Assembly (NCBI RefSeq): GCF_000374445.1
Contig: NZ_KB894415.1
Span: 62,001 to 126,000, forward strand
DNA length: 64,000 nucleotides
DNA from: Actinokineospora enzanensis DSM 44649
GTDB taxonomy: Bacteria; Actinomycetota; Actinomycetes; Mycobacteriales; Pseudonocardiaceae
Direction of reading: 5' to 3'
Shown here: positions 1 through 64,000 of the stretch, one piece after another
Position numbering within the stretch: the first letter of the stretch is position 1
Layout of the letters: every line of letters starts with the position of its first letter
The notes under the pieces: generated by a model
What the model saw: only the letters and a program-made list of their open reading frames with translations
Database searches by the model: none
What the model was told of the DNA's origin: nothing
Position numbers and translations under genes: made by a program

Positions 1-432
1 GTAGTCGCCGAGATCGGTGAACGCGGCGATGTCGTCGACCCGCTCCTGCATCTCCTTGCGGGTCATGCCCAGGAACAGACCGCGGATCAGGATGTTCTCC
101 AGACCGGAGATCTCCGGGTCCATGCCGACCGCGAGGTCGAACACCGGTGCGATCTTGCCGTTGATCTCGGCGGTGCCCCGGGTCGGCTCGTAGATGCCGG
201 ACAGCAGCCGTAGCAGCGTGGACTTGCCCGCGCCGTTGTGGCCGACCAGCGCGACCCGGTCGCCCTCCTTGAGACTGAGGGTGATGTTGTCCAGTGCCTC
301 GATGATCGGCACCCGGGAGGCGTCGGAGATCTTGCCGCCGACCTTGCCGAGCACGGCCTTCTTCAGCGAACGCGTCTTGGCGTCGAAGATCGGGAAGTCG
401 ACGCACGCGTTGCGGACCTCGATGCTGACCAT
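1..432 (-). CDS. wzt: ABC transporter ATP-binding protein, polysaccharide export (Wzt-like), partial
   Basis: Energises export of a lipid-linked surface polysaccharide at the inner face of the membrane, with the permease encoded just upstream. The first 144 codons are in the window and the 3' part runs off the left edge. Reading from the ATG at 432, the protein shows the N-terminal strand (MVSIEVRNACVDF), the 'long linker' typical of Wzt/TagH ATPases (SLKKAVLGKVGG), and a Walker A motif GHNGAGKST at about residues 64-72. It lies 11 nt downstream of the Wzm stop, so the two are one operon. The nearest family member I recognise is mycobacterial Rv3781, the galactan exporter ATPase. Family call is firm. 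The substrate (galactan or another glycan) is inference from the neighbourhood. Confidence 0.9.
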   Translation of the reverse strand, partial: MVSIEVRNACVDFPIFDAKTRSLKKAVLGKVGGKISDASRVPIIEALDNITLSLKEGDRVALVGHNGAGKSTLLRLLSGIYEPTRGTAEINGKIAPVFDLAVGMDPEISGLENILIRGLFLGMTRKEMQERVDDIAAFTDLGDY

Positions 433-443
433 GTGCGCCTCGC

Positions 444-1355
444 TCAGACCCAGTAGGAAATGCGGGAACGGTAGTTGCGCATGGCCACCAGCGCCAGGGT
501 CCAGCCGACCACGGTGACCCCGCCCGCGACCGCCCAGTGCGTCCAGCTCTGCTGGCCACCGATCAGCGGCGCGCGCAGGATCTCGATGAAGTGGTAGAGC
601 GGGTTCAACTCGATGATCAGGTGCTTCCAGTCGCCCGGACCGAGCTTGGCGGTCAGCACGTCGGTCGGCCAGACGATCGGGGTGGCGTAGAACAGCAGGT
701 TGGTGAGCGCGTTCACGACCGGCGGGATGTCCCGGTAGCGGGTGCTGATGATGCCGAACAGCAGGCTGACCCAGCCGCCGTTGAGCGCGATGAGCATGAA
801 CGCCGGGATGGCCAGCAGCACCGACCAGCTCAGGCCAGGCTGGACGATGCCCTTCTCGGAGAGCGTGTACGCGTGGTCCAGCGCCCCGAAGGAGATCGCC
901 AGGACGACGAAGTACACCAGCATGTTGTGCACCAGCATCAGCGTCTGCCGCCACACCGTGCGCAGCGCGTAGACCGACAGCGGCGCGGGCAGGTGCTTGA
1001 TCAGGCCCTCGTTCGAGACGAAGGTCTCCGAGCCCTCCAGCAGGCAGCCCAGGATGAAGCCCCACACGATGAAGCCGACGGTGAGGTACGGCAGGAACGT
1101 GCTCATGTCCGAGCCGAACAGCTGGGAGTAGATGAACCCCAGTCCGGCCGCGGTCACGCCCATGCTCAGGGTGATCCACAGCGGGCCGATCACCGAGCGG
1201 CGGTAGCGCTGCTTGATGTCCTGCCAACCGAGGTGCCCCCACAGCTCGCGGGCGGCGAGGCCTGCGCGAATGTCCTGCGCCGCTCGCGCCCAGCTACGAC
1301 CGGCGTGGGCCACCACCGGGCCGGGGGGGATATCTACCGCGCTCATTGCCTGCAC
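444..1355 (-). CDS. wzm: ABC-2 type polysaccharide export permease (Wzm-like)
   Basis: Membrane subunit of the exporter formed with the adjacent Wzt-like ATPase. The 303-residue protein has about six hydrophobic segments after a cytoplasmic N-terminus. That N-terminus contains the sequence ELWGHLGWQDIKQRYRRSV, which is characteristic of ABC-2/Wzm permeases. The order permease then ATPase matches mycobacterial Rv3783/Rv3781, where the pair moves lipid-linked galactan across the membrane; there a GlfT1 gene lies between them, which is absent here. The start is uncertain: GTG at 1355 or ATG at 1346 (MSAVDI), neither with a strong ribosome-binding site. It is transcribed away from the nonulosonate cassette, with 69 bp between the two starts. 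Confidence 0.9.
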   Translation of the reverse strand: MQAMSAVDIPPGPVVAHAGRSWARAAQDIRAGLAARELWGHLGWQDIKQRYRRSVIGPLWITLSMGVTAAGLGFIYSQLFGSDMSTFLPYLTVGFIVWGFILGCLLEGSETFVSNEGLIKHLPAPLSVYALRTVWRQTLMLVHNMLVYFVVLAISFGALDHAYTLSEKGIVQPGLSWSVLLAIPAFMLIALNGGWVSLLFGIISTRYRDIPPVVNALTNLLFYATPIVWPTDVLTAKLGPGDWKHLIIELNPLYHFIEILRAPLIGGQQSWTHWAVAGGVTVVGWTLALVAMRNYRSRISYWV

Positions 1356-1424
1356 GGTGGCTCAGCCTACCGGCGAGCTTTTCGCGTTCCTTGCAGGGCG
1401 GTGGCCTGGATTACACCCTGGAGT

Positions 1425-2633
1425 ATGACGGCCGGCAGCATGGTTGCCGTGCGCGACCACCGGATACTCCCCGCAACCGTCGCCGTCGTGCCCGCGCGGG
1501 CCGGATCGAAGGGCGTGCCGGGAAAGAACCTGGCCAGAGTGGGTGGCGTGCCGTTGGTGGCGCGGACCGTGCACGCTCTGCTGTCCGCGAACCGGGTGAA
1601 CGAAGTCATGGTGAGCACGGACAGCGACGAGATCGCCGGGGTCGCGGCCGCCGCTGGCGCCACGGTCGTGCATCGACCCGTCACCCTGTCGGGGGATGCA
1701 GCGACTTCGGAGTCGGCGGTGCTGCACGCCCTCGACGGGCTCGGGGCGGATCCGGACACGGTGTTGCTGGCGCAGTGCACGTCACCGTTCCTGACGCCCG
1801 AGACCGTCGACGCGGTGGTCGGCAAGGTCCGCGACGAGGGCTTCGACTCGGTGTTCACCGGCACGCGGGTGCACGAGTTCCTCTGGCGGCCCGCGGCCGA
1901 CGGGACCGTGACCGGGGTCAACCACGACGTCCGGCACCGGCCGCGACGACAGGACCGCGACCCGGAGTTCCGCGAGACCGGCGCGCTGTACGGGATGCGC
2001 GTCGCGGGCCTGCGCGCCGCCGGGCACCGGTTCTTCGGCCGGACCGGGCTGGTCGAGGTGGCCTGGGCGGACGCCCTGGAGATCGACACCGCGGCCGAGC
2101 TGGAGCTGGCCCGTCGGATCGCCGCCGGGCGGGCCGCGCCGGTGCCGATGGACGTGGACGCGCTGGTGACCGACTTCGACGGCGTGCACACCGACGACCG
2201 GGCGCTGGTGCTGCAGGACGGCACCGAGGGCGTGCTGGTCAGCCGCTCGGACGGGGCCGGGGTGGCCGCCCTGCGGGCCGCGGGCGTGCCGGTGCTGATC
2301 CTGTCGGTGGAGCTGAACCCGGTGGTCGCGGCCCGCGCGCGCAAGCTCGGCGTGGAGGTCGCGCACGGCGTGGCCGACAAGGCGGAGCGGCTGCGGGCCT
2401 GGCTCGCCGAGCGTGGGCTCTCCCCCGCACGGGTGGCCTACGTGGGCAACGACCTGCGGGATCTCGACTGCCTGGAGCTGGTCGGCTGGCCGGTGGCGGT
2501 CGCCGACGCCCGGCCGGAAGTGCGCGCGGTGGCTAGGGTCGTGTTGACGAGCGGTGGCGGCGCGGGCGCGGTCCGTGAGGCCGCCGACCTGATCCTGGCC
2601 GCCCGCGCCTCCGGAGGTGACGCCAACCGATGA
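1425..2633 (+). CDS. neuA: CMP-nonulosonate cytidylyltransferase fused to a HAD phosphatase
   Basis: Predicted to activate a nonulosonic acid (sialic acid or KDN type) with CTP, and also to dephosphorylate its 9-phosphate precursor. The N-terminal half carries the cytidylyltransferase P-loop-like motif VVPARAGSKGVPGKN (about residues 21-35) and LAQCTSPFLTPE. From about residue 244 a KdsC-like HAD domain follows, with all four motifs: DFDGVHTD (both Asp, about 250 and 252), a Ser after the LIL strand, Lys in VADKAERL, and YVGNDLRDLD. Its length of 402 aa is about twice a stand-alone NeuA and resembles animal CMAS, which has a C-terminal HAD-like module. The ATG at 1425 is chosen; ATG 1440 is an alternative. 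It overlaps the next gene by ATGA. The exact sugar cannot be read from sequence. Confidence 0.85.
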   Translation: MTAGSMVAVRDHRILPATVAVVPARAGSKGVPGKNLARVGGVPLVARTVHALLSANRVNEVMVSTDSDEIAGVAAAAGATVVHRPVTLSGDAATSESAVLHALDGLGADPDTVLLAQCTSPFLTPETVDAVVGKVRDEGFDSVFTGTRVHEFLWRPAADGTVTGVNHDVRHRPRRQDRDPEFRETGALYGMRVAGLRAAGHRFFGRTGLVEVAWADALEIDTAAELELARRIAAGRAAPVPMDVDALVTDFDGVHTDDRALVLQDGTEGVLVSRSDGAGVAALRAAGVPVLILSVELNPVVAARARKLGVEVAHGVADKAERLRAWLAERGLSPARVAYVGNDLRDLDCLELVGWPVAVADARPEVRAVARVVLTSGGGAGAVREAADLILAARASGGDANR

Positions 2634-3508
2634 GCAGCGCCGCACCGACCGTCGACTTAGCCGGCCGCGTGGTCGGCGCGGGCCACCCCGCCTACCTGGT
2701 CGCCGAGGCGGGCATCAACCACAACGGCGACCTCGACGTGGCGAAGCGGCTCATCGACGTGGCCGCGGACGCCGGGGCGGACGCGGTCAAGTTCCAGAAG
2801 CGCACGCCGGAGATCGCCACCCCGCCGGACATGCGCGCGACCCGCCGCGAGACACCGTGGGGCGAGATGAGCTACCTGGAGTACCGGCATCGCGTGGAGC
2901 TGGGCGCGGAGCAGTACGCGGAGATCGACCGGCACGCGCGTGCCCGCGGCATCGCCTGGTTCGCCTCCCCCTGGGACGTGCCGAGCGTGGAGTTCCTGGA
3001 GCGCTTCGACGTGCCCGCGTACAAGGTCGCCTCGGCCACGCTGACCGACACCGCGCTGCTGGCGGCCCTGCGCGCGACCGGCAAACCGGTGCTCGCCTCC
3101 ACCGGGATGTCGACCATGCCCGAGGTGGACCGGGCGGTCGCGGCACTCGGCACGGACCGGCTGGTGCTGCTGCACTCCACGTCGACCTATCCGTGCCCGC
3201 CAGAGGAATCGAACCTGCGCGCGATCGAGACGCTGCGGGACCGGTTCCCGGTGCCGATCGGCTACTCCGGACACGAGCGCGGCCTGCAGGTGTCGATCGC
3301 GGCGGTGGCGCTGGGGGCGTGCGTGGTGGAACGGCACGTGACGCTCGACCGGGCGATGTGGGGCTCGGACCAGGCGGCCTCGCTGGAACCGGAGGGACTA
3401 CGCAGACTGGTCCGCGACATCCGGATCGTGGAAACCGCATTGGGTGACGGCGTGAAACGGGTTTTCCCAGGTGAAACGGGCCCTCGAAAACGTTTGCGTC
3501 GCACATGA
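2630..3508 (+). CDS. neuB: Nonulosonic acid synthase, NeuB/NANS family
   Basis: Condenses phosphoenolpyruvate with a hexose or hexosamine (mannose- or ManNAc-type, free or 6-phosphate) to make a nine-carbon sialic-type acid. NeuB barrel motifs are present: AEAGINHNGDLDVAKRL (about 24-40), KFQKRTPE, ASATLTD, STSTYPCPPEESNLRAI and ERHVTLDRAMWGSDQAASLE. The segment GYSGHERG followed by WGSDQAASLEP resembles animal N-acylneuraminate-9-phosphate synthase more than free-sugar NeuB, which typically has GYSDHT. At 292 aa it stops right after the barrel, so the C-terminal SAF/antifreeze domain of most NeuB proteins is missing. It begins at the ATGA overlap with neuA and has GGAGG about 12 nt upstream. 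With the fused phosphatase next door, a 9-phosphate route is plausible. Confidence 0.87.
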   Translation: MSSAAPTVDLAGRVVGAGHPAYLVAEAGINHNGDLDVAKRLIDVAADAGADAVKFQKRTPEIATPPDMRATRRETPWGEMSYLEYRHRVELGAEQYAEIDRHARARGIAWFASPWDVPSVEFLERFDVPAYKVASATLTDTALLAALRATGKPVLASTGMSTMPEVDRAVAALGTDRLVLLHSTSTYPCPPEESNLRAIETLRDRFPVPIGYSGHERGLQVSIAAVALGACVVERHVTLDRAMWGSDQAASLEPEGLRRLVRDIRIVETALGDGVKRVFPGETGPRKRLRRT

Positions 3509-3598
3509 GGGTGAATTCCGGGCCATTTCCCGATTCGCCGGGCCCGCGCCCGGCGTTTTACCCTTGCCAGCCCCCCAGACCAGTCCCCCGAGGCCCCC

Positions 3599-4282
3599 GT
3601 GACAATTCTGCTCGGCCCGCGCGAGGCGCGACCGGTGCCTGACCCGGCCCGAACCACGCTCGCCGCCACCCTCGCCGCGTACGCCCGACACGACCCGCCC
3701 CGCACCATCGCGGTCGTCGGCAACGCCCCGCTGCCCCCCGACCCGACCCGCGCCGCCGCCATCGACGCCGCCGACCTGGTCATCCGGATGACCAGCTTCG
3801 CCATCGACACCGACGGCCCGGCCACCTACGGCAAGCGCACGGATGTCGTGGTGCTGCATCGCGGCGTGATCGCCAGCCCGCACACCTTCACCGACTACAC
3901 GTCCCGCCTGTATCTGCTGGTCGAGCCGGGCCGACTGCACTGGGAACCGGAGACCATCCCGGACTGGTGGCCAGCCGACCTCGGTTTCGTGCCGATCCCG
4001 AACCGCGAGTTCACCGTCCCGCTCAACAACCTGCTCGGCTTCGTCCCGGAAACGGTCGCCTGGTCCACCACCGGCACCCTCGCCACCTACCTGGTCACGG
4101 ACCTGTTCCCGACCGCGCACGTCCTGCTCACCGGCATGTCCATCATCGACCACCCACACCAGACCGTGTTCGCGCACGCCTGGGGCCAGGAAGTCCCGGT
4201 CACCGCAGAACACCGCCTCGCGGACGAGGCCGCCCTCCTGCGAACCTGGCGGGACACCGGCAGGATCGAGGTGTGCCCATGA
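3599..4282 (+). CDS. GT29-like sialyltransferase candidate
   Basis: Probably transfers the CMP-activated nonulosonic acid to a glycan. The 227-residue protein shows an L-sialylmotif-like stretch: IAVVGNAPLPPD (about 37-48), then AIDAADLVIRMTSFA (54-68), then YGKRTDVVVLHRGV. An S-sialylmotif-like stretch follows (WSTTGTLATYLVTDLF at 155-170, then VLLTGMSIID), and a late His in HRLADEAALL (about 205). The order and character of these blocks fit GT29-type sialyltransferases, though it is shorter and has no signal anchor. The start is GTG at 3599, 90 bp after neuB, and it overlaps the next gene by ATGA. This assignment is by eye from motifs and context; other GT-A/GT-B folds are not excluded. Confidence 0.6.
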   Translation: MTILLGPREARPVPDPARTTLAATLAAYARHDPPRTIAVVGNAPLPPDPTRAAAIDAADLVIRMTSFAIDTDGPATYGKRTDVVVLHRGVIASPHTFTDYTSRLYLLVEPGRLHWEPETIPDWWPADLGFVPIPNREFTVPLNNLLGFVPETVAWSTTGTLATYLVTDLFPTAHVLLTGMSIIDHPHQTVFAHAWGQEVPVTAEHRLADEAALLRTWRDTGRIEVCP

Positions 4283-4761
4283 CCCCCGGCCGGAGAACCC
4301 TCCACGCCGCCGCCTGCCACCTGGCCCGGCCCCTCTGGCGCCGGCTGAGACCCCGGTTGGAGGCGATCGCGCGGGAACAGGTGGCCCCGATCGCGGAGAG
4401 ATCCGAGGCCGCGGCCGCGCGGTTGCACTCGGACCTCGATTCCCTGCGGGGGGAACTGCGGGCCGAGGTGTCGTCGCTTGGCAGGCGGCTCGACGATCTG
4501 GACTCGACGGTCGAGTGGCTCAACGGGGAGCACCGGCGGATCGCGCCACAGTTGGCGGCTGTGGAGTCGCGGTTGGCTGAGGTGGAGCACCGGTTGGGGC
4601 GGACTGGGTGTGTCGAGGGGGTGGCGCCGGATGAGTTGGGGCATGTCACGGCGTTGGTGGACGAGATTCGGTCGGAGCACGCGCGGGTACGGACTCGATT
4701 GAGTTTGGTGGCGCGGTACGAGGAACGCCTGACCCGCCTGGAAGAGACGCGCGGGGCTTGA
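4279..4761 (+). CDS. Coiled-coil protein of unknown function in the nonulosonate cassette
   Basis: I do not recognise a family. The 160-residue protein has a short basic N-terminus (MTPGRRTLHAAACHLARPLWRR... to about residue 25). It then runs almost entirely as charged heptad-like helix: ERSEAAAARLHSDLDSLRGE, LGRRLDDLDSTVEWLNGEHR, VESRLAEVEHRLGR, and ends in ARYEERLTRLEETRGA. There are no membrane segments, Cys pairs or catalytic motifs. Translation is coupled to the sialyltransferase-like gene by an ATGA overlap, so it could be a scaffold or partner for that enzyme. That role is inference from position only. It converges with the next gene, 35 bp away. Confidence 0.7.
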   Translation: MTPGRRTLHAAACHLARPLWRRLRPRLEAIAREQVAPIAERSEAAAARLHSDLDSLRGELRAEVSSLGRRLDDLDSTVEWLNGEHRRIAPQLAAVESRLAEVEHRLGRTGCVEGVAPDELGHVTALVDEIRSEHARVRTRLSLVARYEERLTRLEETRGA

Positions 4762-4796
4762 GGTGCGTCTGCTGGTCTTGGAGGACAAGTGCCGAC

Positions 4797-5303
4797 TTAC
4801 AGTCGCTCCAATGCCTCCACCGCGGGCAAGCTCGCATGGCCGGACCACGACGTCAACAACCCACGTAACTCAGCCGAGTTTCGCCGCCGCAGCTGCGGAT
4901 TCTGTGCCATCACGTCCAACTCGGCCGCGAAGGCCAACTCCACCAGATCCCGCACCAACCCATGCTCTATCTGCGTCTCCATCCCGGTGAACCGATCCCG
5001 CACAACCCCAGACAACAACCTCGGATAACTGAACCGCCGATCAAGCGCACAGTGCGCGTAAACGATCGCCTCGGCCTCGGCACCCAGATACCCCGCCACG
5101 ATCGGCCGCTCATGCAGTGAGACCAGCGCATGCGGATAGTCATCGGTTCCATAGGCCGCGTGCGCGATACCCGCCTCCTGCAGCGCGGGTCGCGCGCCCC
5201 AGGCCGCCAGGGCGTCGCGGGTGCGGCCCAGGTGGGCGAGCAGGGTGCCGGCCGGGTGGGCGAGCTCGCGCGCGCCGCGTGCGGCCAGGAACTCCTCGAT
5301 CAT
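4797..5303 (-). CDS. DUF6817-like protein
   Basis: A soluble protein of 168 residues from the ATG at 5303. It contains the pattern [23 protein letters not shown], then [16 protein letters not shown] associate this with the DUF6817 family, whose members carry 'HPxGTLLxHL...AGLxHSxYGT' and may be HD-like. Several His and Asp residues fall where a metal site could form, but no function is established. It is preceded by only a weak ribosome-binding site; an upstream in-frame start at 5345 would add a basic, unlikely N-terminus. It converges with the nonulosonate cassette and is divergent from the small gene at 5408. Confidence 0.65.
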
Positions 5304-5407
5304 ATCGGCGAGGCTACGCCGGGCCCGCAAGCCGCATCCGCCCACAGCGGATCAGCTACCGGCGAACTTTCCTTGTGCGACAACGAGTTCCGTGGTTCGG
5401 TCGACGT

Positions 5408-5677
5408 ATGAGCGAACAGCGGCACGCATTGATCCTGCACCTGGCCACCGGTGGCGAGCCGGTGGTGTTCACCCTGTCCGACCGGGGGGCCAAGAGCCTG
5501 GGGTCCCGGTTGTCCGTCCTGATGGGCTCCGGCGGGGTCGACACCATCGAGCTCGCCGACGGCAACCACGCGGCGGTCAACTTCGCGCACGTCGCGAGTG
5601 CGCACCTCGATGTGCTGCCAGCGCACGTCCGGGTCTACGGGAGCCCGGAGAAGCGGACCCACGGGTTCGGCGCCTAG
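5408..5677 (+). CDS. Small hypothetical protein (89 aa)
   Basis: I do not recognise a family. From the ATG at 5408 it encodes [20 protein letters not shown] and continues with short beta-like stretches ([43 protein letters not shown]). This suggests a small soluble alpha/beta protein without a signal peptide or membrane span. The stop codon (5675-5677) overlaps the stop of the convergent GtrA gene (5674-5676). Codon composition matches its neighbours, which supports a real gene, but there is no functional clue. Confidence 0.6.
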
Positions 5678-6087
5678 CGGAACACCACGGTTCGCAGCAG
5701 CACGAAGTTGATCACGGTGGCCAGGCCCTGGGCGATCACCCAGGCCACCGCGTGTTCGAAGCGGAAGTCCGGCAGGAGGGTGAGCATCAGCGCGTTGGTG
5801 CCCACGTTCACGAAGAACGTCACCGTGTACAGCAGTGCGAAACTACCCGCCTGGCCCGCGCCCCGGCTCTTGGCGTCGGTGAAGGTGAACCGCTTGTTCA
5901 GGAAGTACGCCGTGGTCGTACCGATCACGAAACTGACCGCCTTGGCCAGGTGCACCCACACGCCCAGCTGCAGCAACAGCGAGTACACCCCGAAGTCGAC
6001 CAGCGCGCAGAAGCCGCCGACGAGCACGAACCTGATCAGCTGGGTGACCAGCCCGGTCCGCTGGATATCGTTCCCGACCTCGGCCAT
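5674..6087 (-). CDS. GtrA-like membrane protein (Rv3789-type)
   Basis: Predicted four-helix membrane protein of 137 aa in the GtrA/DPMS_TM family. These proteins sit beside polyprenyl-phosphate-sugar enzymes and help present or translocate the lipid-linked sugar. The four hydrophobic segments are visible ([76 protein letters not shown]). Conserved GtrA features are the FVLVGG...D opening, NKRFTF and the terminal RTVVFR. It is divergent from dprE1 as in mycobacteria, where Rv3789 lies beside dprE1 and acts in arabinogalactan assembly. The start ATG at 6087 is chosen because it immediately precedes the first helix. Confidence 0.88.
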
Positions 6088-6162
6088 GTCCCTCGTCCCC
6101 TGTCCGGCCCCGACGGCGGGGACCAGTCTAGGAGCGGCCGGTCCCCCGGATACCCTGGGCCC

Positions 6163-7530
6163 GTGGAGCCAGCGACGTTCGAGACCCGCACCCTGACCGG
6201 CTGGGGGCGGACCGCGCCCACGGTGGCCACGGTGGCCGCGCCCACCAACCCCGACCACGTGCTCGACGCGCTCAAGCAGGCCGGGCCGCGCGGGATCATC
6301 GCCCGGGGGCTTGGTCGGTCCTACGGCGACCCGGCGCAGAACGCGGGTGGCCTGGTCGTGGACATGACCGGGGTCAACCGGGTGCACTCCATCGACGCCG
6401 ACACCGGGCTGGCCGTGCTCGACGCAGGCGTCAACCTCGACCAGCTGATGCGGGCCGCGCTGCCGTTCGGGCTGTGGGTGCCCGTGCTGCCCGGCACCCG
6501 GCAGGTCACCATCGGCGGTGCGATCGCCTCCGACATCCACGGCAAGAACCACCACTCGGCGGGCAGCTTCGGCAACCACGTGCGGGAGATGGAGCTGCTC
6601 ACCGCCGACGGGCAGGTGCGCACGCTCACCCCGGACGGCCCGGAGTCGGCGCTGTTCTGGGCGACCGTCGGCGGCATGGGCCTGACCGGCATCATCCTGC
6701 GCGCCACGGTCGCGCTCCAGCACACCGAGAGCGCGTACTTCCTCAGCGACACCGACCGCACGGCGAACCTGGACGAGACGCTGGAGATCTTCTCCAACGG
6801 TTCGGACGACGACTACGACTACTCGATGGCGTGGTTCGACTCGATCAACACCGACGGGCGGCTCGGCCGCGCGGTGTTCTCCCGGGGTTCGCTGGCCAAG
6901 CTGGACGAGCTCCCCAAGAAGTACCGCAAGGACCCGCTGCGGTTCGACGCGCCGCAGCTGCTCACGCTGCCGGACATGTTCCCCAACGGTCTGGCGAACA
7001 AGCTCACCTTCCGCCTGCTCGGCGAGGCCTGGTACCGCAAGGCCCCCAAGCAGGCGCGCGGTCAGGTGATGAACCTGACCGCCTTCTACCACCCGCTGGA
7101 CATGTTCGGTGAGTGGAACCGGGCCTACGGCTCGCACGGCTTCCTGCAGTACCAGTTCATCATCCCGTTCGGCGCGGACGCCGAGCTGCGCTCGATCGTG
7201 CGGCAGATGGCCGAGTCCGGGCACGTGTCGTTCCTGAACGTGCTCAAGCGGATGGGCGCGGGGAACCGCGCGCCGCTGTCGTTCCCCACCCCGGGCTGGA
7301 CGATCACGGTGGACTTCCCGATCGTGCCTGGTCTGCACGAGTTCTGCGCCCGGCTGGACGAGCAGGTGCTCGCCGCGGGTGGGCGGCTCTACCTGGCCAA
7401 GGAGTCGCGCACCACGCCGGAGACCTTCCACAGCATGTACCCGCGGCTGGGCGAGTGGCGGGAGATCCGCCGCTCGGTCGACCCGGACGGCCTGTTCACC
7501 TCGGACCAATCGCGAAGGCTCGGACTTTGA
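6163..7530 (+). CDS. dprE1: Decaprenylphosphoryl-beta-D-ribose 2'-oxidase
   Basis: FAD enzyme that oxidises decaprenylphosphoryl-ribose (DPR) to the 2-keto intermediate, the first half of epimerisation to decaprenylphosphoryl-arabinose, the arabinan donor. At 455 aa (GTG start) it is close to the mycobacterial 461 aa. Visible features are the FAD-binding [16 protein letters not shown] (about 43-58), [19 protein letters not shown] and [13 protein letters not shown]. The C-terminal block includes [20 protein letters not shown] and [20 protein letters not shown]. At the position of M. tuberculosis Cys387 (motif GWNICVDFP) this protein has Thr (GWTITVDFP, Thr382). It overlaps dprE2 by TTGA, so the pair is translationally coupled. 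Confidence 0.96.
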
Positions 7531-8282
7531 TCAACGCAGTCGGTACCCCGCAGTCGCTGCTCCTGCTCGGCGGCACGTCCGAGATCGGGCTGGCCATCGC
7601 CGAGAACTACGCCCGGCAGCGGTCGCTGACCGTGACCCTGGCCGCCCGCCCGTCCGAGCGGCTGGACGCGGCCGCCGAGAAGCTGCGCGGCCTGGGCGCC
7701 ACGGTGCGCACCATCGCGTTCGACGCGCTCGACCTGGACTCGCACCAGAAGGTGGTCGATGACGCGTTCGCCGAGGGTGACGTGGACGTGACCGTGCTGG
7801 CGTTCGGGCTGCTCGGGGATGCCGAGCAGGCCTGGCAGGACCACGCGACCGGGGTCGAGCTGGCGCAGGTCAACTACACCGCGCCGGTGTCGCTGGGGAT
7901 CGCGCTGGCGCAGCGGCTGCGCAAGCAGGGGCATGGGTCGGTGGTGGCGCTGTCGTCGGTGGCGGGTGAGCGGGTGCGCCGGTCGAACTTCGTCTACGGC
8001 TCGACCAAGGCCGGGTTCGACGGGTTCTTCCTTGGCCTTGGCGAGGCGCTGCGGCCCGACGGCATCCACGTGACCGTGGTGCGGCCCGGGTTCGTGCACA
8101 GCAAGATGACCGAGGGCATGAAGGCGGCGCCGCTGGCGACCACCCCGGACAAGGTGGCCGAGGTGGTGGTCAACGCCGTGCGGGCCCGCCGCGAGCTGGT
8201 GTGGGCGCCTGGCCAGTGGCGGCTGGTCATGTCGGTGCTGCGGCACATCCCGCGACCGATCTTCCGCAGGCTGCCGATCTGA
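7527..8282 (+). CDS. dprE2: Decaprenylphosphoryl-2-keto-pentose reductase
   Basis: NADH-dependent SDR that reduces the DprE1 product to decaprenylphosphoryl-arabinose. The 251-residue sequence tracks mycobacterial DprE2 closely: [21 protein letters not shown] at the N-terminus (TTG start at 7527 overlapping the dprE1 stop), [32 protein letters not shown], the catalytic [19 protein letters not shown] (Ser, Tyr, Lys), and the terminal [15 protein letters not shown]. The TTG start is preferred because it reproduces the family's N-terminus. In mycobacteria the next gene is aftA followed by embCAB; here a SARP regulator follows instead. Confidence 0.96.
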
Positions 8283-8461
8283 GGCGTCCCCCACGCCGGT
8301 GATCTCGCGCGGCGCCGGATCCGGGCAGGTCAGCCTGGTCAGGCCAGGGTTGCGGGGTGCGCACCGACCCCTTCCCATCGATTGAGGATTTCGCCGTTCG
8401 AGTGACTTATCCGCGCCCAGCCCCGATAGTGGTCAGTAGCACACTTACCTGGGGGGTGGAC

Positions 8462-11400
8462 GTGCGGATTCTGGTGCTGGGCCCGGTCGAGATCGCCTCC
8501 GGCGAGTTCGGGGGCGAGTCCCACGGTCTTGTCGGCGCCAAGCCGCGGGCGCTGCTCTCGGCGTTGCTGCTGCAAGCCCGGCAGGTGGTGCCCAGTCAGC
8601 GGCTGGTCGACCTGCTCTGGTCGGGCGCGCCGCCGGGCTCGGCGACCATGCTCCTGCACACGTACGTCGCGACATTGCGCCAGGTACTGGGCGGTCGGTC
8701 GCGGATCGTCACCCGGGCGCCGGGCTACCTGCTGGACGTCGACCCGACGGACAGCGACCTGGAGAGCTTCGACAACCACCTCTACGCCGCCCGGCACGCC
8801 GAGCGGCAGATCGACAACGACGCCGCCGCAGGCCTGTACCGGCGCGCGCTGCGGCTGTGGCGGGGCGCCGCGTTCGCCGATGTCGACGTGGACTTCGCGC
8901 AGATCCGGGCCCGGTCGCTGGCGAGTGAGCGGCTGAGCGCGGAAGAGGGGCTGGCGCGCTGCCTGCTGCGCACCGGTCTGGCCGCGGACGCGGTGAACCG
9001 GCTGGTCGGGCTGGTCGACGCGCACCCGCTGCGCGAGCACACGCGCGGGCTGCTCATGCGCGCGCTGGTGGACAGCGGTCGGTCCGGGGAAGCGCTGGAG
9101 GTCTATCGCGATGGGCGGACCAGGATCCGCGCCGAGCTTGGCGTGGAACCGGGCGCTGAGCTGCGGCAACTGCACGCGACGATCCTGAGCGGCACGCCCC
9201 GGCCGCGGGGCAGGCAGGCCCGGCTGGCGCGGCCCGCGGGCGAGCCGGTCGACGCCGTGCCGCGGCACCTGCCGCCGGACATCCCCGACTTCACCGGGCG
9301 CGCGGAACAGCTGCAGATGATCACGGGGCGGTGTGGCAGCGACGCGTCCGGCGCCGTGGTGATCTCCGGGCCAGCGGGCGCGGGCAAGACGGCGCTGGCG
9401 GTGCGCGCCGCGCACCAGGTGCGCGCGCAGTTCCCGGACGGGCAGCTGTTCGCCGACCTGCGCGGCGGCGAACGCGGCGCGTTCGAAATGCTGGGCCGGT
9501 TCCTGGGCGAGCTGGGCACGGCCGCGGGTCAGCTGCCCGCGGACACCGAGGGCCGGGCCGGGCTGTTCCGCACCCGGATCGCGGACAAACGGCTGCTGGT
9601 CGTGCTGGACAACGTGCGGCACGAGGAGCAGGTGCGCGGCCTGTTGCCGGACACACCGAACTGCCTGCTGATCGTCACCAGCCGGACCAGGCTGCCCGGG
9701 TTGCCCGCGACGCTGCCGATAGAGCTGGCCCCGCTGTGCACCAGCATGTCGGTGCGGATGCTGGGCAACATGGTCGGCACCGCCCGGGTGTCCGACGACG
9801 CGGCGGCCGCGGAGACCATCGCGACGCTGTGCGCGGGCAGCCCACTGGCGGTGCGCGCGGCCGGGGCGAAACTGCTGGCCCGCCCGCACTGGCCACTGCG
9901 CGCGCTGGCCGGTCGGCTGTCCGACGAACGTCGCGCACTGGACGATCCGACCACCTACGGCTGCGCGATCCGGGCCGGGCTGCGGCTCAACTACGCCGAG
10001 CTGGACGACCCGCACCGGCGCGTGTTCCACCTGCTGGCCCTGCTCGACCTACCGGACTTCGGCTCGTGGACGGCCGCGCCGCTGCTGGAGATCTCCCTGG
10101 AGCAGGCCGAGGACGTGCTGGAACGGCTGGTGGACCTGCGGCTGCTTGAGGTCGCGGGCATCGACGCGATCGGCCGGGTGCGCTACCGCTTCCACGACCT
10201 GGTCCGCGACTTCGGCACCGAGCAGGCGCTGCGGGACGAGCCTGCCGACGCGGTGGCGGCCGCGGTGTGCAGGCTGCTGGCGACGTGGATGGCGCTGGTG
10301 GACGCGGGCGCCAACAAGCTGCCCCGGGTCACCCTGGGACTGCGGCCGCGCCCTCGTCCCGCGGTCGACCTGGACGCGCGGCTGCTGGCCGAGACCGAGT
10401 CGGACCCGTCCGGCTGGTTCCGCTCGGAGACGGCGGCGGTGGTGCGGGCCGTGGAACGGTCGTACGAGCTGGGCATCGACGAGATGACCACTACGTTGAT
10501 CAGCTCCCTGCTGTCCTCCCCGTTCGCCGTGCGCAACGAGTTCGACGGCTGGCAGCGCACGCATGAGGTGGCTCTCGCCGCGGCCCGCGACAGCGGCGAC
10601 TCGCAGGCCGAGGCCACGGTGCTGACCGGGCTCGGCCAGCTTTACTACGAGAAGGACGAGTTCGCCACCGCCCTCGCCTTCTTCACCCAGGCTGCCGAGG
10701 GCGCCAAGCGGGTCGGCGATGCCGCGACGAAGGCCGTGGCCCTGGTCGGGATCGGCACGGTCTACCGCGACCTGGCCGACTTCCGCCAGGCCCGCACCCA
10801 CCTGCGGCGCGCCGTCGAACTCGCCGAACACACCGGCGAACCGAGCGTGCGCAACGCCGCCGACTACGGCCTCGCCGCCAGCTGCCGCGAACTGGGCGAG
10901 TTCCAGTCCGCCATCGACCGCTTCCAACGGTGCGTCACCGGCTACCGCGAACTGGACGACCGCCGCGGCGAGGGCCTGGCGATACGCGGACTGGGCCTGT
11001 GCCACCGCGCGGTGGGTGAGTTCGACCTCGCGGCCGACCTCTGCGACGAGGCGGAACGGATCCTGCTCGCGGCGGGCGACCGGCTGGGAGCGGCGTACGC
11101 GGCGCAGTCGGTGGCCAAGGCGCGGATCCGACAGGGGCGGCTGCCGGGGGTCGCGGAATCCCTCGATCGGTCACTGACGTGGTGCAGCACCCACGGCGAC
11201 CGGTTCGGGGTCGCGCTCGTCACCCGAACCCTGGGCGAACTGTCGTTGGCGGCCGGGGACTCGTGCACGGCGAGGGTGACACTGTCCGAGGCGTTGGCGC
11301 GGTGGACGGAACTGGGATTGCCGCTGTGGCAGGCGCGCACGCTACGAGACCTGGCCGCGGCCGAGGTGACCGACGACCCGGCTGCCGGGGTGGCGACGTG

Positions 11401-11593
11401 GGCTCGGGCTCGGGCGCTGTTCGCGCAGACGGGCACGCGGGAGATCGGGGAACTGGCCGGGTTGACGCCTGCGGAGTGGCTCGCGGAGGTTCGGGCGAAG
11501 GTCGCGCCTGGCCGGACCGAGCCGAACACCGGGGAAGTCGTGGCGATTCGGGGGCATGCGCTGGTGGGTGGGCGGAGGTCTAGCGCGAGCTAG
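8462..11593 (+). CDS. SARP/AfsR-type transcriptional regulator with NB-ARC and TPR domains
   Basis: Large cytoplasmic regulator (1043 aa from GTG 8462, which has a G-rich ribosome-binding site). Order of domains: a winged helix of the OmpR type (MRILVLGPVEI to about 95, including LVGAKPRALLSALLLQ); a bacterial transcriptional activation domain (about 95-245, with DLESFDNHL and LGVEPGAELRQLHATIL); an NB-ARC ATPase with Walker A GPAGAGKTAL (about 302-311) and RLLVVLDNV; a helical linker; and TPR repeats from about residue 710. This is the AfsR layout that controls secondary metabolism in streptomycetes. No biosynthetic cluster lies alongside, so its targets are unknown. It interrupts the usual dprE2-aftA-emb order. 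Its 3' end overlaps the convergent 50-aa gene by 14 bp. Confidence 0.92.
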   Translation: MRILVLGPVEIASGEFGGESHGLVGAKPRALLSALLLQARQVVPSQRLVDLLWSGAPPGSATMLLHTYVATLRQVLGGRSRIVTRAPGYLLDVDPTDSDLESFDNHLYAARHAERQIDNDAAAGLYRRALRLWRGAAFADVDVDFAQIRARSLASERLSAEEGLARCLLRTGLAADAVNRLVGLVDAHPLREHTRGLLMRALVDSGRSGEALEVYRDGRTRIRAELGVEPGAELRQLHATILSGTPRPRGRQARLARPAGEPVDAVPRHLPPDIPDFTGRAEQLQMITGRCGSDASGAVVISGPAGAGKTALAVRAAHQVRAQFPDGQLFADLRGGERGAFEMLGRFLGELGTAAGQLPADTEGRAGLFRTRIADKRLLVVLDNVRHEEQVRGLLPDTPNCLLIVTSRTRLPGLPATLPIELAPLCTSMSVRMLGNMVGTARVSDDAAAAETIATLCAGSPLAVRAAGAKLLARPHWPLRALAGRLSDERRALDDPTTYGCAIRAGLRLNYAELDDPHRRVFHLLALLDLPDFGSWTAAPLLEISLEQAEDVLERLVDLRLLEVAGIDAIGRVRYRFHDLVRDFGTEQALRDEPADAVAAAVCRLLATWMALVDAGANKLPRVTLGLRPRPRPAVDLDARLLAETESDPSGWFRSETAAVVRAVERSYELGIDEMTTTLISSLLSSPFAVRNEFDGWQRTHEVALAAARDSGDSQAEATVLTGLGQLYYEKDEFATALAFFTQAAEGAKRVGDAATKAVALVGIGTVYRDLADFRQARTHLRRAVELAEHTGEPSVRNAADYGLAASCRELGEFQSAIDRFQRCVTGYRELDDRRGEGLAIRGLGLCHRAVGEFDLAADLCDEAERILLAAGDRLGAAYAAQSVAKARIRQGRLPGVAESLDRSLTWCSTHGDRFGVALVTRTLGELSLAAGDSCTARVTLSEALARWTELGLPLWQARTLRDLAAAEVTDDPAAGVATWARARALFAQTGTREIGELAGLTPAEWLAEVRAKVAPGRTEPNTGEVVAIRGHALVGGRRSSAS

Positions 11594-11732
11594 TGGTGCC
11601 GACCACGCCCAAGGCGACCAGCACCACGCCGCCGACGACCAGGCAAGTGGTGCCGATCCGGCTCACGATCGCGTCGACCTGGTCCAGCGGCGCCGATGTC
11701 ATCGCCGGGCGGCGGACGTCCAGGAACCTCAC
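11580..11732 (-). CDS. Small single-span membrane protein (50 aa)
   Basis: A short gene encoding MRFLDVRRPAMTSAPLDQVD followed by one hydrophobic helix (TTCLVVGGVVLVALGVVG) and a short tail TTSSR. The GTG start at 11732 has GGGAG about seven bases upstream, a good ribosome-binding site, and codon use fits the genome. It is transcribed opposite to the SARP gene and its last 14 bp overlap that gene's end. No family recognised; it could be a small envelope or regulatory protein. Confidence 0.55.
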   Translation of the reverse strand: MRFLDVRRPAMTSAPLDQVDAIVSRIGTTCLVVGGVVLVALGVVGTTSSR

Positions 11733-11752
11733 GGCGGACTCCCGGTGAACGG

Positions 11753-11786
11753 ACAAGGCCCACGCCTGGGTGGGCGTGGGCCTTGT
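11753..11786 (-). terminator. Strong hairpin terminator downstream of ubiA
   Basis: A perfect 14-bp inverted repeat (ACAAGGCCCACGCC / GGCGTGGGCCTTGT) with a 6-nt loop lies 26 bp past the ubiA stop on the minus strand. It separates the ubiA-PAP2 operon from the small membrane-protein gene. Confidence 0.75.
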
Positions 11787-11811
11787 CGGCGCCGAAGGTC
11801 AGGCGAGAGAT

Positions 11812-12801
11812 CTAGAGGTAGATCGAGAGGGCCACGCAGGCGATCCAGCCTGCGCCCAGCACCTGGAGGATGCGGTCCTTGAGCACGATGTCCTCGGGTG
11901 AACCCGCGTGACCACCGTCGATGTCGACCGCGTAGCGCAGGACGGCGACCACGAACGGCACGATCGAGATCATCGCCCAGACCGAGTTGTCCGGCACCCG
12001 GTCCCGGATGCCCGGCGCCCACAGGCTGTAGCTCATGATCATGATGGCGGCCGAGGTGGCCCAGACGAACCGCAGGTAGCTGGCCGAGTACTTGGCCAGC
12101 GAGGCGCGGATCTTGGCGCCGGTCTTCTCGAACAGGATGATCTCCGCGTAGCGCTTGCCGGAGACCATGAACAGCGAGCCGAACGCGGTGACCAGCAGGA
12201 ACCACTGGGACAGCGGGATGCCCGCGGCCACGCCACCGGCGATGCTGCGCAGCAGGAAGCCGGAGGCCACGATGCACAGGTCGATCACCGGCTGGTGCTT
12301 GAGGCCGAGACAGTAGCCCAGCTGCACGCCCGCGTAGACCACCAGCACGATCACCAGCGGCCAGCCCGCGACCAGGCCGATGCCGACCGAGGCCAGGAAC
12401 AGCACCACCGAGGCCGCGTAGGCGACCTGGACCGGCACGATGCCCGCCGCGATCGGGCGGAAGCGCTTCTTCGGGTGCTCCCGGTCGGCCGCCACGTCGA
12501 TGGCGTCGTTGACCAGGTACACCGCCGACGAGACCAGGCAGAACGCGATGAACGCGGTGGCCGCGTCCAGCAGCACGGAGCTGTCGAAGACCCGGTGGCC
12601 GGTGAACGGCGCGGCCAGGACCAGCACGTTCTTGACCCACTGTCGCGGGCGCATGGTGCGGATCAGGCCAACCACCACGTTCTGCCGCGGCGGGTCGGCC
12701 TGCGGGGTGTGCTCCGTCACCGGGGTGACCTCCGCCACCTCGGGTGCGGGCTCGGCGGGCTCGGACTCCTGCACCTCGTCCCCGACCTTGCCCGCGCTCA
12801 C
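11812..12801 (-). CDS. ubiA: Decaprenyl-phosphate phosphoribosyltransferase (DPPR synthase)
   Basis: UbiA-superfamily membrane prenyltransferase that joins phosphoribosyl pyrophosphate to decaprenyl phosphate, giving the ribose donor later epimerised by DprE1/DprE2. The 329-residue protein has an acidic, proline-rich N-terminal extension (about 45 residues) before MRPRQWVKNVLVLAAPFTG. The two Asp-rich sites are NDAIDVAADREHPKKRFRP (about 100-118) and a later GLKHQPVIDLCIVASGFLLR. Around nine hydrophobic helices follow. The GTG start overlaps the stop of the PAP2 gene by GTGA, so both are co-transcribed, as Rv3806c and Rv3807c are in mycobacteria. Confidence 0.95.
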   Translation of the reverse strand: MSAGKVGDEVQESEPAEPAPEVAEVTPVTEHTPQADPPRQNVVVGLIRTMRPRQWVKNVLVLAAPFTGHRVFDSSVLLDAATAFIAFCLVSSAVYLVNDAIDVAADREHPKKRFRPIAAGIVPVQVAYAASVVLFLASVGIGLVAGWPLVIVLVVYAGVQLGYCLGLKHQPVIDLCIVASGFLLRSIAGGVAAGIPLSQWFLLVTAFGSLFMVSGKRYAEIILFEKTGAKIRASLAKYSASYLRFVWATSAAIMIMSYSLWAPGIRDRVPDNSVWAMISIVPFVVAVLRYAVDIDGGHAGSPEDIVLKDRILQVLGAGWIACVALSIYL

Positions 12802-13334
12802 CGGGCACCGGCCTTGGCCCGCCGGGAGATCCGGCGGCGCAGCACCCCGCCGACCAGCGCGCCGAGCGCGGAGCCCGCGAGCACGTCGGTCGGGTAGTGC
12901 ACGCCCAGGACCAGGCGGGACACCAGCATCGGCGGCACCAGCACGGGCACCAGGCTGCGCCCGGTGAGGCCGGAGTACAGCACCGCGGCGGCCGTGGTGG
13001 AGGTGGCGTGCGAGGACGGGAAGCTGAGCTTGCTCGGCGTACCCACCAGCACCTGCACGGACGGGTCGTCCGGCCGGGGCCTGCGCACGACCCGCTTCAC
13101 CGCGATGGAGGCGGCGTGCGCGGCGACCACGCCACCGGCTGCGAGCAGCCAGTCGCGCCTGCGCTTGCGGTCGACGACCGCGCCGACGAGGCCGATGGCG
13201 AACCACCCTGCGCTGTGCTCGCCGAACAGGGACAGCCCGCGGGCCGCCGTCACCACCGGCGGCTTCCCGATGGCGCCCTGCACTCGGCTCAGCGCGGCGG
13301 TCTCCCGCCCGGCGGCGGACGCGCTGCGGTCCAC
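12798..13334 (-). CDS. PAP2-family phosphatase (DPPR phosphatase candidate, Rv3807c type)
   Basis: Likely removes the 5-phosphate from decaprenylphosphoryl-5-phosphoribose to give DPR. All three PAP2 signatures are present: KRVVRRPRP, FPSSHATS and SRLVLGVHYPTDVLAG, with several membrane helices around them. The start is GTG at 13334 because GGGAGG lies seven bases upstream; the longer frame to 13373 has no such site. The 178-residue protein is coupled to ubiA by an overlap. Direct substrate evidence is from its mycobacterial counterpart's position, not from motifs. Confidence 0.9.
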   Translation of the reverse strand: MDRSASAAGRETAALSRVQGAIGKPPVVTAARGLSLFGEHSAGWFAIGLVGAVVDRKRRRDWLLAAGGVVAAHAASIAVKRVVRRPRPDDPSVQVLVGTPSKLSFPSSHATSTTAAAVLYSGLTGRSLVPVLVPPMLVSRLVLGVHYPTDVLAGSALGALVGGVLRRRISRRAKAGAR

Positions 13335-13408
13335 GTACGTACCTCCCGTTATGGCCTGACACTCCCCCGACACAGCATCGCATCGGGGCAGCCGCCGACC
13401 TGTTTCGC

Positions 13409-15915
<2,507 letters not shown>

Positions 15916-16004
15916 CAGGCGAACCTAGCGGCCTGCCGGGCGGGCGAGGACAGGGGTAATCCACGCCACCGAACGGCGGACCCCGGATCGGGAAGGATGG
16001 CGGC

Positions 16005-16820
16005 ATGGACACGCCCGGCCTGGTCGCCTCCGACATCGACGGCACACTGCTGAGCCCGCTGCAGGAGGTCACCGCTGGCACGCTCGCCGCGATCACCGAC
16101 GTGGTCGCGACCGGCACGCCGTTCGTGCTGGTCAGCGGGCGGCCGCCGCGCTGGATCCCGCCGGTGGCCCAGACCACCGGGCTGACCGGGTACGCGGTGT
16201 GCGGCAACGGCGCGGTCATCTACGACATCGGTTCCAACCACGCGGTGTCGGTGCACGCGTTGGATCCCGTGCTGCTGCACGACGTGGCGCACACGCTGCT
16301 CGCCGCGATGCCCGGGTGCAGCCTGGCGACCGAGCACTCGCGGCTCGGGCCGCAGGTGGACGAGGCGCCGTTCACCGCGGAGGCCGGGTTCGTGAACCCG
16401 TGGGGCGACGACGGGGACGAGATCACCGTGCGGCCGCGCGCCGAGGTGCTCGGCCACCCGTCGACCAAGCTGCTGGTCCGCCACGACTCGATGACCAGCG
16501 CGGAGATGCTGGAGATCGCCAAGGACCTGCTCGGCGACGGCGTGGACGTCACCTACTCGACCAACAGCGGCCTGCTGGAGATCTCCGCGGCGGGCATCAC
16601 CAAGGCCAAGGGGCTGGCCGAGGTGGCCGAGCTGGCAGGCGTGCCGCAGCCGAGGGTGATCGCGTTCGGGGACATGCCCAACGACATCGAGATGCTGCGC
16701 TGGGCCGGGCACGGGGTGGCCATGGGCAACGCGCATGCCGAGGTGAAGGCGGCCGCGGACGAGGTGACCACGGCCAACTCCGAGGACGGCGTCGCACTCG
16801 TGCTGCGGCGCTGGTTCTAG
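16005..16820 (+). CDS. Cof-type HAD-IIB hydrolase
   Basis: Predicted sugar-phosphate or nucleotide phosphatase of the HAD-IIB (Cof) group, 271 aa. HAD motif I is VASDIDGTLLSP (about 6-17), motif II is VLVSGRPPRW, and the late motifs are the Lys in ITKAKGLAEVAELAG and FGDMPNDIEMLRWAGHGVAM, which carries the metal-binding Asp residues. A Cof cap domain sits between. The ATG at 16005 has GGAAGG upstream. A similar gene (Rv3813c) lies near glf in mycobacteria, so this belongs to the conserved block. Substrate unknown. Confidence 0.9.
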   Translation: MDTPGLVASDIDGTLLSPLQEVTAGTLAAITDVVATGTPFVLVSGRPPRWIPPVAQTTGLTGYAVCGNGAVIYDIGSNHAVSVHALDPVLLHDVAHTLLAAMPGCSLATEHSRLGPQVDEAPFTAEAGFVNPWGDDGDEITVRPRAEVLGHPSTKLLVRHDSMTSAEMLEIAKDLLGDGVDVTYSTNSGLLEISAAGITKAKGLAEVAELAGVPQPRVIAFGDMPNDIEMLRWAGHGVAMGNAHAEVKAAADEVTTANSEDGVALVLRRWF

Positions 16821-16845
16821 CGGCTCCGGTTCCGGCGGCTCGGCG

Positions 16846-17199
16846 CTACGGGTTCACCCGGGCGGCGTGTTCGCGCAGGGCGATCGGGGCGCCTGCCAGG
16901 TCCTCGTCGTTGCAGAGCAGCTTGACGTCGTAATACGGCTTGCCCGCCCGGTCGTCGTAGTCGAGGTGGATGGCGATCACGTCGACCGGCTCGCCCAGCC
17001 ACTCCTGGGTGCGGCGCAGCCAGGAGGCGGCCCGTTCGAGCGCGGTGGGGAGGTCGTCGTCGTGGAACTCGACCGGTCGGTACGGCACGCCTTGCACCTG
17101 GTCACCCGCGTGTGCGGGGCGGGGGAGATCGACGGAGACCCCGGCGTCGTCAAGGCGAAGTGCGATGGACTCGGTGTTGTCGCTGGCGAGCTCGGTCAC
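16846..17199 (-). CDS. Conserved hypothetical protein
   Basis: I do not recognise a named family. From GTG 17199 it is a 117-residue soluble protein with a regular alpha/beta look: SIALRLDDAGVSVDLPRPAH, then YRPVEFHDDDLPTALERAAS, then EWLGEPVDVIAIHLDYDDR and KPYYDVKLLCNDEDLAGAPI. The mix of aromatic and acidic residues has no obvious catalytic motif. The start is uncertain; GTG 17268 would extend it by 23 residues. It converges with the HAD gene and is divergent from the cold-shock gene. Confidence 0.6.
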   Translation of the reverse strand: MTELASDNTESIALRLDDAGVSVDLPRPAHAGDQVQGVPYRPVEFHDDDLPTALERAASWLRRTQEWLGEPVDVIAIHLDYDDRAGKPYYDVKLLCNDEDLAGAPIALREHAARVNP

Positions 17200-17467
17200 C
17201 CGAACAGCGTCTCCCAGCGGGTGGGTGGCCGCAACCCCCGGCAGGTCCTGGACGAACCGAGTCGCCACACCCGTGCGCGAGCCCTCCGGTGTGTGGTTGA
17301 CTGTATCCGGTCGTGAATTTTCTTGAGTACGTGTTAGATCACGCTCGCAAGAGATCTGTTGCGGGCGCGCGGTTTTCCTCCAGGTCAAGCCGGAGAAGTC
17401 GCCGTCTGAAACCGACCAAGGGATGCGCGACCGCGCAGACCAAGCGGTACCTGTTGAGGAGATAGAC

Positions 17468-17671
17468 GTGGCACAGGGCACAGTTAAGTGGTTCAACTCC
17501 GAGAAGGGCTTCGGCTTCATCCAGCCGGACGACGGCGGCGCCGACGTCTTCGTGCACTACTCGGAGATCCAGGGCAACGGCTTCAAGACCCTGGACGAGA
17601 ACCAGCGCGTGGAGTTCGAGATCGGCCAGGGCCAGAAGGGCCCGCAGGCCACCGGCGTCCGCGCCGTCTGA
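17468..17671 (+). CDS. cspA: Cold-shock protein, CspA family
   Basis: A 67-residue OB-fold protein binding single-stranded RNA and DNA, acting as an RNA chaperone. RNP1 (KGFGFIQP, about 16-23) and RNP2 (VFVHYSEI) are intact in the frame [18 protein letters not shown]. The GTG start has GAGGAG six bases upstream. The preceding 160-170 bp contain no gene and probably hold the promoter and the long 5' leader usual for csp mRNAs. A stable hairpin 30 bp after the stop ends the transcript. It is monocistronic. Confidence 0.96.
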
Positions 17672-17701
17672 TCTTCGCCTGCTAGTAGCTTCAGCATCGT
17701 C

Positions 17702-17734
17702 GAGGCCCGTCCCCGTTCCGCGGGGGCGGGCCTC
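17702..17734 (+). terminator. Hairpin terminator after cspA
   Basis: GAGGCCCGTCCCCG pairs with CGGGGGCGGGCCTC over 14 bp with one G-T wobble and a 5-nt loop. No T-run follows, as is usual in high-GC actinomycetes. Confidence 0.75.
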
Positions 17735-17836
17735 GCCGCGTCCGGAGAACCGCGCGGAACATGAACCCCCGCTCACCCGATCGGGTATTTCTGTACCGGC
17801 GGGCCGATGACCGAACTCCGCTGACGCGAAACAAAA

Positions 17837-17869
17837 CCGGGCGCGCCCACCAGGTGGGAGCGCGCCCGG
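17837..17869 (-). terminator. Rho-independent terminator after the GlfT2 gene
   Basis: CCGGGCGCGC and GCGCGCCCGG form a 10-bp stem with an inner CCAC/GTGG pairing. Read on the minus strand, it is followed by TTTTGTTT, a clear T-run. It lies 14 bp past the stop of the galactofuranosyltransferase. Confidence 0.8.
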
Positions 17870-17882
17870 CTTCGCCGAACGT

Positions 17883-19781
17883 TTATTTGCCGTTCTCGAA
17901 GACCTTGCGCCAGGACTCGACCGAGGTGAGCTCGGGCTGCGCGGCCCGCCAGGTCTGCTGTGCCGCGGGCCACTCGGCGACCAGCCTGCGGTAGGTGGCC
18001 GCGGACCGCTTGGCCAGCTCGCGGAAGACCTTCGGGTCACGCCTGCGGAAGGCCACGCCGCTGCCGTCGGGGTTCGACACCGTGGCGCTGTCCAGGTTGC
18101 CCAGCAGGAACCACAGCGCGCTGCCCGCGGGCACGTTCACCTGCGGACGCTCGGAGGCGCCCGTGTCCGGGGCACGCAGGTTGTGCAGCACCGCCTTGGA
18201 CGCCTGTGCGGTGATCTTCAGCGGGTGCACCGGCGGGCGCAGCATGGCCTCGGCGTGCACCGCGTCCAGCGTGGGCGGCGGGAACTCGCCCGCCGACGGC
18301 AGGGTCTGCGCGTCGGTGTAGCCCCGGCGCAGCTGCTGCACCTGCGGCAGGCTGTCGCCGAGCAGGTCGAAGAGCCGGTCCGGGCCCGCCAGGAAGTCCT
18401 CCACGGCCTTGAGCTCGATGGCCACCGCCGAGTACTCCATCGACAGCAGCCGCCGGATGGTGGCCCGCATGCCCTGCTTCAACAGCGTCCTGCGGTGCTC
18501 GACCGGGGCGTACAGCGCGGCCACGATCAACCGGTTGCGCAGGTGGAAGTAGGCGGTCCAGTCCGAGTTGTCGTTCTTGTCCGTCCACGGCATGTGCCAC
18601 ACCGCCGAGCCCGGCAGGGTCACCGTGGGGTAGCCCTTCGCCAGCGCCCGCATCGAGTACTCGGCGTCGTCCCACTTGATGAACAGCGGCAGCGGCAGAC
18701 CGTTCTCCTCCACGATCTCGCGTGGGAACAGACACATCCACCAGCCGTTGTAGCTGGACTCGATGCGCCGGTGCAGCTCGGTCGTCTCGCGCAGCGACTC
18801 GGTGCCGAAGTCGTGATCGGTGACCGCGCCGGGCGCCGCCCGCCAGGTGAACGAGCCCTGGTCGATGACCTCGCCCATGCTGTGCAGCCGGGCCTTCGCC
18901 TGCAGGTTGAGCATCTGGCTGCCCACGATCACCGGCTTCGTGGCGGCTGCGGCGAACCGGCTGGCGCGCAGGATCGAGTCCGGCTCCAGCGAGATGTCGT
19001 CATCCATGAGCAGGATCTGGTCGACGTCGGAGTGCTCAAGCGACTCGTAGAAGGCGCGGCTGAACCCGCCAGAACCCCCCAGGTTGCCCTGCTCGATGAC
19101 CTCCAGCCGGTCCCCGAGCAGCGCCTTGGCCTCGGCGAAGCGCGGGTGCCCGGAGATCTTCTTGGTGCCCTGGTCGGCCACGTACACCCGGCTGACCACG
19201 TCCAGCACGGCCTCGTCCTCGCCCAGTGCCAGCAGCGAGGCGACGCAGTCGTCCACTCGGTTGAAGGTGGTGGTGCCGATGGACAGCTTCTTCGCGGGCA
19301 GTGCCAGGTCGGTGGCCCAGTGCGCGTCCGCGATCTCCAGCGTGGAGTCGTCGGTGAACACGTCGAACCAGATCCAGCCGCCGTCCTCGAACGGCGCCAG
19401 CCCGACCCGGAACTCCAGGGACTGCACACCGCCCTCGGTGCGCACCGCCTGACCGGTGATGTGCACCTGGTCGCCGTTGGGCTTGGACCGGTACAGGTCG
19501 ACCCGGCCGCCGCCGCGCACGTCGAGCCGCAGCAGCACCTCGGTCACCCTGGTCCAGCGCTTCCAGTAGCTGGCCGGGAAGGCGTTGAAGTAGGAGGCGA
19601 ATGACACCCGGGCCGAGGCGGGGACGGTCACCGCCGTGCGGGAGGACACGTGGCAGTGCGCGGTGCCCTGCTCGTCCAGGTAGAGCGGGCGCACGTCCAC
19701 CGGGTCGCTGTCCCGGGGCAGGATCACCCGCTGCAGCGCCACCGGCGCCCCGGTCGGTTTCGACTTCCCCTGCTCGGTCAC
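17883..19781 (-). CDS. glfT2: Galactofuranosyltransferase GlfT2
   Basis: Processive GT2 enzyme that elongates the galactan with alternating beta-1,5 and beta-1,6 galactofuranose from UDP-Galf at the membrane's inner face. The 632-residue length fits the mycobacterial enzyme (about 637). An N-terminal beta domain carries FNAFPASYWKRWTRVTEVLL. The GT-A core has IGTTTFNRVDDC, the metal-binding LLMDDDI (Asp 260-262), IKWDDAEYSMRALAKGYPTV and the catalytic His in GSAVWHMPWTDKND (about 396). The C-terminal helical block includes WFLLGNLDSATVSNPDGSGV, as in the mycobacterial protein. It is 79 bp downstream of a paralogue. The ATG at 19781 is preceded by GGAGG about 6-8 bases away. Confidence 0.93.
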   Translation of the reverse strand: MTEQGKSKPTGAPVALQRVILPRDSDPVDVRPLYLDEQGTAHCHVSSRTAVTVPASARVSFASYFNAFPASYWKRWTRVTEVLLRLDVRGGGRVDLYRSKPNGDQVHITGQAVRTEGGVQSLEFRVGLAPFEDGGWIWFDVFTDDSTLEIADAHWATDLALPAKKLSIGTTTFNRVDDCVASLLALGEDEAVLDVVSRVYVADQGTKKISGHPRFAEAKALLGDRLEVIEQGNLGGSGGFSRAFYESLEHSDVDQILLMDDDISLEPDSILRASRFAAAATKPVIVGSQMLNLQAKARLHSMGEVIDQGSFTWRAAPGAVTDHDFGTESLRETTELHRRIESSYNGWWMCLFPREIVEENGLPLPLFIKWDDAEYSMRALAKGYPTVTLPGSAVWHMPWTDKNDNSDWTAYFHLRNRLIVAALYAPVEHRRTLLKQGMRATIRRLLSMEYSAVAIELKAVEDFLAGPDRLFDLLGDSLPQVQQLRRGYTDAQTLPSAGEFPPPTLDAVHAEAMLRPPVHPLKITAQASKAVLHNLRAPDTGASERPQVNVPAGSALWFLLGNLDSATVSNPDGSGVAFRRRDPKVFRELAKRSAATYRRLVAEWPAAQQTWRAAQPELTSVESWRKVFENGK

Positions 19782-19860
19782 TTCGCTCCTCCAGCGAACC
19801 TGTGAGAGATCCCCGGGGACGTGCCCGCCCCCGGGGGCTGTGCTTCGATCCCGCGCGCCG

Positions 19861-21777
19861 CTACCGCAGGCCGTAGAGCCGACGCCAGTTGTCCTCGCTG
19901 GTCAGCGCCGGGACGGCGGCGCGGTAGTCCTCCCTGACCCGCGCCCCCTCGGAGACCAGCCGCCGGGTGAGCGCGGCCAGTCGCTTGCCCAGCTCGACCG
20001 TGGTCGCGCGGTCCCGCTCACGCACCCGGACGGTGTCCTGGGCGGCGTCGGTGACCACGGCCTTGTCGAACTGCGAGATGTGCCACCAGGCGGAGTCCTT
20101 GGTCGACACCGCGCCGAGCTGGTAGGCGGCCCGGCCCTGGGCCAGCTTCAGCAGCCGCTTGATCAGCACCAGCCGGGGCAGGCTCGGCTCCGGAGCCGCC
20201 TGGACCAGCTGCACGTGCGACAGGCCGAGCTCGGGCAGCGAGTCGACCGGGTGCGCCACGGTGTCCGGGTACGCGGCCCGGATCTTGCGGATCTCCGCCG
20301 CGGCCGCCTGCCCGCCGTCCCGCAGGATCTCCGGGCCGCTGAGGAAGTCCTCGACGGCCTTGAGGATGGTCGCGGCCAGGCCGTACTGCATGGCCAGCAG
20401 CGCGCGCAGCACCCGGGAGCTGATCACCCTGGCCAGCTGGCCGGGGGCCACGTTGCCGTGCAGGGTGCCGATGATCATGGCGTTGCGGACGGCGAAGTAC
20501 TCCGACCACTTGTCGCCGTCCTTCCAGTCGAAGTCGGCGTGCCACAGGCCCGCGCCGGGCAGGGTCACCGTGGGGTAACCGTGCTGGCGGGCGCGGTAGC
20601 CGTACTCGACGTCGTCCCACTGGAAGAACAGCGGCACCGGGAAGCCCAGCTCCCGGATGACGGTGTTCGGGATCAGGCAGGACCACCACGCGTTGTAGTC
20701 GGCGTCGACCCGCCGGTCGCCCCGGACCGGGTGGTCGATGGGCTTGCCGGTCTCCTCGTCCTCCAGCTCGCCGAGCAGGTCGACATCGTCCAGGCCGTTG
20801 CGCACGACCTTGCCCGGGACCAGCTCGCCGAAGTCGGCGTACTCGGCGCCCGCGACCAGCCGGGTCGGCTGCAGCAGCCGCAGCATCTGGCCGCCGACCA
20901 GGGTCGGCCGCCGGGTGCGGTTGGCGAACGCGGACAGCCGCAGGCCGATCTCCGGCTCCAGCAGCACGTCGTCGTCCATCAGCAGCACGTTGGAGTCGCC
21001 CTCGCGGGTGACCTCGTACATGCCCCGGCCGAAGCCGCCCGCGCCGCCGAGGTTGGGCTGCCGCAGGTAGCGCAGCCTGCCGTCGAGACCGTGCTTGAGC
21101 TCGTCGAACTGCGGGCGGGACTCGACCGTGTCGGAGCCCTGGTCGACGACGTAGACCGCGTCCACCACGGACAGCGCCTCGGCGTCACCGGCCAGCGCGG
21201 CCAGCGTGCGGGCGCAGTCGTCGGCGCGGTTGAAGGTGCAGATCACGATGGAGGTGGGGACGGCCCGCTCGGGCGCCTCGACCGTCCAGACCATCCGCTC
21301 GACGCTCAGCTCGGCGGCCTCGGTGTCCAGGTCGACCCAGAGGAAGCCGCCGTCCAGGAACTTGTCCAGCTTGGCGGTCAGCCGCACGGTCTGCCGGTCG
21401 GCGCCCGCGATGTCCACCACGGTCACCGGGCGGTCCTCGCCGCGGAAGTCGGAGGCGATCAGCGACACCCGCGCCGACCCGCTGACCACCAGCTCGACCG
21501 CGACCTCGTCGACGACCGTCCAGCGCTGCCAGTAGGCGGCCGGGAACCGGCCGAAGTAGGTGTCGGTGCTGACCGAGGAGTACGGCCGCAACAGCAGTGT
21601 GTGGCGCGCGCGGTCCGCCGCGCCGGTGATCAGCGTGGTGTAGAGCCCGTCCGGGCACACCGGGTCCGGACCGCGGAACAGGCCGCGCTGGGCGACCAGG
21701 CGAGCGGGGCCCGCGTCGGCCGCCGCTGCGGTGGCGGAGTGGGCACTGGCGGAAACGCTCGGTGCGCTACGGGGCAT
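19861..21777 (-). CDS. GlfT2-like glycosyltransferase, second copy
   Basis: A 638-residue paralogue of the adjacent GlfT2 with the same architecture. It has an N-terminal beta domain (FPAAYWQRWTVVDEVAVELV), then TSIVICTFNRADDCART, LLMDDDV (Asp 268-270), FFQWDDVEYGYRARQHGYPTV and PGAGLWHADFDWKDGDKW, followed by a C-terminal helical domain. The C-terminal part differs more (WWHISQFDKAVVTDAAQDTV), so donor or linkage specificity may differ. The start is ATG 21777, with GGAGG 12 bases upstream; an alanine-rich N-terminal tail of about 30 residues precedes the first domain. It may initiate galactan, as GlfT1 does, or make another furanoside; the sequence does not decide. Confidence 0.88.
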   Translation of the reverse strand: MPRSAPSVSASAHSATAAAADAGPARLVAQRGLFRGPDPVCPDGLYTTLITGAADRARHTLLLRPYSSVSTDTYFGRFPAAYWQRWTVVDEVAVELVVSGSARVSLIASDFRGEDRPVTVVDIAGADRQTVRLTAKLDKFLDGGFLWVDLDTEAAELSVERMVWTVEAPERAVPTSIVICTFNRADDCARTLAALAGDAEALSVVDAVYVVDQGSDTVESRPQFDELKHGLDGRLRYLRQPNLGGAGGFGRGMYEVTREGDSNVLLMDDDVLLEPEIGLRLSAFANRTRRPTLVGGQMLRLLQPTRLVAGAEYADFGELVPGKVVRNGLDDVDLLGELEDEETGKPIDHPVRGDRRVDADYNAWWSCLIPNTVIRELGFPVPLFFQWDDVEYGYRARQHGYPTVTLPGAGLWHADFDWKDGDKWSEYFAVRNAMIIGTLHGNVAPGQLARVISSRVLRALLAMQYGLAATILKAVEDFLSGPEILRDGGQAAAAEIRKIRAAYPDTVAHPVDSLPELGLSHVQLVQAAPEPSLPRLVLIKRLLKLAQGRAAYQLGAVSTKDSAWWHISQFDKAVVTDAAQDTVRVRERDRATTVELGKRLAALTRRLVSEGARVREDYRAAVPALTSEDNWRRLYGLR

Positions 21778-21968
21778 GACTGGTTCGGTCCTCCAGGGAG
21801 CCGGGCACGGCCGTCTCGGTGGGCGACCGGTCGCGCGGCACCCGTTGCGGCGCGGGGGCCTTCGCGGACCGATCGATTGGGCTGGTGCGGGCACACCCAG
21901 GCGCCCGGGGCACACCAAGGCTACCCGCTCCGTTCGGCCTCACCCGGTCGGCTGATCCCCAACCACGA

Positions 21969-22427
21969 CTAGGACCGTTGGGCGGTACCGGCGTGCGAGC
22001 CGTTCGTGCTGGTCACAGCCGATTCGAGGGGGTCAGCGGCGGCCTGGCCCAGGCCACTCACAGCAGCGATCTTGGCCTCCAGCTCGGCCCGGGTGCGCTC
22101 CAGCTCGCAGCGCAGCAGCGCGGTCTCCTCGACCGCGGTCCGCACCTCTTCTTCGAGGTGACCGACCTCACTGCTCAGGTGCAGCGAGACCCCGCCAAGC
22201 ACGATGCCCGCGAGCAGGAACACGAAGTTCGACGCGGTCTTCACGCCGACCAGGTCGCCAAGCGCCTGCGCGGTGTTCGGGAAGATGCCGAACACGATCA
22301 CGCCGACGCTGACCAGCAACCACAGGCCCGCGTACTTCTCGCGGAGCTTGCGCCTGCGCATCATGTCCAAGACGAACACGAGCACCAGGCACGCGACGAC
22401 GACGCTGAGCAAACGCCAGCCTGCCAT
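21969..22427 (-). CDS. DUF2304-family membrane protein with coiled-coil tail
   Basis: A 152-residue protein with three hydrophobic segments: RLLSVVVACLVLVFVLDMM, YAGLWLLVSVGVIVFGIF and FVFLLAGIVLGGVSLHLS. The RRRKLREKYAGLWLLVS pattern between the first two is typical of DUF2304. A charged coiled coil follows (VGHLEEEVRTAVEETALLRC to about residue 125). DUF2304 genes habitually sit next to dolichol-phosphate-mannose-synthase-like GT2 genes, as here (41 bp downstream of one). A supporting role in polyprenyl-sugar handling is likely but unproven. Confidence 0.85.
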   Translation of the reverse strand: MAGWRLLSVVVACLVLVFVLDMMRRRKLREKYAGLWLLVSVGVIVFGIFPNTAQALGDLVGVKTASNFVFLLAGIVLGGVSLHLSSEVGHLEEEVRTAVEETALLRCELERTRAELEAKIAAVSGLGQAAADPLESAVTSTNGSHAGTAQRS

Positions 22428-22468
22428 GGATCCTCCCGGTAAGGATGAGTCGACCAGTCGACAACGGG

Positions 22469-23212
22469 TTACGCGGCGTCGGCTGCCTCGACCGACGGGC
22501 GGCGGCGCACCAGCGCCAGGAGCAGGGCCAGACCGGCCCGGAGAAGGTAGACGGCGGCCCGGATCGGGGTCGTGCTCGGCTGCCCGCCCGCGCGGACCCG
22601 CATCTCCACCGGCACCTGGCGCACCACCAGGCCGCCGCGGATCGCCAGCACCAGCGCCTCGATGGTGTCACCGAGGTACTCGGCGGGGTAGTACCGGGCG
22701 AACATCCGCACCGCGCGTGGCCCGGAGGCCTTGAAACCGGAGGTGACGTCGGTGAGCTTGGTCCGGGCCAACCGGGAGATCACGAACGCCAGCACCACCA
22801 TCGCCCAGCGCCGGGGGCCGCGCGCCTGGTACTGACCGCGGCCAGCGAACCGGGCGCCGATGACCAGGTCGGCCTCGTCCAGCTGCGCGACCAGCTCGCG
22901 CACGTGCGCGGGGTCGTGCTGGCCGTCGGCGTCGACCTGGACCACGACGTCGTAGCCGTTGGCCACGGCGTAGCGGAAGCCGGTACGCATGGCGCCGCCG
23001 ACGCCGAGGTTCACCGCGAGCCGGGCGACGTTGGCGCCTGCCTCGCGCGCCCGCGCCGAGGTCTCGTCATCGGAGCCGTCGTCGACGACGAGGACACCCA
23101 CCTCCGGCAGCGTCTCGCGCACGCTGCGCACGACGGCGCCGACGTTGTGCTCCTCGTTGAGCGCGGGCATCACGATGAGGATTCGCCGGGTGGCTGTGGC
23201 TACCTGGGTCAT
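22469..23212 (-). CDS. GT2 polyprenyl-phosphate glycosyltransferase (DPM synthase-like)
   Basis: Predicted to load a sugar onto polyprenyl phosphate at the cytoplasmic face. The GT-A fold is clear in 247 aa: RRILIVMPALNEEHNVGAVV, then VLVVDDGSDDETSARA, the metal site VVQVDADGQHDPAHV (about 91-105), and LTDVTSGFKASGPRA. A late hydrophobic segment (AVYLLRAGLALLLALV) may anchor it to the membrane. It is one of five glycan genes transcribed in the same direction from 27.6 down to 22.0 kb. Donor sugar unknown. Confidence 0.88.
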   Translation of the reverse strand: MTQVATATRRILIVMPALNEEHNVGAVVRSVRETLPEVGVLVVDDGSDDETSARAREAGANVARLAVNLGVGGAMRTGFRYAVANGYDVVVQVDADGQHDPAHVRELVAQLDEADLVIGARFAGRGQYQARGPRRWAMVVLAFVISRLARTKLTDVTSGFKASGPRAVRMFARYYPAEYLGDTIEALVLAIRGGLVVRQVPVEMRVRAGGQPSTTPIRAAVYLLRAGLALLLALVRRRPSVEAADAA

Positions 23213-23253
23213 GTGCGGACCTCACGTCGAGATCGGTCTGGGCTGGGTCTCGT

Positions 23254-25218
23254 TCAGTTGTTCCCGACCGCGGCCTGCGTCCGCGGCACCGGGTCGCCGG
23301 TGGTGTCCGGCAGTTCGTAGATCATCGCCGCGTCGTTCTCGAACACCATCTTGATGTCCGGGATGGCGGCCAGGTCGTCGAGGCCCTCGGGCCGCTCGGT
23401 GTGCCCGCGCATGTACCCGGTCCCGAGGATGACGTAGCGGATCCGGTTGCGTTGAATCGCGGCGCGCACGTCGCGGTCGGTGTCGAGCTTGTTCAGGCCC
23501 TGGTAGAGCAGGTAAGGGTCGGTGCCCTTGGGGCTGCCGTAGTAGGTCCACTCGACCGGCTGCACACCGCTGAACGCGTACATCCAGACCGAGCCGTCCA
23601 TGGCGTCGTTCATGACGTGCTCGTCCGGGCGGGTGTGCTTGGCGAGCCAGTCGTAGGCGACGCGCTCGCCGGTGCTCACGGTCGGGCCGTCGGCGTAGTT
23701 GCGGCTGAGCCGGTCGGAGTTGCGGATGACGTAGGCGCCGCCGCTGAGCATGGCCAGCACCGCGACGATCAGCGCCGCCGCGCCGGTGGCGACGTACGGC
23801 GTGGCCTTGGACCGCTCGGCGAACACGTGCCACTGCGCGACCACGGCCTCGCTGATGGTCCAGACGAGCTCGCCGATGGCGATCGCGCCCGCCAGCGCCA
23901 TCAGCACGGCCAGCCGCCAGGCGTCGTTGTAGAACGGGCCGGTGAGCTTCCAGATCAGCGGCGACTCCATGGACACGGTCGCCGCGTAGAGACCGCCGAA
24001 GCCGATGTAGGCGATGGCCAGCCAGATGATCCGCCGGTGCCGGAACATCAGGACCAGGCCGATGATCGCCGGGATGCCCAGCCACCACTGCGGGAACGCG
24101 CTGCTCGGCGAGAACAGCACGAACTGCCCGAACGCCTCGGCGACACTGGACTCCGATGGCCAGATGGCCGCGGTCACGCCCGCGGCGGCGCTCAGCGACG
24201 GCACCACGAGCACGCCGACGAGCACCGCGCTGATCACCGCGGTGAGCACCAACGGGCGCCACGACTGTTTCCAGTCGATCGGCTGCAACCGCACGATGAC
24301 CGCGAACAGGATCACCGCGAAGTACGCGAACAGCACGAACGCCAGGCTGGTGTGCAGACCGACCAGGCCCGCCGTGGCCAGCGCGATGGCAATCGGGCCG
24401 CCGATGCCGCGGGTGACGAACAGCTGCCGGACCACCGCGAGCACGGCCGGGATCAGCGCGACGCCCGCCACGTACGGCCACAACGGGCCGCGCCACAGCG
24501 AGTCGTACGGGAAGGTGCCGAACCAGGTGGAGACCGCGGCGGCCACCGCGGTGCCGATGGCGGGCATCCGCCAGGCCACGCCGAGCGCGGCCACGCCGAG
24601 CGGCCAGGCCAGCACGCCTGCCAGCGCGCCCAGGTTGAGCAGGTGCGGCATGTCCAGCCCGGCCTTGTCCAGCACCAAGGCGAGCAGCGCGTGGTAGGTG
24701 TCCGGGTAGAAGTACGGTCCGGTCGGCACGCTCGCCATCGGGCCGAGGGTGGCCGGGTTGGCGTTGGCGTGCAGGGCGATCCAGCGGATCGCGTTGCCGT
24801 GGAAGCCCGCGTCCCAGTCCTGGTTGACCCAGTTCAGGTTACCGACGCCGCGCAGGAAGGTGACCACGCCGACGACGGCACCGGCGAGCACGCCGACCCC
24901 GATCACACCGTGGCCGCCCCGGGTCAGCCTGCGCGGGCTGGACTCCGGGTCCGGCTCGTGCGCCTCATCGGCCGGGAGCCTGCGCGCGACCAGCCAGGTG
25001 ACCAGGCCCGCGACCACGGCGAGCACGACGAACCAGGCCGCCACCGTCAGCAGGGTCCAGGACAGGCCGATCTTGTCGAAGAGGGCGGTCCCCAGGGCCG
25101 TGCCGCCGAAGGTGAGCGCGGGCGCGACGGCGGCGAGGGTCCAGCCGCGCAGTCGGACCGCCGCGCCCAGCACGAGGCCGGGCAGCCAGAAGGCCGACAG
25201 GAGCACAAGGACGTTCAT
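23254..25218 (-). CDS. Polytopic membrane protein, DUF6541-like (possible GT-C enzyme)
   Basis: A 654-residue protein (ATG 25218) with at least ten hydrophobic helices in its first 470 residues. A soluble C-terminal domain contains ERVAYDWLAKHTRPDEHVMN and GTDPYLLYQGLNKLDTD. After the second or third helix comes an acidic external loop, WVNQDWDAGFHGNAIRWI. The overall plan resembles lipid-linked-sugar GT-C glycosyltransferases, which have a catalytic acidic residue in an early loop and a periplasmic C-terminal domain. I link it to DUF6541 from memory. Its place between a GT2 polyprenyl-sugar synthase and a MOP flippase fits an extracytoplasmic glycosyltransferase. Confidence 0.75.
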   Translation of the reverse strand: MNVLVLLSAFWLPGLVLGAAVRLRGWTLAAVAPALTFGGTALGTALFDKIGLSWTLLTVAAWFVVLAVVAGLVTWLVARRLPADEAHEPDPESSPRRLTRGGHGVIGVGVLAGAVVGVVTFLRGVGNLNWVNQDWDAGFHGNAIRWIALHANANPATLGPMASVPTGPYFYPDTYHALLALVLDKAGLDMPHLLNLGALAGVLAWPLGVAALGVAWRMPAIGTAVAAAVSTWFGTFPYDSLWRGPLWPYVAGVALIPAVLAVVRQLFVTRGIGGPIAIALATAGLVGLHTSLAFVLFAYFAVILFAVIVRLQPIDWKQSWRPLVLTAVISAVLVGVLVVPSLSAAAGVTAAIWPSESSVAEAFGQFVLFSPSSAFPQWWLGIPAIIGLVLMFRHRRIIWLAIAYIGFGGLYAATVSMESPLIWKLTGPFYNDAWRLAVLMALAGAIAIGELVWTISEAVVAQWHVFAERSKATPYVATGAAALIVAVLAMLSGGAYVIRNSDRLSRNYADGPTVSTGERVAYDWLAKHTRPDEHVMNDAMDGSVWMYAFSGVQPVEWTYYGSPKGTDPYLLYQGLNKLDTDRDVRAAIQRNRIRYVILGTGYMRGHTERPEGLDDLAAIPDIKMVFENDAAMIYELPDTTGDPVPRTQAAVGNN

Positions 25219-25323
25219 CTGGTCGGTACACACCTCGGTCGATGGCCGGATACGGCATGTCCATCACCTGGAACAGCCCGCCAGTCTCGGCGCGCGAACA
25301 CCATAGCGCGGGGTAGCCACCGG

Positions 25324-26628
25324 TCAGCGGGCAGGCGCCGCCGAGATGTCCACGGGGTCCGATTTGGCGGTCAGCACCATGCCCACGATCAGACCCAGCG
25401 TCGGCCCGACGACCATGCCGAAGGTGGCCTTGGCCACCGTGTCCCCGGGCCAGAGCACCAGCGCCAGCGCGGTGCACACGGCCGCGGTGCCCCACACGGC
25501 GAGCACCCGGCCGGGCCGGACCCTGGCGAGCAGGACGGAGGCCAGCAGCTGCACCGCGGCCAGCAGGACCGCCGACCACACCAGCCCGGCGACCACCCAG
25601 TCGGGTACCACGTAGGTCGAGCCGAACAGCAGCGCGACCACCCACGGCCCGATGAGCCACCCGATCAAGGCACCCACTCCGGCGAGCGTGACGGCGCCCG
25701 CGCTGCCGAGTGCGAGCAGCCTGCGCAGCCTGCGCTGACCGTCGGTGGTCTGGGACAGACGCACCACCACGGGCACGGCCAGCGCCTGCACGGCGGAGAA
25801 CAGCACCAACGGCACCCGGGACACGGCGAGCGCGGCGAGGAACTCGGCCATCCGCTCCGGGTCGCCGCCCGGGGCCAGCACGCCGATCACGGCCGGGTAG
25901 CCGGTGACCACGGTGGCGATGCAGGCGGCGCTGGCGAACAGCATCAGCATCCGACGCACCACCAGGCGCGGCGGGTCGCCGGGCAGCGCCGGGTCGAGGT
26001 GGGCGCGCGCGGGGCGGACGAAGACCAGCCAGGCGAACGAGCCGAAGGCGACGGCGATGGCCAGCGTGATCTGCCCATCCAGCGCGGCGAGCGCGAGGGC
26101 GAGGATCAGCAGCGGCCGGATACCCGCCTCCACCAGCAGCACACCGGCATACGGGTTGACCTGGTCGCTGCCCACCAGCATGCCGCGCACGGCGAACTGC
26201 ACGGCGAACCCGAGCCCGCCGACGAGCACGACCGCGGCCAGCCAGTAGAAGTTGGGGAACAACCGGTCGTTGACCACCGGGATCAGCGGGACCAGCGCCA
26301 CCAGGCCGACCGCGCCCAGGCCCACCAGCAGCGCGGTCACGCCGTCGGCGCCGACCTTGGTGCCGCGCAGTCTGGCGTGCGCGGCCTGCCGGGACAGCTC
26401 CTGCTCCAGCGGCGACATGGCGCTGCCGAGGCCGAACAGCAGGCCCCAGAAGGTCATGAACACCGCGTAGTCGGCCTTGGTCAGCAGCCGCCCGGTGACG
26501 ATGATGACGGCGTAGCTGAGCACCGCGGCGGCGATGATCGCGATGGTGATCCGGCTGACCGACCGGCCGACGCCTGCTGTATCGGGCACAGCGGGCGCGG
26601 CTTGGGCACCAGCCTCACCGGCGGTCAC
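25324..26628 (-). CDS. MOP-superfamily flippase (Wzx-like)
   Basis: Predicted to flip a lipid-linked glycan across the membrane. The 434-residue protein has about 12-14 hydrophobic helices: ISRITIAIIAAAVLSYAVII-type start, then AVFMTFWGLLFGLGSAMSPL, and a final GMVVGPTLGLIVGMVLTAKS. The motif GRLLTKADYAVFMTFWGLLF matches the first Wzx/polysaccharide-transport helix pair. The start codon overlaps the stop of the upstream GT2 gene (26625), so the two are translated together. A lipid II flippase role (MurJ) is unlikely given the context. Confidence 0.82.
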   Translation of the reverse strand: MTAGEAGAQAAPAVPDTAGVGRSVSRITIAIIAAAVLSYAVIIVTGRLLTKADYAVFMTFWGLLFGLGSAMSPLEQELSRQAAHARLRGTKVGADGVTALLVGLGAVGLVALVPLIPVVNDRLFPNFYWLAAVVLVGGLGFAVQFAVRGMLVGSDQVNPYAGVLLVEAGIRPLLILALALAALDGQITLAIAVAFGSFAWLVFVRPARAHLDPALPGDPPRLVVRRMLMLFASAACIATVVTGYPAVIGVLAPGGDPERMAEFLAALAVSRVPLVLFSAVQALAVPVVVRLSQTTDGQRRLRRLLALGSAGAVTLAGVGALIGWLIGPWVVALLFGSTYVVPDWVVAGLVWSAVLLAAVQLLASVLLARVRPGRVLAVWGTAAVCTALALVLWPGDTVAKATFGMVVGPTLGLIVGMVLTAKSDPVDISAAPAR

Positions 26629-27644
26629 TTGCGCAGCCGTGCGCGCAGGGCGAGCAGCAACCCGCGGATCACGCCGACGCCGAACACGCTCGCGAACAGC
26701 GGCAGCAGCTTGCCGACCGACCGGGCCTCACCGGGCGTGGCACCGCAGCGGCGCGCGTAGACACCGGCGGCCGCGCTGCCGAGCAGGCCTGCGACCACGG
26801 TTGTCTTGGGCCTCTTGACCAGGGCGAACAGCGTCACCAGGCCGACGCCCATGGCGCCGAACAGCGCGGTGCGGGCGGGGCCCGCGGAGCCGAGGTAGCT
26901 GTCGACGTAGGTGGTGCCGCGGAAGTAGGAGTGCTTGATGAACTTCTCCAGCGAGTCGCGCCCGTTGTAGAGGGCGGCGAACTCGGGCGCGATGTGGATG
27001 CGCTCGCGCTCCACGATCCAGCGCAGCACCCGGGTGTCGTCGCTGGCCAGCTTGACGTTGTCGAACAGCGAGTCGAACCCGGCGAACGCGCCCTCGAAGA
27101 TCTCCCGCGGCGCGACGAAGAAGGTGGTGCCCTTGGGGTAGAGGTCGAACTCGTCCGGGCCGAACGAGGACAGCTTGGGCGCGGCGAAGTAGCGCCGCCA
27201 GCCGACCTTGACCAGTCCGGCCATGAACCCGGCGTACGGGTTGCCCTCGGTCATGGTCTCGATGTGCCCGTTCCAGACCCGGCGCTCCGGGTGCCGCGCG
27301 TACTGCTCGCGCAGGAAGGTGAAGGCGCCCGGCTCGACGATCACCCGGCTGTCCAGCAGCGCCACGTGCTCGCCGGTGGCCTTGGCCACGCCTGCCTTGC
27401 GCGCCTCGAACCGGCCCGCGTTCGCCTGGCTGACCACGGTCAGCCCCGGGTACTGCCCGGCCAGCCGGGCCAGCTCGGCTGGGGTGCCGTCGGTGCTGCC
27501 GTCGTCCACGACCACGACCTGGGCGGTCCAGTCGGCGGCGGCGAGGGACTCCATCAGCGCGGCCACGCTGCGGGCGATCCAGTCCTGCTCGTTGAAGACG
27601 GGGATGACGACGCTGAGCGTGGGCGCGGGGCCATTGGCTGCCAC
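26625..27644 (-). CDS. GT2 family glycosyltransferase with C-terminal membrane helices
   Basis: A 339-residue glycosyltransferase whose first 230 residues form a GT-A domain: TLSVVIPVFNEQDWIARSV, then VVVVDDGSTDGTPAELARL, HVALLDSRVIVEPGAFTFL (in place of the usual DxD), and SDDTRVLRWIVERERIHI. Two or three hydrophobic segments follow (LFGAMGVGLVTLFALV and VFGVGVIRGLLLALRAR). The DSR in place of DxD is unusual and worth noting. It is translationally coupled to the MOP flippase. GTG 27644 is the only sensible start. Donor and acceptor unknown. Confidence 0.85.
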   Translation of the reverse strand: MAANGPAPTLSVVIPVFNEQDWIARSVAALMESLAAADWTAQVVVVDDGSTDGTPAELARLAGQYPGLTVVSQANAGRFEARKAGVAKATGEHVALLDSRVIVEPGAFTFLREQYARHPERRVWNGHIETMTEGNPYAGFMAGLVKVGWRRYFAAPKLSSFGPDEFDLYPKGTTFFVAPREIFEGAFAGFDSLFDNVKLASDDTRVLRWIVERERIHIAPEFAALYNGRDSLEKFIKHSYFRGTTYVDSYLGSAGPARTALFGAMGVGLVTLFALVKRPKTTVVAGLLGSAAAGVYARRCGATPGEARSVGKLLPLFASVFGVGVIRGLLLALRARLRK

Positions 27645-27735
27645 GACCAGGCACAGTACTAGACCACCTCCCCGGCCCTATGACTTGTGGTTGCGGTACA
27701 TGTATCGGGCCCGGAAACGGGGTTACCGTGGTTAC

Positions 27736-27750
27736 GTTTCGTCACGAAAC
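27736..27750. promoter_or_regulatory. Inverted repeat, possible operator upstream of lhgO
   Basis: GTTTCGT-C-ACGAAAC is a perfect 7-bp inverted repeat in the 165-bp divergent gap between the GT2 gene and lhgO, 60 bp upstream of the lhgO ATG. It looks like a TetR- or GntR-type operator. No regulator gene is adjacent. Confidence 0.4.
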
Positions 27751-27809
27751 CCCTGAGGTTGCTGTTTCATGTTGCCCAGTTCTTCCAGGGACTGTTCGGC
27801 GGGAGAGGG

Positions 27810-29006
27810 ATGGTTCGAGTGCGCACAGTGATTGTGGTTGGGGGCGGGATCGTCGGGTTGGCGACGGCTCGCGCGCTTGCCGCTCGTGGCCTCGGGGTGA
27901 CGGTTCTGGAGAAGGAGGACCGGTGGGGGGCACACCAGACCGGTCACAACTCGAACGTCGTGCACGCGGGCCTGTACTACAAGCCCGGCTCGCTCAAGGC
28001 GCGGATGTCGGTGTCGGGCAACCGGTCCATGGTCGACTTCGCTCGTGCGCACGGGGTCCCGGTCGAGGTGTGCGGCAAGCTCGTGGTCGCCACCAGCGAG
28101 TCCGAACTGCTCGCGCTGCGGGTGCTGGCCGAGCGCGCCGAGGCCAACGGCGTGCAGGCGAAGCTGATCACCCTGGCCGAGGCACGCGAGTACGAGCCGG
28201 AGGTCGCGGCGGTCGCGGCGTTGCGGGTGGAGAGCACCGGCATCATCGACTTCCCGGCCGTGTGCTCGGCAATCGTGCGCGGGTTGCGGGAGTCGGGGGC
28301 GGACCTGCGACTGTCGACCCAGGCCCTGGGAATCCGGTCTGGACGGTCCGGTGGGGTCGAGGTGGCCACCGGGTCGGAGGTGCTGCGCGCCGACGCGCTG
28401 GTGAACTGCGCCGGTTTGCAGAGCGACCGCGTGGCACGGATGGCCGGATTGACGCCCCGTGCGCGGATCGTGCCGTTCCGTGGTGAGTACTACGAGCTGC
28501 GGCCGGACCGGGCGCATCTGGTGCGGGGGTTGATCTATCCGGTCCCGGACCCGACCTTGCCGTTCCTGGGTGTGCACCTGACCCGGATGCTGGACGGCAG
28601 CGTGCACGCCGGACCGAACGCGGTGCTGGCGTTGCGGCGGGAGGGGTACCGGTGGCGGGACATCTCGGCCGGTGACCTGTGGGAGACGGCCCGGTTCCCG
28701 GGAACCTGGCGGTTGGCGCGGAAGTACGCGTTCCCGGTGGGGTACGACGAGGTCCGCCGGTCATTGTCGCGCGCCCGGTTCGCGGCGAGCCTGGCCCGGC
28801 TGGTGCCCGCGGTGGGGCCGGACGATCTGGTGCGCAGCGGCGCCGGGGTCCGGGCGCAGGCGTTGTTGCCGGACGGGTCAATGGTGGACGACTTCCTGAT
28901 CGAGTCGGCGCCGGGACAGGTGCACGTGTTGAACGCGCCTTCGCCCGCCGCCACCAGCGCGCTGGAGATCGGGACGTATTTGAGCGAGCGGCTGCTGGAA
29001 AGCTAG
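27810..29006 (+). CDS. lhgO: L-2-hydroxyglutarate oxidase/dehydrogenase
   Basis: FAD enzyme oxidising L-2-hydroxyglutarate to 2-oxoglutarate, feeding electrons to the membrane quinone pool. The N-terminal FAD fold is [20 protein letters not shown] (about 6-25), followed by [20 protein letters not shown], the diagnostic [16 protein letters not shown], and [18 protein letters not shown]. The 398-residue length is normal for LhgO. ATG 27810 (GGGAGAGGG immediately upstream) or GTG 27819 could be the start. Its stop overlaps that of the convergent serS by four bases. A generic DAO-family oxidase is the alternative, but the HSGxxYKPG-like motif favours LhgO. Confidence 0.9.
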
Positions 29007-30259
29007 GGGCGCAACACTTCCAGCCCGAGGAAGGGTCGCAGGGGTGCAGGCACCACAACGGACCCGTCCGCCTGCTGGTGGTTCTCCAGGATCGCCACGA
29101 TCCACCGGGTGGCGGCCAGCGTCCCGCTCACCGTCGCCACCGGTCGCGGTCTCCCGTTCCCGTCCGGATACCGCACGCCCAACCGTCGCCCTTGGAACGT
29201 CGTGTTGTTCGAAGTGGACGTCAGCTCCCGATAGGCCCGCTCCGCAGGAATCCAAGCCTCGCAATCGAACCGACGAGCCGCACTGACACCCAGCTCCCCC
29301 GTCGCCGTATCGACGACCCGATACGGCACCTCGATCTTCCCCAACATCCCGCGCTGCCACGCGAGCAACCGCCGGTGCTCCTCGCCTGCTTCCCCCGGCC
29401 TGCACCAGACGAACATCTCGACCATGTCGAACTGGCGTACCCGCAGGACACCCCGGGTGTCCCGACCATCCGACCCTGCCTCGCGCCGGAAGCAGGTCGA
29501 CCAGCCCGCGTAGCGGAGCGGACCGGCGGAAAGATCGAGGATCTCGTCCGCGTGGAAACCGGCCAAGGCGGTTTCCGGGCTACCGGCGAGGTATAGATCG
29601 TCGTCGCGGAGGTGATAGGTGTCGCCCGCGTAGGTACCGGGAAAACCGGCCGCTGCCATGACTTCCGGCCGAACCAGCACCGGCGGGATCACCAGCCGGA
29701 AGCCTGCGGCGGTGGCCTGCGCGACGGCCATGTTCACCAGGGCCAGCTGCAACTGCGCGCCGACGCCGATGAGAAAGGGGAAGCGCGGCCCGGCAACCTT
29801 CGTACCGCGTGCCATGTCCAGGGCGCCGAGTCGCACGCCCAGGTCCAGGTGATCGAGCGGCGTGAAGTCGAACTCGCGTGGAATACCCACCTGTTCCAGC
29901 ACCACGAAATCGTCCGAGCCGCCAACCGGGGCAGCCGGGTCTACGAGATTCGGGATGGCGCGGTGGGCCTCGGCAAAGGCCTGTTCGGCCGCCGCCAGCT
30001 CCGCCTCGACGACACCGGACTCCGCGGCCAACTCCCCGCCCATGGCCAACAGGGCCAAGCGCTCCGCGCCGACAGCGGCGGCGACCCGCCGACTCACCGC
30101 GTTCCGCTCGGCGCGCAGGCCGTTCACTCGGGAGAGCAACGCCCGCCGCCGCTCATCCGCGGACAGCAAGGCGTTCACGGCAGCCGGATCCTCACCGCGA
30201 GCTTGCTGAGAGAGCCGAACCCGCTCCGGATCCGCCCGCGGCACCTTGGGATCGATCAC
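29003..30259 (-). CDS. serS: Seryl-tRNA synthetase
   Basis: Charges tRNA-Ser with serine. At 418 aa it has the N-terminal tRNA-binding coiled coil (about 30-105), motif 2 ([20 protein letters not shown]) and motif 3 ([17 protein letters not shown]). The serine-recognising loop reads [11 protein letters not shown], where M. tuberculosis SerS has GTSEVPLAGYH, so the usual TxE is SxE. Other blocks ([33 protein letters not shown]) are canonical. Its neighbours match the mycobacterial serS-Rv3835-Rv3836 order, supporting a housekeeping role rather than a resistance paralogue. Confidence 0.95.
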
Positions 30260-30268
30260 CGTGGGAAA

Positions 30269-30300
30269 GATCGCTCGACCGGGAACCCGGCCGAGCGACC
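30269..30300 (-). terminator. Hairpin terminator between the DUF350 gene and serS
   Basis: GATCGCTCGACCGGG pairs with CCCGGCCGAGCGACC (15 positions, two imperfect) around a 2-nt gap. Read on the minus strand, CTTTCCC follows. It lies 9 bp after the DUF350 stop and 10 bp before the serS start. Confidence 0.65.
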
Positions 30301-30308
30301 CCGAAACC

Positions 30309-30779
30309 CTACGAGATGGCCACGGCCACGATCAGGCCGAGCGCGATGTGCACCGCCGCGACCACGATGCTGGCGGGCGCGAACTCCTCGTGCTCGATGG
30401 TGGCGCCCACGTCCAGCCGGGTGACCCACTCCAGCGTCCGCACCGCCAGCACCTGCACGATGATCCCGATCAGGCCGTAGACCACCGAGGTGATCAGGCC
30501 CGCGGTCAGGTCGCTGGCCGAGCTGAAGATCGCCACCACGATGATCAGCGCCATGCTGAGCATGCCGGAGGCGGTCACGATCACCGCGTTCGGCTTGCCG
30601 GTGCGGACCAGTTCGGAGAGCTTGCCCGGGGTGGTCCAGTCGATCGCGTAGAAGCCGATCAGCATCAGGACGAGCCCGACGATGGCGTAGAGGGCGATCG
30701 CGCCGATGCCCCTGCCGAGTTCGCCGCCGAAGCCCGCGGGCAGGGCCGCGTTCGACACCGCGGCGAGATGAGTGGTCAC
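30309..30779 (-). CDS. DUF350-family membrane protein (YjfL-like)
   Basis: A 156-residue membrane protein with four hydrophobic helices: [60 protein letters not shown] and [22 protein letters not shown]350 proteins are built from two such helix pairs. GTG 30779 has GGAGG five bases upstream. It follows the YgiC-like gene by 57 bp in the same direction. In E. coli, DUF350 protein YjfL is encoded beside YjfC (GSP-synthase-like) and YjfM (DUF1190); the same trio is seen here. Function in the membrane unknown. Confidence 0.88.
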
Positions 30780-30836
30780 GAGTCCTCCATGGTCGAACGG
30801 GGTGCTATCGGGTCACAGGTCATCGGGGGCACCGGT

Positions 30837-32000
30837 TCACTGCGGGATCCGGTGCGGGACGAAGGCGGCGCCGTCATCGGTGACCAGGCCCGCGGTCTCC
30901 CGGATGCCCAGGCCCGCGGCACTGTCGCCGACGATCCAGGCACCCAGCGCCGGGCGGTAGCCGTCGAACTCCGGGAGCGGGTCGAAGGCCTGGTAGACGA
31001 AGCCTTCCTCGCCGTAGACGCCACCGGTCTGGGTCTCGTAGCCGGTGGCCACGATCTGGATGTTGCTGCCCTCCCGGCCCAGCTTCGGCTTGCGCACGTA
31101 CTCGGTGAGCAGGCCCGGCTCGTCCAGGAACGCGGGCAGCAGGTTGGGGTGGCCGGGATACATCTCCCACAGCACGGCCAGGATCGCCTTGTTCGACAGC
31201 AGCATCTTCCACAGCGGCTCCACCCACAGGGTGCGCGGCAGGGACTCGACGACGCGCTTGCCGAACTCCTCGGCGACCACCCACTCCCACGGGTAGAGCT
31301 TGAGCACGGTGGCCATCGGCGACTCGGCGAGGTCGACGAACCGCTCCAGGACGCTGTCCCAGCCGATCTCCTCGATGGCCAGGCCGATGGTGTCCAGGCC
31401 TGCCTCGGCCGCGGTCTCCTGCAGGTACGCGGTGGTCAGGTGGTCCTCGCCGGTGGGATCGGCGGACGACCAGGTGAAGTGCACCTCGCCGGAGGGCAAC
31501 AGGTCGGTGACCTCGCTCCAGCGCTCGACCAGCTTCTCGTGGATCGAGTTCCACTGGTCGTCGTCCGGGAACACGTCGGTCTTCCAGTACCACTGCACGA
31601 CCGCCGCCTCCAGCAGCGAGGTCGGGGTGTCGGCGTTGTACTCCAGCAGCCGGGCCGGGCCGGAGCCGTCGTAGCGCAGGTCGAAGCGGCCGTACACGTG
31701 CGGGTCGCGGCGCTTCCAGGACTCGGCGATGTGCGGCCACACCCACTCGGGGATGCCGAAGTCGCGGTAGCGCTCGGTCAGCACGATGTTGTCGACCGCC
31801 TCCAGGCACATCGAGTGCAGCAGCTCGACGTCGGCCTCGATGGAGAGGATCTCGGACATATCGAACGTGTAGTGCACCGACTCGTCCCAGTAGGGGCGCA
31901 CGCCCCCGCCGCCGTAGCGGGCCGGGGTGCCGAAGACCAGCCCCTGCGACTCGATCCGCGCGCGCCAGTCGGGTCGGGGAGTGGACCGTTCGCGACGCAC
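30837..32000 (-). CDS. Glutathionylspermidine synthase-like ATP-grasp amidoligase (YgiC/YjfC)
   Basis: Predicted ATP-dependent C-N ligase joining a small amine or amino acid to a peptide. The 387-residue protein follows the C-terminal synthetase domain of glutathionylspermidine synthase. It has LEYNADTPTSLLEAAVVQW (about 118-136), EPLWKMLLSNKAILAVLWEM (about 285-305), HPNLLPAFLDE, and the ATP-binding VRKPKLGREGSNI. The N-terminal amidase domain of bifunctional E. coli Gss is absent, as in YgiC/YjfC. It starts at GTG 32000, one base after the DUF1190-like gene's stop. True glutathionylspermidine production is unlikely in actinomycetes, so the substrate is open. Confidence 0.9.
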   Translation of the reverse strand: MRRERSTPRPDWRARIESQGLVFGTPARYGGGGVRPYWDESVHYTFDMSEILSIEADVELLHSMCLEAVDNIVLTERYRDFGIPEWVWPHIAESWKRRDPHVYGRFDLRYDGSGPARLLEYNADTPTSLLEAAVVQWYWKTDVFPDDDQWNSIHEKLVERWSEVTDLLPSGEVHFTWSSADPTGEDHLTTAYLQETAAEAGLDTIGLAIEEIGWDSVLERFVDLAESPMATVLKLYPWEWVVAEEFGKRVVESLPRTLWVEPLWKMLLSNKAILAVLWEMYPGHPNLLPAFLDEPGLLTEYVRKPKLGREGSNIQIVATGYETQTGGVYGEEGFVYQAFDPLPEFDGYRPALGAWIVGDSAAGLGIRETAGLVTDDGAAFVPHRIPQ

Positions 32001-32001
32001 C

Positions 32002-32790
32002 TCAGCTGCCCCCGCTCTTGCCGCCGCTGCTGACCCCGAGACCGCCCCGCGAGACGGTCTTACCGGAGCTGGTCTTCACCGTCGCGCCGCTGGACGGGGC
32101 CACGTAGCTACCGCCGGTCACGTGCTGGCCGACCGAGCCGGAGCCGCCGTAGTTGTAGCGGTAGGAGCTGCCGCCGATGTAGATGAAGCCACCGCTGGAG
32201 TAGCCGCCGTGCGCGGTGGCGTAGCCGTCGTCGCAGTAGTCGTCGTCGACGACCACGCCGTTCTTGTCGGTGCAGTGCGCGGTCACGTCGTCCGGTGTGG
32301 ACGCGGCGTAGATCACCGCGACCAGGGCCACAACGCCGACGGTGACGCCGGTGCCGATCAGGATCCGCTTGCGGAGCTTGCGCTTGCGCTCGACTTCGGC
32401 CCGCTCGGCGTCCTCGGCCTCCCGCTGCTTGCGCAGCGCGTCTCGACGGGCGCGTTGCTCGGCGACCGAGGGTTTCTTGGTCCGGGTGTTCTCGTCCTGG
32501 TAGCTGACCGACCCGCGCTTACGCGGCTCGTCCTCGTCGGGCGCCTCGGCGGTGGGCAGCTCGACCGTCTTGTCGACGCCGTCGTCGGTGCTGTCCGCGG
32601 CGGCGTTGTCGGCCGTGGCGTTGTCGAGGGTCGCGGCGTGGCAGGCGTCACCCTCCGAACCCGCCGAGATGCCGGTGCCGAGCCGAACCGTGTCGTCGGC
32701 GTCCGGCACGCCCTCGACCTGGGGTTTCCCCTGCTCCGCTGGCACGTCCGGCCGTTCGTCGGAGTTCTTGGGCCTGTCGTTGTCAGTCAT
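32002..32790 (-). CDS. Membrane-anchored protein with Gly/Ser/Tyr-rich tail (YgiB/DUF1190-like position)
   Basis: A 262-residue protein with three parts. First is an acidic, low-complexity cytoplasmic region to about residue 100, then a highly charged helix (AEQRARRDALRKQREAEDAE) and one membrane span (ILIGTGVTVGVVALVAVIYA). The external domain starts with AHCTDKNGVVVDDDYCDDG, two Cys that may form a disulphide, and ends in a flexible tail (GGYSSGGFIYIGGSSYRYNY, then SSGATVKTSSGKTVSRGG). Similar Cys/Asp motifs and Gly-rich tails occur in YgiB/YjfM proteins paired with YgiC/YjfC. The resemblance is partial; I call it by motif and gene order. Confidence 0.7.
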   Translation of the reverse strand: MTDNDRPKNSDERPDVPAEQGKPQVEGVPDADDTVRLGTGISAGSEGDACHAATLDNATADNAAADSTDDGVDKTVELPTAEAPDEDEPRKRGSVSYQDENTRTKKPSVAEQRARRDALRKQREAEDAERAEVERKRKLRKRILIGTGVTVGVVALVAVIYAASTPDDVTAHCTDKNGVVVDDDYCDDGYATAHGGYSSGGFIYIGGSSYRYNYGGSGSVGQHVTGGSYVAPSSGATVKTSSGKTVSRGGLGVSSGGKSGGS

Positions 32791-32923
32791 GCACCACTCC
32801 CGGCGCGAACCCTAACTGACCAGTGCCGTTGGCACCGGATGTTTGTCCTGATCGCAACCTGGCGTCGCTCCTGTTCCGCTCCCGTGACCGCGCCCGGCTG
32901 GTGGACACGGCATCATGGAGTAG

Positions 32924-33907
32924 ATGTCTGGACGCGGCGACTGGTTTCGGTCGAATGACAGCACGGCGAGGACCCGGCTGATGATGGCCGGTGCCTTCGT
33001 CGGCTCGCTGCTGCTGTTGGGCACCAGCACGGTGTTCTCCTGGCCGGTCGCGGTCGGCAACGCGCCGATCACCGTCGAGGAGGAACGCGCGCTGGCGTTC
33101 GACGCCCCCACCGGCAGCTGTCTGACGTGGACTCCCCCGGAGGGCGCGGACATGAAGCGGGTGGACTGCGCCCAGCCGCACCTGTTCGAGGTCACCAGCA
33201 ACGTCGACATCTCGGCCGACTACCCGGCGAACAGCCCGGTCCCCGAGGTGTCCCGCTGGCACGACATCGCCAAGCAGAAGTGCACCCCCGGCGCCACCGC
33301 GTACCTGGGCGGCACCCTCGACCCGTTCGGCCGGTACACCATCAGCGCCCTCAAACCGACCGACCCGCAGTGGCAGGACGGCGACCGCAAACTCCGCTGC
33401 GGCCTACAGCGAATGGCCCCCTCCGGCGGCCTGCTCGCCAGCAGCGGCACCGCCGCCCACCAGGACCAGTCCAATGTGCACGACCCGGGCACCTGCCTCG
33501 CCCTACTGGACAACCAGAAAATCGGCGACCCGATCCCGTGCGACCGCTCACACGCCTACGAGATCGTCGGCAACGTCGACCTCGGCCCCGCCTTCCCGGG
33601 CGATTACCCGACAAAGGACGCACAAGCGGACAAGGCAAACGAACTGTGCGCGGCGGTCACCAACGAGTACACCGGCGGTGCCGACCTGGCGGCCAAGGGC
33701 CTGACGCCCTACCCGGACACCCTGGAACAGGAAAGCTGGGCGGCCGGATCGCGCAAGGTCGACTGCAAGGTAGGCGCCAAACTGCCGGACGGCTCCGGAC
33801 TGGCCCCGATCACGAACAGCGTGCGCGGTTCCGGCACCGAGGGCAGCCCCGCCCCGCCGGTACCGACCGAGCCCACCACCACCTCCGGCACCCCGGCAGG
33901 CGGCTGA
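32924..33907 (+). CDS. Septum-formation family protein (Rv3835-like)
   Basis: A 327-residue membrane-anchored protein: one N-terminal helix (LMMAGAFVGSLLLLGTSTVF, about 18-37), then two extracytoplasmic Septum_form-type modules. Each module has paired Cys and a conserved CxxPHxxEV-like segment: GSCLTWTPP...VDCAQPHLFEVTSNVD in the first, and GTCLALLDN...IPCDRSHAYEIVGNVD in the second. The C-terminus is a Pro/Thr-rich tail. M. tuberculosis Rv3835 has the same position after serS. Its exact role at the septum is not established. GGAG four to seven bases before ATG 32924 supports the start. It is divergent from the YgiB-like gene, with 133 bp between them for two promoters. Confidence 0.83.
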   Translation: MSGRGDWFRSNDSTARTRLMMAGAFVGSLLLLGTSTVFSWPVAVGNAPITVEEERALAFDAPTGSCLTWTPPEGADMKRVDCAQPHLFEVTSNVDISADYPANSPVPEVSRWHDIAKQKCTPGATAYLGGTLDPFGRYTISALKPTDPQWQDGDRKLRCGLQRMAPSGGLLASSGTAAHQDQSNVHDPGTCLALLDNQKIGDPIPCDRSHAYEIVGNVDLGPAFPGDYPTKDAQADKANELCAAVTNEYTGGADLAAKGLTPYPDTLEQESWAAGSRKVDCKVGAKLPDGSGLAPITNSVRGSGTEGSPAPPVPTEPTTTSGTPAGG

Positions 33908-33909
33908 CG

Positions 33910-34257
33910 GTGATCGAGATGTCGCGGACCAGATTCGAGGAACTGGTCGCCGACGCACTGGACGAGATCCCACCCGGCTTCGCCCGAGCCATGGACAACG
34001 TGGTGGTCCTGGTCGAAGACCGCGACCCGAACGACCCGACCCTGCTCGGGCTCTACCACGGGATCGCGCTGACCGAGCGGACCTCGCATTACAGCGGGGC
34101 ACTGCCGGACCGGATCTTCATCTACCGGGAGGCGATCCTGGACATCTGCGACACCGAGGACGATGTCGTGGAGGAGGTCGCGGTCACCGTGGTGCATGAG
34201 ATCGCCCACCACTTCGGCCTGGATGATGACCGATTGCATGAACTCGGGTGGGGCTGA
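33910..34257 (+). CDS. Minimal zincin-like metallopeptidase family protein (Rv3836-like)
   Basis: A 115-residue protein of the small zincin family with the zinc motif VVHEIAHHFGLDDDRLHELGW near the C-terminus (HExxH plus a third acidic or His ligand). It also has the family's conserved middle (AMDNVVVLVEDRDPND, then LLGLYHGIALTERT). GTG 33910 or ATG 33919 may be the start; it follows the septum-formation gene by two bases, so both are one operon, as Rv3835-Rv3836 are in mycobacteria. Peptidase activity in this family is predicted from the motif. Substrate unknown. Confidence 0.9.
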   Translation: MIEMSRTRFEELVADALDEIPPGFARAMDNVVVLVEDRDPNDPTLLGLYHGIALTERTSHYSGALPDRIFIYREAILDICDTEDDVVEEVAVTVVHEIAHHFGLDDDRLHELGWG

Positions 34258-34267
34258 GCGCAGATGA

Positions 34268-34295
34268 GGTGGGCAGCGAAATCCGTCTGCCCACC
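34268..34295. terminator. Bidirectional hairpin between the zincin and RtcB genes
   Basis: GGTGGGCAG and CTGCCCACC form a perfect 9-bp stem with a 10-nt loop in the 58-bp gap between two convergent genes. Confidence 0.65.
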
Positions 34296-34315
34296 CCACC
34301 GCTCGCCAGTTGGTC

Positions 34316-35494
34316 TCAACCCTTGACGCAGATGACCTGCTTCAGCTTCGCGACGATCTCGACCAGGTCGTCCTGAGCGCGGATCACCTCGTCGATGTCC
34401 TTGTAGGCGCCCGGGATCTCGTCGACCACGCCGCTGTCCTTTCGGCATTCCACGCCCCGGGTCTGCTCGGCCAGGTCCTCGGGCGTGAACTGCTTGCGGG
34501 CCTTGTTGCGCGACATCCGGCGGCCCGCGCCGTGGGAGGCCGACTCGAACGAGTCCGGGTTGCCGAGGCCGCGGACGATGTACGAGCCGGTGCCCATCGA
34601 GCCCGGGATGATGCCCAGGTCGCCCAGCCCCGCGCGGATCGCGCCCTTGCGGGTGACCAGGACTTCCTCGCCGAAATGCAGTTCCTCGGCCACGTAGTTG
34701 TGGTGCGCGGAGATCGGGTCGTCGAACTTGACCTGTGGGAAGTTGCGGCGCAGGACGTCGCACACCAGCCGCAGCATGACGGTGCGGTTGCGGCGGGCGT
34801 AGTCCTGGGCCCAGTACAGGTCGTGTCGGTAGGCGGCCATCTGCGGGGTGTCCGCGATGAACACGGCCAGGTCGGGGTCCGGCAGCGCCTGGTTGTGCGC
34901 GAGGCCGCGGGCGACCTCGATGTGGTGCTGGGCCAGGATGTTGCCGATACCGCGGGAACCCGAGTGCAGCATCACCCAGACCTGCCCGGTGGTGTCCAGG
35001 CAGATCTCGATGAAATGGTTTCCGCCGCCCAGGGTGCCCATTTGGTTGACCGCCTTGGCGCTGTTCGCCCGGACCGTCGGGGTCAGGTCATCGAATGCCT
35101 TCCAGAACCGTTCCCAGTCCTTCGCGTCACGGTTGTTGAAAGCTGCTTCCTTGTGCGCGCCGAAACCGACCGGGATCGCCTTCTCCAGCCGCGAGCGCAG
35201 TGGCGCCAGGGTGGCGGGCAGGTCGTCGGCGGTCAGCGAGGTGCGTACCGCGGTCATCCCGCAGCCGATGTCGACGCCGACCGCGGCCGGGGAAACCGCG
35301 CCGCGCATGGCGATCACCGAGCCGACGGTGGCGCCCATTCCATAGTGGACGTCGGGCATGACGGCCACGTGCTTGAAGGTCCACGGCAGCGCGGCGATAT
35401 TGTGCAGTTGCCGCATCGCCTGGTCCTCGACCCCCGCGGGGTCGGCCCAGAGTCGAATATCGACGTGTGCACCGGTAATCGTGGTCGCTGCCAT
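34316..35494 (-). CDS. rtcB: RtcB-family RNA-splicing ligase
   Basis: GTP- and Mn-dependent ligase joining 2',3'-cyclic phosphate or 3'-phosphate RNA ends to 5'-OH ends, for RNA repair. All key motifs are visible in 392 aa: VGVDIGCGMTAV with the metal Cys (about 72-83), MGTLGGGNHFIEI, VMLHSGSRGIGN, SAHHNYVAEE and the guanylylated His region SHGAGRRMSR. The length is that of the shorter bacterial RtcB subgroup. No RtcA or RtcR neighbour is present. It stands alone between a convergent zincin and an AurF-like gene transcribed in the same direction 54 bp upstream. Confidence 0.94.
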   Translation of the reverse strand: MAATTITGAHVDIRLWADPAGVEDQAMRQLHNIAALPWTFKHVAVMPDVHYGMGATVGSVIAMRGAVSPAAVGVDIGCGMTAVRTSLTADDLPATLAPLRSRLEKAIPVGFGAHKEAAFNNRDAKDWERFWKAFDDLTPTVRANSAKAVNQMGTLGGGNHFIEICLDTTGQVWVMLHSGSRGIGNILAQHHIEVARGLAHNQALPDPDLAVFIADTPQMAAYRHDLYWAQDYARRNRTVMLRLVCDVLRRNFPQVKFDDPISAHHNYVAEELHFGEEVLVTRKGAIRAGLGDLGIIPGSMGTGSYIVRGLGNPDSFESASHGAGRRMSRNKARKQFTPEDLAEQTRGVECRKDSGVVDEIPGAYKDIDEVIRAQDDLVEIVAKLKQVICVKG

Positions 35495-35548
35495 GCCGCC
35501 AAGGTTAGGGCCCGACCTCGGCGAACTCCAACGATTATCGGCAGGCTA

Positions 35549-36448
35549 TTAGGGCGCCAATCCGGCCCGACGCCACACGGCCGCGCTCGGTCCGCCGATA
35601 AGATCGGTCTCGCGCAGGAAGGCAACGACCTTCTCGGTCATCCACCGCCGGGTCTCCCGGAAATACGGATTCGCCCGGGCGACCGCGCGGCCGACCCGCG
35701 GGTCGATGCCGACCGAGCGGTAGACCCGCGGGTGGACCAGGGCATCCACGACCGAGACGGCGGTGGCGGCGGTCGCCAGCCGGTGCCACTCCCGCTGTGC
35801 GCGGCCAAGCTTCGGCACCGAGCGGACCACCTCCTCGCGCGCGTACCGCACGTGCCGGGCCTCTTCGACCACGTGGATGCGGTTGACCATGCGGATCAGC
35901 GGCTGGATCTCCGGATCGTCCATCATGGCCCGCTGCAACCGGTCCGTGGCCTCCTCGGCGACGAGCACCGAGGCGAACATGGACGGGCCGCCCGCGATCG
36001 CCTTGTAGTAGCGGCCGAGCTTGTGCAGCAGCCTGCCGGGACCGTAGTTGGGCACCCCGAGCCGCTCGATGGCCTTGGCGAACATGATCGAGTGCCGGGT
36101 CTCGTCGCCCACCTCGGTCAGCGCGTACTGGGCGTGCGCGCTGCGCGGGTCCAGGTCGTAGGCGTACCGGACCAGCAGCTGCATCAGGATGATCTCGAAC
36201 CAGAGTCCCACGCCTGCGATGCTGGCGATCTCGTGCTTGGACAGCTCGATCTGCTGTTCCGGGGTCAAGTTCCGCCACAGGTCGGTGCCGTAGAGAGACA
36301 CCCGCTCCAACGGCATGTACGCCTTGGTCGGGTCGAGTGGGGCCTGCCAGTCGATGTCCAGGTGGGGGTCGTACGAGGTCCGCGCGGACGCGTCCAGCAG
36401 CCGGGAGCCGACCACCTCGGCGTCCTTCGCGCGTAATTCCCGGACCAT
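35549..36448 (-). CDS. AurF-like diiron oxygenase
   Basis: Predicted non-haem diiron protein of the p-aminobenzoate N-oxygenase (AurF) family. The helical core carries repeated metal-ligand motifs: KHEIASIAGVGLWFE, EVGDETRHSIMFAKAIERLG (ExxRH) and IHVVEEARHVRYAREEV (EExRH). The 299-residue length and the DPHLDIDWQAPLD opening are typical. ATG 36448 is chosen because GGGAGG lies six bases upstream. AurF makes nitro-aromatics, but most genomic homologues have unknown substrates; no biosynthetic cluster lies nearby except a divergent SDR. The role is open. Confidence 0.87.
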   Translation of the reverse strand: MVRELRAKDAEVVGSRLLDASARTSYDPHLDIDWQAPLDPTKAYMPLERVSLYGTDLWRNLTPEQQIELSKHEIASIAGVGLWFEIILMQLLVRYAYDLDPRSAHAQYALTEVGDETRHSIMFAKAIERLGVPNYGPGRLLHKLGRYYKAIAGGPSMFASVLVAEEATDRLQRAMMDDPEIQPLIRMVNRIHVVEEARHVRYAREEVVRSVPKLGRAQREWHRLATAATAVSVVDALVHPRVYRSVGIDPRVGRAVARANPYFRETRRWMTEKVVAFLRETDLIGGPSAAVWRRAGLAP

Positions 36449-36570
36449 GGCCACCCTCCCTGATGTTACGGCAGGTAACAGTTACTTCTCGTCCAGGCTG
36501 GCGACCGAACGCCTCCTTGTCAAGAGCGATCACCGGCGGACCACCTCGTCGGCCACTACCGTCGAAGGAC

Positions 36571-37533
36571 ATGGGCACAGCAACGAAACTGCTGGACACG
36601 GTGCTCGACCGCGCGGTGGTCCCGGGCTACAGCAAGATCGGCTACGCGGTGCGCCGCCGGTTCTGGCCCGCCGACCCGGCGCCGGACTCGCTGGTCGGGC
36701 GGGTCGCGGTGGTCACCGGCGCCAACTCCGGACTGGGCAAGGCGACGGTCGCGGGCCTGGCCGGGCTGGGCGCGACGGTGGTCATGGTGGTCCGCGACCT
36801 GGAGAAGGGCGAACGCGCCCGGCGGGAGATCGTCGAGCAGCTGCCGGACGCGCGGCTGGAGCTGGGCGAGTGCGATGTGTCGAGCCTGGCGAGCGTGCGC
36901 GCGTTCGCCGAGGCGTTCCTGGCCGAGCACGAGCGGCTCGATGTGCTGATCCACAACGCGGGCGCGCTGCCGCCCGAGCGCGCGGAGACCCGGGAGGGCC
37001 ACGAAGTCGCGTTCGCCACGCACGTGCTCGGCCCGTTCCTGCTCACCGGCCTGCTCCGGCCCGCGCTGGTCCCAGGCCCGGGGCGGGTGGTGTTCGTGAC
37101 CTCGGGCGGTATGTACGCGGCCCGCCTGCACGGCGAGGACCCGCAGTACAGGCATGGCGAGTACTCCGGCGGCAAAGCGTACGCCCGCACCAAGCGCATG
37201 CAGGTGGTGCTCGCCGAGCAGTGGGCACGCAGGCTGGTCGACGAGGGCGTGGTCGTGCACAGCACGCACCCCGGCTGGGCCGCCACCCCGGGCGTGTCCG
37301 GGTCGCTGCCCGGCTTCGACCGGGTGATGGGTCCGCTGCTGCGCTCCCCCGAACAGGGCGCGGACACGATCGTCTGGCTGGCCGCCGCCGACGCGCCGGG
37401 TCACTCGACCGGGGAATTCTGGCATGACCGGCGGACCCGGCCCACGCACTACCTGCCGTGGCAGCACGACGACCCGCGCGACCGCAAGCGCCTGTGGGAG
37501 TCGTGTGTTCGGGAGACCGACCTGGCGGTGTGA
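36571..37533 (+). CDS. SDR-family oxidoreductase (retinol-dehydrogenase-like)
   Basis: NAD(P)-dependent short-chain dehydrogenase of 320 aa. After a 45-residue N-terminal extension comes the Rossmann motif VAVVTGANSGLGKATVAGL (about 48-66), then VIHNAGALPP-like LIHNAGALPPERAE, VVFVTSGGMYA with the catalytic Ser, and YSGGKAYARTKRMQVVLAE with the YxxxK. The extended N-terminus and WHDRRTRPTHYL C-terminus are shared with actinobacterial 'WW-domain/retinol dehydrogenase-like' SDRs. It is divergent from the AurF-like gene with 122 bp between. Substrate unknown. Confidence 0.88.
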   Translation: MGTATKLLDTVLDRAVVPGYSKIGYAVRRRFWPADPAPDSLVGRVAVVTGANSGLGKATVAGLAGLGATVVMVVRDLEKGERARREIVEQLPDARLELGECDVSSLASVRAFAEAFLAEHERLDVLIHNAGALPPERAETREGHEVAFATHVLGPFLLTGLLRPALVPGPGRVVFVTSGGMYAARLHGEDPQYRHGEYSGGKAYARTKRMQVVLAEQWARRLVDEGVVVHSTHPGWAATPGVSGSLPGFDRVMGPLLRSPEQGADTIVWLAAADAPGHSTGEFWHDRRTRPTHYLPWQHDDPRDRKRLWESCVRETDLAV

Positions 37534-37608
37534 CACCCACCGGGGCGCCTTGCCCGGTCGGGTGACGGCCGGATTGCGGGTAAACAAATCCCGTCTGACG
37601 CTCGGACC

Positions 37609-38187
37609 ATGAAACCCAGACACCGAATGGCGCTCGCGGCACTCACGGCGGTGGCGGCGGCGTTCACCCTCTCCACAACCGCGACCGCGGTGAACCACGC
37701 GCGGGCGGTGAGCGCCGCGGATGACGCTTACCTCGCCGCCATCGAACCGATTGCCCGCGCGGTCGCGGGTGAGTTCAAGATCCCCGCCTCGGTCACCGCC
37801 GCGCAGTCGATCCTCGAATCGGCGTGGGGGCAGAGCAGGCTCGCGGTGAACGACCGGAACTTCTTCGGATTCAAGTGCACCGCGGCCGGTCCCGGCCCGA
37901 TCGCCATCGACTGCCACGACTACCCCACCAGCGAGTGCACCCCGGACTGCCACCAGGTCCAAGCCCTGTTCCGGGTCTACGACTCGATGGACTCGTCCTT
38001 CCGCGACTACGGCCGGGTGCTCAGCACCAGCGCCAACTACGCCGCCGCCCGGCCGCTGGCAGGCGACCCGAACGCGTTCATCGCGGAAGTGGCGAAGAAG
38101 TACGCGACCGACCCGCAGTACGCCGACAAGGTCATCCACATCATGCAGGAGAACGATCTCTACCGACTGGACCGACCGCTGCCCTGA
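37609..38187 (+). CDS. Secreted glucosaminidase-domain protein
   Basis: Predicted peptidoglycan hydrolase cleaving the glycan backbone outside the membrane. A Sec signal peptide (MKPRHRMALAALTAVAAAFT, cleavage near TATA-VNHA) precedes a FlgJ/Glucosaminidase domain. The domain shows VTAAQSILESAWGQSRLAVN (about 63-82, with the catalytic Glu), RNFFGFKC, VQALFRVYDSMDSSFRDYGR and YATDPQYADKVIHIMQEND. Two Cys pairs probably form disulphides. At 192 aa there is no separate wall-binding domain. It is a single gene; no riboswitch is seen in the short 75-bp leader. Confidence 0.92.
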   Translation: MKPRHRMALAALTAVAAAFTLSTTATAVNHARAVSAADDAYLAAIEPIARAVAGEFKIPASVTAAQSILESAWGQSRLAVNDRNFFGFKCTAAGPGPIAIDCHDYPTSECTPDCHQVQALFRVYDSMDSSFRDYGRVLSTSANYAAARPLAGDPNAFIAEVAKKYATDPQYADKVIHIMQENDLYRLDRPLP

Positions 38188-38329
38188 GTGACCATTCCGG
38201 CACGTTCCGCGTTCGCGCTCGAAAAATTCACTCGCCCTCGGAAAATAGGGCCGGTTGTCCTGTATTTCGCACGACCCCCCGCGCTCTGTTAGGGGTGAGA
38301 GTCCCCGTTCTGGGCGCAGGAGGAACGCG

Positions 38330-38998
38330 ATGTTGTGCACGGTGGAGCTGGACGAGGAGCTGTCCGCCCTAGAGGCGTCCCTGGCATCGTCGATCGAGAT
38401 CCCGGAACAACCCGTGCCAGGGCCACGCACCCCCACCCGTGCCGACCGCGACAACCTCGACACCTTCGTCTCCGCCGCCATCGGCGGGGACACCAGCGCC
38501 ACCGAGCAGCTGCTGGTGTTCCTGCGCCCGCTGATCCTGCGCTACTGCCGGGCCAAGCTCGGCAGGCTGCCGCGCTCGTTCAGCACCGCCGACGACGTCG
38601 CCCAGGAGGTGTGCGTCGCGGTGTTCCGCGCCCTGCCCACCTACCAGCAGCTGGGCCGCCCGTTCCTGTCCTTCGTCTACGGCATCGCCGCGCACAAGAT
38701 CGCCGACGTGCACCGGGCCAACTCGCGGGACAAGTCGGACCCGATCGCCGAGACGCCGGACATGATGAGCCAGGAGGACGGCCCCGAACAGCTGACCCTG
38801 CGGCACGAGCTGGTCGAGCAGACCGGCGCCCTGCTGCGCACCCTCACCCCCCGCCAGCGCGACATCCTCATCATGCGCGTCGTGATGGGCATGTCCGCCC
38901 AGGAGACCGCCGACATCGTCGGCACCACGGCGGAGGCCATCCGGGTAGCCCAGCATCGCGCACTCAACCGACTGCGCAAGACACTGGCCAGGCACTGA
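38330..38998 (+). CDS. Sigma-70 family RNA polymerase sigma factor (SigD/ShbA-like)
   Basis: A 222-residue group 4 sigma factor. Region 2 is visible as LLVFLRPLILRYCRAKLGRL, then SFSTADDVAQEVCVAVFRALPT and FLSFVYGIAAHKIADVHRA. Region 4 is RTLTPRQRDILIMRVVMGMS, then AQETADIVGTTAEAIRVAQHRALNRLRKTL. No anti-sigma gene follows. The sequence recalls the ShbA/SigD group, which in streptomycetes drives transcription of the principal sigma factor gene; that assignment is from memory of family sequences. AGGAGG lies six bases before ATG 38330. A dispersed repeat starts four bases after the stop. Confidence 0.87.
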   Translation: MLCTVELDEELSALEASLASSIEIPEQPVPGPRTPTRADRDNLDTFVSAAIGGDTSATEQLLVFLRPLILRYCRAKLGRLPRSFSTADDVAQEVCVAVFRALPTYQQLGRPFLSFVYGIAAHKIADVHRANSRDKSDPIAETPDMMSQEDGPEQLTLRHELVEQTGALLRTLTPRQRDILIMRVVMGMSAQETADIVGTTAEAIRVAQHRALNRLRKTLARH

Positions 38999-39001
38999 GA
39001 C

Positions 39002-39057
39002 ATTTCTTCCCGCCACCCGCCCCCTCATCCCCGCCCGGCATCGTTCCCGGCCTGGCA
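39002..39057. repeat. Dispersed intergenic repeat, full copy
   Basis: A 56-bp element (starting ATTTCTTCCCGCCACCCGCC) that matches the copy at 53335-53390 at 52 of 56 positions, in the same orientation. Read on the minus strand it is very purine-rich. It starts right after the sigma-factor stop and runs into the tandem repeat. Confidence 0.85.
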
Positions 39058-39151
39058 GGGCACCTCGCCGGAGAGCGTTCCCGACCTGGCAGGACACCTC
39101 GCCAGGGTGCGCTCCCGTCTGGCAGGGCACCTCGCCGGAGAGTGTTTCCGG
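39043..39151. repeat. Three tandem ~34-bp repeats plus a partial fourth
   Basis: Units begin at 39043, 39077 and 39111 (34, 34 and 33 bp). Consensus opens GTTCCCGACCTGGCAGGGCA and continues CCTCGCCGGAGAG; a partial fourth unit opens at 39144. They fill much of the 251-bp gap between the sigma factor and the TPR gene. Apart from this and the dispersed repeat, that gap holds nothing recognised. Confidence 0.85.
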
Positions 39152-39249
39152 TGCGGTTGGCGCTGAACCCGGGGGCGGGAGTGCGCCGGTCGTGGTCCGG
39201 CTTGGGGGAGACGGACCACGACCGGCGAGGGGTTTCCGGGCGGACCGGG

Positions 39250-40263
39250 TCAGGCGTAGGCGATGGGGATGCGTTGGGCCAGCCCGACGGCATCCGGGCC
39301 GCGCTGTTCCAGACCGGCGGTGCGGAGCCTGCCCAGGTGTTCGGTGAGCCGCTTGGACCGGATGTGCGCGGCCAGGTCGACCACCTGGTGGCCGAGGCGG
39401 ATACCGGTGTCCGGGTCGCCGTCGCGCAGGTGGCAGGTGGCCAGGTCGGTGAGCCGGAACGCGAACCGCTTGGTGCGGCCGGGGTGGGGCTGCGCGGTCG
39501 CGGCGGTAAGGGCGTCGATGGCCTTGGGTGCGTAGGCCGGGTCGTGGTCGGCCAGGACGGTGAGGACGCGGCCGGATTCGTTCGACCACAGGTCGTGGTC
39601 GAAGCCGCGGGGCTCGGTCAGGTTCGCCGATGTCGTGGCGAGGGCGTCGCGGGCGCGGGCCAGGCCGTCGATGGCCCGGGGCGCGTCGCCCGCCACAGCG
39701 TAGGCGCGAGCCTGTGAGGACAGCACCAGACCGGTCGCCTCGCCGGACCTGGCCTGCGCGGCCGACCGGATCCCGAGGGTGAACATCTCATTGGCGTCGC
39801 CGTGGTTCGCCTGATGCAGGTGGACGGCGCCGATCTGGTCCATGGCGAGGGCGACGCGCACGGGATCGTCGGCCTCGCGGGCGACCGCCAGGGCCTGACG
39901 GGCGTAGTGCAGCGCGGGTTCGGACAGACCGATGTCGTGCGATGCCCACCCGGCGAGGGCGAGCAGGTCCGAGAGCACGCCGCGGAGCTGCCGGACGTCG
40001 TCGGACCGCGTGGTCGCCAGGAGGCCACGCGCCCGGCCAACCAGGGCGATCGCCGTGTCCCGGACAGCGCCGCCGCCGAGCTGTCCCTCCTGGACCCACA
40101 GGACCCGGGTGAGATCCCGCAGCTGCTCGACCTCGGTACCCCCGGCGGCCGTGTCTGTGGCGGCGGGTGAGCCGAGGATGGCGATGTCCGCGCCTGCCAG
40201 CGCCGTCGCCCCCATGGTGGTCTTGGCCAGCAGGCCCATGAACTCACGTCGATCCGGCACCAT
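39250..40263 (-). CDS. TPR-repeat protein with twin-arginine-like N-terminus
   Basis: A 337-residue protein. Its N-terminus, MVPDRREFMGLLAKTTMGAT then ALAGADIAIL, looks like a twin-arginine signal (RREFMG plus a weak hydrophobic run). The rest is helical TPR-type repeat (GLSEPALHYARQALAVAREA, ALAMDQIGAVHLHQANHGDA, EATGLVLSSQARAYAVAGDA). In actinomycetes the same 'RREF + TPR' part usually follows an XRE helix-turn-helix domain in cytoplasmic regulators; here that DNA-binding domain is missing. It could be a degraded regulator or a partner protein. ATG 40263 has GAGG eight bases upstream. Confidence 0.7.
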   Translation of the reverse strand: MVPDRREFMGLLAKTTMGATALAGADIAILGSPAATDTAAGGTEVEQLRDLTRVLWVQEGQLGGGAVRDTAIALVGRARGLLATTRSDDVRQLRGVLSDLLALAGWASHDIGLSEPALHYARQALAVAREADDPVRVALAMDQIGAVHLHQANHGDANEMFTLGIRSAAQARSGEATGLVLSSQARAYAVAGDAPRAIDGLARARDALATTSANLTEPRGFDHDLWSNESGRVLTVLADHDPAYAPKAIDALTAATAQPHPGRTKRFAFRLTDLATCHLRDGDPDTGIRLGHQVVDLAAHIRSKRLTEHLGRLRTAGLEQRGPDAVGLAQRIPIAYA

Positions 40264-40357
40264 CGACACCACCTCACCGTGTGTGCGTACGTGATCACAC
40301 AAGGGTGCCCGGCCACTCGTCGGAGGCCAAGCCCTCCGGTGCGCGTGGGCCGTCCGG

Positions 40358-40699
40358 TCAGGTCTTGTTCAGGGCGGCGCCGCCGACGTTCGGGGGGAAG
40401 CGGTGCTCGTTGCGGTCGATCTTGGCGTGGCCCGCCGCCAGCAGGTCGACGTCGAGCACGTCGGCGAGCCGGATGAGGTAGAGCAGGACGTCCGCCAGCT
40501 CGTCCTCCACCCTGGCCCGGGTGGCCGGATCGGTCACCGCCGTCTCGGCCTCGGCCGGGGTGAGCCACTGGAACAGCTCGGTCAGCTCGCCGACCTCGCC
40601 GGTCAGCGCCATGATCAGGTTCTTCGGGGTGTGGTACGGCCCCCAGGCGCGGGCCTCGGCGAAGGCGCGCTGGCGGGCGGTGAGTTCTTCGAGGGTCAC
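40358..40699 (-). CDS. MazG-like nucleotide pyrophosphohydrolase (dCTPase type)
   Basis: A 113-residue all-helical NTP pyrophosphatase of the MazG/DCTPP1 group that clears non-canonical nucleotides. Metal-binding motifs are EVGELTELFQWL (ExxE, about 35-46) and EDELADVLLYLIRLADVLDV (ExxD, about 64-83), ending with KIDRNEHRFPP. The small single-domain form resembles DCTPP1/XTP3-TPA rather than two-domain MazG. It is coupled by a GTGA overlap to the upstream PASTA lipoprotein. Confidence 0.92.
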   Translation of the reverse strand: MTLEELTARQRAFAEARAWGPYHTPKNLIMALTGEVGELTELFQWLTPAEAETAVTDPATRARVEDELADVLLYLIRLADVLDVDLLAAGHAKIDRNEHRFPPNVGGAALNKT

Positions 40700-41037
40700 T
40701 TGTCCGTCTTCTTCTTGGAGCGGAGCAGGATCTTCTCCGTCTGCGGGGCCACTGTGCCCGCGGGCGGGACCTGCTCGACGACCACCCAGTTGTGGTCGAC
40801 GATCAGCTGGCGGCCCTGGCCGGTCGCGTCCTCCTCGGTCAGGAAGTAGAAACCCGCGCTCTGCATCTTGTTCTGCGCGTCCTGGTGGTCCATGCCGACC
40901 ACGTTCGGTACGGTCGCCGACTTCACCGAGGCCGACGGTGGCACCAACGTTGGCGGATCCGGGATGTGCGTCGTCTTCGGGTCACAACCGGTCAGTGCGA
41001 TGGCGAGCAACGCGACCACTGCGGCGAACGCGCGCAT
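40696..41037 (-). CDS. PASTA-domain lipoprotein
   Basis: Predicted lipoprotein: signal sequence MRAFAAVVALLAIALTGCDP with lipobox LTGC (Cys 18). One PASTA domain follows (SATVPNVVGMDHQDAQNKMQ, then DHNWVVVEQVPPAGTVAP), and a basic tail. PASTA domains in PBPs and PknB bind peptidoglycan fragments, so this may sense or bind the wall; single-domain lipoproteins of this type are common in actinomycetes and uncharacterised. It is the first gene of a two-gene operon with the MazG-like gene. Confidence 0.85.
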   Translation of the reverse strand: MRAFAAVVALLAIALTGCDPKTTHIPDPPTLVPPSASVKSATVPNVVGMDHQDAQNKMQSAGFYFLTEEDATGQGRQLIVDHNWVVVEQVPPAGTVAPQTEKILLRSKKKTDK

Positions 41038-41077
41038 GGAGACCCCTCGGGTGCGGCGGCGTGGGCACCCTCCATGA

Positions 41078-41224
41078 TCAGCTATCCGCGCGGGCGGCGC
41101 CAGCTTCGCGGTGGCGGGCCCGGTGGCGGTCGTCCCATTCCACGATCACCGGGCCGAGCGCCATCATCAGCAGCAGGGTGAACGCCAGCACCAGGCCGGT
41201 CCAGTACAGGATCGCCTCGATCAT
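41078..41224 (-). CDS. Small single-span membrane protein (48 aa)
   Basis: Encodes MIEAILYWTGLVLAFTLLLM with a hydrophobic helix continuing to about residue 28, then an acidic-basic tail (VEWDDRHRARHREAGAARAD). AAGGAGA six to seven bases before ATG 41224 is one of the best ribosome-binding sites in the window, so the gene is very likely real. No family recognised. It lies between the PASTA lipoprotein and the divergent histidine kinase. Confidence 0.7.
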   Translation of the reverse strand: MIEAILYWTGLVLAFTLLLMMALGPVIVEWDDRHRARHREAGAARADS

Positions 41225-41285
41225 GTTCGTCTCCTTGGGTCGTTTTCGCTGGTACCAGCCTCGCTCGGGAGACCGGGCAGGCGAA

Positions 41286-41354
41286 TCGGCCGAGAAGTCC
41301 CGGCGCCCCGGCCGAGCGGTCGGTCCGGGCGCGGCCGACATTGGCCGATCGGCC
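41286..41354. promoter_or_regulatory. Repeated GGCCGA-type palindromes upstream of a two-component operon
   Basis: The 190-bp divergent gap before the histidine kinase contains TCGGCCGA at 41286-41293 and the 12-bp palindrome GGCCGATCGGCC at 41343-41354, plus related half-sites between. They may be operators for the NarL-type regulator or the small gene on the other strand. In high-GC DNA some such palindromes arise by chance. Confidence 0.35.
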
Positions 41355-41414
41355 GATGGGTCGACGCCGGTCGGCTGAGGCGGTGGGCGCCGGACGCCGT
41401 TACGTTTCCGGACC

Positions 41415-43118
41415 ATGGAGCTGTTGGTGCCCGTCCGGCGCTGGTTGGCCGGGGTGCTCGGCGCGGTCTACCTGGTCGACGTGGTGCTGTACCTCGCCGA
41501 CCACACCGACCTCTCGTCCGCGCTCGTGCCGCTGCCGCTGTTCGGGTGCCTGATGCTCGCGCTGTCGCGGCCGCTGTCGGGGGCGGCCGCGGCGGCGGTG
41601 TGGCTGGCGGGTGGGTCCGCCGTGATGCACGAGGTCGGTTGGGCGCCGGATGTCCGTGTCGGGGCGAGCGGGCTGCTGCTGTCGGAGTTGGTGGCGGGGG
41701 GCGCGCTGATCGCGGTCGTGGTGTGGCGGTGTCGGGGTGCAGCGCTCGCGGGCGTGGTCGCGGCGCTCACCGCGGCGGGCGCGGCGGCCGTGGTGCTGCG
41801 GTCCAGCGACCTCTTCTCCTCGATGTACTACTACCGCGTCGAGCGGATCGTCCCGCTCACCGGCCTGATCGGGCTGGTCGTGCTGATCGCGGGCTGTGTG
41901 GCCGGGCTGGCGCTGCGCGCGCACGAGGAAGGCGCGAGCGGTGGCATGTCACCCGAGTCCCGGGCGCTGGCCCGCAGGCAGTGGCCACTGGCCGGGGCTC
42001 TGCTGGTGTTCGTGCTGCTGGACCTGACCTCGTCCAGTCCCTCCGGTGGCCTGTCCACGTACGTGCTGGAGCTGGCGCTGATGCTGGCGACCGGCGCGTG
42101 CGCGGTGCTCGGACCACGCAACCCGGTGCGCTACGCGGTTGTGGCGGCGGGGCTGTTGACCGCGGCCGCGATGCTCGTCCATCCCACCTACCAGGTGGTG
42201 GCCCTGCACTCGTTCCTGCCCGTGCCCACCAGCGTGGCGGTGGCACACATGGCCCTGGTGTCCTACCTGGTCCGCTACGCGGACCGGCGCCTCGCGGCGG
42301 TGGGGGTCGTCGCGATCGTCGGAGCCGATGTGCTGACCATCCTGCTGGTCGGGGCGGACGGCGGGACCACCGACTTCCTGTTGCTGTCCGGTTTCCTACT
42401 GGTGGTGTCGGCGGCGACCGGCCAGTACTTCCGGTCCCGCGACCGGGAGCGGGCGCAGTCGGTGCGGGCCGCGGTCACCGGGGCGCAGCAGGCCGAGCGG
42501 CTGGCGCTGGCCCGGGAGCTGCACGACGTGGTCGCCCACCACGTCACCGGGATCGTGGTCGCGGCGCAGGCGGCGCGGCTGGTCGCGGAGCGCAACCCGA
42601 CCGCGGCAGCGCAGGCGCTGGACCGGATCGAGCACGCCGGGACCGAGGCGCTGACCGCCATGCGGACGCTGGTCGGCAGCATGCGCGGGGCGGCGGTGGC
42701 GGGTGCCGAGGGCCAGGCCACGATGGACCTGGAGTCCGATCTGCGGGCGCTGACCGCGAACGTGGCGGGCCCGATCGTGGACCTGGACCTCGCGCTGCCG
42801 CCGACCCTGCCACCGGAGGCGGGCCGGTCGGTGCTGCGGATCGTGCAGGAGTCGCTGACCAATGTGGGCAAGCACGCCCGGGACGCGATGACCGTGCACA
42901 TCGGCATCCGTGTGAACGACGCCGACGAGCTGGTCCTCCGGGTGGTCGACGACGCGCCACAACCCGAGGTGCCACCGGCGGGCGACTCCTCCGGCTACGG
43001 TCTGGTCGGCATGCGCGAGCGGATCGACCTGCTCGGCGGCCGGTTCACGGCTGGCCCCGGCGAGCGGGCGGGGTGGGTGGTCGAGGCCGCGTTCCCGCTG
43101 CGGAGGGACGAGCCGTGA
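41415..43118 (+). CDS. NarL-type sensor histidine kinase
   Basis: Membrane sensor kinase of 567 aa. The first 345 residues hold about ten to twelve hydrophobic helices (RRWLAGVLGAVYLVDVVLYL to LLLSGFLLVVSAATGQYF). Next is the HisKA_3 dimerisation box LARELHDVVAHHVTGIVVAA with the phosphorylated His at about 370, and a HATPase_c domain (LRIVQESLTNVGKHARDAMT, VVDDAPQPEVPP, GYGLVGMRERIDLLGG). It is coupled to the response regulator by a GTGA overlap. The signal is unknown; the many-helix input suggests a membrane or lipid cue. Confidence 0.93.
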   Translation: MELLVPVRRWLAGVLGAVYLVDVVLYLADHTDLSSALVPLPLFGCLMLALSRPLSGAAAAAVWLAGGSAVMHEVGWAPDVRVGASGLLLSELVAGGALIAVVVWRCRGAALAGVVAALTAAGAAAVVLRSSDLFSSMYYYRVERIVPLTGLIGLVVLIAGCVAGLALRAHEEGASGGMSPESRALARRQWPLAGALLVFVLLDLTSSSPSGGLSTYVLELALMLATGACAVLGPRNPVRYAVVAAGLLTAAAMLVHPTYQVVALHSFLPVPTSVAVAHMALVSYLVRYADRRLAAVGVVAIVGADVLTILLVGADGGTTDFLLLSGFLLVVSAATGQYFRSRDRERAQSVRAAVTGAQQAERLALARELHDVVAHHVTGIVVAAQAARLVAERNPTAAAQALDRIEHAGTEALTAMRTLVGSMRGAAVAGAEGQATMDLESDLRALTANVAGPIVDLDLALPPTLPPEAGRSVLRIVQESLTNVGKHARDAMTVHIGIRVNDADELVLRVVDDAPQPEVPPAGDSSGYGLVGMRERIDLLGGRFTAGPGERAGWVVEAAFPLRRDEP

Positions 43119-43774
43119 TCCGCGTGCTGATCGCCGACGACCAGGAGATGGTCCGCGCGGGCTTCCGGATGATCCTGGAGACCCAGGACGACATGACCGT
43201 GGTCGCGGACGTGCCGGACGGCATCGCGGCGGTCGCGCGGGCCCGCGAGCTGCGGCCGGACGTGTGCCTGGTGGACGTGCGGATGCCCGGTCTGGACGGC
43301 CTCGCGGTCACCAGGGCGCTGGCGGGCCCGGCCGTGCCCGACCCGCTCAAGGTGGTCGTGGTGACCACCTTCGACCTCGACGAGTACGTGCACCAGGCGA
43401 TCGCCAACGGGGCCAGCGGGTTCCTGCTCAAGGACGCGGGCCCGGCGCTGCTGATGGAGGCCGTGCGGGCGGCGGTGCGCGGGGACGCGCTGGTCTCGCC
43501 GCAGATCACCGTCCGGCTGCTGCGGCACTTCGCGGACTCGGCAGGCGGGTCTGCCGCGCGGGCGACCCCGCAGGCGAACCCGCTGACCGAGCGGGAGACC
43601 GAGGTGGTGCGGGCGGCCGCGCGGGGGCTCACCAACACCGAGATCGGGACCGAGCTGTTCCTGTCGCTGTCCACGGTGAAGACGCACCTGGCCGCGGTGC
43701 AGGGCAAGGTCGGCGCCCGGAACCGGGTGGAGATCGCGGCCTGGGCCTGGCGCACCGGCCTGATGACCGACTAG
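43115..43774 (+). CDS. NarL/LuxR-type response regulator
   Basis: A 219-residue regulator. The receiver domain has MIRVLIADDQEMVRAGFRMI with the acidic pair, the phosphoacceptor Asp54 in CLVDVRMPGLDG, Thr in VVVVTTFDLDEYV and Lys in GFLLKDAGPALL. The C-terminal LuxR helix-turn-helix is NPLTERETEVVRAAARGLTN, then SLSTVKTHLAAVQGKVGARN. It pairs with the kinase encoded immediately upstream. Likely targets are the flanking envelope genes, but no site was proved. Confidence 0.95.
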   Translation: MIRVLIADDQEMVRAGFRMILETQDDMTVVADVPDGIAAVARARELRPDVCLVDVRMPGLDGLAVTRALAGPAVPDPLKVVVVTTFDLDEYVHQAIANGASGFLLKDAGPALLMEAVRAAVRGDALVSPQITVRLLRHFADSAGGSAARATPQANPLTERETEVVRAAARGLTNTEIGTELFLSLSTVKTHLAAVQGKVGARNRVEIAAWAWRTGLMTD

Positions 43775-43781
43775 TGGTGCA

Positions 43782-44444
43782 CTAGACCACGGTCTTCACG
43801 GTCAGCTGGTTGCCCGGCGGCGAGGTCGCGCAGCCGGTGCCGGGCAGGTCGAGGAACAGCGACGCCGTGTCGTGCGGTGGGTACACGCGCAGGCCGCGCA
43901 CGGCCGTGGGCTCGCATTGGGCCGGGTCGTAGTTCTGCACGTTGACGAACCCGACATCGGTCGACGCCGAGACGCCGGGCGCCAGCGACACCGGCGCGCC
44001 CTTGGTGCCGACCCGGTAGGCGGCTGGGCCGACCTGGTGGCCGTCGTCGCCCGCGACGTACGAGACGCCGGGGAAGCCCTGGATGACGCAGGTGCGGGTG
44101 CCGGTGTTGGTGAAGACGAGCTTGCGGTAGACCGTGCCCGCCGCCGCGTCACCGTCGCGGATGGACAGCTTCAGCTCGCCGGACTTGCAGTCCTCGGCGG
44201 CGCTGGTCTCCGGCTCCTGGCTCGGCTGGTCCGGCGCGGACGGCGCGGGGCCGGAGGACGTGGGGGCGGCGGTCGGCTCGCTGGCCGTGGTCGACGCGCC
44301 GGGGGCCGCCGACTGTCCGGTCTGGACGGCCTGGCCACGGTCGCCGCACCCGCCCAGCGCGGTCACCAGGACCAACCCGCCCACCAGGGCCGCCGCGCGG
44401 CGCGCCCGCCCGCCGATCACCCGCTTGTCAGTCACCCACCTCAT
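43782..44444 (-). CDS. DUF4232-domain lipoprotein
   Basis: A 220-residue predicted lipoprotein: basic N-terminus, hydrophobic AAALVGGLVLVTALGG and a lipobox ALGGC (Cys about 33). A Ser/Thr/Pro/Ala-rich linker of about 50 residues follows. The beta domain resembles DUF4232: CKSGELKLSIRDGDAAAGTV, then LVFTNTGTRTCVIQGFPGVS, VSLAPGVSASTDVGFVNVQN. Paired Cys suggest disulphides. It converges with the response regulator, seven bases from its stop. Function unknown. Confidence 0.88.
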   Translation of the reverse strand: MRWVTDKRVIGGRARRAAALVGGLVLVTALGGCGDRGQAVQTGQSAAPGASTTASEPTAAPTSSGPAPSAPDQPSQEPETSAAEDCKSGELKLSIRDGDAAAGTVYRKLVFTNTGTRTCVIQGFPGVSYVAGDDGHQVGPAAYRVGTKGAPVSLAPGVSASTDVGFVNVQNYDPAQCEPTAVRGLRVYPPHDTASLFLDLPGTGCATSPPGNQLTVKTVV

Positions 44445-44632
44445 GCTTCCACGATGGGGCAATTTTCCACGCGCCGCCACCCCGCGCGGGGTTCACAATG
44501 GGTCATTCGGGCTGGTAAGAATTGCCGCCCGTTCGGGGGTAGTTACCCGGCGAGACCGAACAGTAGCGTCGCCGTCATGGCGGGGACCAGGTCATCAGCA
44601 CGATTACCGGTCGCGAGCACGGGAGCGGCGGT

Positions 44633-45985
44633 TTGAGGTCGAGAACGGGACGGCGGACGGACCAGCGGCTCAACTGGCTGCTCGGCTCCAGCGCGTCGTC
44701 CAACCTGGGAGACGGCATCGGCAAGGTCGCGTTCCCGCTGCTCGGCGCCAGCCTGACCCGGGACCCGCTGCTCATCGCGGGCCTGTCCGCCACCTCGTTC
44801 CTGCCCTGGCTGCTGTTCGCGCTGGTCAGCGGCGCGCTGGTGGACCGGGTCGACCGGCGCAAGGCAATGCTGCTGGCGAACGCCTCACGCGCGGTCGTGG
44901 TCGGCCTGCTGACCGTGCTGGTGCTGTGTGACGCGGTGTCGATCTGGCTGCTGTACCTGCTCGCCCTGTTCATCGGCACGGTCGAGACTGTCGCCGACAG
45001 CGCGGCCCAGGCGTTGATCCCGGCCGTGGTCGAACGGTCCGGTTTGGAATCCGCCAACGGCAAGCTGCAGGCCGCGGAGATCGTCGGACAGACCTTCCTC
45101 GGCGGTCCGCTGGGCAGCCTCACGTTCGCGGCGTTCGCGGCGCTGCCGTTCCTGCTCAACTCGGTCGGCTTCGCGCTCGCGGCCGTCTTCCTCATCGCTC
45201 TGCGCGGCAACTACCGACCACCCGCCGTCGGCCCCACGCCCAGGCTCCGCGTCCAACTCGGCGACGGGTTGCGCTGGCTGCGGGACAAGCCGCTGATGGT
45301 CCAATTCGTACTCTTCGCCGCCGCGCTGGCGCTGTGCTCCGAGCTGGCCCAGGGCATCCTGGTCCTCTACGGCCTCCAGGACCTCGGCCTCAACGACGCC
45401 GAATACGGTCTGCTGGCACTGGTCGGCGGGGTCGGCGGTCTACTCGGTGCGGCCGCCGCGGCCCGGCTGACCCGGTGGCTGCCGCGCCGGACCGTCCTCA
45501 CCGGATCGGTGCTCGGCTGCGGGCTCGGCTTCGGGGTGATGGGCCTGGTGCCCAACCCATGGGTCGGCGGCGTGATGTTCGGCGTGTTCGCGTGCAGCGT
45601 GGTGGTGTTCAACGTGATCGCGGGCGCGCTGCGGCACGCGCTGATCCCCGAGCACCTGTTCGGCCGGGTGCTGGGCGTGTGGCGGACGGCGGTGTGGGGC
45701 GCGGTCCCGGTTGGCGCGATGCTCGGCGGCCTGCTGGCCGCCTGGCTGAGCACCCGGGCGGTGTTCCTGATCTCCGGCGGGCTGCAGCTGGTGGTGGCCG
45801 TCCTGCTCTGGGTGGTGCTGGGCAGGCACCGGGAAGCCATCGCCAGCCTGGACCAGGCCGACGACATCGAGACCATCGCGGCCGTGGAGGTGGCGGCCGA
45901 GGTGCCGACCGCCCCCGAGGCCGTGCCCGGCGTGCCGCCGGTCGCCCCCCGGCACTCCGACGAAACCGCGACCGCCGGGGCCTGA
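44633..45985 (+). CDS. MFS transporter
   Basis: A 450-residue major facilitator with 11-12 helices, of the multidrug-efflux-like 'MFS_3' kind. It begins RLNWLLGSSASSNLGDGIGK and includes the conserved loop VSGALVDRVDRRKAMLLANA (motif A-like, about 62-81). After the last helix comes an acidic Ala/Pro-rich tail. The start is TTG 44633 with GGGAG eight bases upstream; a 19-codon reading frame (44577-44636) ends within this start. Substrate unknown; drug or metabolite export is likely. It is monocistronic with a terminator after it. Confidence 0.88.
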   Translation: MRSRTGRRTDQRLNWLLGSSASSNLGDGIGKVAFPLLGASLTRDPLLIAGLSATSFLPWLLFALVSGALVDRVDRRKAMLLANASRAVVVGLLTVLVLCDAVSIWLLYLLALFIGTVETVADSAAQALIPAVVERSGLESANGKLQAAEIVGQTFLGGPLGSLTFAAFAALPFLLNSVGFALAAVFLIALRGNYRPPAVGPTPRLRVQLGDGLRWLRDKPLMVQFVLFAAALALCSELAQGILVLYGLQDLGLNDAEYGLLALVGGVGGLLGAAAAARLTRWLPRRTVLTGSVLGCGLGFGVMGLVPNPWVGGVMFGVFACSVVVFNVIAGALRHALIPEHLFGRVLGVWRTAVWGAVPVGAMLGGLLAAWLSTRAVFLISGGLQLVVAVLLWVVLGRHREAIASLDQADDIETIAAVEVAAEVPTAPEAVPGVPPVAPRHSDETATAGA

Positions 45986-45992
45986 CACGAAC

Positions 45993-46026
45993 CGGGGGCG
46001 GCCCCGGAACACCGGCACCGCCCCCG
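45993..46026. terminator. Hairpin between the convergent MFS and ABC permease genes
   Basis: CGGGGGCGG pairs with CCGCCCCCG (9 bp) around a 16-nt loop in the 54-bp gap, so it can end transcripts from both sides. Confidence 0.65.
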
Positions 46027-46039
46027 CTGTTGCAGACCG

Positions 46040-46849
46040 CTACTTGCTGGCCACCTTGCGGTACTTGGCCACCGCGATCGGCATGAAGATCACCAGAACC
46101 ACCACACAGGACAGGATCGCGTAGAGCACGGTGTGGTGCGCGGGCCAGACATCCGACCGACCGAGCACCCCGGTGGGGCGCGCGTTGCCGAACAGCTCGC
46201 GGGCGGCGTCGGCCACCGCGGTGACCGGGTTCCACTCGGCGATCACCTTCAGCGGCCCCGGCATGCTCGACGCGGACACGAACGCCGACGAGATGAAGGT
46301 GACCGGGAACATCCAGATGAAGCCCGCGCTCTGCGCGACCTGGACGCTGCCCGCCACCAGACCGATCCACGCGCCGATCCAGGACATCGCGAACGAGAAC
46401 CCGAGCAGCAGCAGGTAGCCGCCGATCGCGTCCAGGAAGCTGCCCCGGATGCGCCAGCCGACCAGCAGGCCGCACAGCGACATCACCAGCAGCCCGATCG
46501 CGCTGACCACCAGGTCGGAGGCGGTGCGGCCGATGAGCACGGCCGCCCGCGCCATGGGCAGCGAGCGGAACCGGTCGATGACGCCCTTCTCCAGGTCGGC
46601 CGCCATGCCGATGGTGGTGTACGCGGAGTTGAACGCCACCGTCTGGGCGAAGATGCCGCCCATCAGGAACTCCCGGTACACCGCCGGGTCGTTGCCGATG
46701 CTGCCCGCGAACACGAACGCGAACAGCAGCACGAACATGATGGGCTGCAGGGTGGCGCCGAGCAGCAGGTCGGGCTGGCGGCGCACGTTCATCAGGTTGC
46801 GCCAGGTGACCACGCCGCTGTCGCGGGTGCCCGCGGTGAGGACGCTCAT
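46040..46849 (-). CDS. ABC-2 exporter permease, DrrB type
   Basis: Membrane half of a two-gene drug- or lipid-exporter. The 269-residue protein has six hydrophobic helices and the DrrB/ABC-2 signature VTWRNLMNVRRQPDLLLGAT, then PIMFVLLFAFVFAGSIG, FNSAYTTIGMAADLEKGVID and RFRSLPMARAAVLIGRT. It starts at the overlap TGATG with the ATPase gene. The nearest families export daunorubicin-like compounds or phthiocerol lipids; the substrate here is unknown. Confidence 0.93.
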   Translation of the reverse strand: MSVLTAGTRDSGVVTWRNLMNVRRQPDLLLGATLQPIMFVLLFAFVFAGSIGNDPAVYREFLMGGIFAQTVAFNSAYTTIGMAADLEKGVIDRFRSLPMARAAVLIGRTASDLVVSAIGLLVMSLCGLLVGWRIRGSFLDAIGGYLLLLGFSFAMSWIGAWIGLVAGSVQVAQSAGFIWMFPVTFISSAFVSASSMPGPLKVIAEWNPVTAVADAARELFGNARPTGVLGRSDVWPAHHTVLYAILSCVVVLVIFMPIAVAKYRKVASK

Positions 46850-47865
46850 CAGGACTGCTCCTTCCGCGCCTTGCGGCCCTTGCGCTTGCCCTCGGCTTCC
46901 GGGGCCGCCTCCTCGGCGATATGGCCGGTGAGGGAGAGGAAGACGTCGTCCAGCGTGGGCCGGTGCAGCGCCACGTCGAGCACGCTCACGTTCTCCTGGT
47001 CGAGCCTGCGCAGCGCCTCCACCAGCGCCTTCGGCCCGGTGTCGACCCGGACCTGGACCCGCCGCTGGTGGTCCTCCACGGTCGGCTCGTCCGCGCCCAC
47101 CTCGGCCAGCACGATCTTGGTGACCGGGATCTCGGCCGGGTCGGCCACCACGATCTCCAGCCGCTCGCCGCCCACCTGGGCCTTGAGCTGGTCGGCGGTG
47201 CCGCTGGCGATGACCTTGCCGTGGTCGATGACCAGGATGGTGTCGGCCAGCTGGTCCGCCTCCTCCAGGTACTGGGTGGTGAGCAGCACGGTCGCGCCGT
47301 CCGCGACCAGCTCACCGATGACGTCCCAGGTGTCCATCCGGCCGCGCGGGTCCAGCCCTGTGGTCGGCTCGTCCAGCACGACCACGGCGGGCTCCGCGAC
47401 CAGCGCACCCGCCAGGTCGAGCCTGCGCCGCATGCCGCCGGAGTAGGTACGGGCCGGACGGTCGCCCGCGTCCTTCAGCCGGAACCGGCTGATCAGCTCA
47501 CGGGCCCGGGTGGCCGCGTCGGTACGACTCTTGCCGTAGAGCCTGCCGACCATGAACAGGTTCTCGTAGCCGGTGAGATGCTCATCGACGGCCGCGTACT
47601 GCCCCGACAACCCGATCGAGCGACGCACCGCGTCCGGGTCGGTGAGCACATCGTGGCCCGCGATGAACGCCGTGCCCGAGTCGGGTCTGAGCAATGTGGT
47701 CAAAATGCGGACAGTGGTCGTCTTACCGGCACCGTTGGGCCCCAGCAGACCGAGCACCGTGCCCGCCGGTATCTCCAGGTCGACCCCGTCCAACGCACGA
47801 GTCGACCCAAAAGTCTTCACCAACGACTCCGCACGCACAGCGATCGAGGACGTGGGCGGGGGCAT
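46849..47865 (-). CDS. ABC exporter ATPase, DrrA type
   Basis: A 338-residue ATP-binding protein. It has Walker A LLGPNGAGKTTTVRILTTLL (about 39-58), the Q-loop, signature YSGGMRRRLDLAGALVAEPA (about 137-156), Walker B VVVLDEPTTGLDP and LTTQYLEEADQLADTILVID with the switch region. The extended C-terminal domain after residue 225 is typical of DrrA. It ends in a Lys/Arg-rich tail (EGKRKGRKARKEQS). ATG 47865 has GGGAGG five bases upstream. It forms one operon with the DrrB-like permease. Confidence 0.95.
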   Translation of the reverse strand: MPPPTSSIAVRAESLVKTFGSTRALDGVDLEIPAGTVLGLLGPNGAGKTTTVRILTTLLRPDSGTAFIAGHDVLTDPDAVRRSIGLSGQYAAVDEHLTGYENLFMVGRLYGKSRTDAATRARELISRFRLKDAGDRPARTYSGGMRRRLDLAGALVAEPAVVVLDEPTTGLDPRGRMDTWDVIGELVADGATVLLTTQYLEEADQLADTILVIDHGKVIASGTADQLKAQVGGERLEIVVADPAEIPVTKIVLAEVGADEPTVEDHQRRVQVRVDTGPKALVEALRRLDQENVSVLDVALHRPTLDDVFLSLTGHIAEEAAPEAEGKRKGRKARKEQS

Positions 47866-47955
47866 AAGCCCTCCCTGACATAGTCCGAATAAGTACGCGC
47901 CGCAGGGTAGCCCCCCACCCTGACACTGTGCTTTTGCTCGGCTTCGCCTCGCGGC

Positions 47956-48044
47956 GGGATCGCCTTCAGCCGGTCTCTTCCCGCCCGATCACGTGCGGCC
48001 CGGGGGCCGAACGCGATCGGGCGGGAAGAGACCGGCGCGATCCC
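47956..48044. repeat. Long imperfect hairpin with a perfect 21-bp inverted repeat
   Basis: The arms 47970-47990 and 48015-48035 (CCGGTCTCTTCCCGCCCGATC and its complement) are perfectly complementary over 21 bp. An outer pair GGGATCG/CGATCCC flanks them at 47956-47962 and 48038-48044, and the loop contains GCGGCCCGGGGGCCG, itself palindromic. It lies in the 258-bp gap upstream of the DrrA-like ATPase and could be a terminator, a mobile-element relic or a binding site. Confidence 0.75.
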
Positions 48045-48076
48045 GCGTGGTGGTCCAGTTAGGGGTGGCTGAGTTG

Positions 48077-48118
48077 GGGGTGGGTGGGTTGGGGTGGGTG
48101 GGTTGGGGTGGGTGGGTT
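48077..48118 (+). repeat. Three perfect 14-bp G-rich repeats (G-quadruplex-prone)
   Basis: GGGGTGGGTGGGTT is repeated three times without a mismatch. Each unit has three G-runs, so the array can form G-quadruplexes on the plus strand. It lies six bases past the stop of the minus-strand histidine phosphatase gene. Confidence 0.85.
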
Positions 48119-48123
48119 CCGCG

Positions 48124-48732
48124 CTAAATCTGCACACCAGTCCACTCAAGACAGTGCCACCCAGCACTCCGCAGCTCCAGCAGCACATGCCCCGTATTAG
48201 GCAACAGCTTCACCTCAGCCAGCTGCGCCCCAACATTGTCCGACAACCACTCCGCCCCCAACCGGATGATCCCACCATGGCTCACCACCACAACCAGACC
48301 ATCCGAATGAGACTGTCGAATTCCCCCGATCGCGCCAAGGTAGCGCTCCCGAATCCGCCCCCCGGTCTCCCCTTCGGCCATCCCGACGTCGAGATCACCT
48401 CTCGTCCACCGCGTGTACATCTCACCGAACTGCCGTAACGCCGCCTCGTCGGAGCGCCCCTCCAACTCCCCGACCGAGACCTCATGCAGACCGTCCACAA
48501 CCTCGACAGTCAACCCATGCCGCTTGGCCACCGGCGCCGCAGTCTCCTGCGCCCGCAACGCCACACTGGCATACACCGCCACTACCCGCTCGTCACCGAG
48601 CCGCTCCGCCAGCGCATGGGCCTGCCTACGACCCATCTTGGTCAACGGCGGACCAGGCGGCCGCGTATCCAGCGCGTGTCGCACATTGGAGGCAGTCTCA
48701 CCATGCCGGATCAACATGATCCGCAGACTCAC
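48124..48732 (-). CDS. Histidine phosphatase family protein (phosphoglycerate-mutase-like)
   Basis: A 202-residue phosphatase with the family's RHG motif LRIMLIRHGETASNVRHALD (phospho-His about 10) and a second catalytic His in VVVVSHGGIIRLGAEWL. The acidic residue is in VDGLHEVSVGELEGRSD. Mycobacterial Rv3837c occupies the same place beside pheA. It is annotated as phosphoglycerate mutase there, but the short form is usually a phosphatase of uncertain substrate. GTG 48732 overlaps the pheA stop by four bases. Confidence 0.9.
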   Translation of the reverse strand: MSLRIMLIRHGETASNVRHALDTRPPGPPLTKMGRRQAHALAERLGDERVVAVYASVALRAQETAAPVAKRHGLTVEVVDGLHEVSVGELEGRSDEAALRQFGEMYTRWTRGDLDVGMAEGETGGRIRERYLGAIGGIRQSHSDGLVVVVSHGGIIRLGAEWLSDNVGAQLAEVKLLPNTGHVLLELRSAGWHCLEWTGVQI

Positions 48733-49673
48733 ACGTCCTCCCCACGCAGGATCGCGCCCACCCAGTGATCCGAGTCCGCATAGTCCGACTCACGGTTAGG
48801 CGCCACAACATCAGCAACCAACCTTTCCCCACCCGCCCAGCCCTCTGCACCTTCCGCCTTCGGATACGACCCCAAGAAGACCACCCGCTGACTACGCCGA
48901 CGCAGCGCAGCCAACGCCCCAGCCACCCGCTGCTCCCGGATATGCCCATCAAAGTCCAGGTAGAACCGATATTCCCCAAACCGGTTACGCAGCGGGCGGG
49001 ACTCGATCCTGGTCAGGTTGATACCGCGGGTGGCCAGCTCAGTGAGCACCACAGCCAGCTCCCCCGGCCGATGCGAGACCACGACGATCACCGACGTGCG
49101 GTCCGCCCCGGACGGCTCGGCGACCGGTCGCGGACGTGACAGCAGCAGGAACCGCGTGATCGCGTCCGGCTCGTCGGCGACGTCGGTGGCCAGCTCGGCC
49201 AGCGGGTAGTGACTCAGTGCGACCGGCGCGGTCACCGCCGCGTCGAACTCGCCGTCGCGCACCCCCACCGCGGCCGCGGCCGTGGAGCTCGCCGCGCGTC
49301 GGGCGGCGTCCGGCAGGTTCGTCCGCAACCAACGGTCGACCTGGGCCAGCGCGTGCGGGTGGCTGGCGACCGAGCGCACATCGGCGGCCGCGGTGCCGGG
49401 GCGCACCAGGATGGAGAAGCGGATCGGCAGCAGGTGCTCGCCGAGAGCGACGACCGGCGGGCCGTCGGCGGCCAGCGCGTCCATGGTCGCCGAGACCGCG
49501 CCCTCGACCGAGTTCTCCACCGGCACGCAGGCCAGCTCGACCTGCCCGGAGCGCACCGCGGCGACCGCGTCCGGCGTGGTGGGCAGGGGCACGAACGCCG
49601 CGTCCGGGGCCAGCGCGCGGGCGGCCTGCTCGGTGAATGTTCCCTCTGGCCCGAAGTAGGCGAGTCTCGGCAC
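48729..49673 (-). CDS. pheA: Prephenate dehydratase
   Basis: Converts prephenate to phenylpyruvate in phenylalanine biosynthesis. The catalytic domain opens with RLAYFGPEGTFTEQAARALA and includes CVPVENSVEGAVSATMDALA and VASHPHALAQVDRWLRTNLP, then DEPDAITRFLLLSRP with the TRF motif. The regulatory ACT domain follows (VVVSHRPGELAVVLTELATR, then GINLTRIESRPLRNRFGEYR), implying feedback by phenylalanine. At 314 aa it is a monofunctional enzyme without chorismate mutase. GTG 49673 gives the usual N-terminus. It is coupled with the histidine phosphatase. Confidence 0.96.
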   Translation of the reverse strand: MPRLAYFGPEGTFTEQAARALAPDAAFVPLPTTPDAVAAVRSGQVELACVPVENSVEGAVSATMDALAADGPPVVALGEHLLPIRFSILVRPGTAAADVRSVASHPHALAQVDRWLRTNLPDAARRAASSTAAAAVGVRDGEFDAAVTAPVALSHYPLAELATDVADEPDAITRFLLLSRPRPVAEPSGADRTSVIVVVSHRPGELAVVLTELATRGINLTRIESRPLRNRFGEYRFYLDFDGHIREQRVAGALAALRRRSQRVVFLGSYPKAEGAEGWAGGERLVADVVAPNRESDYADSDHWVGAILRGEDV

Positions 49674-49757
49674 GCGGCCCACAGTACGCAGGCCGGACAC
49701 CTGGATGAGATGTGGCGGTTGCCAAACGGCGGTTACCCCCAGTGTCCCTTTGGTGTC

Positions 49758-50372
49758 ATGCTGGAGACCGTGACCGCGGATTCGGAGACCGAGACAGCGG
49801 CGGCCCCCCGCCCGGTGTCCGGTGCGCTCGAACTGGTCCTGTGCGCGGTCAGCGAGCCCCTTGCCGCCGCCTGGGACACCGCGGCCGAAGGGCGCCCCCA
49901 GCTGCGGGTGCACCGTGGGTCGGTCCTGGACGTGGCCGCGCACGCGGTCGTCTCCCCGGCCAATTCGTACGGTTACATGCGCGGCGGCATCGACGCCACA
50001 TACACACACGTGTTCCCCGCCATCGAGCAGCGGGTGCGCAGTGCGGTCCTGGCCTACCACGGCGGCGAGCTGCCCGTCGGCGAGGCGCTGATCGTGCCCA
50101 CCGGCGCGGGCAGGCCGGGCTGGCTAATCACCGCGCCTACTATGCGCGAACCCGCGCAGACCCTGGCCGCCGAGACGGTGCACCCCTACCTGGCCGCGCG
50201 CGCCGTGTTCCGGTTGTGGCGCGACGGCGCATTGGACGATGGCAGACCCGTGCGCTCGGTGGTCAGCACGATCGCGACACCGGGCCTGGGCACCGGGGTT
50301 GGCGGGGTACCGCCCGAGGTGTGCGCCCGCCAGGTCGCCGCCGCCTGGGACGCGGTCTTCGCCGACAACTGA
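49758..50372 (+). CDS. Macro-domain protein
   Basis: A 204-residue protein whose core is a macro domain, predicted to bind ADP-ribose or related nucleotides. The phosphate-binding block is [20 protein letters not shown] (about 70-89), followed by [20 protein letters not shown] and a C-terminal [20 protein letters not shown] with the second glycine-rich loop. It may reverse ADP-ribosylation. No DarT-like toxin gene lies beside it, so it is not an obvious antitoxin. ATG 49758 is divergent from pheA with 84 bp between. Confidence 0.88.
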
Positions 50373-50598
50373 GCGCACACGTTTGCCATCGGGCATCAAC
50401 CCGTGGTGTTCATTTCCCGTTAGAGCGGGCCGCACTGTCTCATGGACACGGTGTTCAACGCGACGTCATGTGCGCCACACCCCTGGTCCCACTATCGGTG
50501 CAGTCGGTCACAGCGCGAACCCCACCCGAACACCTACGTTGACCACGGTACGTACCACCCCCGGTACGCCCCACCCCCGGCGTGAGGGAGCCCCACAG

Positions 50599-51534
50599 AT
50601 GGCGCGGGTGCGCGAGCTGAGCCCCTATGTGGAACTGCGCCGCGAGCAGTGGCGCGAACTGCGCGAGTCGACACCGCTACCACTGACCCTCGACGAACTG
50701 GTGGCGTTGCGCGGCCTCGGCGACCCGGTCGACCTGGAAGAGGTCGTCGACGTCTACCTGCCGCTGTCCCGACTGATCTCGCTGCAGGTGGCGGCCCGGC
50801 AACGGCTGTACAGCTCGACCGTGGAGTTCCTCGGCGAGGACAGCCGCACGGCGGCCAAGGTGCCGTTCGTGATCGGCATCGCGGGCAGCGTCGCGGTCGG
50901 CAAGTCCACCACCGCCCGCCTCCTGCGCCTGCTGCTCGCCCGGTGGCCCGATCACCCACACGTGGATCTGGTGACCACGGACGGCTTCCTCTACTCGAAG
51001 GCCGAACTGACCCGCCGCGACCTGATGAGCCGCAAGGGCTTCCCGGAAAGCTACGACCGCCGAGCCCTCCTGCGGTTCGTGTCCGAGGTGAAGTCCGGCG
51101 CCGAGGAGGTGCGCGCGCCTGTCTACTCGCACCTGGCGTACGACATCGTGCCCGACGAGGAGCAGATCGTGCGCAGGCCGGACATCCTCATCGTGGAGGG
51201 CCTGAACGTCCTGCAACCCGCCACCCGCCTGGCGGTCTCCGACCTGTTCGACTTCTCGATCTACGTCGACGCCCACTCCGACGACATAGAACGCTGGTAC
51301 ATCGACCGCTTCCTCGCCCTACGCGGCACCGCGTTCGCCGACCCGGCCTCACACTTCCACCACTACGCCGAACTGACCGACGAGCAAGCACGGGCCGAGG
51401 CGACCCGGCTGTGGCGGCAGATCAACGAGCCGAACCTGGTCAGCAACATCCTGCCCACCCGCCCCCGAGCCACCCTGGTCCTGCGCAAGGGCCCGGACCA
51501 CCGGATCAGCCGCGTCCGACTCCGTAAGCTCTGA
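50599..51534 (+). CDS. coaA: Pantothenate kinase, type I
   Basis: Phosphorylates pantothenate in the first step of coenzyme A synthesis. The 311-residue protein has the P-loop [20 protein letters not shown] (about 95-114) and [20 protein letters not shown]. It also has [34 protein letters not shown] and [20 protein letters not shown]. All match bacterial type I CoaA. GAGGGAG about 9-15 bases before ATG 50599 supports the start. The 226-bp upstream gap holds a possible -35-like TTGACC and the palindrome GGTACGTACC (50547-50556), otherwise nothing recognised. Confidence 0.96.
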
Positions 51535-51537
51535 CCC

Positions 51538-52167
51538 GTGATCCGGGTACTGCTGGTCGACGACCACGAGGTCGTCCGCAGAGGCCTGCGCGACCTACTC
51601 GACGGCGAGAAGGGCATCGAGGTCACCGCCCAGGCAGGCTCGGTCTCCGAAGCCCTGGTCCGCGCCAACGCCACCCCGATCGACGTGGCAGTGGTGGACG
51701 TCCGCCTCCCGGACGGCGACGGCGTATCCCTGTGCCGCTCCCTGCGCGCCCTCCCGACTCCCCCGGCCTGCCTGGTCCTGACCGCCTTCGACGACGAGCA
51801 GGCCCTGGTTGAGGCCATCATGGCAGGCGCGGCTGGCTACCTGCTGAAACAGGTACGCGGCCAGGACCTCGTCAACGCGGTCCGTGAGGTGGCGGCGGGT
51901 CGTTCCCTGTTGGATCCGGTGACCACGGCCCGGGTGCTGGAACGCATGCGGCGCAAGGATGAACTGGCTTCGTTCACCGAGCGAGAGCGGGAAGTGCTCT
52001 CGCTGATCGGCGAGGGATTGTCCAACCGGGAGATCGCGGAACGGATGTTCCTGGCCGAGAAGACAGTGAAGAACTATGTGACGTCGGTCCTCGCCAAACT
52101 CGGTCTGGCCCGCCGCACCCAAGCTGTCGCCTGGATCGCCCGCAGACAACAGGGCCAACAACGCTGA
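51538..52167 (+). CDS. DevR/DosR-like response regulator
   Basis: A 209-residue NarL-type regulator that follows mycobacterial DevR (DosR) closely: IRVLLVDDHEVVRRGLRDLL at the start, VAVVDVRLPDGDGVSLCRSL with Asp54, AGAAGYLLKQVRGQDL, and AAGRSLLDPVTTARVLERM. The DNA-binding domain is FTEREREVLSLIGEGLSNRE, then MFLAEKTVKNYVTSVLAKLG, with the DevR recognition-helix sequence AEKTVKNYV. It converges with a DevS-like kinase 6 bp away and starts 3 bp after coaA. By analogy it should answer low oxygen or redox stress. Confidence 0.9.
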   Translation: MIRVLLVDDHEVVRRGLRDLLDGEKGIEVTAQAGSVSEALVRANATPIDVAVVDVRLPDGDGVSLCRSLRALPTPPACLVLTAFDDEQALVEAIMAGAAGYLLKQVRGQDLVNAVREVAAGRSLLDPVTTARVLERMRRKDELASFTEREREVLSLIGEGLSNREIAERMFLAEKTVKNYVTSVLAKLGLARRTQAVAWIARRQQGQQR

Positions 52168-52173
52168 GCCCGC

Positions 52174-53313
52174 TCAACCCGACAGCGGGACCTGCCAGGT
52201 GACGGTGGTGCCGCTGCGTGGGGAGGAGCGGACCTCACAGGTCCCACCCGCCTGTTCGGCTCGTTCGTGGAGGTTCTTCAGCCCGCGCTGGGTGACGCCC
52301 TGCGGGATCCCGCACCCGTCGTCAGCCACGGTCAGCCGGAGCAGCTTTCCGTCCCGTCTCAGATGGACAGCTACCCGCAGCGCTCCCGCGTGCCTGACCA
52401 CATTGGACAGGGCTTCCCGAAGCGCGGCGCGGAGGTGATCGGCGACGTCAGCTGGCACATCATCGATATCCGGCGCAAGATCAATAGACGGTTCGAAGCC
52501 GAGCAGCTCACGAGCGGTGGCAACCTCAGCGAGTACCGACTCCGCGAGGCCCATCACGGGCTGCACCGGATCAGGATTGCGCAAGGTCCGAACCACCGAG
52601 CGAACATCCGCAATAGCGGCATCGAGCTGATCGACGGCGTCGCCGAGACGAGTCGCGTCCGGCTTGGCGAGTTTGCGGGAAGGCCGACGTGCCAACAGGT
52701 CCAGCTGCATCCCCGCCGCATAGAGCCGCTGCACGATGACGTCGTGTAGATCGCGAGCGATGCGCTCACGTTCCTCGTACAGATCAACTCGCTGCCGGGC
52801 GGTATGCCCCTCAGCCAGCACGAGCATCAACCCGGCCTGAGCCGCGAACGCGGTGAGCACATCAACCGTGGCGCTGGTGAACGCCTTCGCGCCACGTCGG
52901 CGATAGACGGTCAATGCACCAAGCCGGGTCTCGCGAGTGCCGAACGGCGCGGCAGCAAAGGGGCCGTAGTGGCGGAGTTCGCGTGGCACATAGGGCGCGG
53001 TGCGCGGGTCGGTAGTCACATCGTCCGCGACGATTGGCACCCCACCACGCGCTACCCGAGCGGCAGAGGAACGCGGAGACAGCACGAGACCAAGCGGATC
53101 ACTGTCACGGGCACCATGAGCAGCCTCAATGGTCAACGAGCCGTCGGGCCCACCAGCCATCACCAACCCAAGATCAGCCTCGGCCAACTCTGCCGCCGCG
53201 CGCACGACCAAGTGCAGCACCGCATCCGGGTCTTCCCCGGACAACGCCGCCGTGGCGATCTCGGTAGACGCGGTGAGAGTGCGCGCCGCAAGTGTTGGAT
53301 CCATAGGCCGCAT
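52174..53313 (-). CDS. DevS-like GAF sensor histidine kinase
   Basis: A 379-residue soluble kinase. One GAF domain spans about residues 14-165 (VLHLVVRAAAELAEADLGLV to AFTSATVDVLTAFAAQAGLM). HisKA_3 follows with ERERIARDLHDVIVQRLYAA (His about 190), then a HATPase_c domain (LREALSNVVRHAGALRVAVH, LTVADDGCGIPQG). DevS/DosT have two GAF domains, the first holding haem; here only one is present and no haem ligand can be assigned by eye. It converges with the DevR-like gene; the pair probably forms one system. ATG 53313 or 53304 may be the start. Confidence 0.88.
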   Translation of the reverse strand: MRPMDPTLAARTLTASTEIATAALSGEDPDAVLHLVVRAAAELAEADLGLVMAGGPDGSLTIEAAHGARDSDPLGLVLSPRSSAARVARGGVPIVADDVTTDPRTAPYVPRELRHYGPFAAAPFGTRETRLGALTVYRRRGAKAFTSATVDVLTAFAAQAGLMLVLAEGHTARQRVDLYEERERIARDLHDVIVQRLYAAGMQLDLLARRPSRKLAKPDATRLGDAVDQLDAAIADVRSVVRTLRNPDPVQPVMGLAESVLAEVATARELLGFEPSIDLAPDIDDVPADVADHLRAALREALSNVVRHAGALRVAVHLRRDGKLLRLTVADDGCGIPQGVTQRGLKNLHERAEQAGGTCEVRSSPRSGTTVTWQVPLSG

Positions 53314-53334
53314 TCAGCCTAAGCCCCCGTGTCT

Positions 53335-53390
53335 ATTTCCTCCCACCACCCGCCCCCTCATCCCCGCCCGGCATCGTCCCCGACCTGGCA
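53335..53390. repeat. Dispersed intergenic repeat, full copy
   Basis: A 56-bp element identical at 52 of 56 positions to the one at 39002-39057, with four transition differences. It lies between the cydDC stop (53450) and the DevS-like start (53313). Confidence 0.85.
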
Positions 53391-53449
53391 ACCGCACCAC
53401 CACCACACCCCCAGAACCGTCGCGGAAACCGCCGCTATGGTCACGCGGT

Positions 53450-56400
53450 CTACGCCCTGGTGATCGCCCGTCCAGCGACATGGACGCAGCCGTCGACGAC
53501 CTCCAGCACCACATCGGCGTCCGCCGCCTCGGCAGGCCGATGGGTCACATGGACCACGACCCGATCGGCAAGCACGGCACGCAGGTTGGTGAGGACGCGG
53601 TCCGCTGTTGGCACGTCCAGGTGCGCGGTCGGCTCGTCGAGCAGCACGAGGTCCGCATCGGCGAGCAGCGCGCGGGCCAGTGCGATCCGTTGGGCTTCGC
53701 CGCCCGAGGTGGCGGTGGCGCGAGCATCCAGGTCGAGCCCGGACAGACCTGCCGTGACCAGCGCGGCGCGGAGTTCGGCGTCGAGAGCGTCCGGTGCAGC
53801 GAGGCGCAGGTTTTCCCGGATGCTCGTCGACACCAGCATCGGGTCCTGCGGGCACCACGCGACCTGGTCCGGACGGCTGATCAAGCCGCGCTCCGGCGTC
53901 AGGAAGCCGAGCAGCAACGCGACCAATGTCGACTTACCCGCGCCGGACGGCCCGACCACCGCGACGTGCGTACCCGGAGCAAGCACGAGATCGACCCCGC
54001 GCAATGCCGGTGACATCGCCCCTGGCCAGCGCGCATCCACGCCTGCCAACCGGACCTCGCTCGAATGGAGCAGCGGCGTCCCAGTCGGAGTGGGACGAGC
54101 CGATTCCAGGGTCATCACGCGGGCGTGCGCCGAGCGCAGGGCCGACAGGTGGGTCACGGCCGGAGGCACCAGCGCCAGCGCCTCTGCCAGGGCCAACGGC
54201 ACCAGTGCGACGATCGGGACCAGCACCGGGTCCAGGCCCGCCCGGATCGCAACCACCGTGCTGACCAGCGTGGCCATCCCCAGCGCCAGCGTGATCAGGG
54301 CGTGGCCCGCGCCTGCTCCGAACGCCTGTCGCCGGGTGCGGCTGGCGAGATCGGCGTCGGCCGCAGCAAGGACTTCCCGATGCGCGGTGTGCTTGCCGAA
54401 CGCGATCAGGTCGGCCGCGCCCGCCACCAGCGTCAACACCCCGGCCGCCACGGTCCGCTTCCCCTCGGCAAGAGCGAGGCTCGCCCGACGCTCGGCCACC
54501 AAGGCCAGCAGCGGAGCGCCCAGTCCGGCAATCACCACCGCCACGGCCAGCACAGCCCCAGCCGCAGGCAGGATCGCGGTCTGGATCGCCACGGCGGCGA
54601 CGCTCGCGCCCAGTGCCACCAGTGGCGGCACCAGTACCCGGGGCGTCAGGTCGCGCACGGTGTCGACGTCGTCCACCAGCCTGCGCAGGCCCTCACCCCG
54701 GCGCAGCCCGAGCGTGCGCGCCGGGCCGAGCCGGACCAGCGCCTCCCACAGCCGAACCCGCAGGTCGGTCGCGGTGCGGAAAGCAGCGTCATGCACGACA
54801 AGCCGCTCGCCATAGCGCAGACCGGCGCGGGCGAGGCCGAACGTCCGCACGCCGACGACGGCTACCGACAGGGTCAGGATCGGTGGCTGCTGGGCCGCCT
54901 TGGCGATCAACCACGCTGACAGCGCCGACAGCACCACCCCGCACACCAGCGCGGCTGCCCCCAGTGCCGCGCCCGCGAGCAACCGGGGCGTGACGAGCCC
55001 GCGCAGGCCTCGAATCGGCGTCTCGCGCTCCCCCGCGACCTCGACCGCCGCCCGCTCCCCGACCGCCCCGGGCACGTCGTCGACGGTCCGGTGGGTGGCC
55101 AGCACGACCGCGACCCCCCGGTGCGCGGCGTGCTGGACCACCCCCATCACCCGCGCGGCCGTCGCCGGATCGAGGTGCGCGGTGGGCTCGTCGAGCAACA
55201 ACAACCTGGTCCCCGGCCTGCACAACGCGCGCAGCAGCGCCACCCGCTGCCGTTCCCCGGCCGAGAGTTCGACGATCCGCCGCCCCAGCAGATGCGCGAT
55301 CCCCAGGTCGCTCGCCAGCGAATCGTCCAACTGCGGGCCGACCTCCGCAGCGACCGTCTCCTCGGCGAAGGTGGGTCGCTGCGGCACCCAGGTGACAGTT
55401 TGTCGCCACGACGACATATCGACATCAGCCAGCGGCACACCGTCGACCAGGACAGAACCGCTGGTCGGGACAACGAACCCGAGCAGCACACCGAAGGCCG
55501 TCGACTTGCCGCTGCCGCTCGGCGAGTCCAGCCGGACGATCTCCCCCGGGCGCACGACCAGCGACAACCCGTCTGGCGCGAACCCGTCACGCCGCCGCAC
55601 CCGCAGGTCAGCGACCCGCAGCTCGGCGAAGCCGTCGACGACCCGACCGCCGGTCGACCCGGCAGGCACGGGCACGTCGGCGATCCGGCGGACCGCCTCC
55701 AACCCGTCCTCGCTCGCGTGGTGCGCCGCCCCCGCCGCGCGCAGCGGGAGGTAGCACTCGGGCACCACGATGAGCACGAACAACCCCACCGCCAGCGTCA
55801 GGTCACCTGAGACCAGCCGCACCCCGATCACCACCGCGACCAGCGCGACCGACAGCGTGGCGATCAGCTCCAGGGCGAACGCCGAGGAGAACGCCACCCG
55901 CAGCACGCCCAGCGTCCCCCGCCGGTGCGCCTCCGACACCGCCCGCACGGTCTCCCCCTGCGTGGACGCCCGCCGGAACGCGGTCAGCACCGGCAGGGCG
56001 CGGACCAACTCCAGCAGGTTCCCCGACAGCCGCTCGGTCGCCGCGGCCGCAGGACCCACCTTGTCCTGGGTGTAGCGGCCGATCACGATGGCGAACAACG
56101 GGATGAGCGGCACGGTCAAGGCGACCACCACCGCCGACGGCCAGTCCACGAAGAGGATCACCGCACCCACCCCGAGCGGGGTGATCGCGGCGGTCACCAG
56201 CGCGGGCAGGTAGGTGCCGAAGTAGGCGTCGAGCGCGTCCAGGCCCTTGGTGGCCAACGCGGTCAGCTCGCCCGGTCCGCGCTCGTCGATCCACTCCGGA
56301 CCGTTCGCCAGCGATCGGTCCAACAGCAGTCCGCGCAACTCGGCCTTCGCGCAGGCCGCCGCGCGGGCCGCGACCACCTGGGTTGCCCAGCCGAGCAGCG

Positions 56401-56635
56401 CCCGAGCCACGACCGCCCCGGCCAGGACGGCCAGCGCCGTCCCGGTGAAGTCGGTCAGCGCCTCGGCGAGCGCCCAGGCCTGGACGACGACGGCGAGCGC
56501 GGTGGCCGCGGCGAGGAGGCCGCAGCAGGCCAGTGCCCGGCGCGCCGACGGGGACAACCCCGGCAGCGCGCCGAGCGGGCCCCTCCCGGGCCGACTGGCG
56601 GGTCGAGACCGCCCGGGAGAGCTTGCGGTGTTCAC
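53450..56635 (-). CDS. cydDC: Fused CydDC-type ABC exporter (thiol-reductant)
   Basis: Exports cysteine/glutathione-type thiols or haem-related compounds needed to assemble cytochrome bd. One 1061-residue protein combines both halves. The CydD half has six helices, then Walker A SPSGSGKST (the usual first Gly is Ser) and signature ELSAGERQRVALLRAL; the CydC half has a second helix set, then GPSGAGKSTLVALLLGF and SGGEAQRIALARALLADADL with LLDEPTAHLDVP. E. coli encodes two proteins; fusions occur in actinomycetes. It begins at a GTGA overlap with cydB, so cydA-cydB-cydDC form one operon. Confidence 0.93.
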   Translation of the reverse strand: MNTASSPGRSRPASRPGRGPLGALPGLSPSARRALACCGLLAAATALAVVVQAWALAEALTDFTGTALAVLAGAVVARALLGWATQVVAARAAACAKAELRGLLLDRSLANGPEWIDERGPGELTALATKGLDALDAYFGTYLPALVTAAITPLGVGAVILFVDWPSAVVVALTVPLIPLFAIVIGRYTQDKVGPAAAATERLSGNLLELVRALPVLTAFRRASTQGETVRAVSEAHRRGTLGVLRVAFSSAFALELIATLSVALVAVVIGVRLVSGDLTLAVGLFVLIVVPECYLPLRAAGAAHHASEDGLEAVRRIADVPVPAGSTGGRVVDGFAELRVADLRVRRRDGFAPDGLSLVVRPGEIVRLDSPSGSGKSTAFGVLLGFVVPTSGSVLVDGVPLADVDMSSWRQTVTWVPQRPTFAEETVAAEVGPQLDDSLASDLGIAHLLGRRIVELSAGERQRVALLRALCRPGTRLLLLDEPTAHLDPATAARVMGVVQHAAHRGVAVVLATHRTVDDVPGAVGERAAVEVAGERETPIRGLRGLVTPRLLAGAALGAAALVCGVVLSALSAWLIAKAAQQPPILTLSVAVVGVRTFGLARAGLRYGERLVVHDAAFRTATDLRVRLWEALVRLGPARTLGLRRGEGLRRLVDDVDTVRDLTPRVLVPPLVALGASVAAVAIQTAILPAAGAVLAVAVVIAGLGAPLLALVAERRASLALAEGKRTVAAGVLTLVAGAADLIAFGKHTAHREVLAAADADLASRTRRQAFGAGAGHALITLALGMATLVSTVVAIRAGLDPVLVPIVALVPLALAEALALVPPAVTHLSALRSAHARVMTLESARPTPTGTPLLHSSEVRLAGVDARWPGAMSPALRGVDLVLAPGTHVAVVGPSGAGKSTLVALLLGFLTPERGLISRPDQVAWCPQDPMLVSTSIRENLRLAAPDALDAELRAALVTAGLSGLDLDARATATSGGEAQRIALARALLADADLVLLDEPTAHLDVPTADRVLTNLRAVLADRVVVHVTHRPAEAADADVVLEVVDGCVHVAGRAITRA

Positions 56636-57639
56636 GGCACCCGCACCGACGGGATGTGCGCACGGCTGATGCGCTTGCGGAACACCCAGTACGTCCAGCC
56701 CTGGTAGATCAGCACGGCCGGGGTCCCGAACAGCGCCACCCAGCTCATCACCGTGAGCGTGTACGGGCTCGACGCGGCGCCCGCGACCGTCAGCGAGTTC
56801 GCCGGGTCCAGGGTGGACGGCAGGACGTCGGGGTAAAGCGAGCCGAACAAGGTCACCACCGAGGCCGCGACGGCCACGCCGAGCGCCGAGAACGCCTGCC
56901 CCTCCCGGCCCGCCGCCAGCCGCCACAACGCCACCGCGGCAGCGACCAGCACCAGCACGAGCGGCACCCACGTCCAGCCCGATCCCGAGCGGAGCTGCAC
57001 GATCACCAGCAGCGCGGCCAGCGGCGCCAGCGCGACCGGCGCCACCCGCAGCGCGAGTCGGCGGGCACGGACACGCAGGCCACCGTCGGTCTTCAGGGCC
57101 GTGAACACCGCGCCGTGCACGAGCGCGAACCCGGCGACGGCCAGCGCGCCGAGCAGCGTCTGCCACCCGATCGCGGCGAACGGCGAGCCGACCCGGTCAC
57201 CGCGCGCGTCCAGCGGCAGGCCGAGCACGTTCCACGACAGCACCAGGCCGACACCCAGCGCGGCCACCCAGGACGCGCCGCAGATGACGCCGTCCCACCA
57301 GCGCCGCCAGCGGTCCGAGTCGACCTTGCCGCGGTACTCGAACGCCACGCCTCGGCCGATGAGCGCCACCACGAACAGCAGCAACGGCAGGTAGGCGGAG
57401 CTGAACAGCGACGCGTACCAGCCGGGGAAGGCGGCGAAGGTGGCACCGCCCGCGACCAGCAGCCACACCTCGTTGCCGTCCCAGACCGGGCCGATGGTGT
57501 TGACCATGACCCGCCGGTCGGTGTCGTCCTCGGCGAGCACCGGCAACAGCATGCCCACACCGAAGTCGAAACCCTCAAGGAAGAGGTAGCCGAGCCAAAG
57601 CGTGGCGATAATGCAGAACCAGAGATCCGCGAGTTCCAT
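56632..57639 (-). CDS. cydB: Cytochrome bd ubiquinol oxidase subunit II
   Basis: Second subunit of the bd-type oxidase, a high-affinity quinol oxidase used at low oxygen. The 335-residue protein has about eight hydrophobic helices. It starts with ELADLWFCIIATLWLGYLFL, then EGFDFGVGMLLPVLAEDDTD and TIGPVWDGNEVWLLVAGGAT, the conserved block of the family. GRGVAFEYRGKVDSDRWRRW and the later TVMSWVALFGTPAVLIYQGW also fit. It is 9 bp downstream of cydA's stop. Confidence 0.96.
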   Translation of the reverse strand: MELADLWFCIIATLWLGYLFLEGFDFGVGMLLPVLAEDDTDRRVMVNTIGPVWDGNEVWLLVAGGATFAAFPGWYASLFSSAYLPLLLFVVALIGRGVAFEYRGKVDSDRWRRWWDGVICGASWVAALGVGLVLSWNVLGLPLDARGDRVGSPFAAIGWQTLLGALAVAGFALVHGAVFTALKTDGGLRVRARRLALRVAPVALAPLAALLVIVQLRSGSGWTWVPLVLVLVAAAVALWRLAAGREGQAFSALGVAVAASVVTLFGSLYPDVLPSTLDPANSLTVAGAASSPYTLTVMSWVALFGTPAVLIYQGWTYWVFRKRISRAHIPSVRVP

Positions 57640-57648
57640 TATGGACTC

Positions 57649-59124
57649 CTAGTACGCGAACGCGAGCTGGTCGGCGGTCTTGGTCTCGTCGGGTTTCTCG
57701 TCCGGTGGCATGACCCCGGCGACACCCGCTCGCATGTAGCGGGCGATGAGGAAGACCTCGACGACCGCGAGGGCGCCGTAGACGAGCGTCAGCGTGATCA
57801 GCGATGTCCACAGCTCACCGGTGGTCAGCCCGGACACCCCCCGCGCGGTGAACATCCACACCCCGTCCACACCGGACGGGTTGGGTGCCACCACGAACGG
57901 CTGACGGCCCATCTCGGTGAAGATCCAGCCGAAGCTGTTGGCCAGGAACGGCGTCACGATGCCGAGCAGCGCCAGCCGCGGGAACCACTTGCCCTTCGGG
58001 ATCCGCTGCCCGCGGGTCAGCCACAGCACGGCCACCGCGCCCAGCGCCGCCAGCGCGCCGAAGCCGATCATCAGCCGGAAGCCCCAGTAGGTGACCGGCA
58101 GGTTGGGCACGTAGTCGATGGGCTGACCGGACAGCTCGCCCAACCGGTCGTCCACCGGGTAGTTGGTGCCGTACTTCTCCTGGTATTGGTGCACGAGATC
58201 GTCGACGCCGCGCACCTCGGTGCTGAAGTCGTTGTGCGCCAGGAAGGACAGCAGCGCGGGCACGGTGATCGACTTGACGCTCTCGCAGTCCGCCCGGCCG
58301 ACGTCACCGATGGCGAACACGGAGAAGCCTGCGGGCGACTCGGTGTGGCACAGCGCCTCGGCGGCGGCCATCTTCATCGGCTGCTGCTCGAACATCAGCT
58401 TGCCCTGCATGTCCCCGGTGATCGCCAGGGCGGCGAACGCCACTGCGCCGACCCAGCCGCCCAGCCGCACCGAGGCCCGCCACACCGGTCCGTCGTCGTC
58501 CCGTCGACGCCACAGGTGCCACGCGCCGATGCCGACCAGGAAGGTGCCTGCGACCGCGAAGCAGCCCGCGATGGTGTGCGGGATGGCGGTCAGCGCGGTG
58601 TTGTTGCCCAGCACCGCCCAGATCGACACCAGCCGTGGCCTGCCGTCGACCAGCTCCGCCCCCACCGGGTGCTGCATCCACGAGTTCGCGGCCAGGATGA
58701 AGTACGCCGAGGCGATGGTGGCCAGGCTGAACGCCCACGCGCAGGCCAGGTGCACCCGCTTGGACAGCCGGTCCCAGCCGAAGATCCACAGCCCCAGGAA
58801 GGTGGACTCCACGAAGAACGCGACCAGGCCCTCCATCGCCAGCGGCGCGCCGAACACGTCGCCGACGAACCGGGAGTACGCGCTCCAGGCCATGCCGAAC
58901 TGGAACTCCTGCACGATCCCGGTCACCACGCCCATGGCGAAGTTGATCAGCAGCAGCTTGCCCCAGAACTTGGTCATCCGCAGGTACTTCGGGTTCCCCG
59001 TGCGCACCCACGCCGTCTGCATGACGGCCACCAGCACCGCAAGACCGATGGTCAGCGGCACCATCAGGAAGTGGTAGACGGTGGTGATCCCGAACTGCCA
59101 CCGCGCGAGCTGAAGAACGTCCAC
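57649..59124 (-). CDS. cydA: Cytochrome bd ubiquinol oxidase subunit I
   Basis: Haem-bearing subunit of the bd oxidase (491 aa). The first helix carries ARWQFGITTVYHFLMVPLTI with the conserved His. The quinol and haem-b558 region includes AANSWMQHPVGAEL and GWIFTEMGRQPFVVAPNPSG. The Q-loop region after MQGKLMFEQQPMKMAAAEAL is of the short type common in actinobacteria. The start is GTG 59124, which fits the family N-terminus (VDVLQLARWQFG) although no clear ribosome-binding site precedes it. A DevR-box-like palindrome lies 59 bp upstream. Confidence 0.96.
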   Translation of the reverse strand: MDVLQLARWQFGITTVYHFLMVPLTIGLAVLVAVMQTAWVRTGNPKYLRMTKFWGKLLLINFAMGVVTGIVQEFQFGMAWSAYSRFVGDVFGAPLAMEGLVAFFVESTFLGLWIFGWDRLSKRVHLACAWAFSLATIASAYFILAANSWMQHPVGAELVDGRPRLVSIWAVLGNNTALTAIPHTIAGCFAVAGTFLVGIGAWHLWRRRDDDGPVWRASVRLGGWVGAVAFAALAITGDMQGKLMFEQQPMKMAAAEALCHTESPAGFSVFAIGDVGRADCESVKSITVPALLSFLAHNDFSTEVRGVDDLVHQYQEKYGTNYPVDDRLGELSGQPIDYVPNLPVTYWGFRLMIGFGALAALGAVAVLWLTRGQRIPKGKWFPRLALLGIVTPFLANSFGWIFTEMGRQPFVVAPNPSGVDGVWMFTARGVSGLTTGELWTSLITLTLVYGALAVVEVFLIARYMRAGVAGVMPPDEKPDETKTADQLAFAY

Positions 59125-59182
59125 GTGGAACAGAATCGGCCCGCGCCGGGCACAAGTGCAGTTGCCCGGGTCCTGTTCGCCC

Positions 59183-59196
59183 GGGACGTAGGTCCC
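59183..59196 (-). promoter_or_regulatory. DevR/DosR-box-like palindrome upstream of cydA
   Basis: GGGAC-GTAG-GTCCC, with flanking C and G, keeps the two half-sites and 4-bp spacer of the mycobacterial DosR box (core GGGACTWWAGTCCC). The spacer differs at its outer positions. It sits 59 bp before the cydA start. A DevR-like regulator lies 7 kb away. The 320-bp gap between cydA and the GDT1-family gene is otherwise occupied by the riboswitch. Confidence 0.5.
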
Positions 59197-59245
59197 GTGA
59201 GCGGGCCCACGTGTCGGCCGGGCGTTGTCGCGGTTAGGATTGTCG

Positions 59246-59376
59246 GGCCTGAGGGGAGTAGTTCCGACGGGTCGCGCTGCGACTCCGGCGGGGCCATCGA
59301 CATACTGACTCCGCAACAACAGCGGCGTCCGGTGCCCCACCCGCGTTTCCCACGCGGGCGAACGAGACCTCCGGCC
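59246..59376 (+). promoter_or_regulatory. yybP-ykoY (manganese) riboswitch candidate
   Basis: The three conserved blocks of the yybP-ykoY class occur in order: GAGGGGAGTAG at 59251-59261, ATCGACATACTGA at about 59296-59308, and CGAACGAGACCTCC at about 59359-59372. The ends can pair as P1 (GGCC-TG-AGG with CCT-CC-GGCC). It ends 68 bp before the start of a TMEM165/GDT1-family gene, whose family includes manganese exporters. A downstream hairpin (59391-59430) may be the expression platform. Mn2+ would be expected to turn expression on. Confidence 0.8.
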
Positions 59377-59444
59377 GGGTTGGCTCATGCCCGGTCGGGG
59401 ACAAGCTCGCCTTCCTCCGTCCGGGCCCGGACTAGAGGACTGAA

Positions 59445-60044
59445 GTGGCAACTCCTTTGCTCGCCTTCGCAGGCGCCTTCGCGCTGATCCTGGCCGTGGA
59501 ACTACCGGACAAGACGCTGGTGGCCACGCTCATCCTGACCACCCGCTACCGCCCGTTGCCGGTGTTCGTCGGCGTCTGCGCCGCCTTCGCGGTCCAGTGC
59601 GTGATCGCCGCCGCGTTCGGCCAGGTGCTGACCCTGCTCCCCGACCGGCTGGTCACGGGCGTCGTCGCGGCGTTGTTCGGGCTCGGCGCGTTCCTGCTGC
59701 TGAAGGAAGGCTTCAGCAAGCAGGAGGACGAGCTGGGCGCGACGACCGAGACCGCGCCCGCGGTGTCCTTCCGCCGCGCCGCCCTGACCTCCTTCGGCGT
59801 CCTGTTCGCCGCCGAATGGGGCGACGCCTCGCAGATCGCCACCGCGGGCCTGACCGCCCGCTACGGCGAGCCGGTCTGGGTCGGCCTCGGCGCGTGGCTG
59901 GCCCTGGTGAGCGTCGCCGGGATCGCCGTGCTGATCGGGCGCAAGATCGCCGACCGGATCAAGCCGCACCTGATCCAGCGGGTGGCAGGCGTGGTCTTCG
60001 CGGGCTTCGCGCTGTTCGCCCTCTACGAGACGATCAAGGGCTGA
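59445..60044 (+). CDS. TMEM165/GDT1-family cation exporter (manganese)
   Basis: A 199-residue membrane protein with six hydrophobic helices in two mirrored halves, each with the family acidic motif: LILAVELPDKTLVATLILTT (about 14-33) and FGVLFAAEWGDASQIATAGL (about 119-138). These Glu/Asp pairs bind the cation, and bacterial members export Mn2+ (some Ca2+). GTG 59445 with GAGGAC upstream. The riboswitch in the leader supports Mn2+ as substrate. It is divergent from cydA. Confidence 0.9.
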   Translation: MATPLLAFAGAFALILAVELPDKTLVATLILTTRYRPLPVFVGVCAAFAVQCVIAAAFGQVLTLLPDRLVTGVVAALFGLGAFLLLKEGFSKQEDELGATTETAPAVSFRRAALTSFGVLFAAEWGDASQIATAGLTARYGEPVWVGLGAWLALVSVAGIAVLIGRKIADRIKPHLIQRVAGVVFAGFALFALYETIKG

Positions 60045-60079
60045 CGTCCGCGCGACGCCCAGGCGAATAGGATTCGGGT

Positions 60080-60400
60080 ATGGGCGCTGACCATTATCAG
60101 GTCGTCACCACCACCGACTCCACCGATGAGGCGCACCGGCTGGCCGAGGGGATCGTGGCGCGGCGGCTCGGGGCGTGTGTGCACATCGTGCCGATCACCA
60201 GTGTGTACCGGTGGGCGGGCGAGGTGACCCGCGAGCCCGAGTGGCGGCTGGTCGTGAAGACCGCCGCCGACCGGGTCGGCACGCTGATCGACTACATCCG
60301 CGAGCAGCACAGCTACGACCTGCCCCAGGTCGTAGCCGTCCCGATCGCCGCGGGGAGTCCCGAGTACCTGGACTGGGTGACCGCGGAGACCCGCGGCTGA
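60080..60400 (+). CDS. cutA: CutA divalent-cation tolerance protein
   Basis: A 106-residue soluble protein of the trimeric CutA family, once linked to copper tolerance though the mechanism is unsettled. Conserved segments are YQVVTTTDSTDEAHRLAEGI, ARRLGACVHIVPITSVYRWA (the CxxI/SxYxW block) and ITS...GEVTREPEWRLVVKTAA, then SYDLPQVVAVPIAAGSPEYL. It follows the GDT1-family gene by 35 bp in the same direction, so both may respond to metals together. ATG 60080. Confidence 0.93.
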   Translation: MGADHYQVVTTTDSTDEAHRLAEGIVARRLGACVHIVPITSVYRWAGEVTREPEWRLVVKTAADRVGTLIDYIREQHSYDLPQVVAVPIAAGSPEYLDWVTAETRG

Positions 60401-60431
60401 CCCGGTCCTGGTCCCGGTTCGCGGAACGGGG

Positions 60432-61109
60432 TCAGCGCAGGGCTTCGGCGATGGCGTTGGCGGCGATGACGACCCGGGGGCCGACGGCGGCGCCGTCCAG
60501 CGGCTCGAAGGTGACGACGCCGACGCTGGCGCGCAGGTCGGTGACGCCGCGGACCGGGGCGGCGATGCCGTAGGCGCCCGGCTGCAGCTCGCCGACGGTG
60601 CCGACCCACGCGGGTTCGTCGGCGCGCAGCGCGATGGCCTTGCCAGCGGCGCCCTTGAACAGCGAGTGTCGGGTGCCCACCCGGTAGGCCACGTGGTAGG
60701 TCGTCCAGGAGGGCTCGACCACCGCGATCGCCTGGGCCTCGTCACCGTCGGCCACGGTCAGGTGGGCGGTGGCGCCGACCGCCTCGGCCAGTTCGCGCAG
60801 CGCGGGCAGGGCGGCCACCCGCAGCTGCGGGGCCACCTTGGCGGCCAGTTGCAACAGGCCAAGACCCAGCCGGACCTTGGAGCCCTCGCGCCGGACCAGA
60901 CCGCGGGCCTGCAACGGCACCAGCAGCCGGTACACCGCGGCCCGGCTGGCGCCGATGGCCGTGGCCAGGTCGCTGATCGTGGGGGCCTCGGTGTCCGAGT
61001 CGGCCACCGCCTGCAGCAGCGCCAGGCCCCGGTCCAGGGTCAGCGAGCTCTCCTTGGCGACCGTGGGTGACTGGCGCGTCAGTGGGCCGGTCGACCGTAT
61101 GCCGGGCAC
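60432..61109 (-). CDS. IclR-family transcriptional regulator
   Basis: A 225-residue regulator. The winged helix-turn-helix is TLDRGLALLQAVADSDTEAP, then TISDLATAIGASRAAVYRLL. The C-terminal effector domain contains VGATAHLTVADGDEAQAIAV, YRVGTRHSLFKGAAGKAIAL and VVIAANAIAEALR. The GTG start lies one base after the fahA stop, so it is the last gene of the homogentisate operon and is the natural candidate to control it, probably binding near the hmgA promoter. Confidence 0.92.
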   Translation of the reverse strand: MPGIRSTGPLTRQSPTVAKESSLTLDRGLALLQAVADSDTEAPTISDLATAIGASRAAVYRLLVPLQARGLVRREGSKVRLGLGLLQLAAKVAPQLRVAALPALRELAEAVGATAHLTVADGDEAQAIAVVEPSWTTYHVAYRVGTRHSLFKGAAGKAIALRADEPAWVGTVGELQPGAYGIAAPVRGVTDLRASVGVVTFEPLDGAAVGPRVVIAANAIAEALR

Positions 61110-61110
61110 C

Positions 61111-62307
61111 TCAGTCCACCGCCGCCACGATCGTGCCGACGACCTCGGACAGGCCGACCACCGTGCCGTCCGGGCCGGGCGCGGTCGCGGTGATCACGAC
61201 CGTGTCGCCGTCCTCCAGGAACGTGCGCTCGGTGCCGTCGTCCAGGGTCAGTGGCTCCTTGCCGCTCCAGCTCAGCTCCAGGAACGAACCGCGCTGCCGC
61301 TTGTCCGGGCCGGAGACGGTGCCGGAGGCGAACAGGTCGCCGGGGCGCACGGTGGCGCCGTTGACCGTCATGTGCGCCAGCTGCTGGGCACAGGAGAACG
61401 ACATCTGGGTGAAGTCGGGCCGGGACACCATGGTGCCGTTCCAGACCACCTCCAGCCGGATGTCCAGCCCCCAGTGCGCGTCTTCGACCAGGTAGTCCAG
61501 CCGCGGGTGGTCCGGTTCGACGACCGGGACGCGGGCCGCGGCGAACGCCTCCAGCGGGGTGATCCAGGCGCCGATCGAGGTGGCGAAGGACTTGCCGAGG
61601 TGCGGGCCGAGCGGCACGTACTCCCAGGCCTGGATGTCGCGGGCGGACCAGTCGTTGACCAGCGCCACGCCGAAGATGTGCTCGGCGGCCGCGGAGGTGG
61701 ACACCCGGCGGGCGGGCGGGCCGCCGCAGACGAAGCCGACCTCGGCCTCGATGTCCAGCCGCACGCTCGGGCCGAACACCGGGCCCGCGTCGCCCTTGCG
61801 CTGGCCGTGCGGGCGCGGGATGTCGGTGCCGGAGACCACGACGGTGCCCGCGCGGCCGTGGTAGCCGACCGGCAGGTGGGTCCAGTTCGGCAACAGCGGC
61901 TCGCCGTCCGGGCGGAAGATCCGGCCGACGTTCTCCGCGTGGTGCCGCGAGGAGTAGAAGTCGACGTAGTCGCCGACGGTGAACGGGAGCCGCACCTGTG
62001 CGTCCGCCAGCGGCAGCAGCACCGCGCCGTCCGGGGCGGCGGTGGCCGTGACCAGCTCGCGCAGCCGGGCGCGCAGCGCCGACCAGGCGGGCCTGCCCGC
62101 GGCCAGCAGCGCGTCCAGCGACTCCGCCGAGACCAGGTCGGCCAGCTCACCGGTGAACTCGTCGGCGATCGGGCGCAGCGGCAGCGCGTGGTCGCCCACC
62201 CGCACGGCCACCGACGGGCCGTCGGCGGTCTCCACGACGCCGTAGGGCAGCGTCTGCGGGCCGAACGGGCGGTCGGCGGCGAACGCGGGGTCGTCGATCC
62301 AGCTCAC
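61111..62307 (-). CDS. fahA: Fumarylacetoacetase
   Basis: Hydrolyses fumarylacetoacetate to fumarate and acetoacetate, last step of tyrosine catabolism. The 398-residue protein has the N-terminal domain and the FAH catalytic domain: DYVDFYSSRHHAENVGRIFR (about 104-123), HLPVGYHGRAGTVVVSGTDI, LDIEAEVGFVCGG with the metal acids, VNDWSARDIQAWEYVPLGPH, and DLFASGTVSGPD. Binding residues for Mg2+ or Ca2+ are intact. The start GTG 62307 overlaps the previous gene by GTGA. It is followed by an IclR regulator. Confidence 0.96.
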   Translation of the reverse strand: MSWIDDPAFAADRPFGPQTLPYGVVETADGPSVAVRVGDHALPLRPIADEFTGELADLVSAESLDALLAAGRPAWSALRARLRELVTATAAPDGAVLLPLADAQVRLPFTVGDYVDFYSSRHHAENVGRIFRPDGEPLLPNWTHLPVGYHGRAGTVVVSGTDIPRPHGQRKGDAGPVFGPSVRLDIEAEVGFVCGGPPARRVSTSAAAEHIFGVALVNDWSARDIQAWEYVPLGPHLGKSFATSIGAWITPLEAFAAARVPVVEPDHPRLDYLVEDAHWGLDIRLEVVWNGTMVSRPDFTQMSFSCAQQLAHMTVNGATVRPGDLFASGTVSGPDKRQRGSFLELSWSGKEPLTLDDGTERTFLEDGDTVVITATAPGPDGTVVGLSEVVGTIVAAVD

Positions 62308-63179
62308 AGCAGGCCCAGCCCTTCCAGGTCTTCCACCGGTTCGCTCAGCGAGCACGAGCCGTACGAGCCGAACACCGCGCGCACCGCGTGCGCGGCCTGG
62401 TCGGACAGGCCCTTGACCTCCTCGGCCAGCACCGTCCCGTCGGTCTCGGACAGCGCGGCGCGCACGTCGCCGCCCGCGAGCAGCCGGGCGGTGGCGACCA
62501 GCAGGTTGAGGAACCCGTGGTGTTCGAAGCCGGTCTCGTGGTCGGTGTGCCGGACCGCGTTGTGCAGGCCCGCGGTGGCCTTGAACGAGGCCTCCCCGGA
62601 GCTGATCACCGACAGGAAGTCGGCGACCTCGGCCACGCTGGGGAACGCCTCCCGGCTCAGCCCGCCGCAGCGGATCTTGGGCCAGCTGCCGTGGTCGACC
62701 ACCCGGCGCACGCCGTCGAGCCACTCCTTGCCGCCCCGGCGCGGCTCCACGACCCGGATGACGTCCTCGGGGACGAACTCGTTGACCCGCTCCAGCCACA
62801 CGTCGTCGACGTCGCCGGGGGCGGGCATCTCGACCATCCGCAGGGCCAGCAGCTCGGCCCGGGACTCGACGATGGACAGCGCCTTGGGCACACCGCCCAG
62901 CCCCGTATCGATCACCAGGGAGAGCGCCACCGGCTTGGCGGGTTTCGCCTTGACCAGTTCGGTGATGAGCTCGGGCAGACGGGACGCCTGGCACAGGAAC
63001 AGACCCATGACACCCGCGCGGTCGCCCTCCCGGCCTTCGAGGTGCATGCGCACCGCGTCGGGCATGGGCGCGTTGCCGGGCGGGAACAGGGCCGCATCGT
63101 CGACAAGCCGCGCGAACAGCGGCGGGATGCCGCGCGGACCGGGCGCTGGGAGGGGAGCTGCGCTTGACACGGCTGACAC
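62304..63179 (-). CDS. Conserved protein of the homogentisate operon, unknown function
   Basis: I do not recognise a named family. The protein is about 291 aa from GTG 63179 (GTG 63170 is an alternative) and appears soluble, with an alpha/beta barrel-like rhythm: GIPPLFARLVDDAALFPPGN, then KPVALSLVIDTGLGGVPKAL, VRRVVDHGSWPKIRCGGLS and KATAGLHNAVRHTDHETGFE with several His. It sits between hmgA (divergent) and fahA (GTGA overlap). It may supply an isomerase step, since maleylacetoacetate isomerase is otherwise not seen here, but that is inference from position. Confidence 0.75.
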   Translation of the reverse strand: MSAVSSAAPLPAPGPRGIPPLFARLVDDAALFPPGNAPMPDAVRMHLEGREGDRAGVMGLFLCQASRLPELITELVKAKPAKPVALSLVIDTGLGGVPKALSIVESRAELLALRMVEMPAPGDVDDVWLERVNEFVPEDVIRVVEPRRGGKEWLDGVRRVVDHGSWPKIRCGGLSREAFPSVAEVADFLSVISSGEASFKATAGLHNAVRHTDHETGFEHHGFLNLLVATARLLAGGDVRAALSETDGTVLAEEVKGLSDQAAHAVRAVFGSYGSCSLSEPVEDLEGLGLL

Positions 63180-63209
63180 GCTAGTAGCGTACCGCCAACT
63201 GAACAAAGA

Positions 63210-63226
63210 TGTCCGCTGTCCGGACA
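63210..63226. promoter_or_regulatory. Palindrome in the hmgA divergent promoter region
   Basis: TGTCCG-C-TGTCCGGACA: a perfect 10-bp palindrome (63217-63226) preceded by a direct repeat of its half-site, in the 61-bp gap between hmgA and the divergent operon. It is the likely operator for the IclR-family regulator encoded at the end of that operon. Confidence 0.5.
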
Positions 63227-63240
63227 TTTTCGGAGGAGCA

Positions 63241-64000
63241 ATGCCGCACTACCGCGCCGTCGGGGAGATACCCCGCAAACGGCATACCCAGTTCCGCTCA
63301 CCGGAGGGCAAGCTCTACGCCGAAGAGCTGATGGGCGTGGAAGGCTTCTCCTCCGACTCCGCTCTGCTCTACCACCGCCACCTGCCGACCGCGATCGTGG
63401 ACGCCCAGGTCGTGGCCGACTTCCGCGGCCCGTTCACGCCCAACCACCCGCTCAAGCCGCGGCACTTCCGCACCCAGGAGCTCAAGTTCGCCGCCGACAC
63501 CGACGCGGTCACCGGCCGCCGGACGCTGTTCGGCAACGCGGACGTGGTGATCGGCTTCGCGGTGGCCACCGAGCCCAGCCCGCTCTACCGCAACGCGGTC
63601 GGCGACGAGCTGTTCTACGTCCAAGGCGGCAGCGGCACGGTGGAGACCGTCTACGGCGCGCTGCGCGTCACCGACGGCGACTACCTGGTGATCCCGACCT
63701 CCACCACCTACCGCGTGGTGCCGGACGGCGAGCTCCGGCTCTACATCGTGGAGGCGTCCGGGCACATCGGCCCGCCCAAGCGGTACCTGTCGGCGAAGGG
63801 CCAGTTCCTGGAGCACTCGCCGTACTGCGAGCGCGACCAGCGTGGGCCGACCGAGCCGCTGCTGGTCGACGGCGAGGACGTGGACGTGCTGGTCCGGCAC
63901 CGCGCCGGGCTGACCAGGTTCACCTACGCCAACCACCCGTTCGACGTGGTCGGCTGGGACGGCTGCCTGTACCCGTGGGCGTTCCACATCAGCGACTTCG
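63241..64000 (+). CDS. hmgA: Homogentisate 1,2-dioxygenase, partial
   Basis: Opens the ring of homogentisate to maleylacetoacetate using Fe2+ and oxygen. The first 253 codons are present and the 3' part runs off the right edge. Visible: MPHYRAVGEIPRKRHTQFRS, RNAVGDELFYVQGGSGTVET in a cupin strand, GDYLVIPTSTTYRVVPDGEL, and YANHPFDVVGWDGCLYPWAF. The Fe-ligand His residues are expected beyond the end. GGAGG five bases before ATG 63241. It is divergent from the fahA operon, the usual arrangement for tyrosine degradation. Confidence 0.95.
   Translation, partial: MPHYRAVGEIPRKRHTQFRSPEGKLYAEELMGVEGFSSDSALLYHRHLPTAIVDAQVVADFRGPFTPNHPLKPRHFRTQELKFAADTDAVTGRRTLFGNADVVIGFAVATEPSPLYRNAVGDELFYVQGGSGTVETVYGALRVTDGDYLVIPTSTTYRVVPDGELRLYIVEASGHIGPPKRYLSAKGQFLEHSPYCERDQRGPTEPLLVDGEDVDVLVRHRAGLTRFTYANHPFDVVGWDGCLYPWAFHISDF

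Follow-up and report, generated by a model that had tools for sequence, protein, structure and literature searches.

Arabinogalactan is usually regarded as a nearly constant core polymer, and we know of no nonulosonic acid genes in the mycobacterial locus for galactan export and arabinogalactan (Wzm-Wzt, GlfT1, GlfT2 and DprE1/E2). In Gram-negative bacteria, O-serotype switching replaces the pathway for a surface sugar, together with its transferase, in one piece while the flanking genes are conserved, and Kdo or methyl-phosphate caps set the chain length of ABC-exported O antigens. The terminators WbdD, WbbB and Klebsiella O4 ORF7/GT137 combine a CMP-ulosonate transferase with a long helical part beside Wzm/Wzt, and the Klebsiella terminators are reported to carry an extended coiled coil, the O4 terminator having an essential role in export (PMC11231755). 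The setting of galactan length is described as still under exploration (PMC10951656). Nonulosonic acids do occur in actinomycete walls: a Kdn-galactose teichulosonic acid is reported from Streptomyces coelicolor (PMC7831098), with SCO4873-4882 as its cluster (PMC13011467).

The cassette and its neighbours

The window, i.e. the whole stretch of 64,000 nucleotides of Actinokineospora enzanensis DSM 44649 that was analysed, holds a small gene set beside the galactan exporter that probably makes the sialic-acid-like sugar Kdn and attaches it. It consists of four co-directional + strand genes: gene 1 (1425-2633), a fusion of a NeuA-type CMP-nonulosonate synthetase (residues ~19-230) and a KdsC/Kdn-9-phosphatase-like HAD domain (~243-395); gene 2 (2630-3508), a NeuB-family nonulosonate synthase; gene 3 (3599-4282, start codon GTG), a GT29-fold sialyltransferase-like protein; and gene 4 (4279-4761), a helical protein with a basic amphipathic start. 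The initial annotation had described four same-strand, mostly overlapping genes, and this arrangement is real: genes 1 and 2, like genes 3 and 4, overlap by 4 bases, a gap of 90 bases separates genes 2 and 3, and all four frames are open, with no internal stops.

Divergent from the cassette on the - strand lie Wzm (444-1343; NF050109, 421 bits against a cut-off of 380) and Wzt (1-432, cut by the window edge; NF050108, 461 bits, cut-off 400). Residues 4-246 of the complete 262 aa Wzt (15645-16433 of locus L068) cover the 244-position model, and the protein therefore lacks a long C-terminal extension. Further along are a protein that we take to be a GtrA-like membrane protein (5674-6087, - strand), for which no NCBIfam match was found at E 1e-12, DprE1 (6163-7530) and DprE2 (7527-8282) on the + strand (766 and 418 bits, cut-offs 500 and 250), and, on the - strand, DPPR synthase (11812-12801) and Glf (13409-14626; 447 and 346 bits, cut-offs 207 and 304) and two GlfT2-like proteins (17883-19781 and 19861-21918; PF17994, 190 and 81 bits, cut-off 26). 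With GlfT1 (518 bits, cut-off 330), all seven of Wzm, Wzt, GlfT1, DprE1, DprE2, DPPR synthase and Glf exceed their curated NCBIfam cut-offs. The window shares these equivalogs and the GlfT2-like pair with the mycobacterial locus, from which it differs by the cassette, which in this family is added between wzm and a bpa-like gene.

A GT29-fold protein, proposed as a transferase

Gene 3 has no Pfam match at E 0.1. Its match to PF00777 (Glyco_transf_29; E 0.18, 11.6 bits) misses the gathering cut-off of 23 bits, for which reason we call it GT29-fold or GT29-like, short of a filed family member; among 43 sequences, 29 match PF00777 at E <= 1, the best at 2.2e-6. Its structure is predicted to have the GT29 fold known from solved enzymes of that family. 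Of the 16 fold-search matches at E <= 0.001, all but one carry the name sialyltransferase in their titles; the remaining one, 5cxy, is called no more than “glycosyltransferase in complex with inhibitor” and is presumably ST8SiaIII. Residues N42, D56, R63, G78, T158, G159, G179, H193, H205 and E210 are invariant in 43 of 43 sequences, and an alignment of 24 sequences has 53 invariant columns, one of 43 sequences 33. Sialylmotifs L (~residues 37-84), S (~155-181), III and VS are matched, their names being assigned by eye. The earlier description as sialyltransferase-like is therefore borne out by fold and invariant motif residues but not by the Pfam cut-off. Structure prediction supports a GT29-type transferase, and we propose that it transfers a CMP-activated nonulosonate. 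It has the fold, motif L/S layout, invariant His and His-x4-Glu of the GT29 sialyltransferases ST3Gal, ST6GalNAc and ST8Sia, and departs from them in its 227 aa, its score under the Pfam cut-off, its occurrence in Actinomycetota and its kind's donors, which by context include pseudaminic acid. Bacterial GT29 proteins are reported from Proteobacteria (PMC5811610).

Distribution and exchange of the cassette

Because 35 of the 150 family genomes sampled (its own counted) carry gene 3 and its pairing with gene 4 is kept in all 34 other neighbourhoods, the cassette is more than a chance arrangement. All 150 genomes have a Wzm match and 115 lack the transferase; the exporter is therefore kept without the cassette. 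Among 80 named loci, a sample that includes many near-identical Amycolatopsis loci, the galactan exporter is within reach of the transferase in 66, from Pseudonocardiaceae and also Geodermatophilaceae (L137, L143, L144 and L148). Wzm and GlfT1 are absent from 14 loci, of which seven are cut by contig ends and seven are complete for 10 kb on either side (L087, L089 and L094 of Pseudonocardiaceae, L129, L130 and L142 of Blastococcus, and L147 of Schumannella). A synthase is not in reach at seven loci: Sciscionella L135 and L136, L071 and L082 near contig ends, and Geodermatophilus L143, L144 and L148, where the edge of the locus holds a NeuA-like gene.

The pathway module is exchangeable, with three kinds (Kdn, Neu/Leg-type and pseudaminic acid) accompanying the same kind of transferase-helical protein pair. 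Ten of the 11 named Actinokineospora loci have an assigned pathway (five Kdn, four NeuC-type, one Pse), and the eleventh is close to a contig end. At L141 a NeuC-type pathway accompanies a transferase of the pseudaminic clade; hence either donor choice is not strict or this swap is recent. The block is co-inherited and has a common insertion site between wzm and the bpa-like gene; some of 20 cassette-less sites carry other genes in this gap. Of the position first given, between the Wzm/Wzt exporter and the DPA genes, the side of the galactan exporter is conserved and the DPA side is not, and the gene order suggests an inversion in the window's genome. The exchangeable pathway, the exporter as conserved neighbour and the helical protein as near-constant partner are additions to the initial annotation.

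Proposed decoration of galactan

The explanation that we favour, at somewhat better than even confidence, is an exchangeable wall decoration. In the cytoplasm, NeuB (gene 2) would form Kdn-9-P from Man-6-P and PEP, the HAD domain of the gene 1 fusion would dephosphorylate it and the NeuA domain would produce CMP-Kdn. The GT29-fold enzyme, which its helical partner would hold on or close to the membrane, would then place a Kdn residue on galactofuranose of decaprenyl-linked galactan, and Wzm-Wzt would export the decorated galactan, which would next receive arabinan and be ligated to peptidoglycan. Pairs of this kind in relatives would use CMP-Neu/Leg-type or CMP-pseudaminic acid as donor, and pathway, transferase and helical protein would be exchanged together at the single site between wzm and the bpa-like gene. 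Against this reading stand the 14 loci without Wzm and GlfT1, half of them with full flanks, the seven without a synthase, the many family genomes that have Wzm and no transferase, the low PF00777 score of gene 3 and the mixed locus L141.

It is possible, though somewhat unlikely, that the acid is made and transferred to another acceptor, such as a teichulosonic-type polymer, glycolipid or surface protein, the wzm-bpa gap being merely a site tolerant of islands. The seven fully flanked loci without an exporter, the different genes in some cassette-less gaps and the existence of the S. coelicolor polymer favour this, as does the NeuA-HAD module elsewhere in actinomycetes, where 12 of 13 neighbourhoods examined have no transferase profile match. 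We take the S. coelicolor cluster to hold a NeuA-HAD fusion and short NeuB, and it likewise concerns wall Kdn in an actinomycete; there, however, Kdn lies within a separate polymer, whereas here the module adjoins the galactan exporter and is accompanied by a free-standing GT29-fold protein with its helical partner. Reading of the ORFs in the window found no polymerase, second glycosyltransferase or flippase belonging to the block, which argues against another acceptor, as does the exporter near most of the named loci in two families.

The helical partner and a possible role in chain length

Gene 4 has only weak Pfam matches, under cut-off, to coiled-coil families. It is modelled as a 106-residue and a 43-residue helix (3-108 and 117-159; pLDDT 92.3, single-chain pTM 0.52). 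The helical protein accompanies the transferase in 79 of the 80 named loci, the exception being L147 (transferase and Pse genes). The two proteins also co-vary, with an identity correlation of 0.92 that is again 0.92 given the exporter.

These data, with the Klebsiella terminators and the open question of galactan size control, give some substance to an unlikely special case of galactan decoration, drawn by analogy: in Pseudonocardiaceae and Geodermatophilaceae a serotype-like exchangeable acid (Kdn, Neu/Leg-type or pseudaminic) would cap the non-reducing end of galactan before export, with the GT29-fold enzyme as terminator and a coiled coil of the helical protein as the ruler of chain length. 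The window has two polypeptides, from genes overlapping by 4 bases, where the WbdD/WbbB type has enzyme and coiled coil on one, and its enzyme has a GT29 fold, not GT99 or GT137 (PMC11231755). A 3.5-residue periodicity, with <=5 of 500 shuffles as high, is found in only 14 of 35 gene 4 homologues (the window's included), and Wzt has no long extension, L147 no helical protein and the single-chain model a pTM of 0.52. Unlike those terminators, the cassette is missing from many relatives that have the exporter, and, to judge by gene content, export across the family does not seem to require a cap, though it may in strains with the cassette (all 150 genomes have Wzm, 35 the transferase). The block exchange resembles O-serotype cassette switching, except that a galactan exporter, in a Gram-positive lineage, forms the flank here.

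Identity of the acid

Synthase, CMP-synthetase and phosphatase domains are present together, PF03102, PF02348 and the HAD family all being above Pfam cut-offs. The cytidylyltransferase-HAD phosphatase fusion and sialic-acid-type synthase first noted are thus confirmed. In gene 1, PF02348 (CTP_transf_3) matches residues 19-145 (E 9.7e-24), and the best PDB matches are CMP-Neu5Ac synthetase 1qwj for the synthetase part (E 1.1e-30) and 3mmz for the HAD part (E 5.7e-49). The latter also matches NF007019 (E 4.6e-26) and NF058599 (E 7.2e-23), both well under curated cut-offs. Gene 2 matches PF03102 (NeuB, E 3.3e-84), and since its TIGR03569 match stops at model position 275 of 329 its C-terminal part, presumably the SAF domain, is missing. 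The fusion with a short NeuB is an architecture widespread elsewhere in the class, and gene 2 has 27 group-specific positions in common with the synthases beside NeuA-HAD fusions in other actinomycetes. The genome (assembly given as 99% complete) has no NanE match and no NeuC-like epimerase, which extends to the genome the lack of a NeuC-type epimerase first noted for the window; its two Epimerase_2 proteins are closer to WecB (under its cut-off) than to NeuC.

The common positions and the missing NanE and NeuC indirectly support the Kdn-9-phosphate route, one of the two first suggested, with gene 2 as a probable synthase of the Kdn-9-phosphate type and Kdn as the probable product. Since the cut-offs of NF058599 (Kdn-9-P phosphatase equivalog) and TIGR03569 (NeuB equivalog) are not reached, “Kdn-type” here denotes architecture and residues, short of an equivalog-level assignment. 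Another product, namely Neu5Ac, legionaminic acid or a 3-deoxy-octulosonate, is quite improbable: the HAD domain does score higher as KdsC (91.6 bits) than as Kdn-9-phosphatase (81.5 of 180 bits) and the synthase has its top score, 278.7 of 399.65 bits, with the model for Neu5Ac synthase, all under cut-off, but the synthase belongs to the NeuB family, shares the group-specific residues and stands in a genome with no match to NanE and no epimerase like NeuC. That the cassette is an inactive relic of a wider cluster, or chance, is very improbable, given the open frames, the invariant columns of gene 3 and the pathways assigned in Actinokineospora, even if gene 3 by itself has no confident sequence-level family match.

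Implications

A negatively charged, exchangeable acid on arabinogalactan would make a core wall polymer variable in a new way, and GT29-fold enzymes would gain a role in Actinomycetota. Were the unlikely cap and ruler also true, the core wall polymer of Pseudonocardiaceae and Geodermatophilaceae would therefore vary, like O antigens, both in identity and in length. Natural experiments are offered by Amycolatopsis strains whose exporter proteins are 98% identical and whose cassettes differ. More speculatively, such variation may affect how phages and toxins recognise these antibiotic-producing genera.

A probable nonulosonate cassette beside the galactan exporter

An ORF check confirmed the four-gene set of the initial annotation. 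Gene 1 (1425–2633, +) encodes a NeuA-type synthetase with a fused KdsC-like HAD phosphatase, gene 2 (2630–3508, +) a NeuB-family synthase of 292 aa whose C-terminal end falls short of the family model, gene 3 (3599–4282, +) a GT29-fold protein of 227 residues (the putative transferase), and gene 4 (4279–4761, +) a helical protein of 160 residues. The genes had been called mostly overlapping; the overlaps are of 4 bases, in the pairs 1/2 and 3/4. The surrounding assembly comprises 8.1 Mb in 87 contigs (window G000:C13:62001-126000). By comparison of GlfT1+Wzt, its closest named relatives belong to Actinokineospora. Gene order agrees with placement between a Wzm/Wzt exporter and the DPA genes: the galactan-exporter proteins Wzm, Wzt and GlfT1 are encoded divergently from gene 1, and downstream come DprE1, DprE2, DPPR synthase, Glf and a GlfT2-like gene pair. 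Seven neighbour proteins reach curated NCBIfam cut-offs, and the adjacent GlfT2-like pair (17883–21918) scores 190 and 81 bits against Glft2_N, above the Pfam cut-off.

The individual parts are of known kinds, and bacterial GT29 has been reported from Proteobacteria (PMC5811610). The initial annotation knew of no description of this exact cassette in this position. Among the matches listed in searches of open-access literature, we found no report of the combination, three pathways being swapped together with a transferase and helical protein at a galactan exporter.

Pathway exchange

The nonulosonate pathway beside the transferase is exchangeable. A search found 89 loci, of which the best 80 were retained and, with the window, make 81 rows: 44 Pse-type (with genes for pseudaminic acid), 15 NeuC-type and 14 Kdn-type, many being close relatives, mostly Amycolatopsis, such that row counts are not event counts. 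The other eight (L071, L082, L120, L135, L136, L143, L144 and L148) carry no assigned kind, in some cases because of a contig end. In one example locus scanned per kind, PseB, PseI and NeuC pass equivalog cut-offs, and PseC, PseG and, at the NeuC-type locus, NeuB and NeuA score below them.

The transferase tree (60 loci) implies four changes of pathway kind and the exporter tree (GlfT1+Wzt) nine in careful trees and ten in a quick one, the minimum possible being two in each case. With L141 set aside, a branch supported at 100/100 separates the 22 Kdn- and NeuC-type transferases from the others. Where exporters are at least 90% identical, mean identity is 88% for the transferase and 73% for the helical protein if the pathway is the same (197 pairs), and 50% and 29% if it differs (109 pairs). 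In the closest different-pathway pair, Amycolatopsis L079 and L098, exporter proteins are 98% identical and transferases 51%. The exception, Amycolatopsis arida L141 (9995–14912), combines a NeuC-type pathway with a pseudaminic-clade transferase and a leftover orphan PseF-like gene, and looks like a recent pathway swap.

Some loci speak against the role proposed below. Seven of the best 80 loci lack a nearby exporter despite full 10 kb flanks (L087, L089, L094, L129, L130, L142 and L147); seven further exporter-less loci have flanks ending at contig ends. In Blastococcus (L129, L142), the transferase, helical protein and pathway have as neighbours, in place of the exporter, a GtrA-like gene and what look by eye like purine genes. 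Schumannella soli L147 (Microbacteriaceae) has the transferase and a full Pse gene set, with no helical partner or galactan exporter in its 10 kb flanks. The Sciscionella loci L135 and L136 carry the transferase/helical-protein pair with no nonulosonate synthase in reach; Sciscionella genomes G040 and G074 have four Wzm-like matches each. Of the pathway, three Geodermatophilus loci show a NeuA-like gene only, at the locus edge.

A common site

All 50 cassette loci with both genes in reach place a bpa-like gene to the same side of wzm, at a distance of 3.5–10.6 kb. Among 20 Pseudonocardiaceae genomes picked for lacking the transferase, the distance is 0.13–2.7 kb in 19, some of these gaps holding another gene. 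No match to the helical-protein profile was found in any of the 20 at E ≤ 0.1 (best 0.11). At the remaining site, L203 (genome G003), the distance is 6.8 kb, and here lies the sole nonulosonate gene found at the 20 sites, which is PseG-like (87% identity). This gene occurs without transferase or synthase and adjoins one resembling, by eye, a pyruvyltransferase; the site may hold the remains of a cassette or a cassette of another kind. The bpa-like gene of the window genome adjoins GlfT1. Gene order thus points to an inversion of the exporter-cassette block, which would explain why the block faces the DPA genes here.

Identity of the acid

All 14 Kdn-type synthases are short (288–296 aa), as are those adjoining NeuA-HAD fusions in other actinomycetes (n = 12, 285–313 aa); NeuC- and Pse-type synthases have 340–375 aa (n = 59), and 27 positions set them apart from the other two groups. 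The NeuA-HAD fusion is widespread. Gene 1 has a match at E ≤ 0.001, usually a partial one, in 150 of the 296 class genomes searched; by hand count, both its domains lie in one stretch at 46 places among the matches listed, own genome included. NanE has no match in the window genome, whose two Epimerase_2 proteins are closer to WecB (below the WecB cut-off) than to NeuC. Kdn is present in the wall teichulosonic acid of S. coelicolor (PMC7831098). Given the short synthase with its group residues, the lack of a NanE match or a NeuC-like epimerase, and this wall Kdn, the sequences point to Kdn as the likeliest product; of the Kdn-9-phosphate and NeuNAc-9-phosphate routes initially left open, the first is favoured.

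L175 (6035–8488, genome G465), from a different family of the class, encodes a protein of 817 residues in which a GT29 domain (44.5 bits, cut-off 23) is combined with a domain of the group 1 glycosyltransferases (GT4-type). It adjoins a NeuA-HAD/NeuB Kdn module, in keeping with GT29 enzymes using Kdn, and is a candidate two-domain Kdn-hexose polymerase for a teichulosonic acid. The window genome also encodes a second NeuB-family protein (contig C29, L067, 9251–10330; 41% identity) beside genes that look, by eye, to be for a transketolase, a reductase, an ATP-grasp enzyme and a transporter, which may form a natural-product cluster including a nonulosonate-like step.

The helical protein and a proposed role

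Gene 4 accompanies gene 3 in all 34 neighbourhoods from relatives and in 79 of the best 80 of 89 loci, two sets that share members. Its predicted model (pLDDT very high, pTM middling) has helices of 106 and 43 residues, the first of which would be about 16 nm long if straight. Seven residues, at 134–155, are invariant in 35 homologues, and the N-terminal start of the window protein is basic and amphipathic. A 3.5-residue periodicity matched by at most 5 of 500 shuffles is found in 14 of the 35, window included, and is absent at that level in the other 21.

Galactan is built on decaprenyl phosphate at the cytoplasmic side and then moved out by Wzm-Wzt (PMC10951656). CMP-Kdn would be made in the cytoplasm, on the same side as this assembly, and the GT29-fold enzyme with its helical partner would transfer Kdn to the lipid-linked chain beside the exporter, with which their position near it is consistent. 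In Klebsiella and E. coli, O antigens exported by ABC transporters carry caps such as Kdo or methyl-phosphate, added by enzymes with a chain-measuring extended coiled coil (PMC11231755). By analogy, the acid could be a cap and the helical protein a ruler. The analogy is attractive, yet this role is only possible, because here transferase and helical protein are separate polypeptides, whereas terminators hold enzyme and coiled coil together, Wzt lacks a long extension, and 115 of 150 family genomes have the exporter gene and no transferase. Arabinogalactan has been reported in some Pseudonocardiales (PMC6194230) and is predicted, from genes alone, in the window strain. A nonulosonic acid likely decorates the wall of this organism, with galactan as the probable acceptor.
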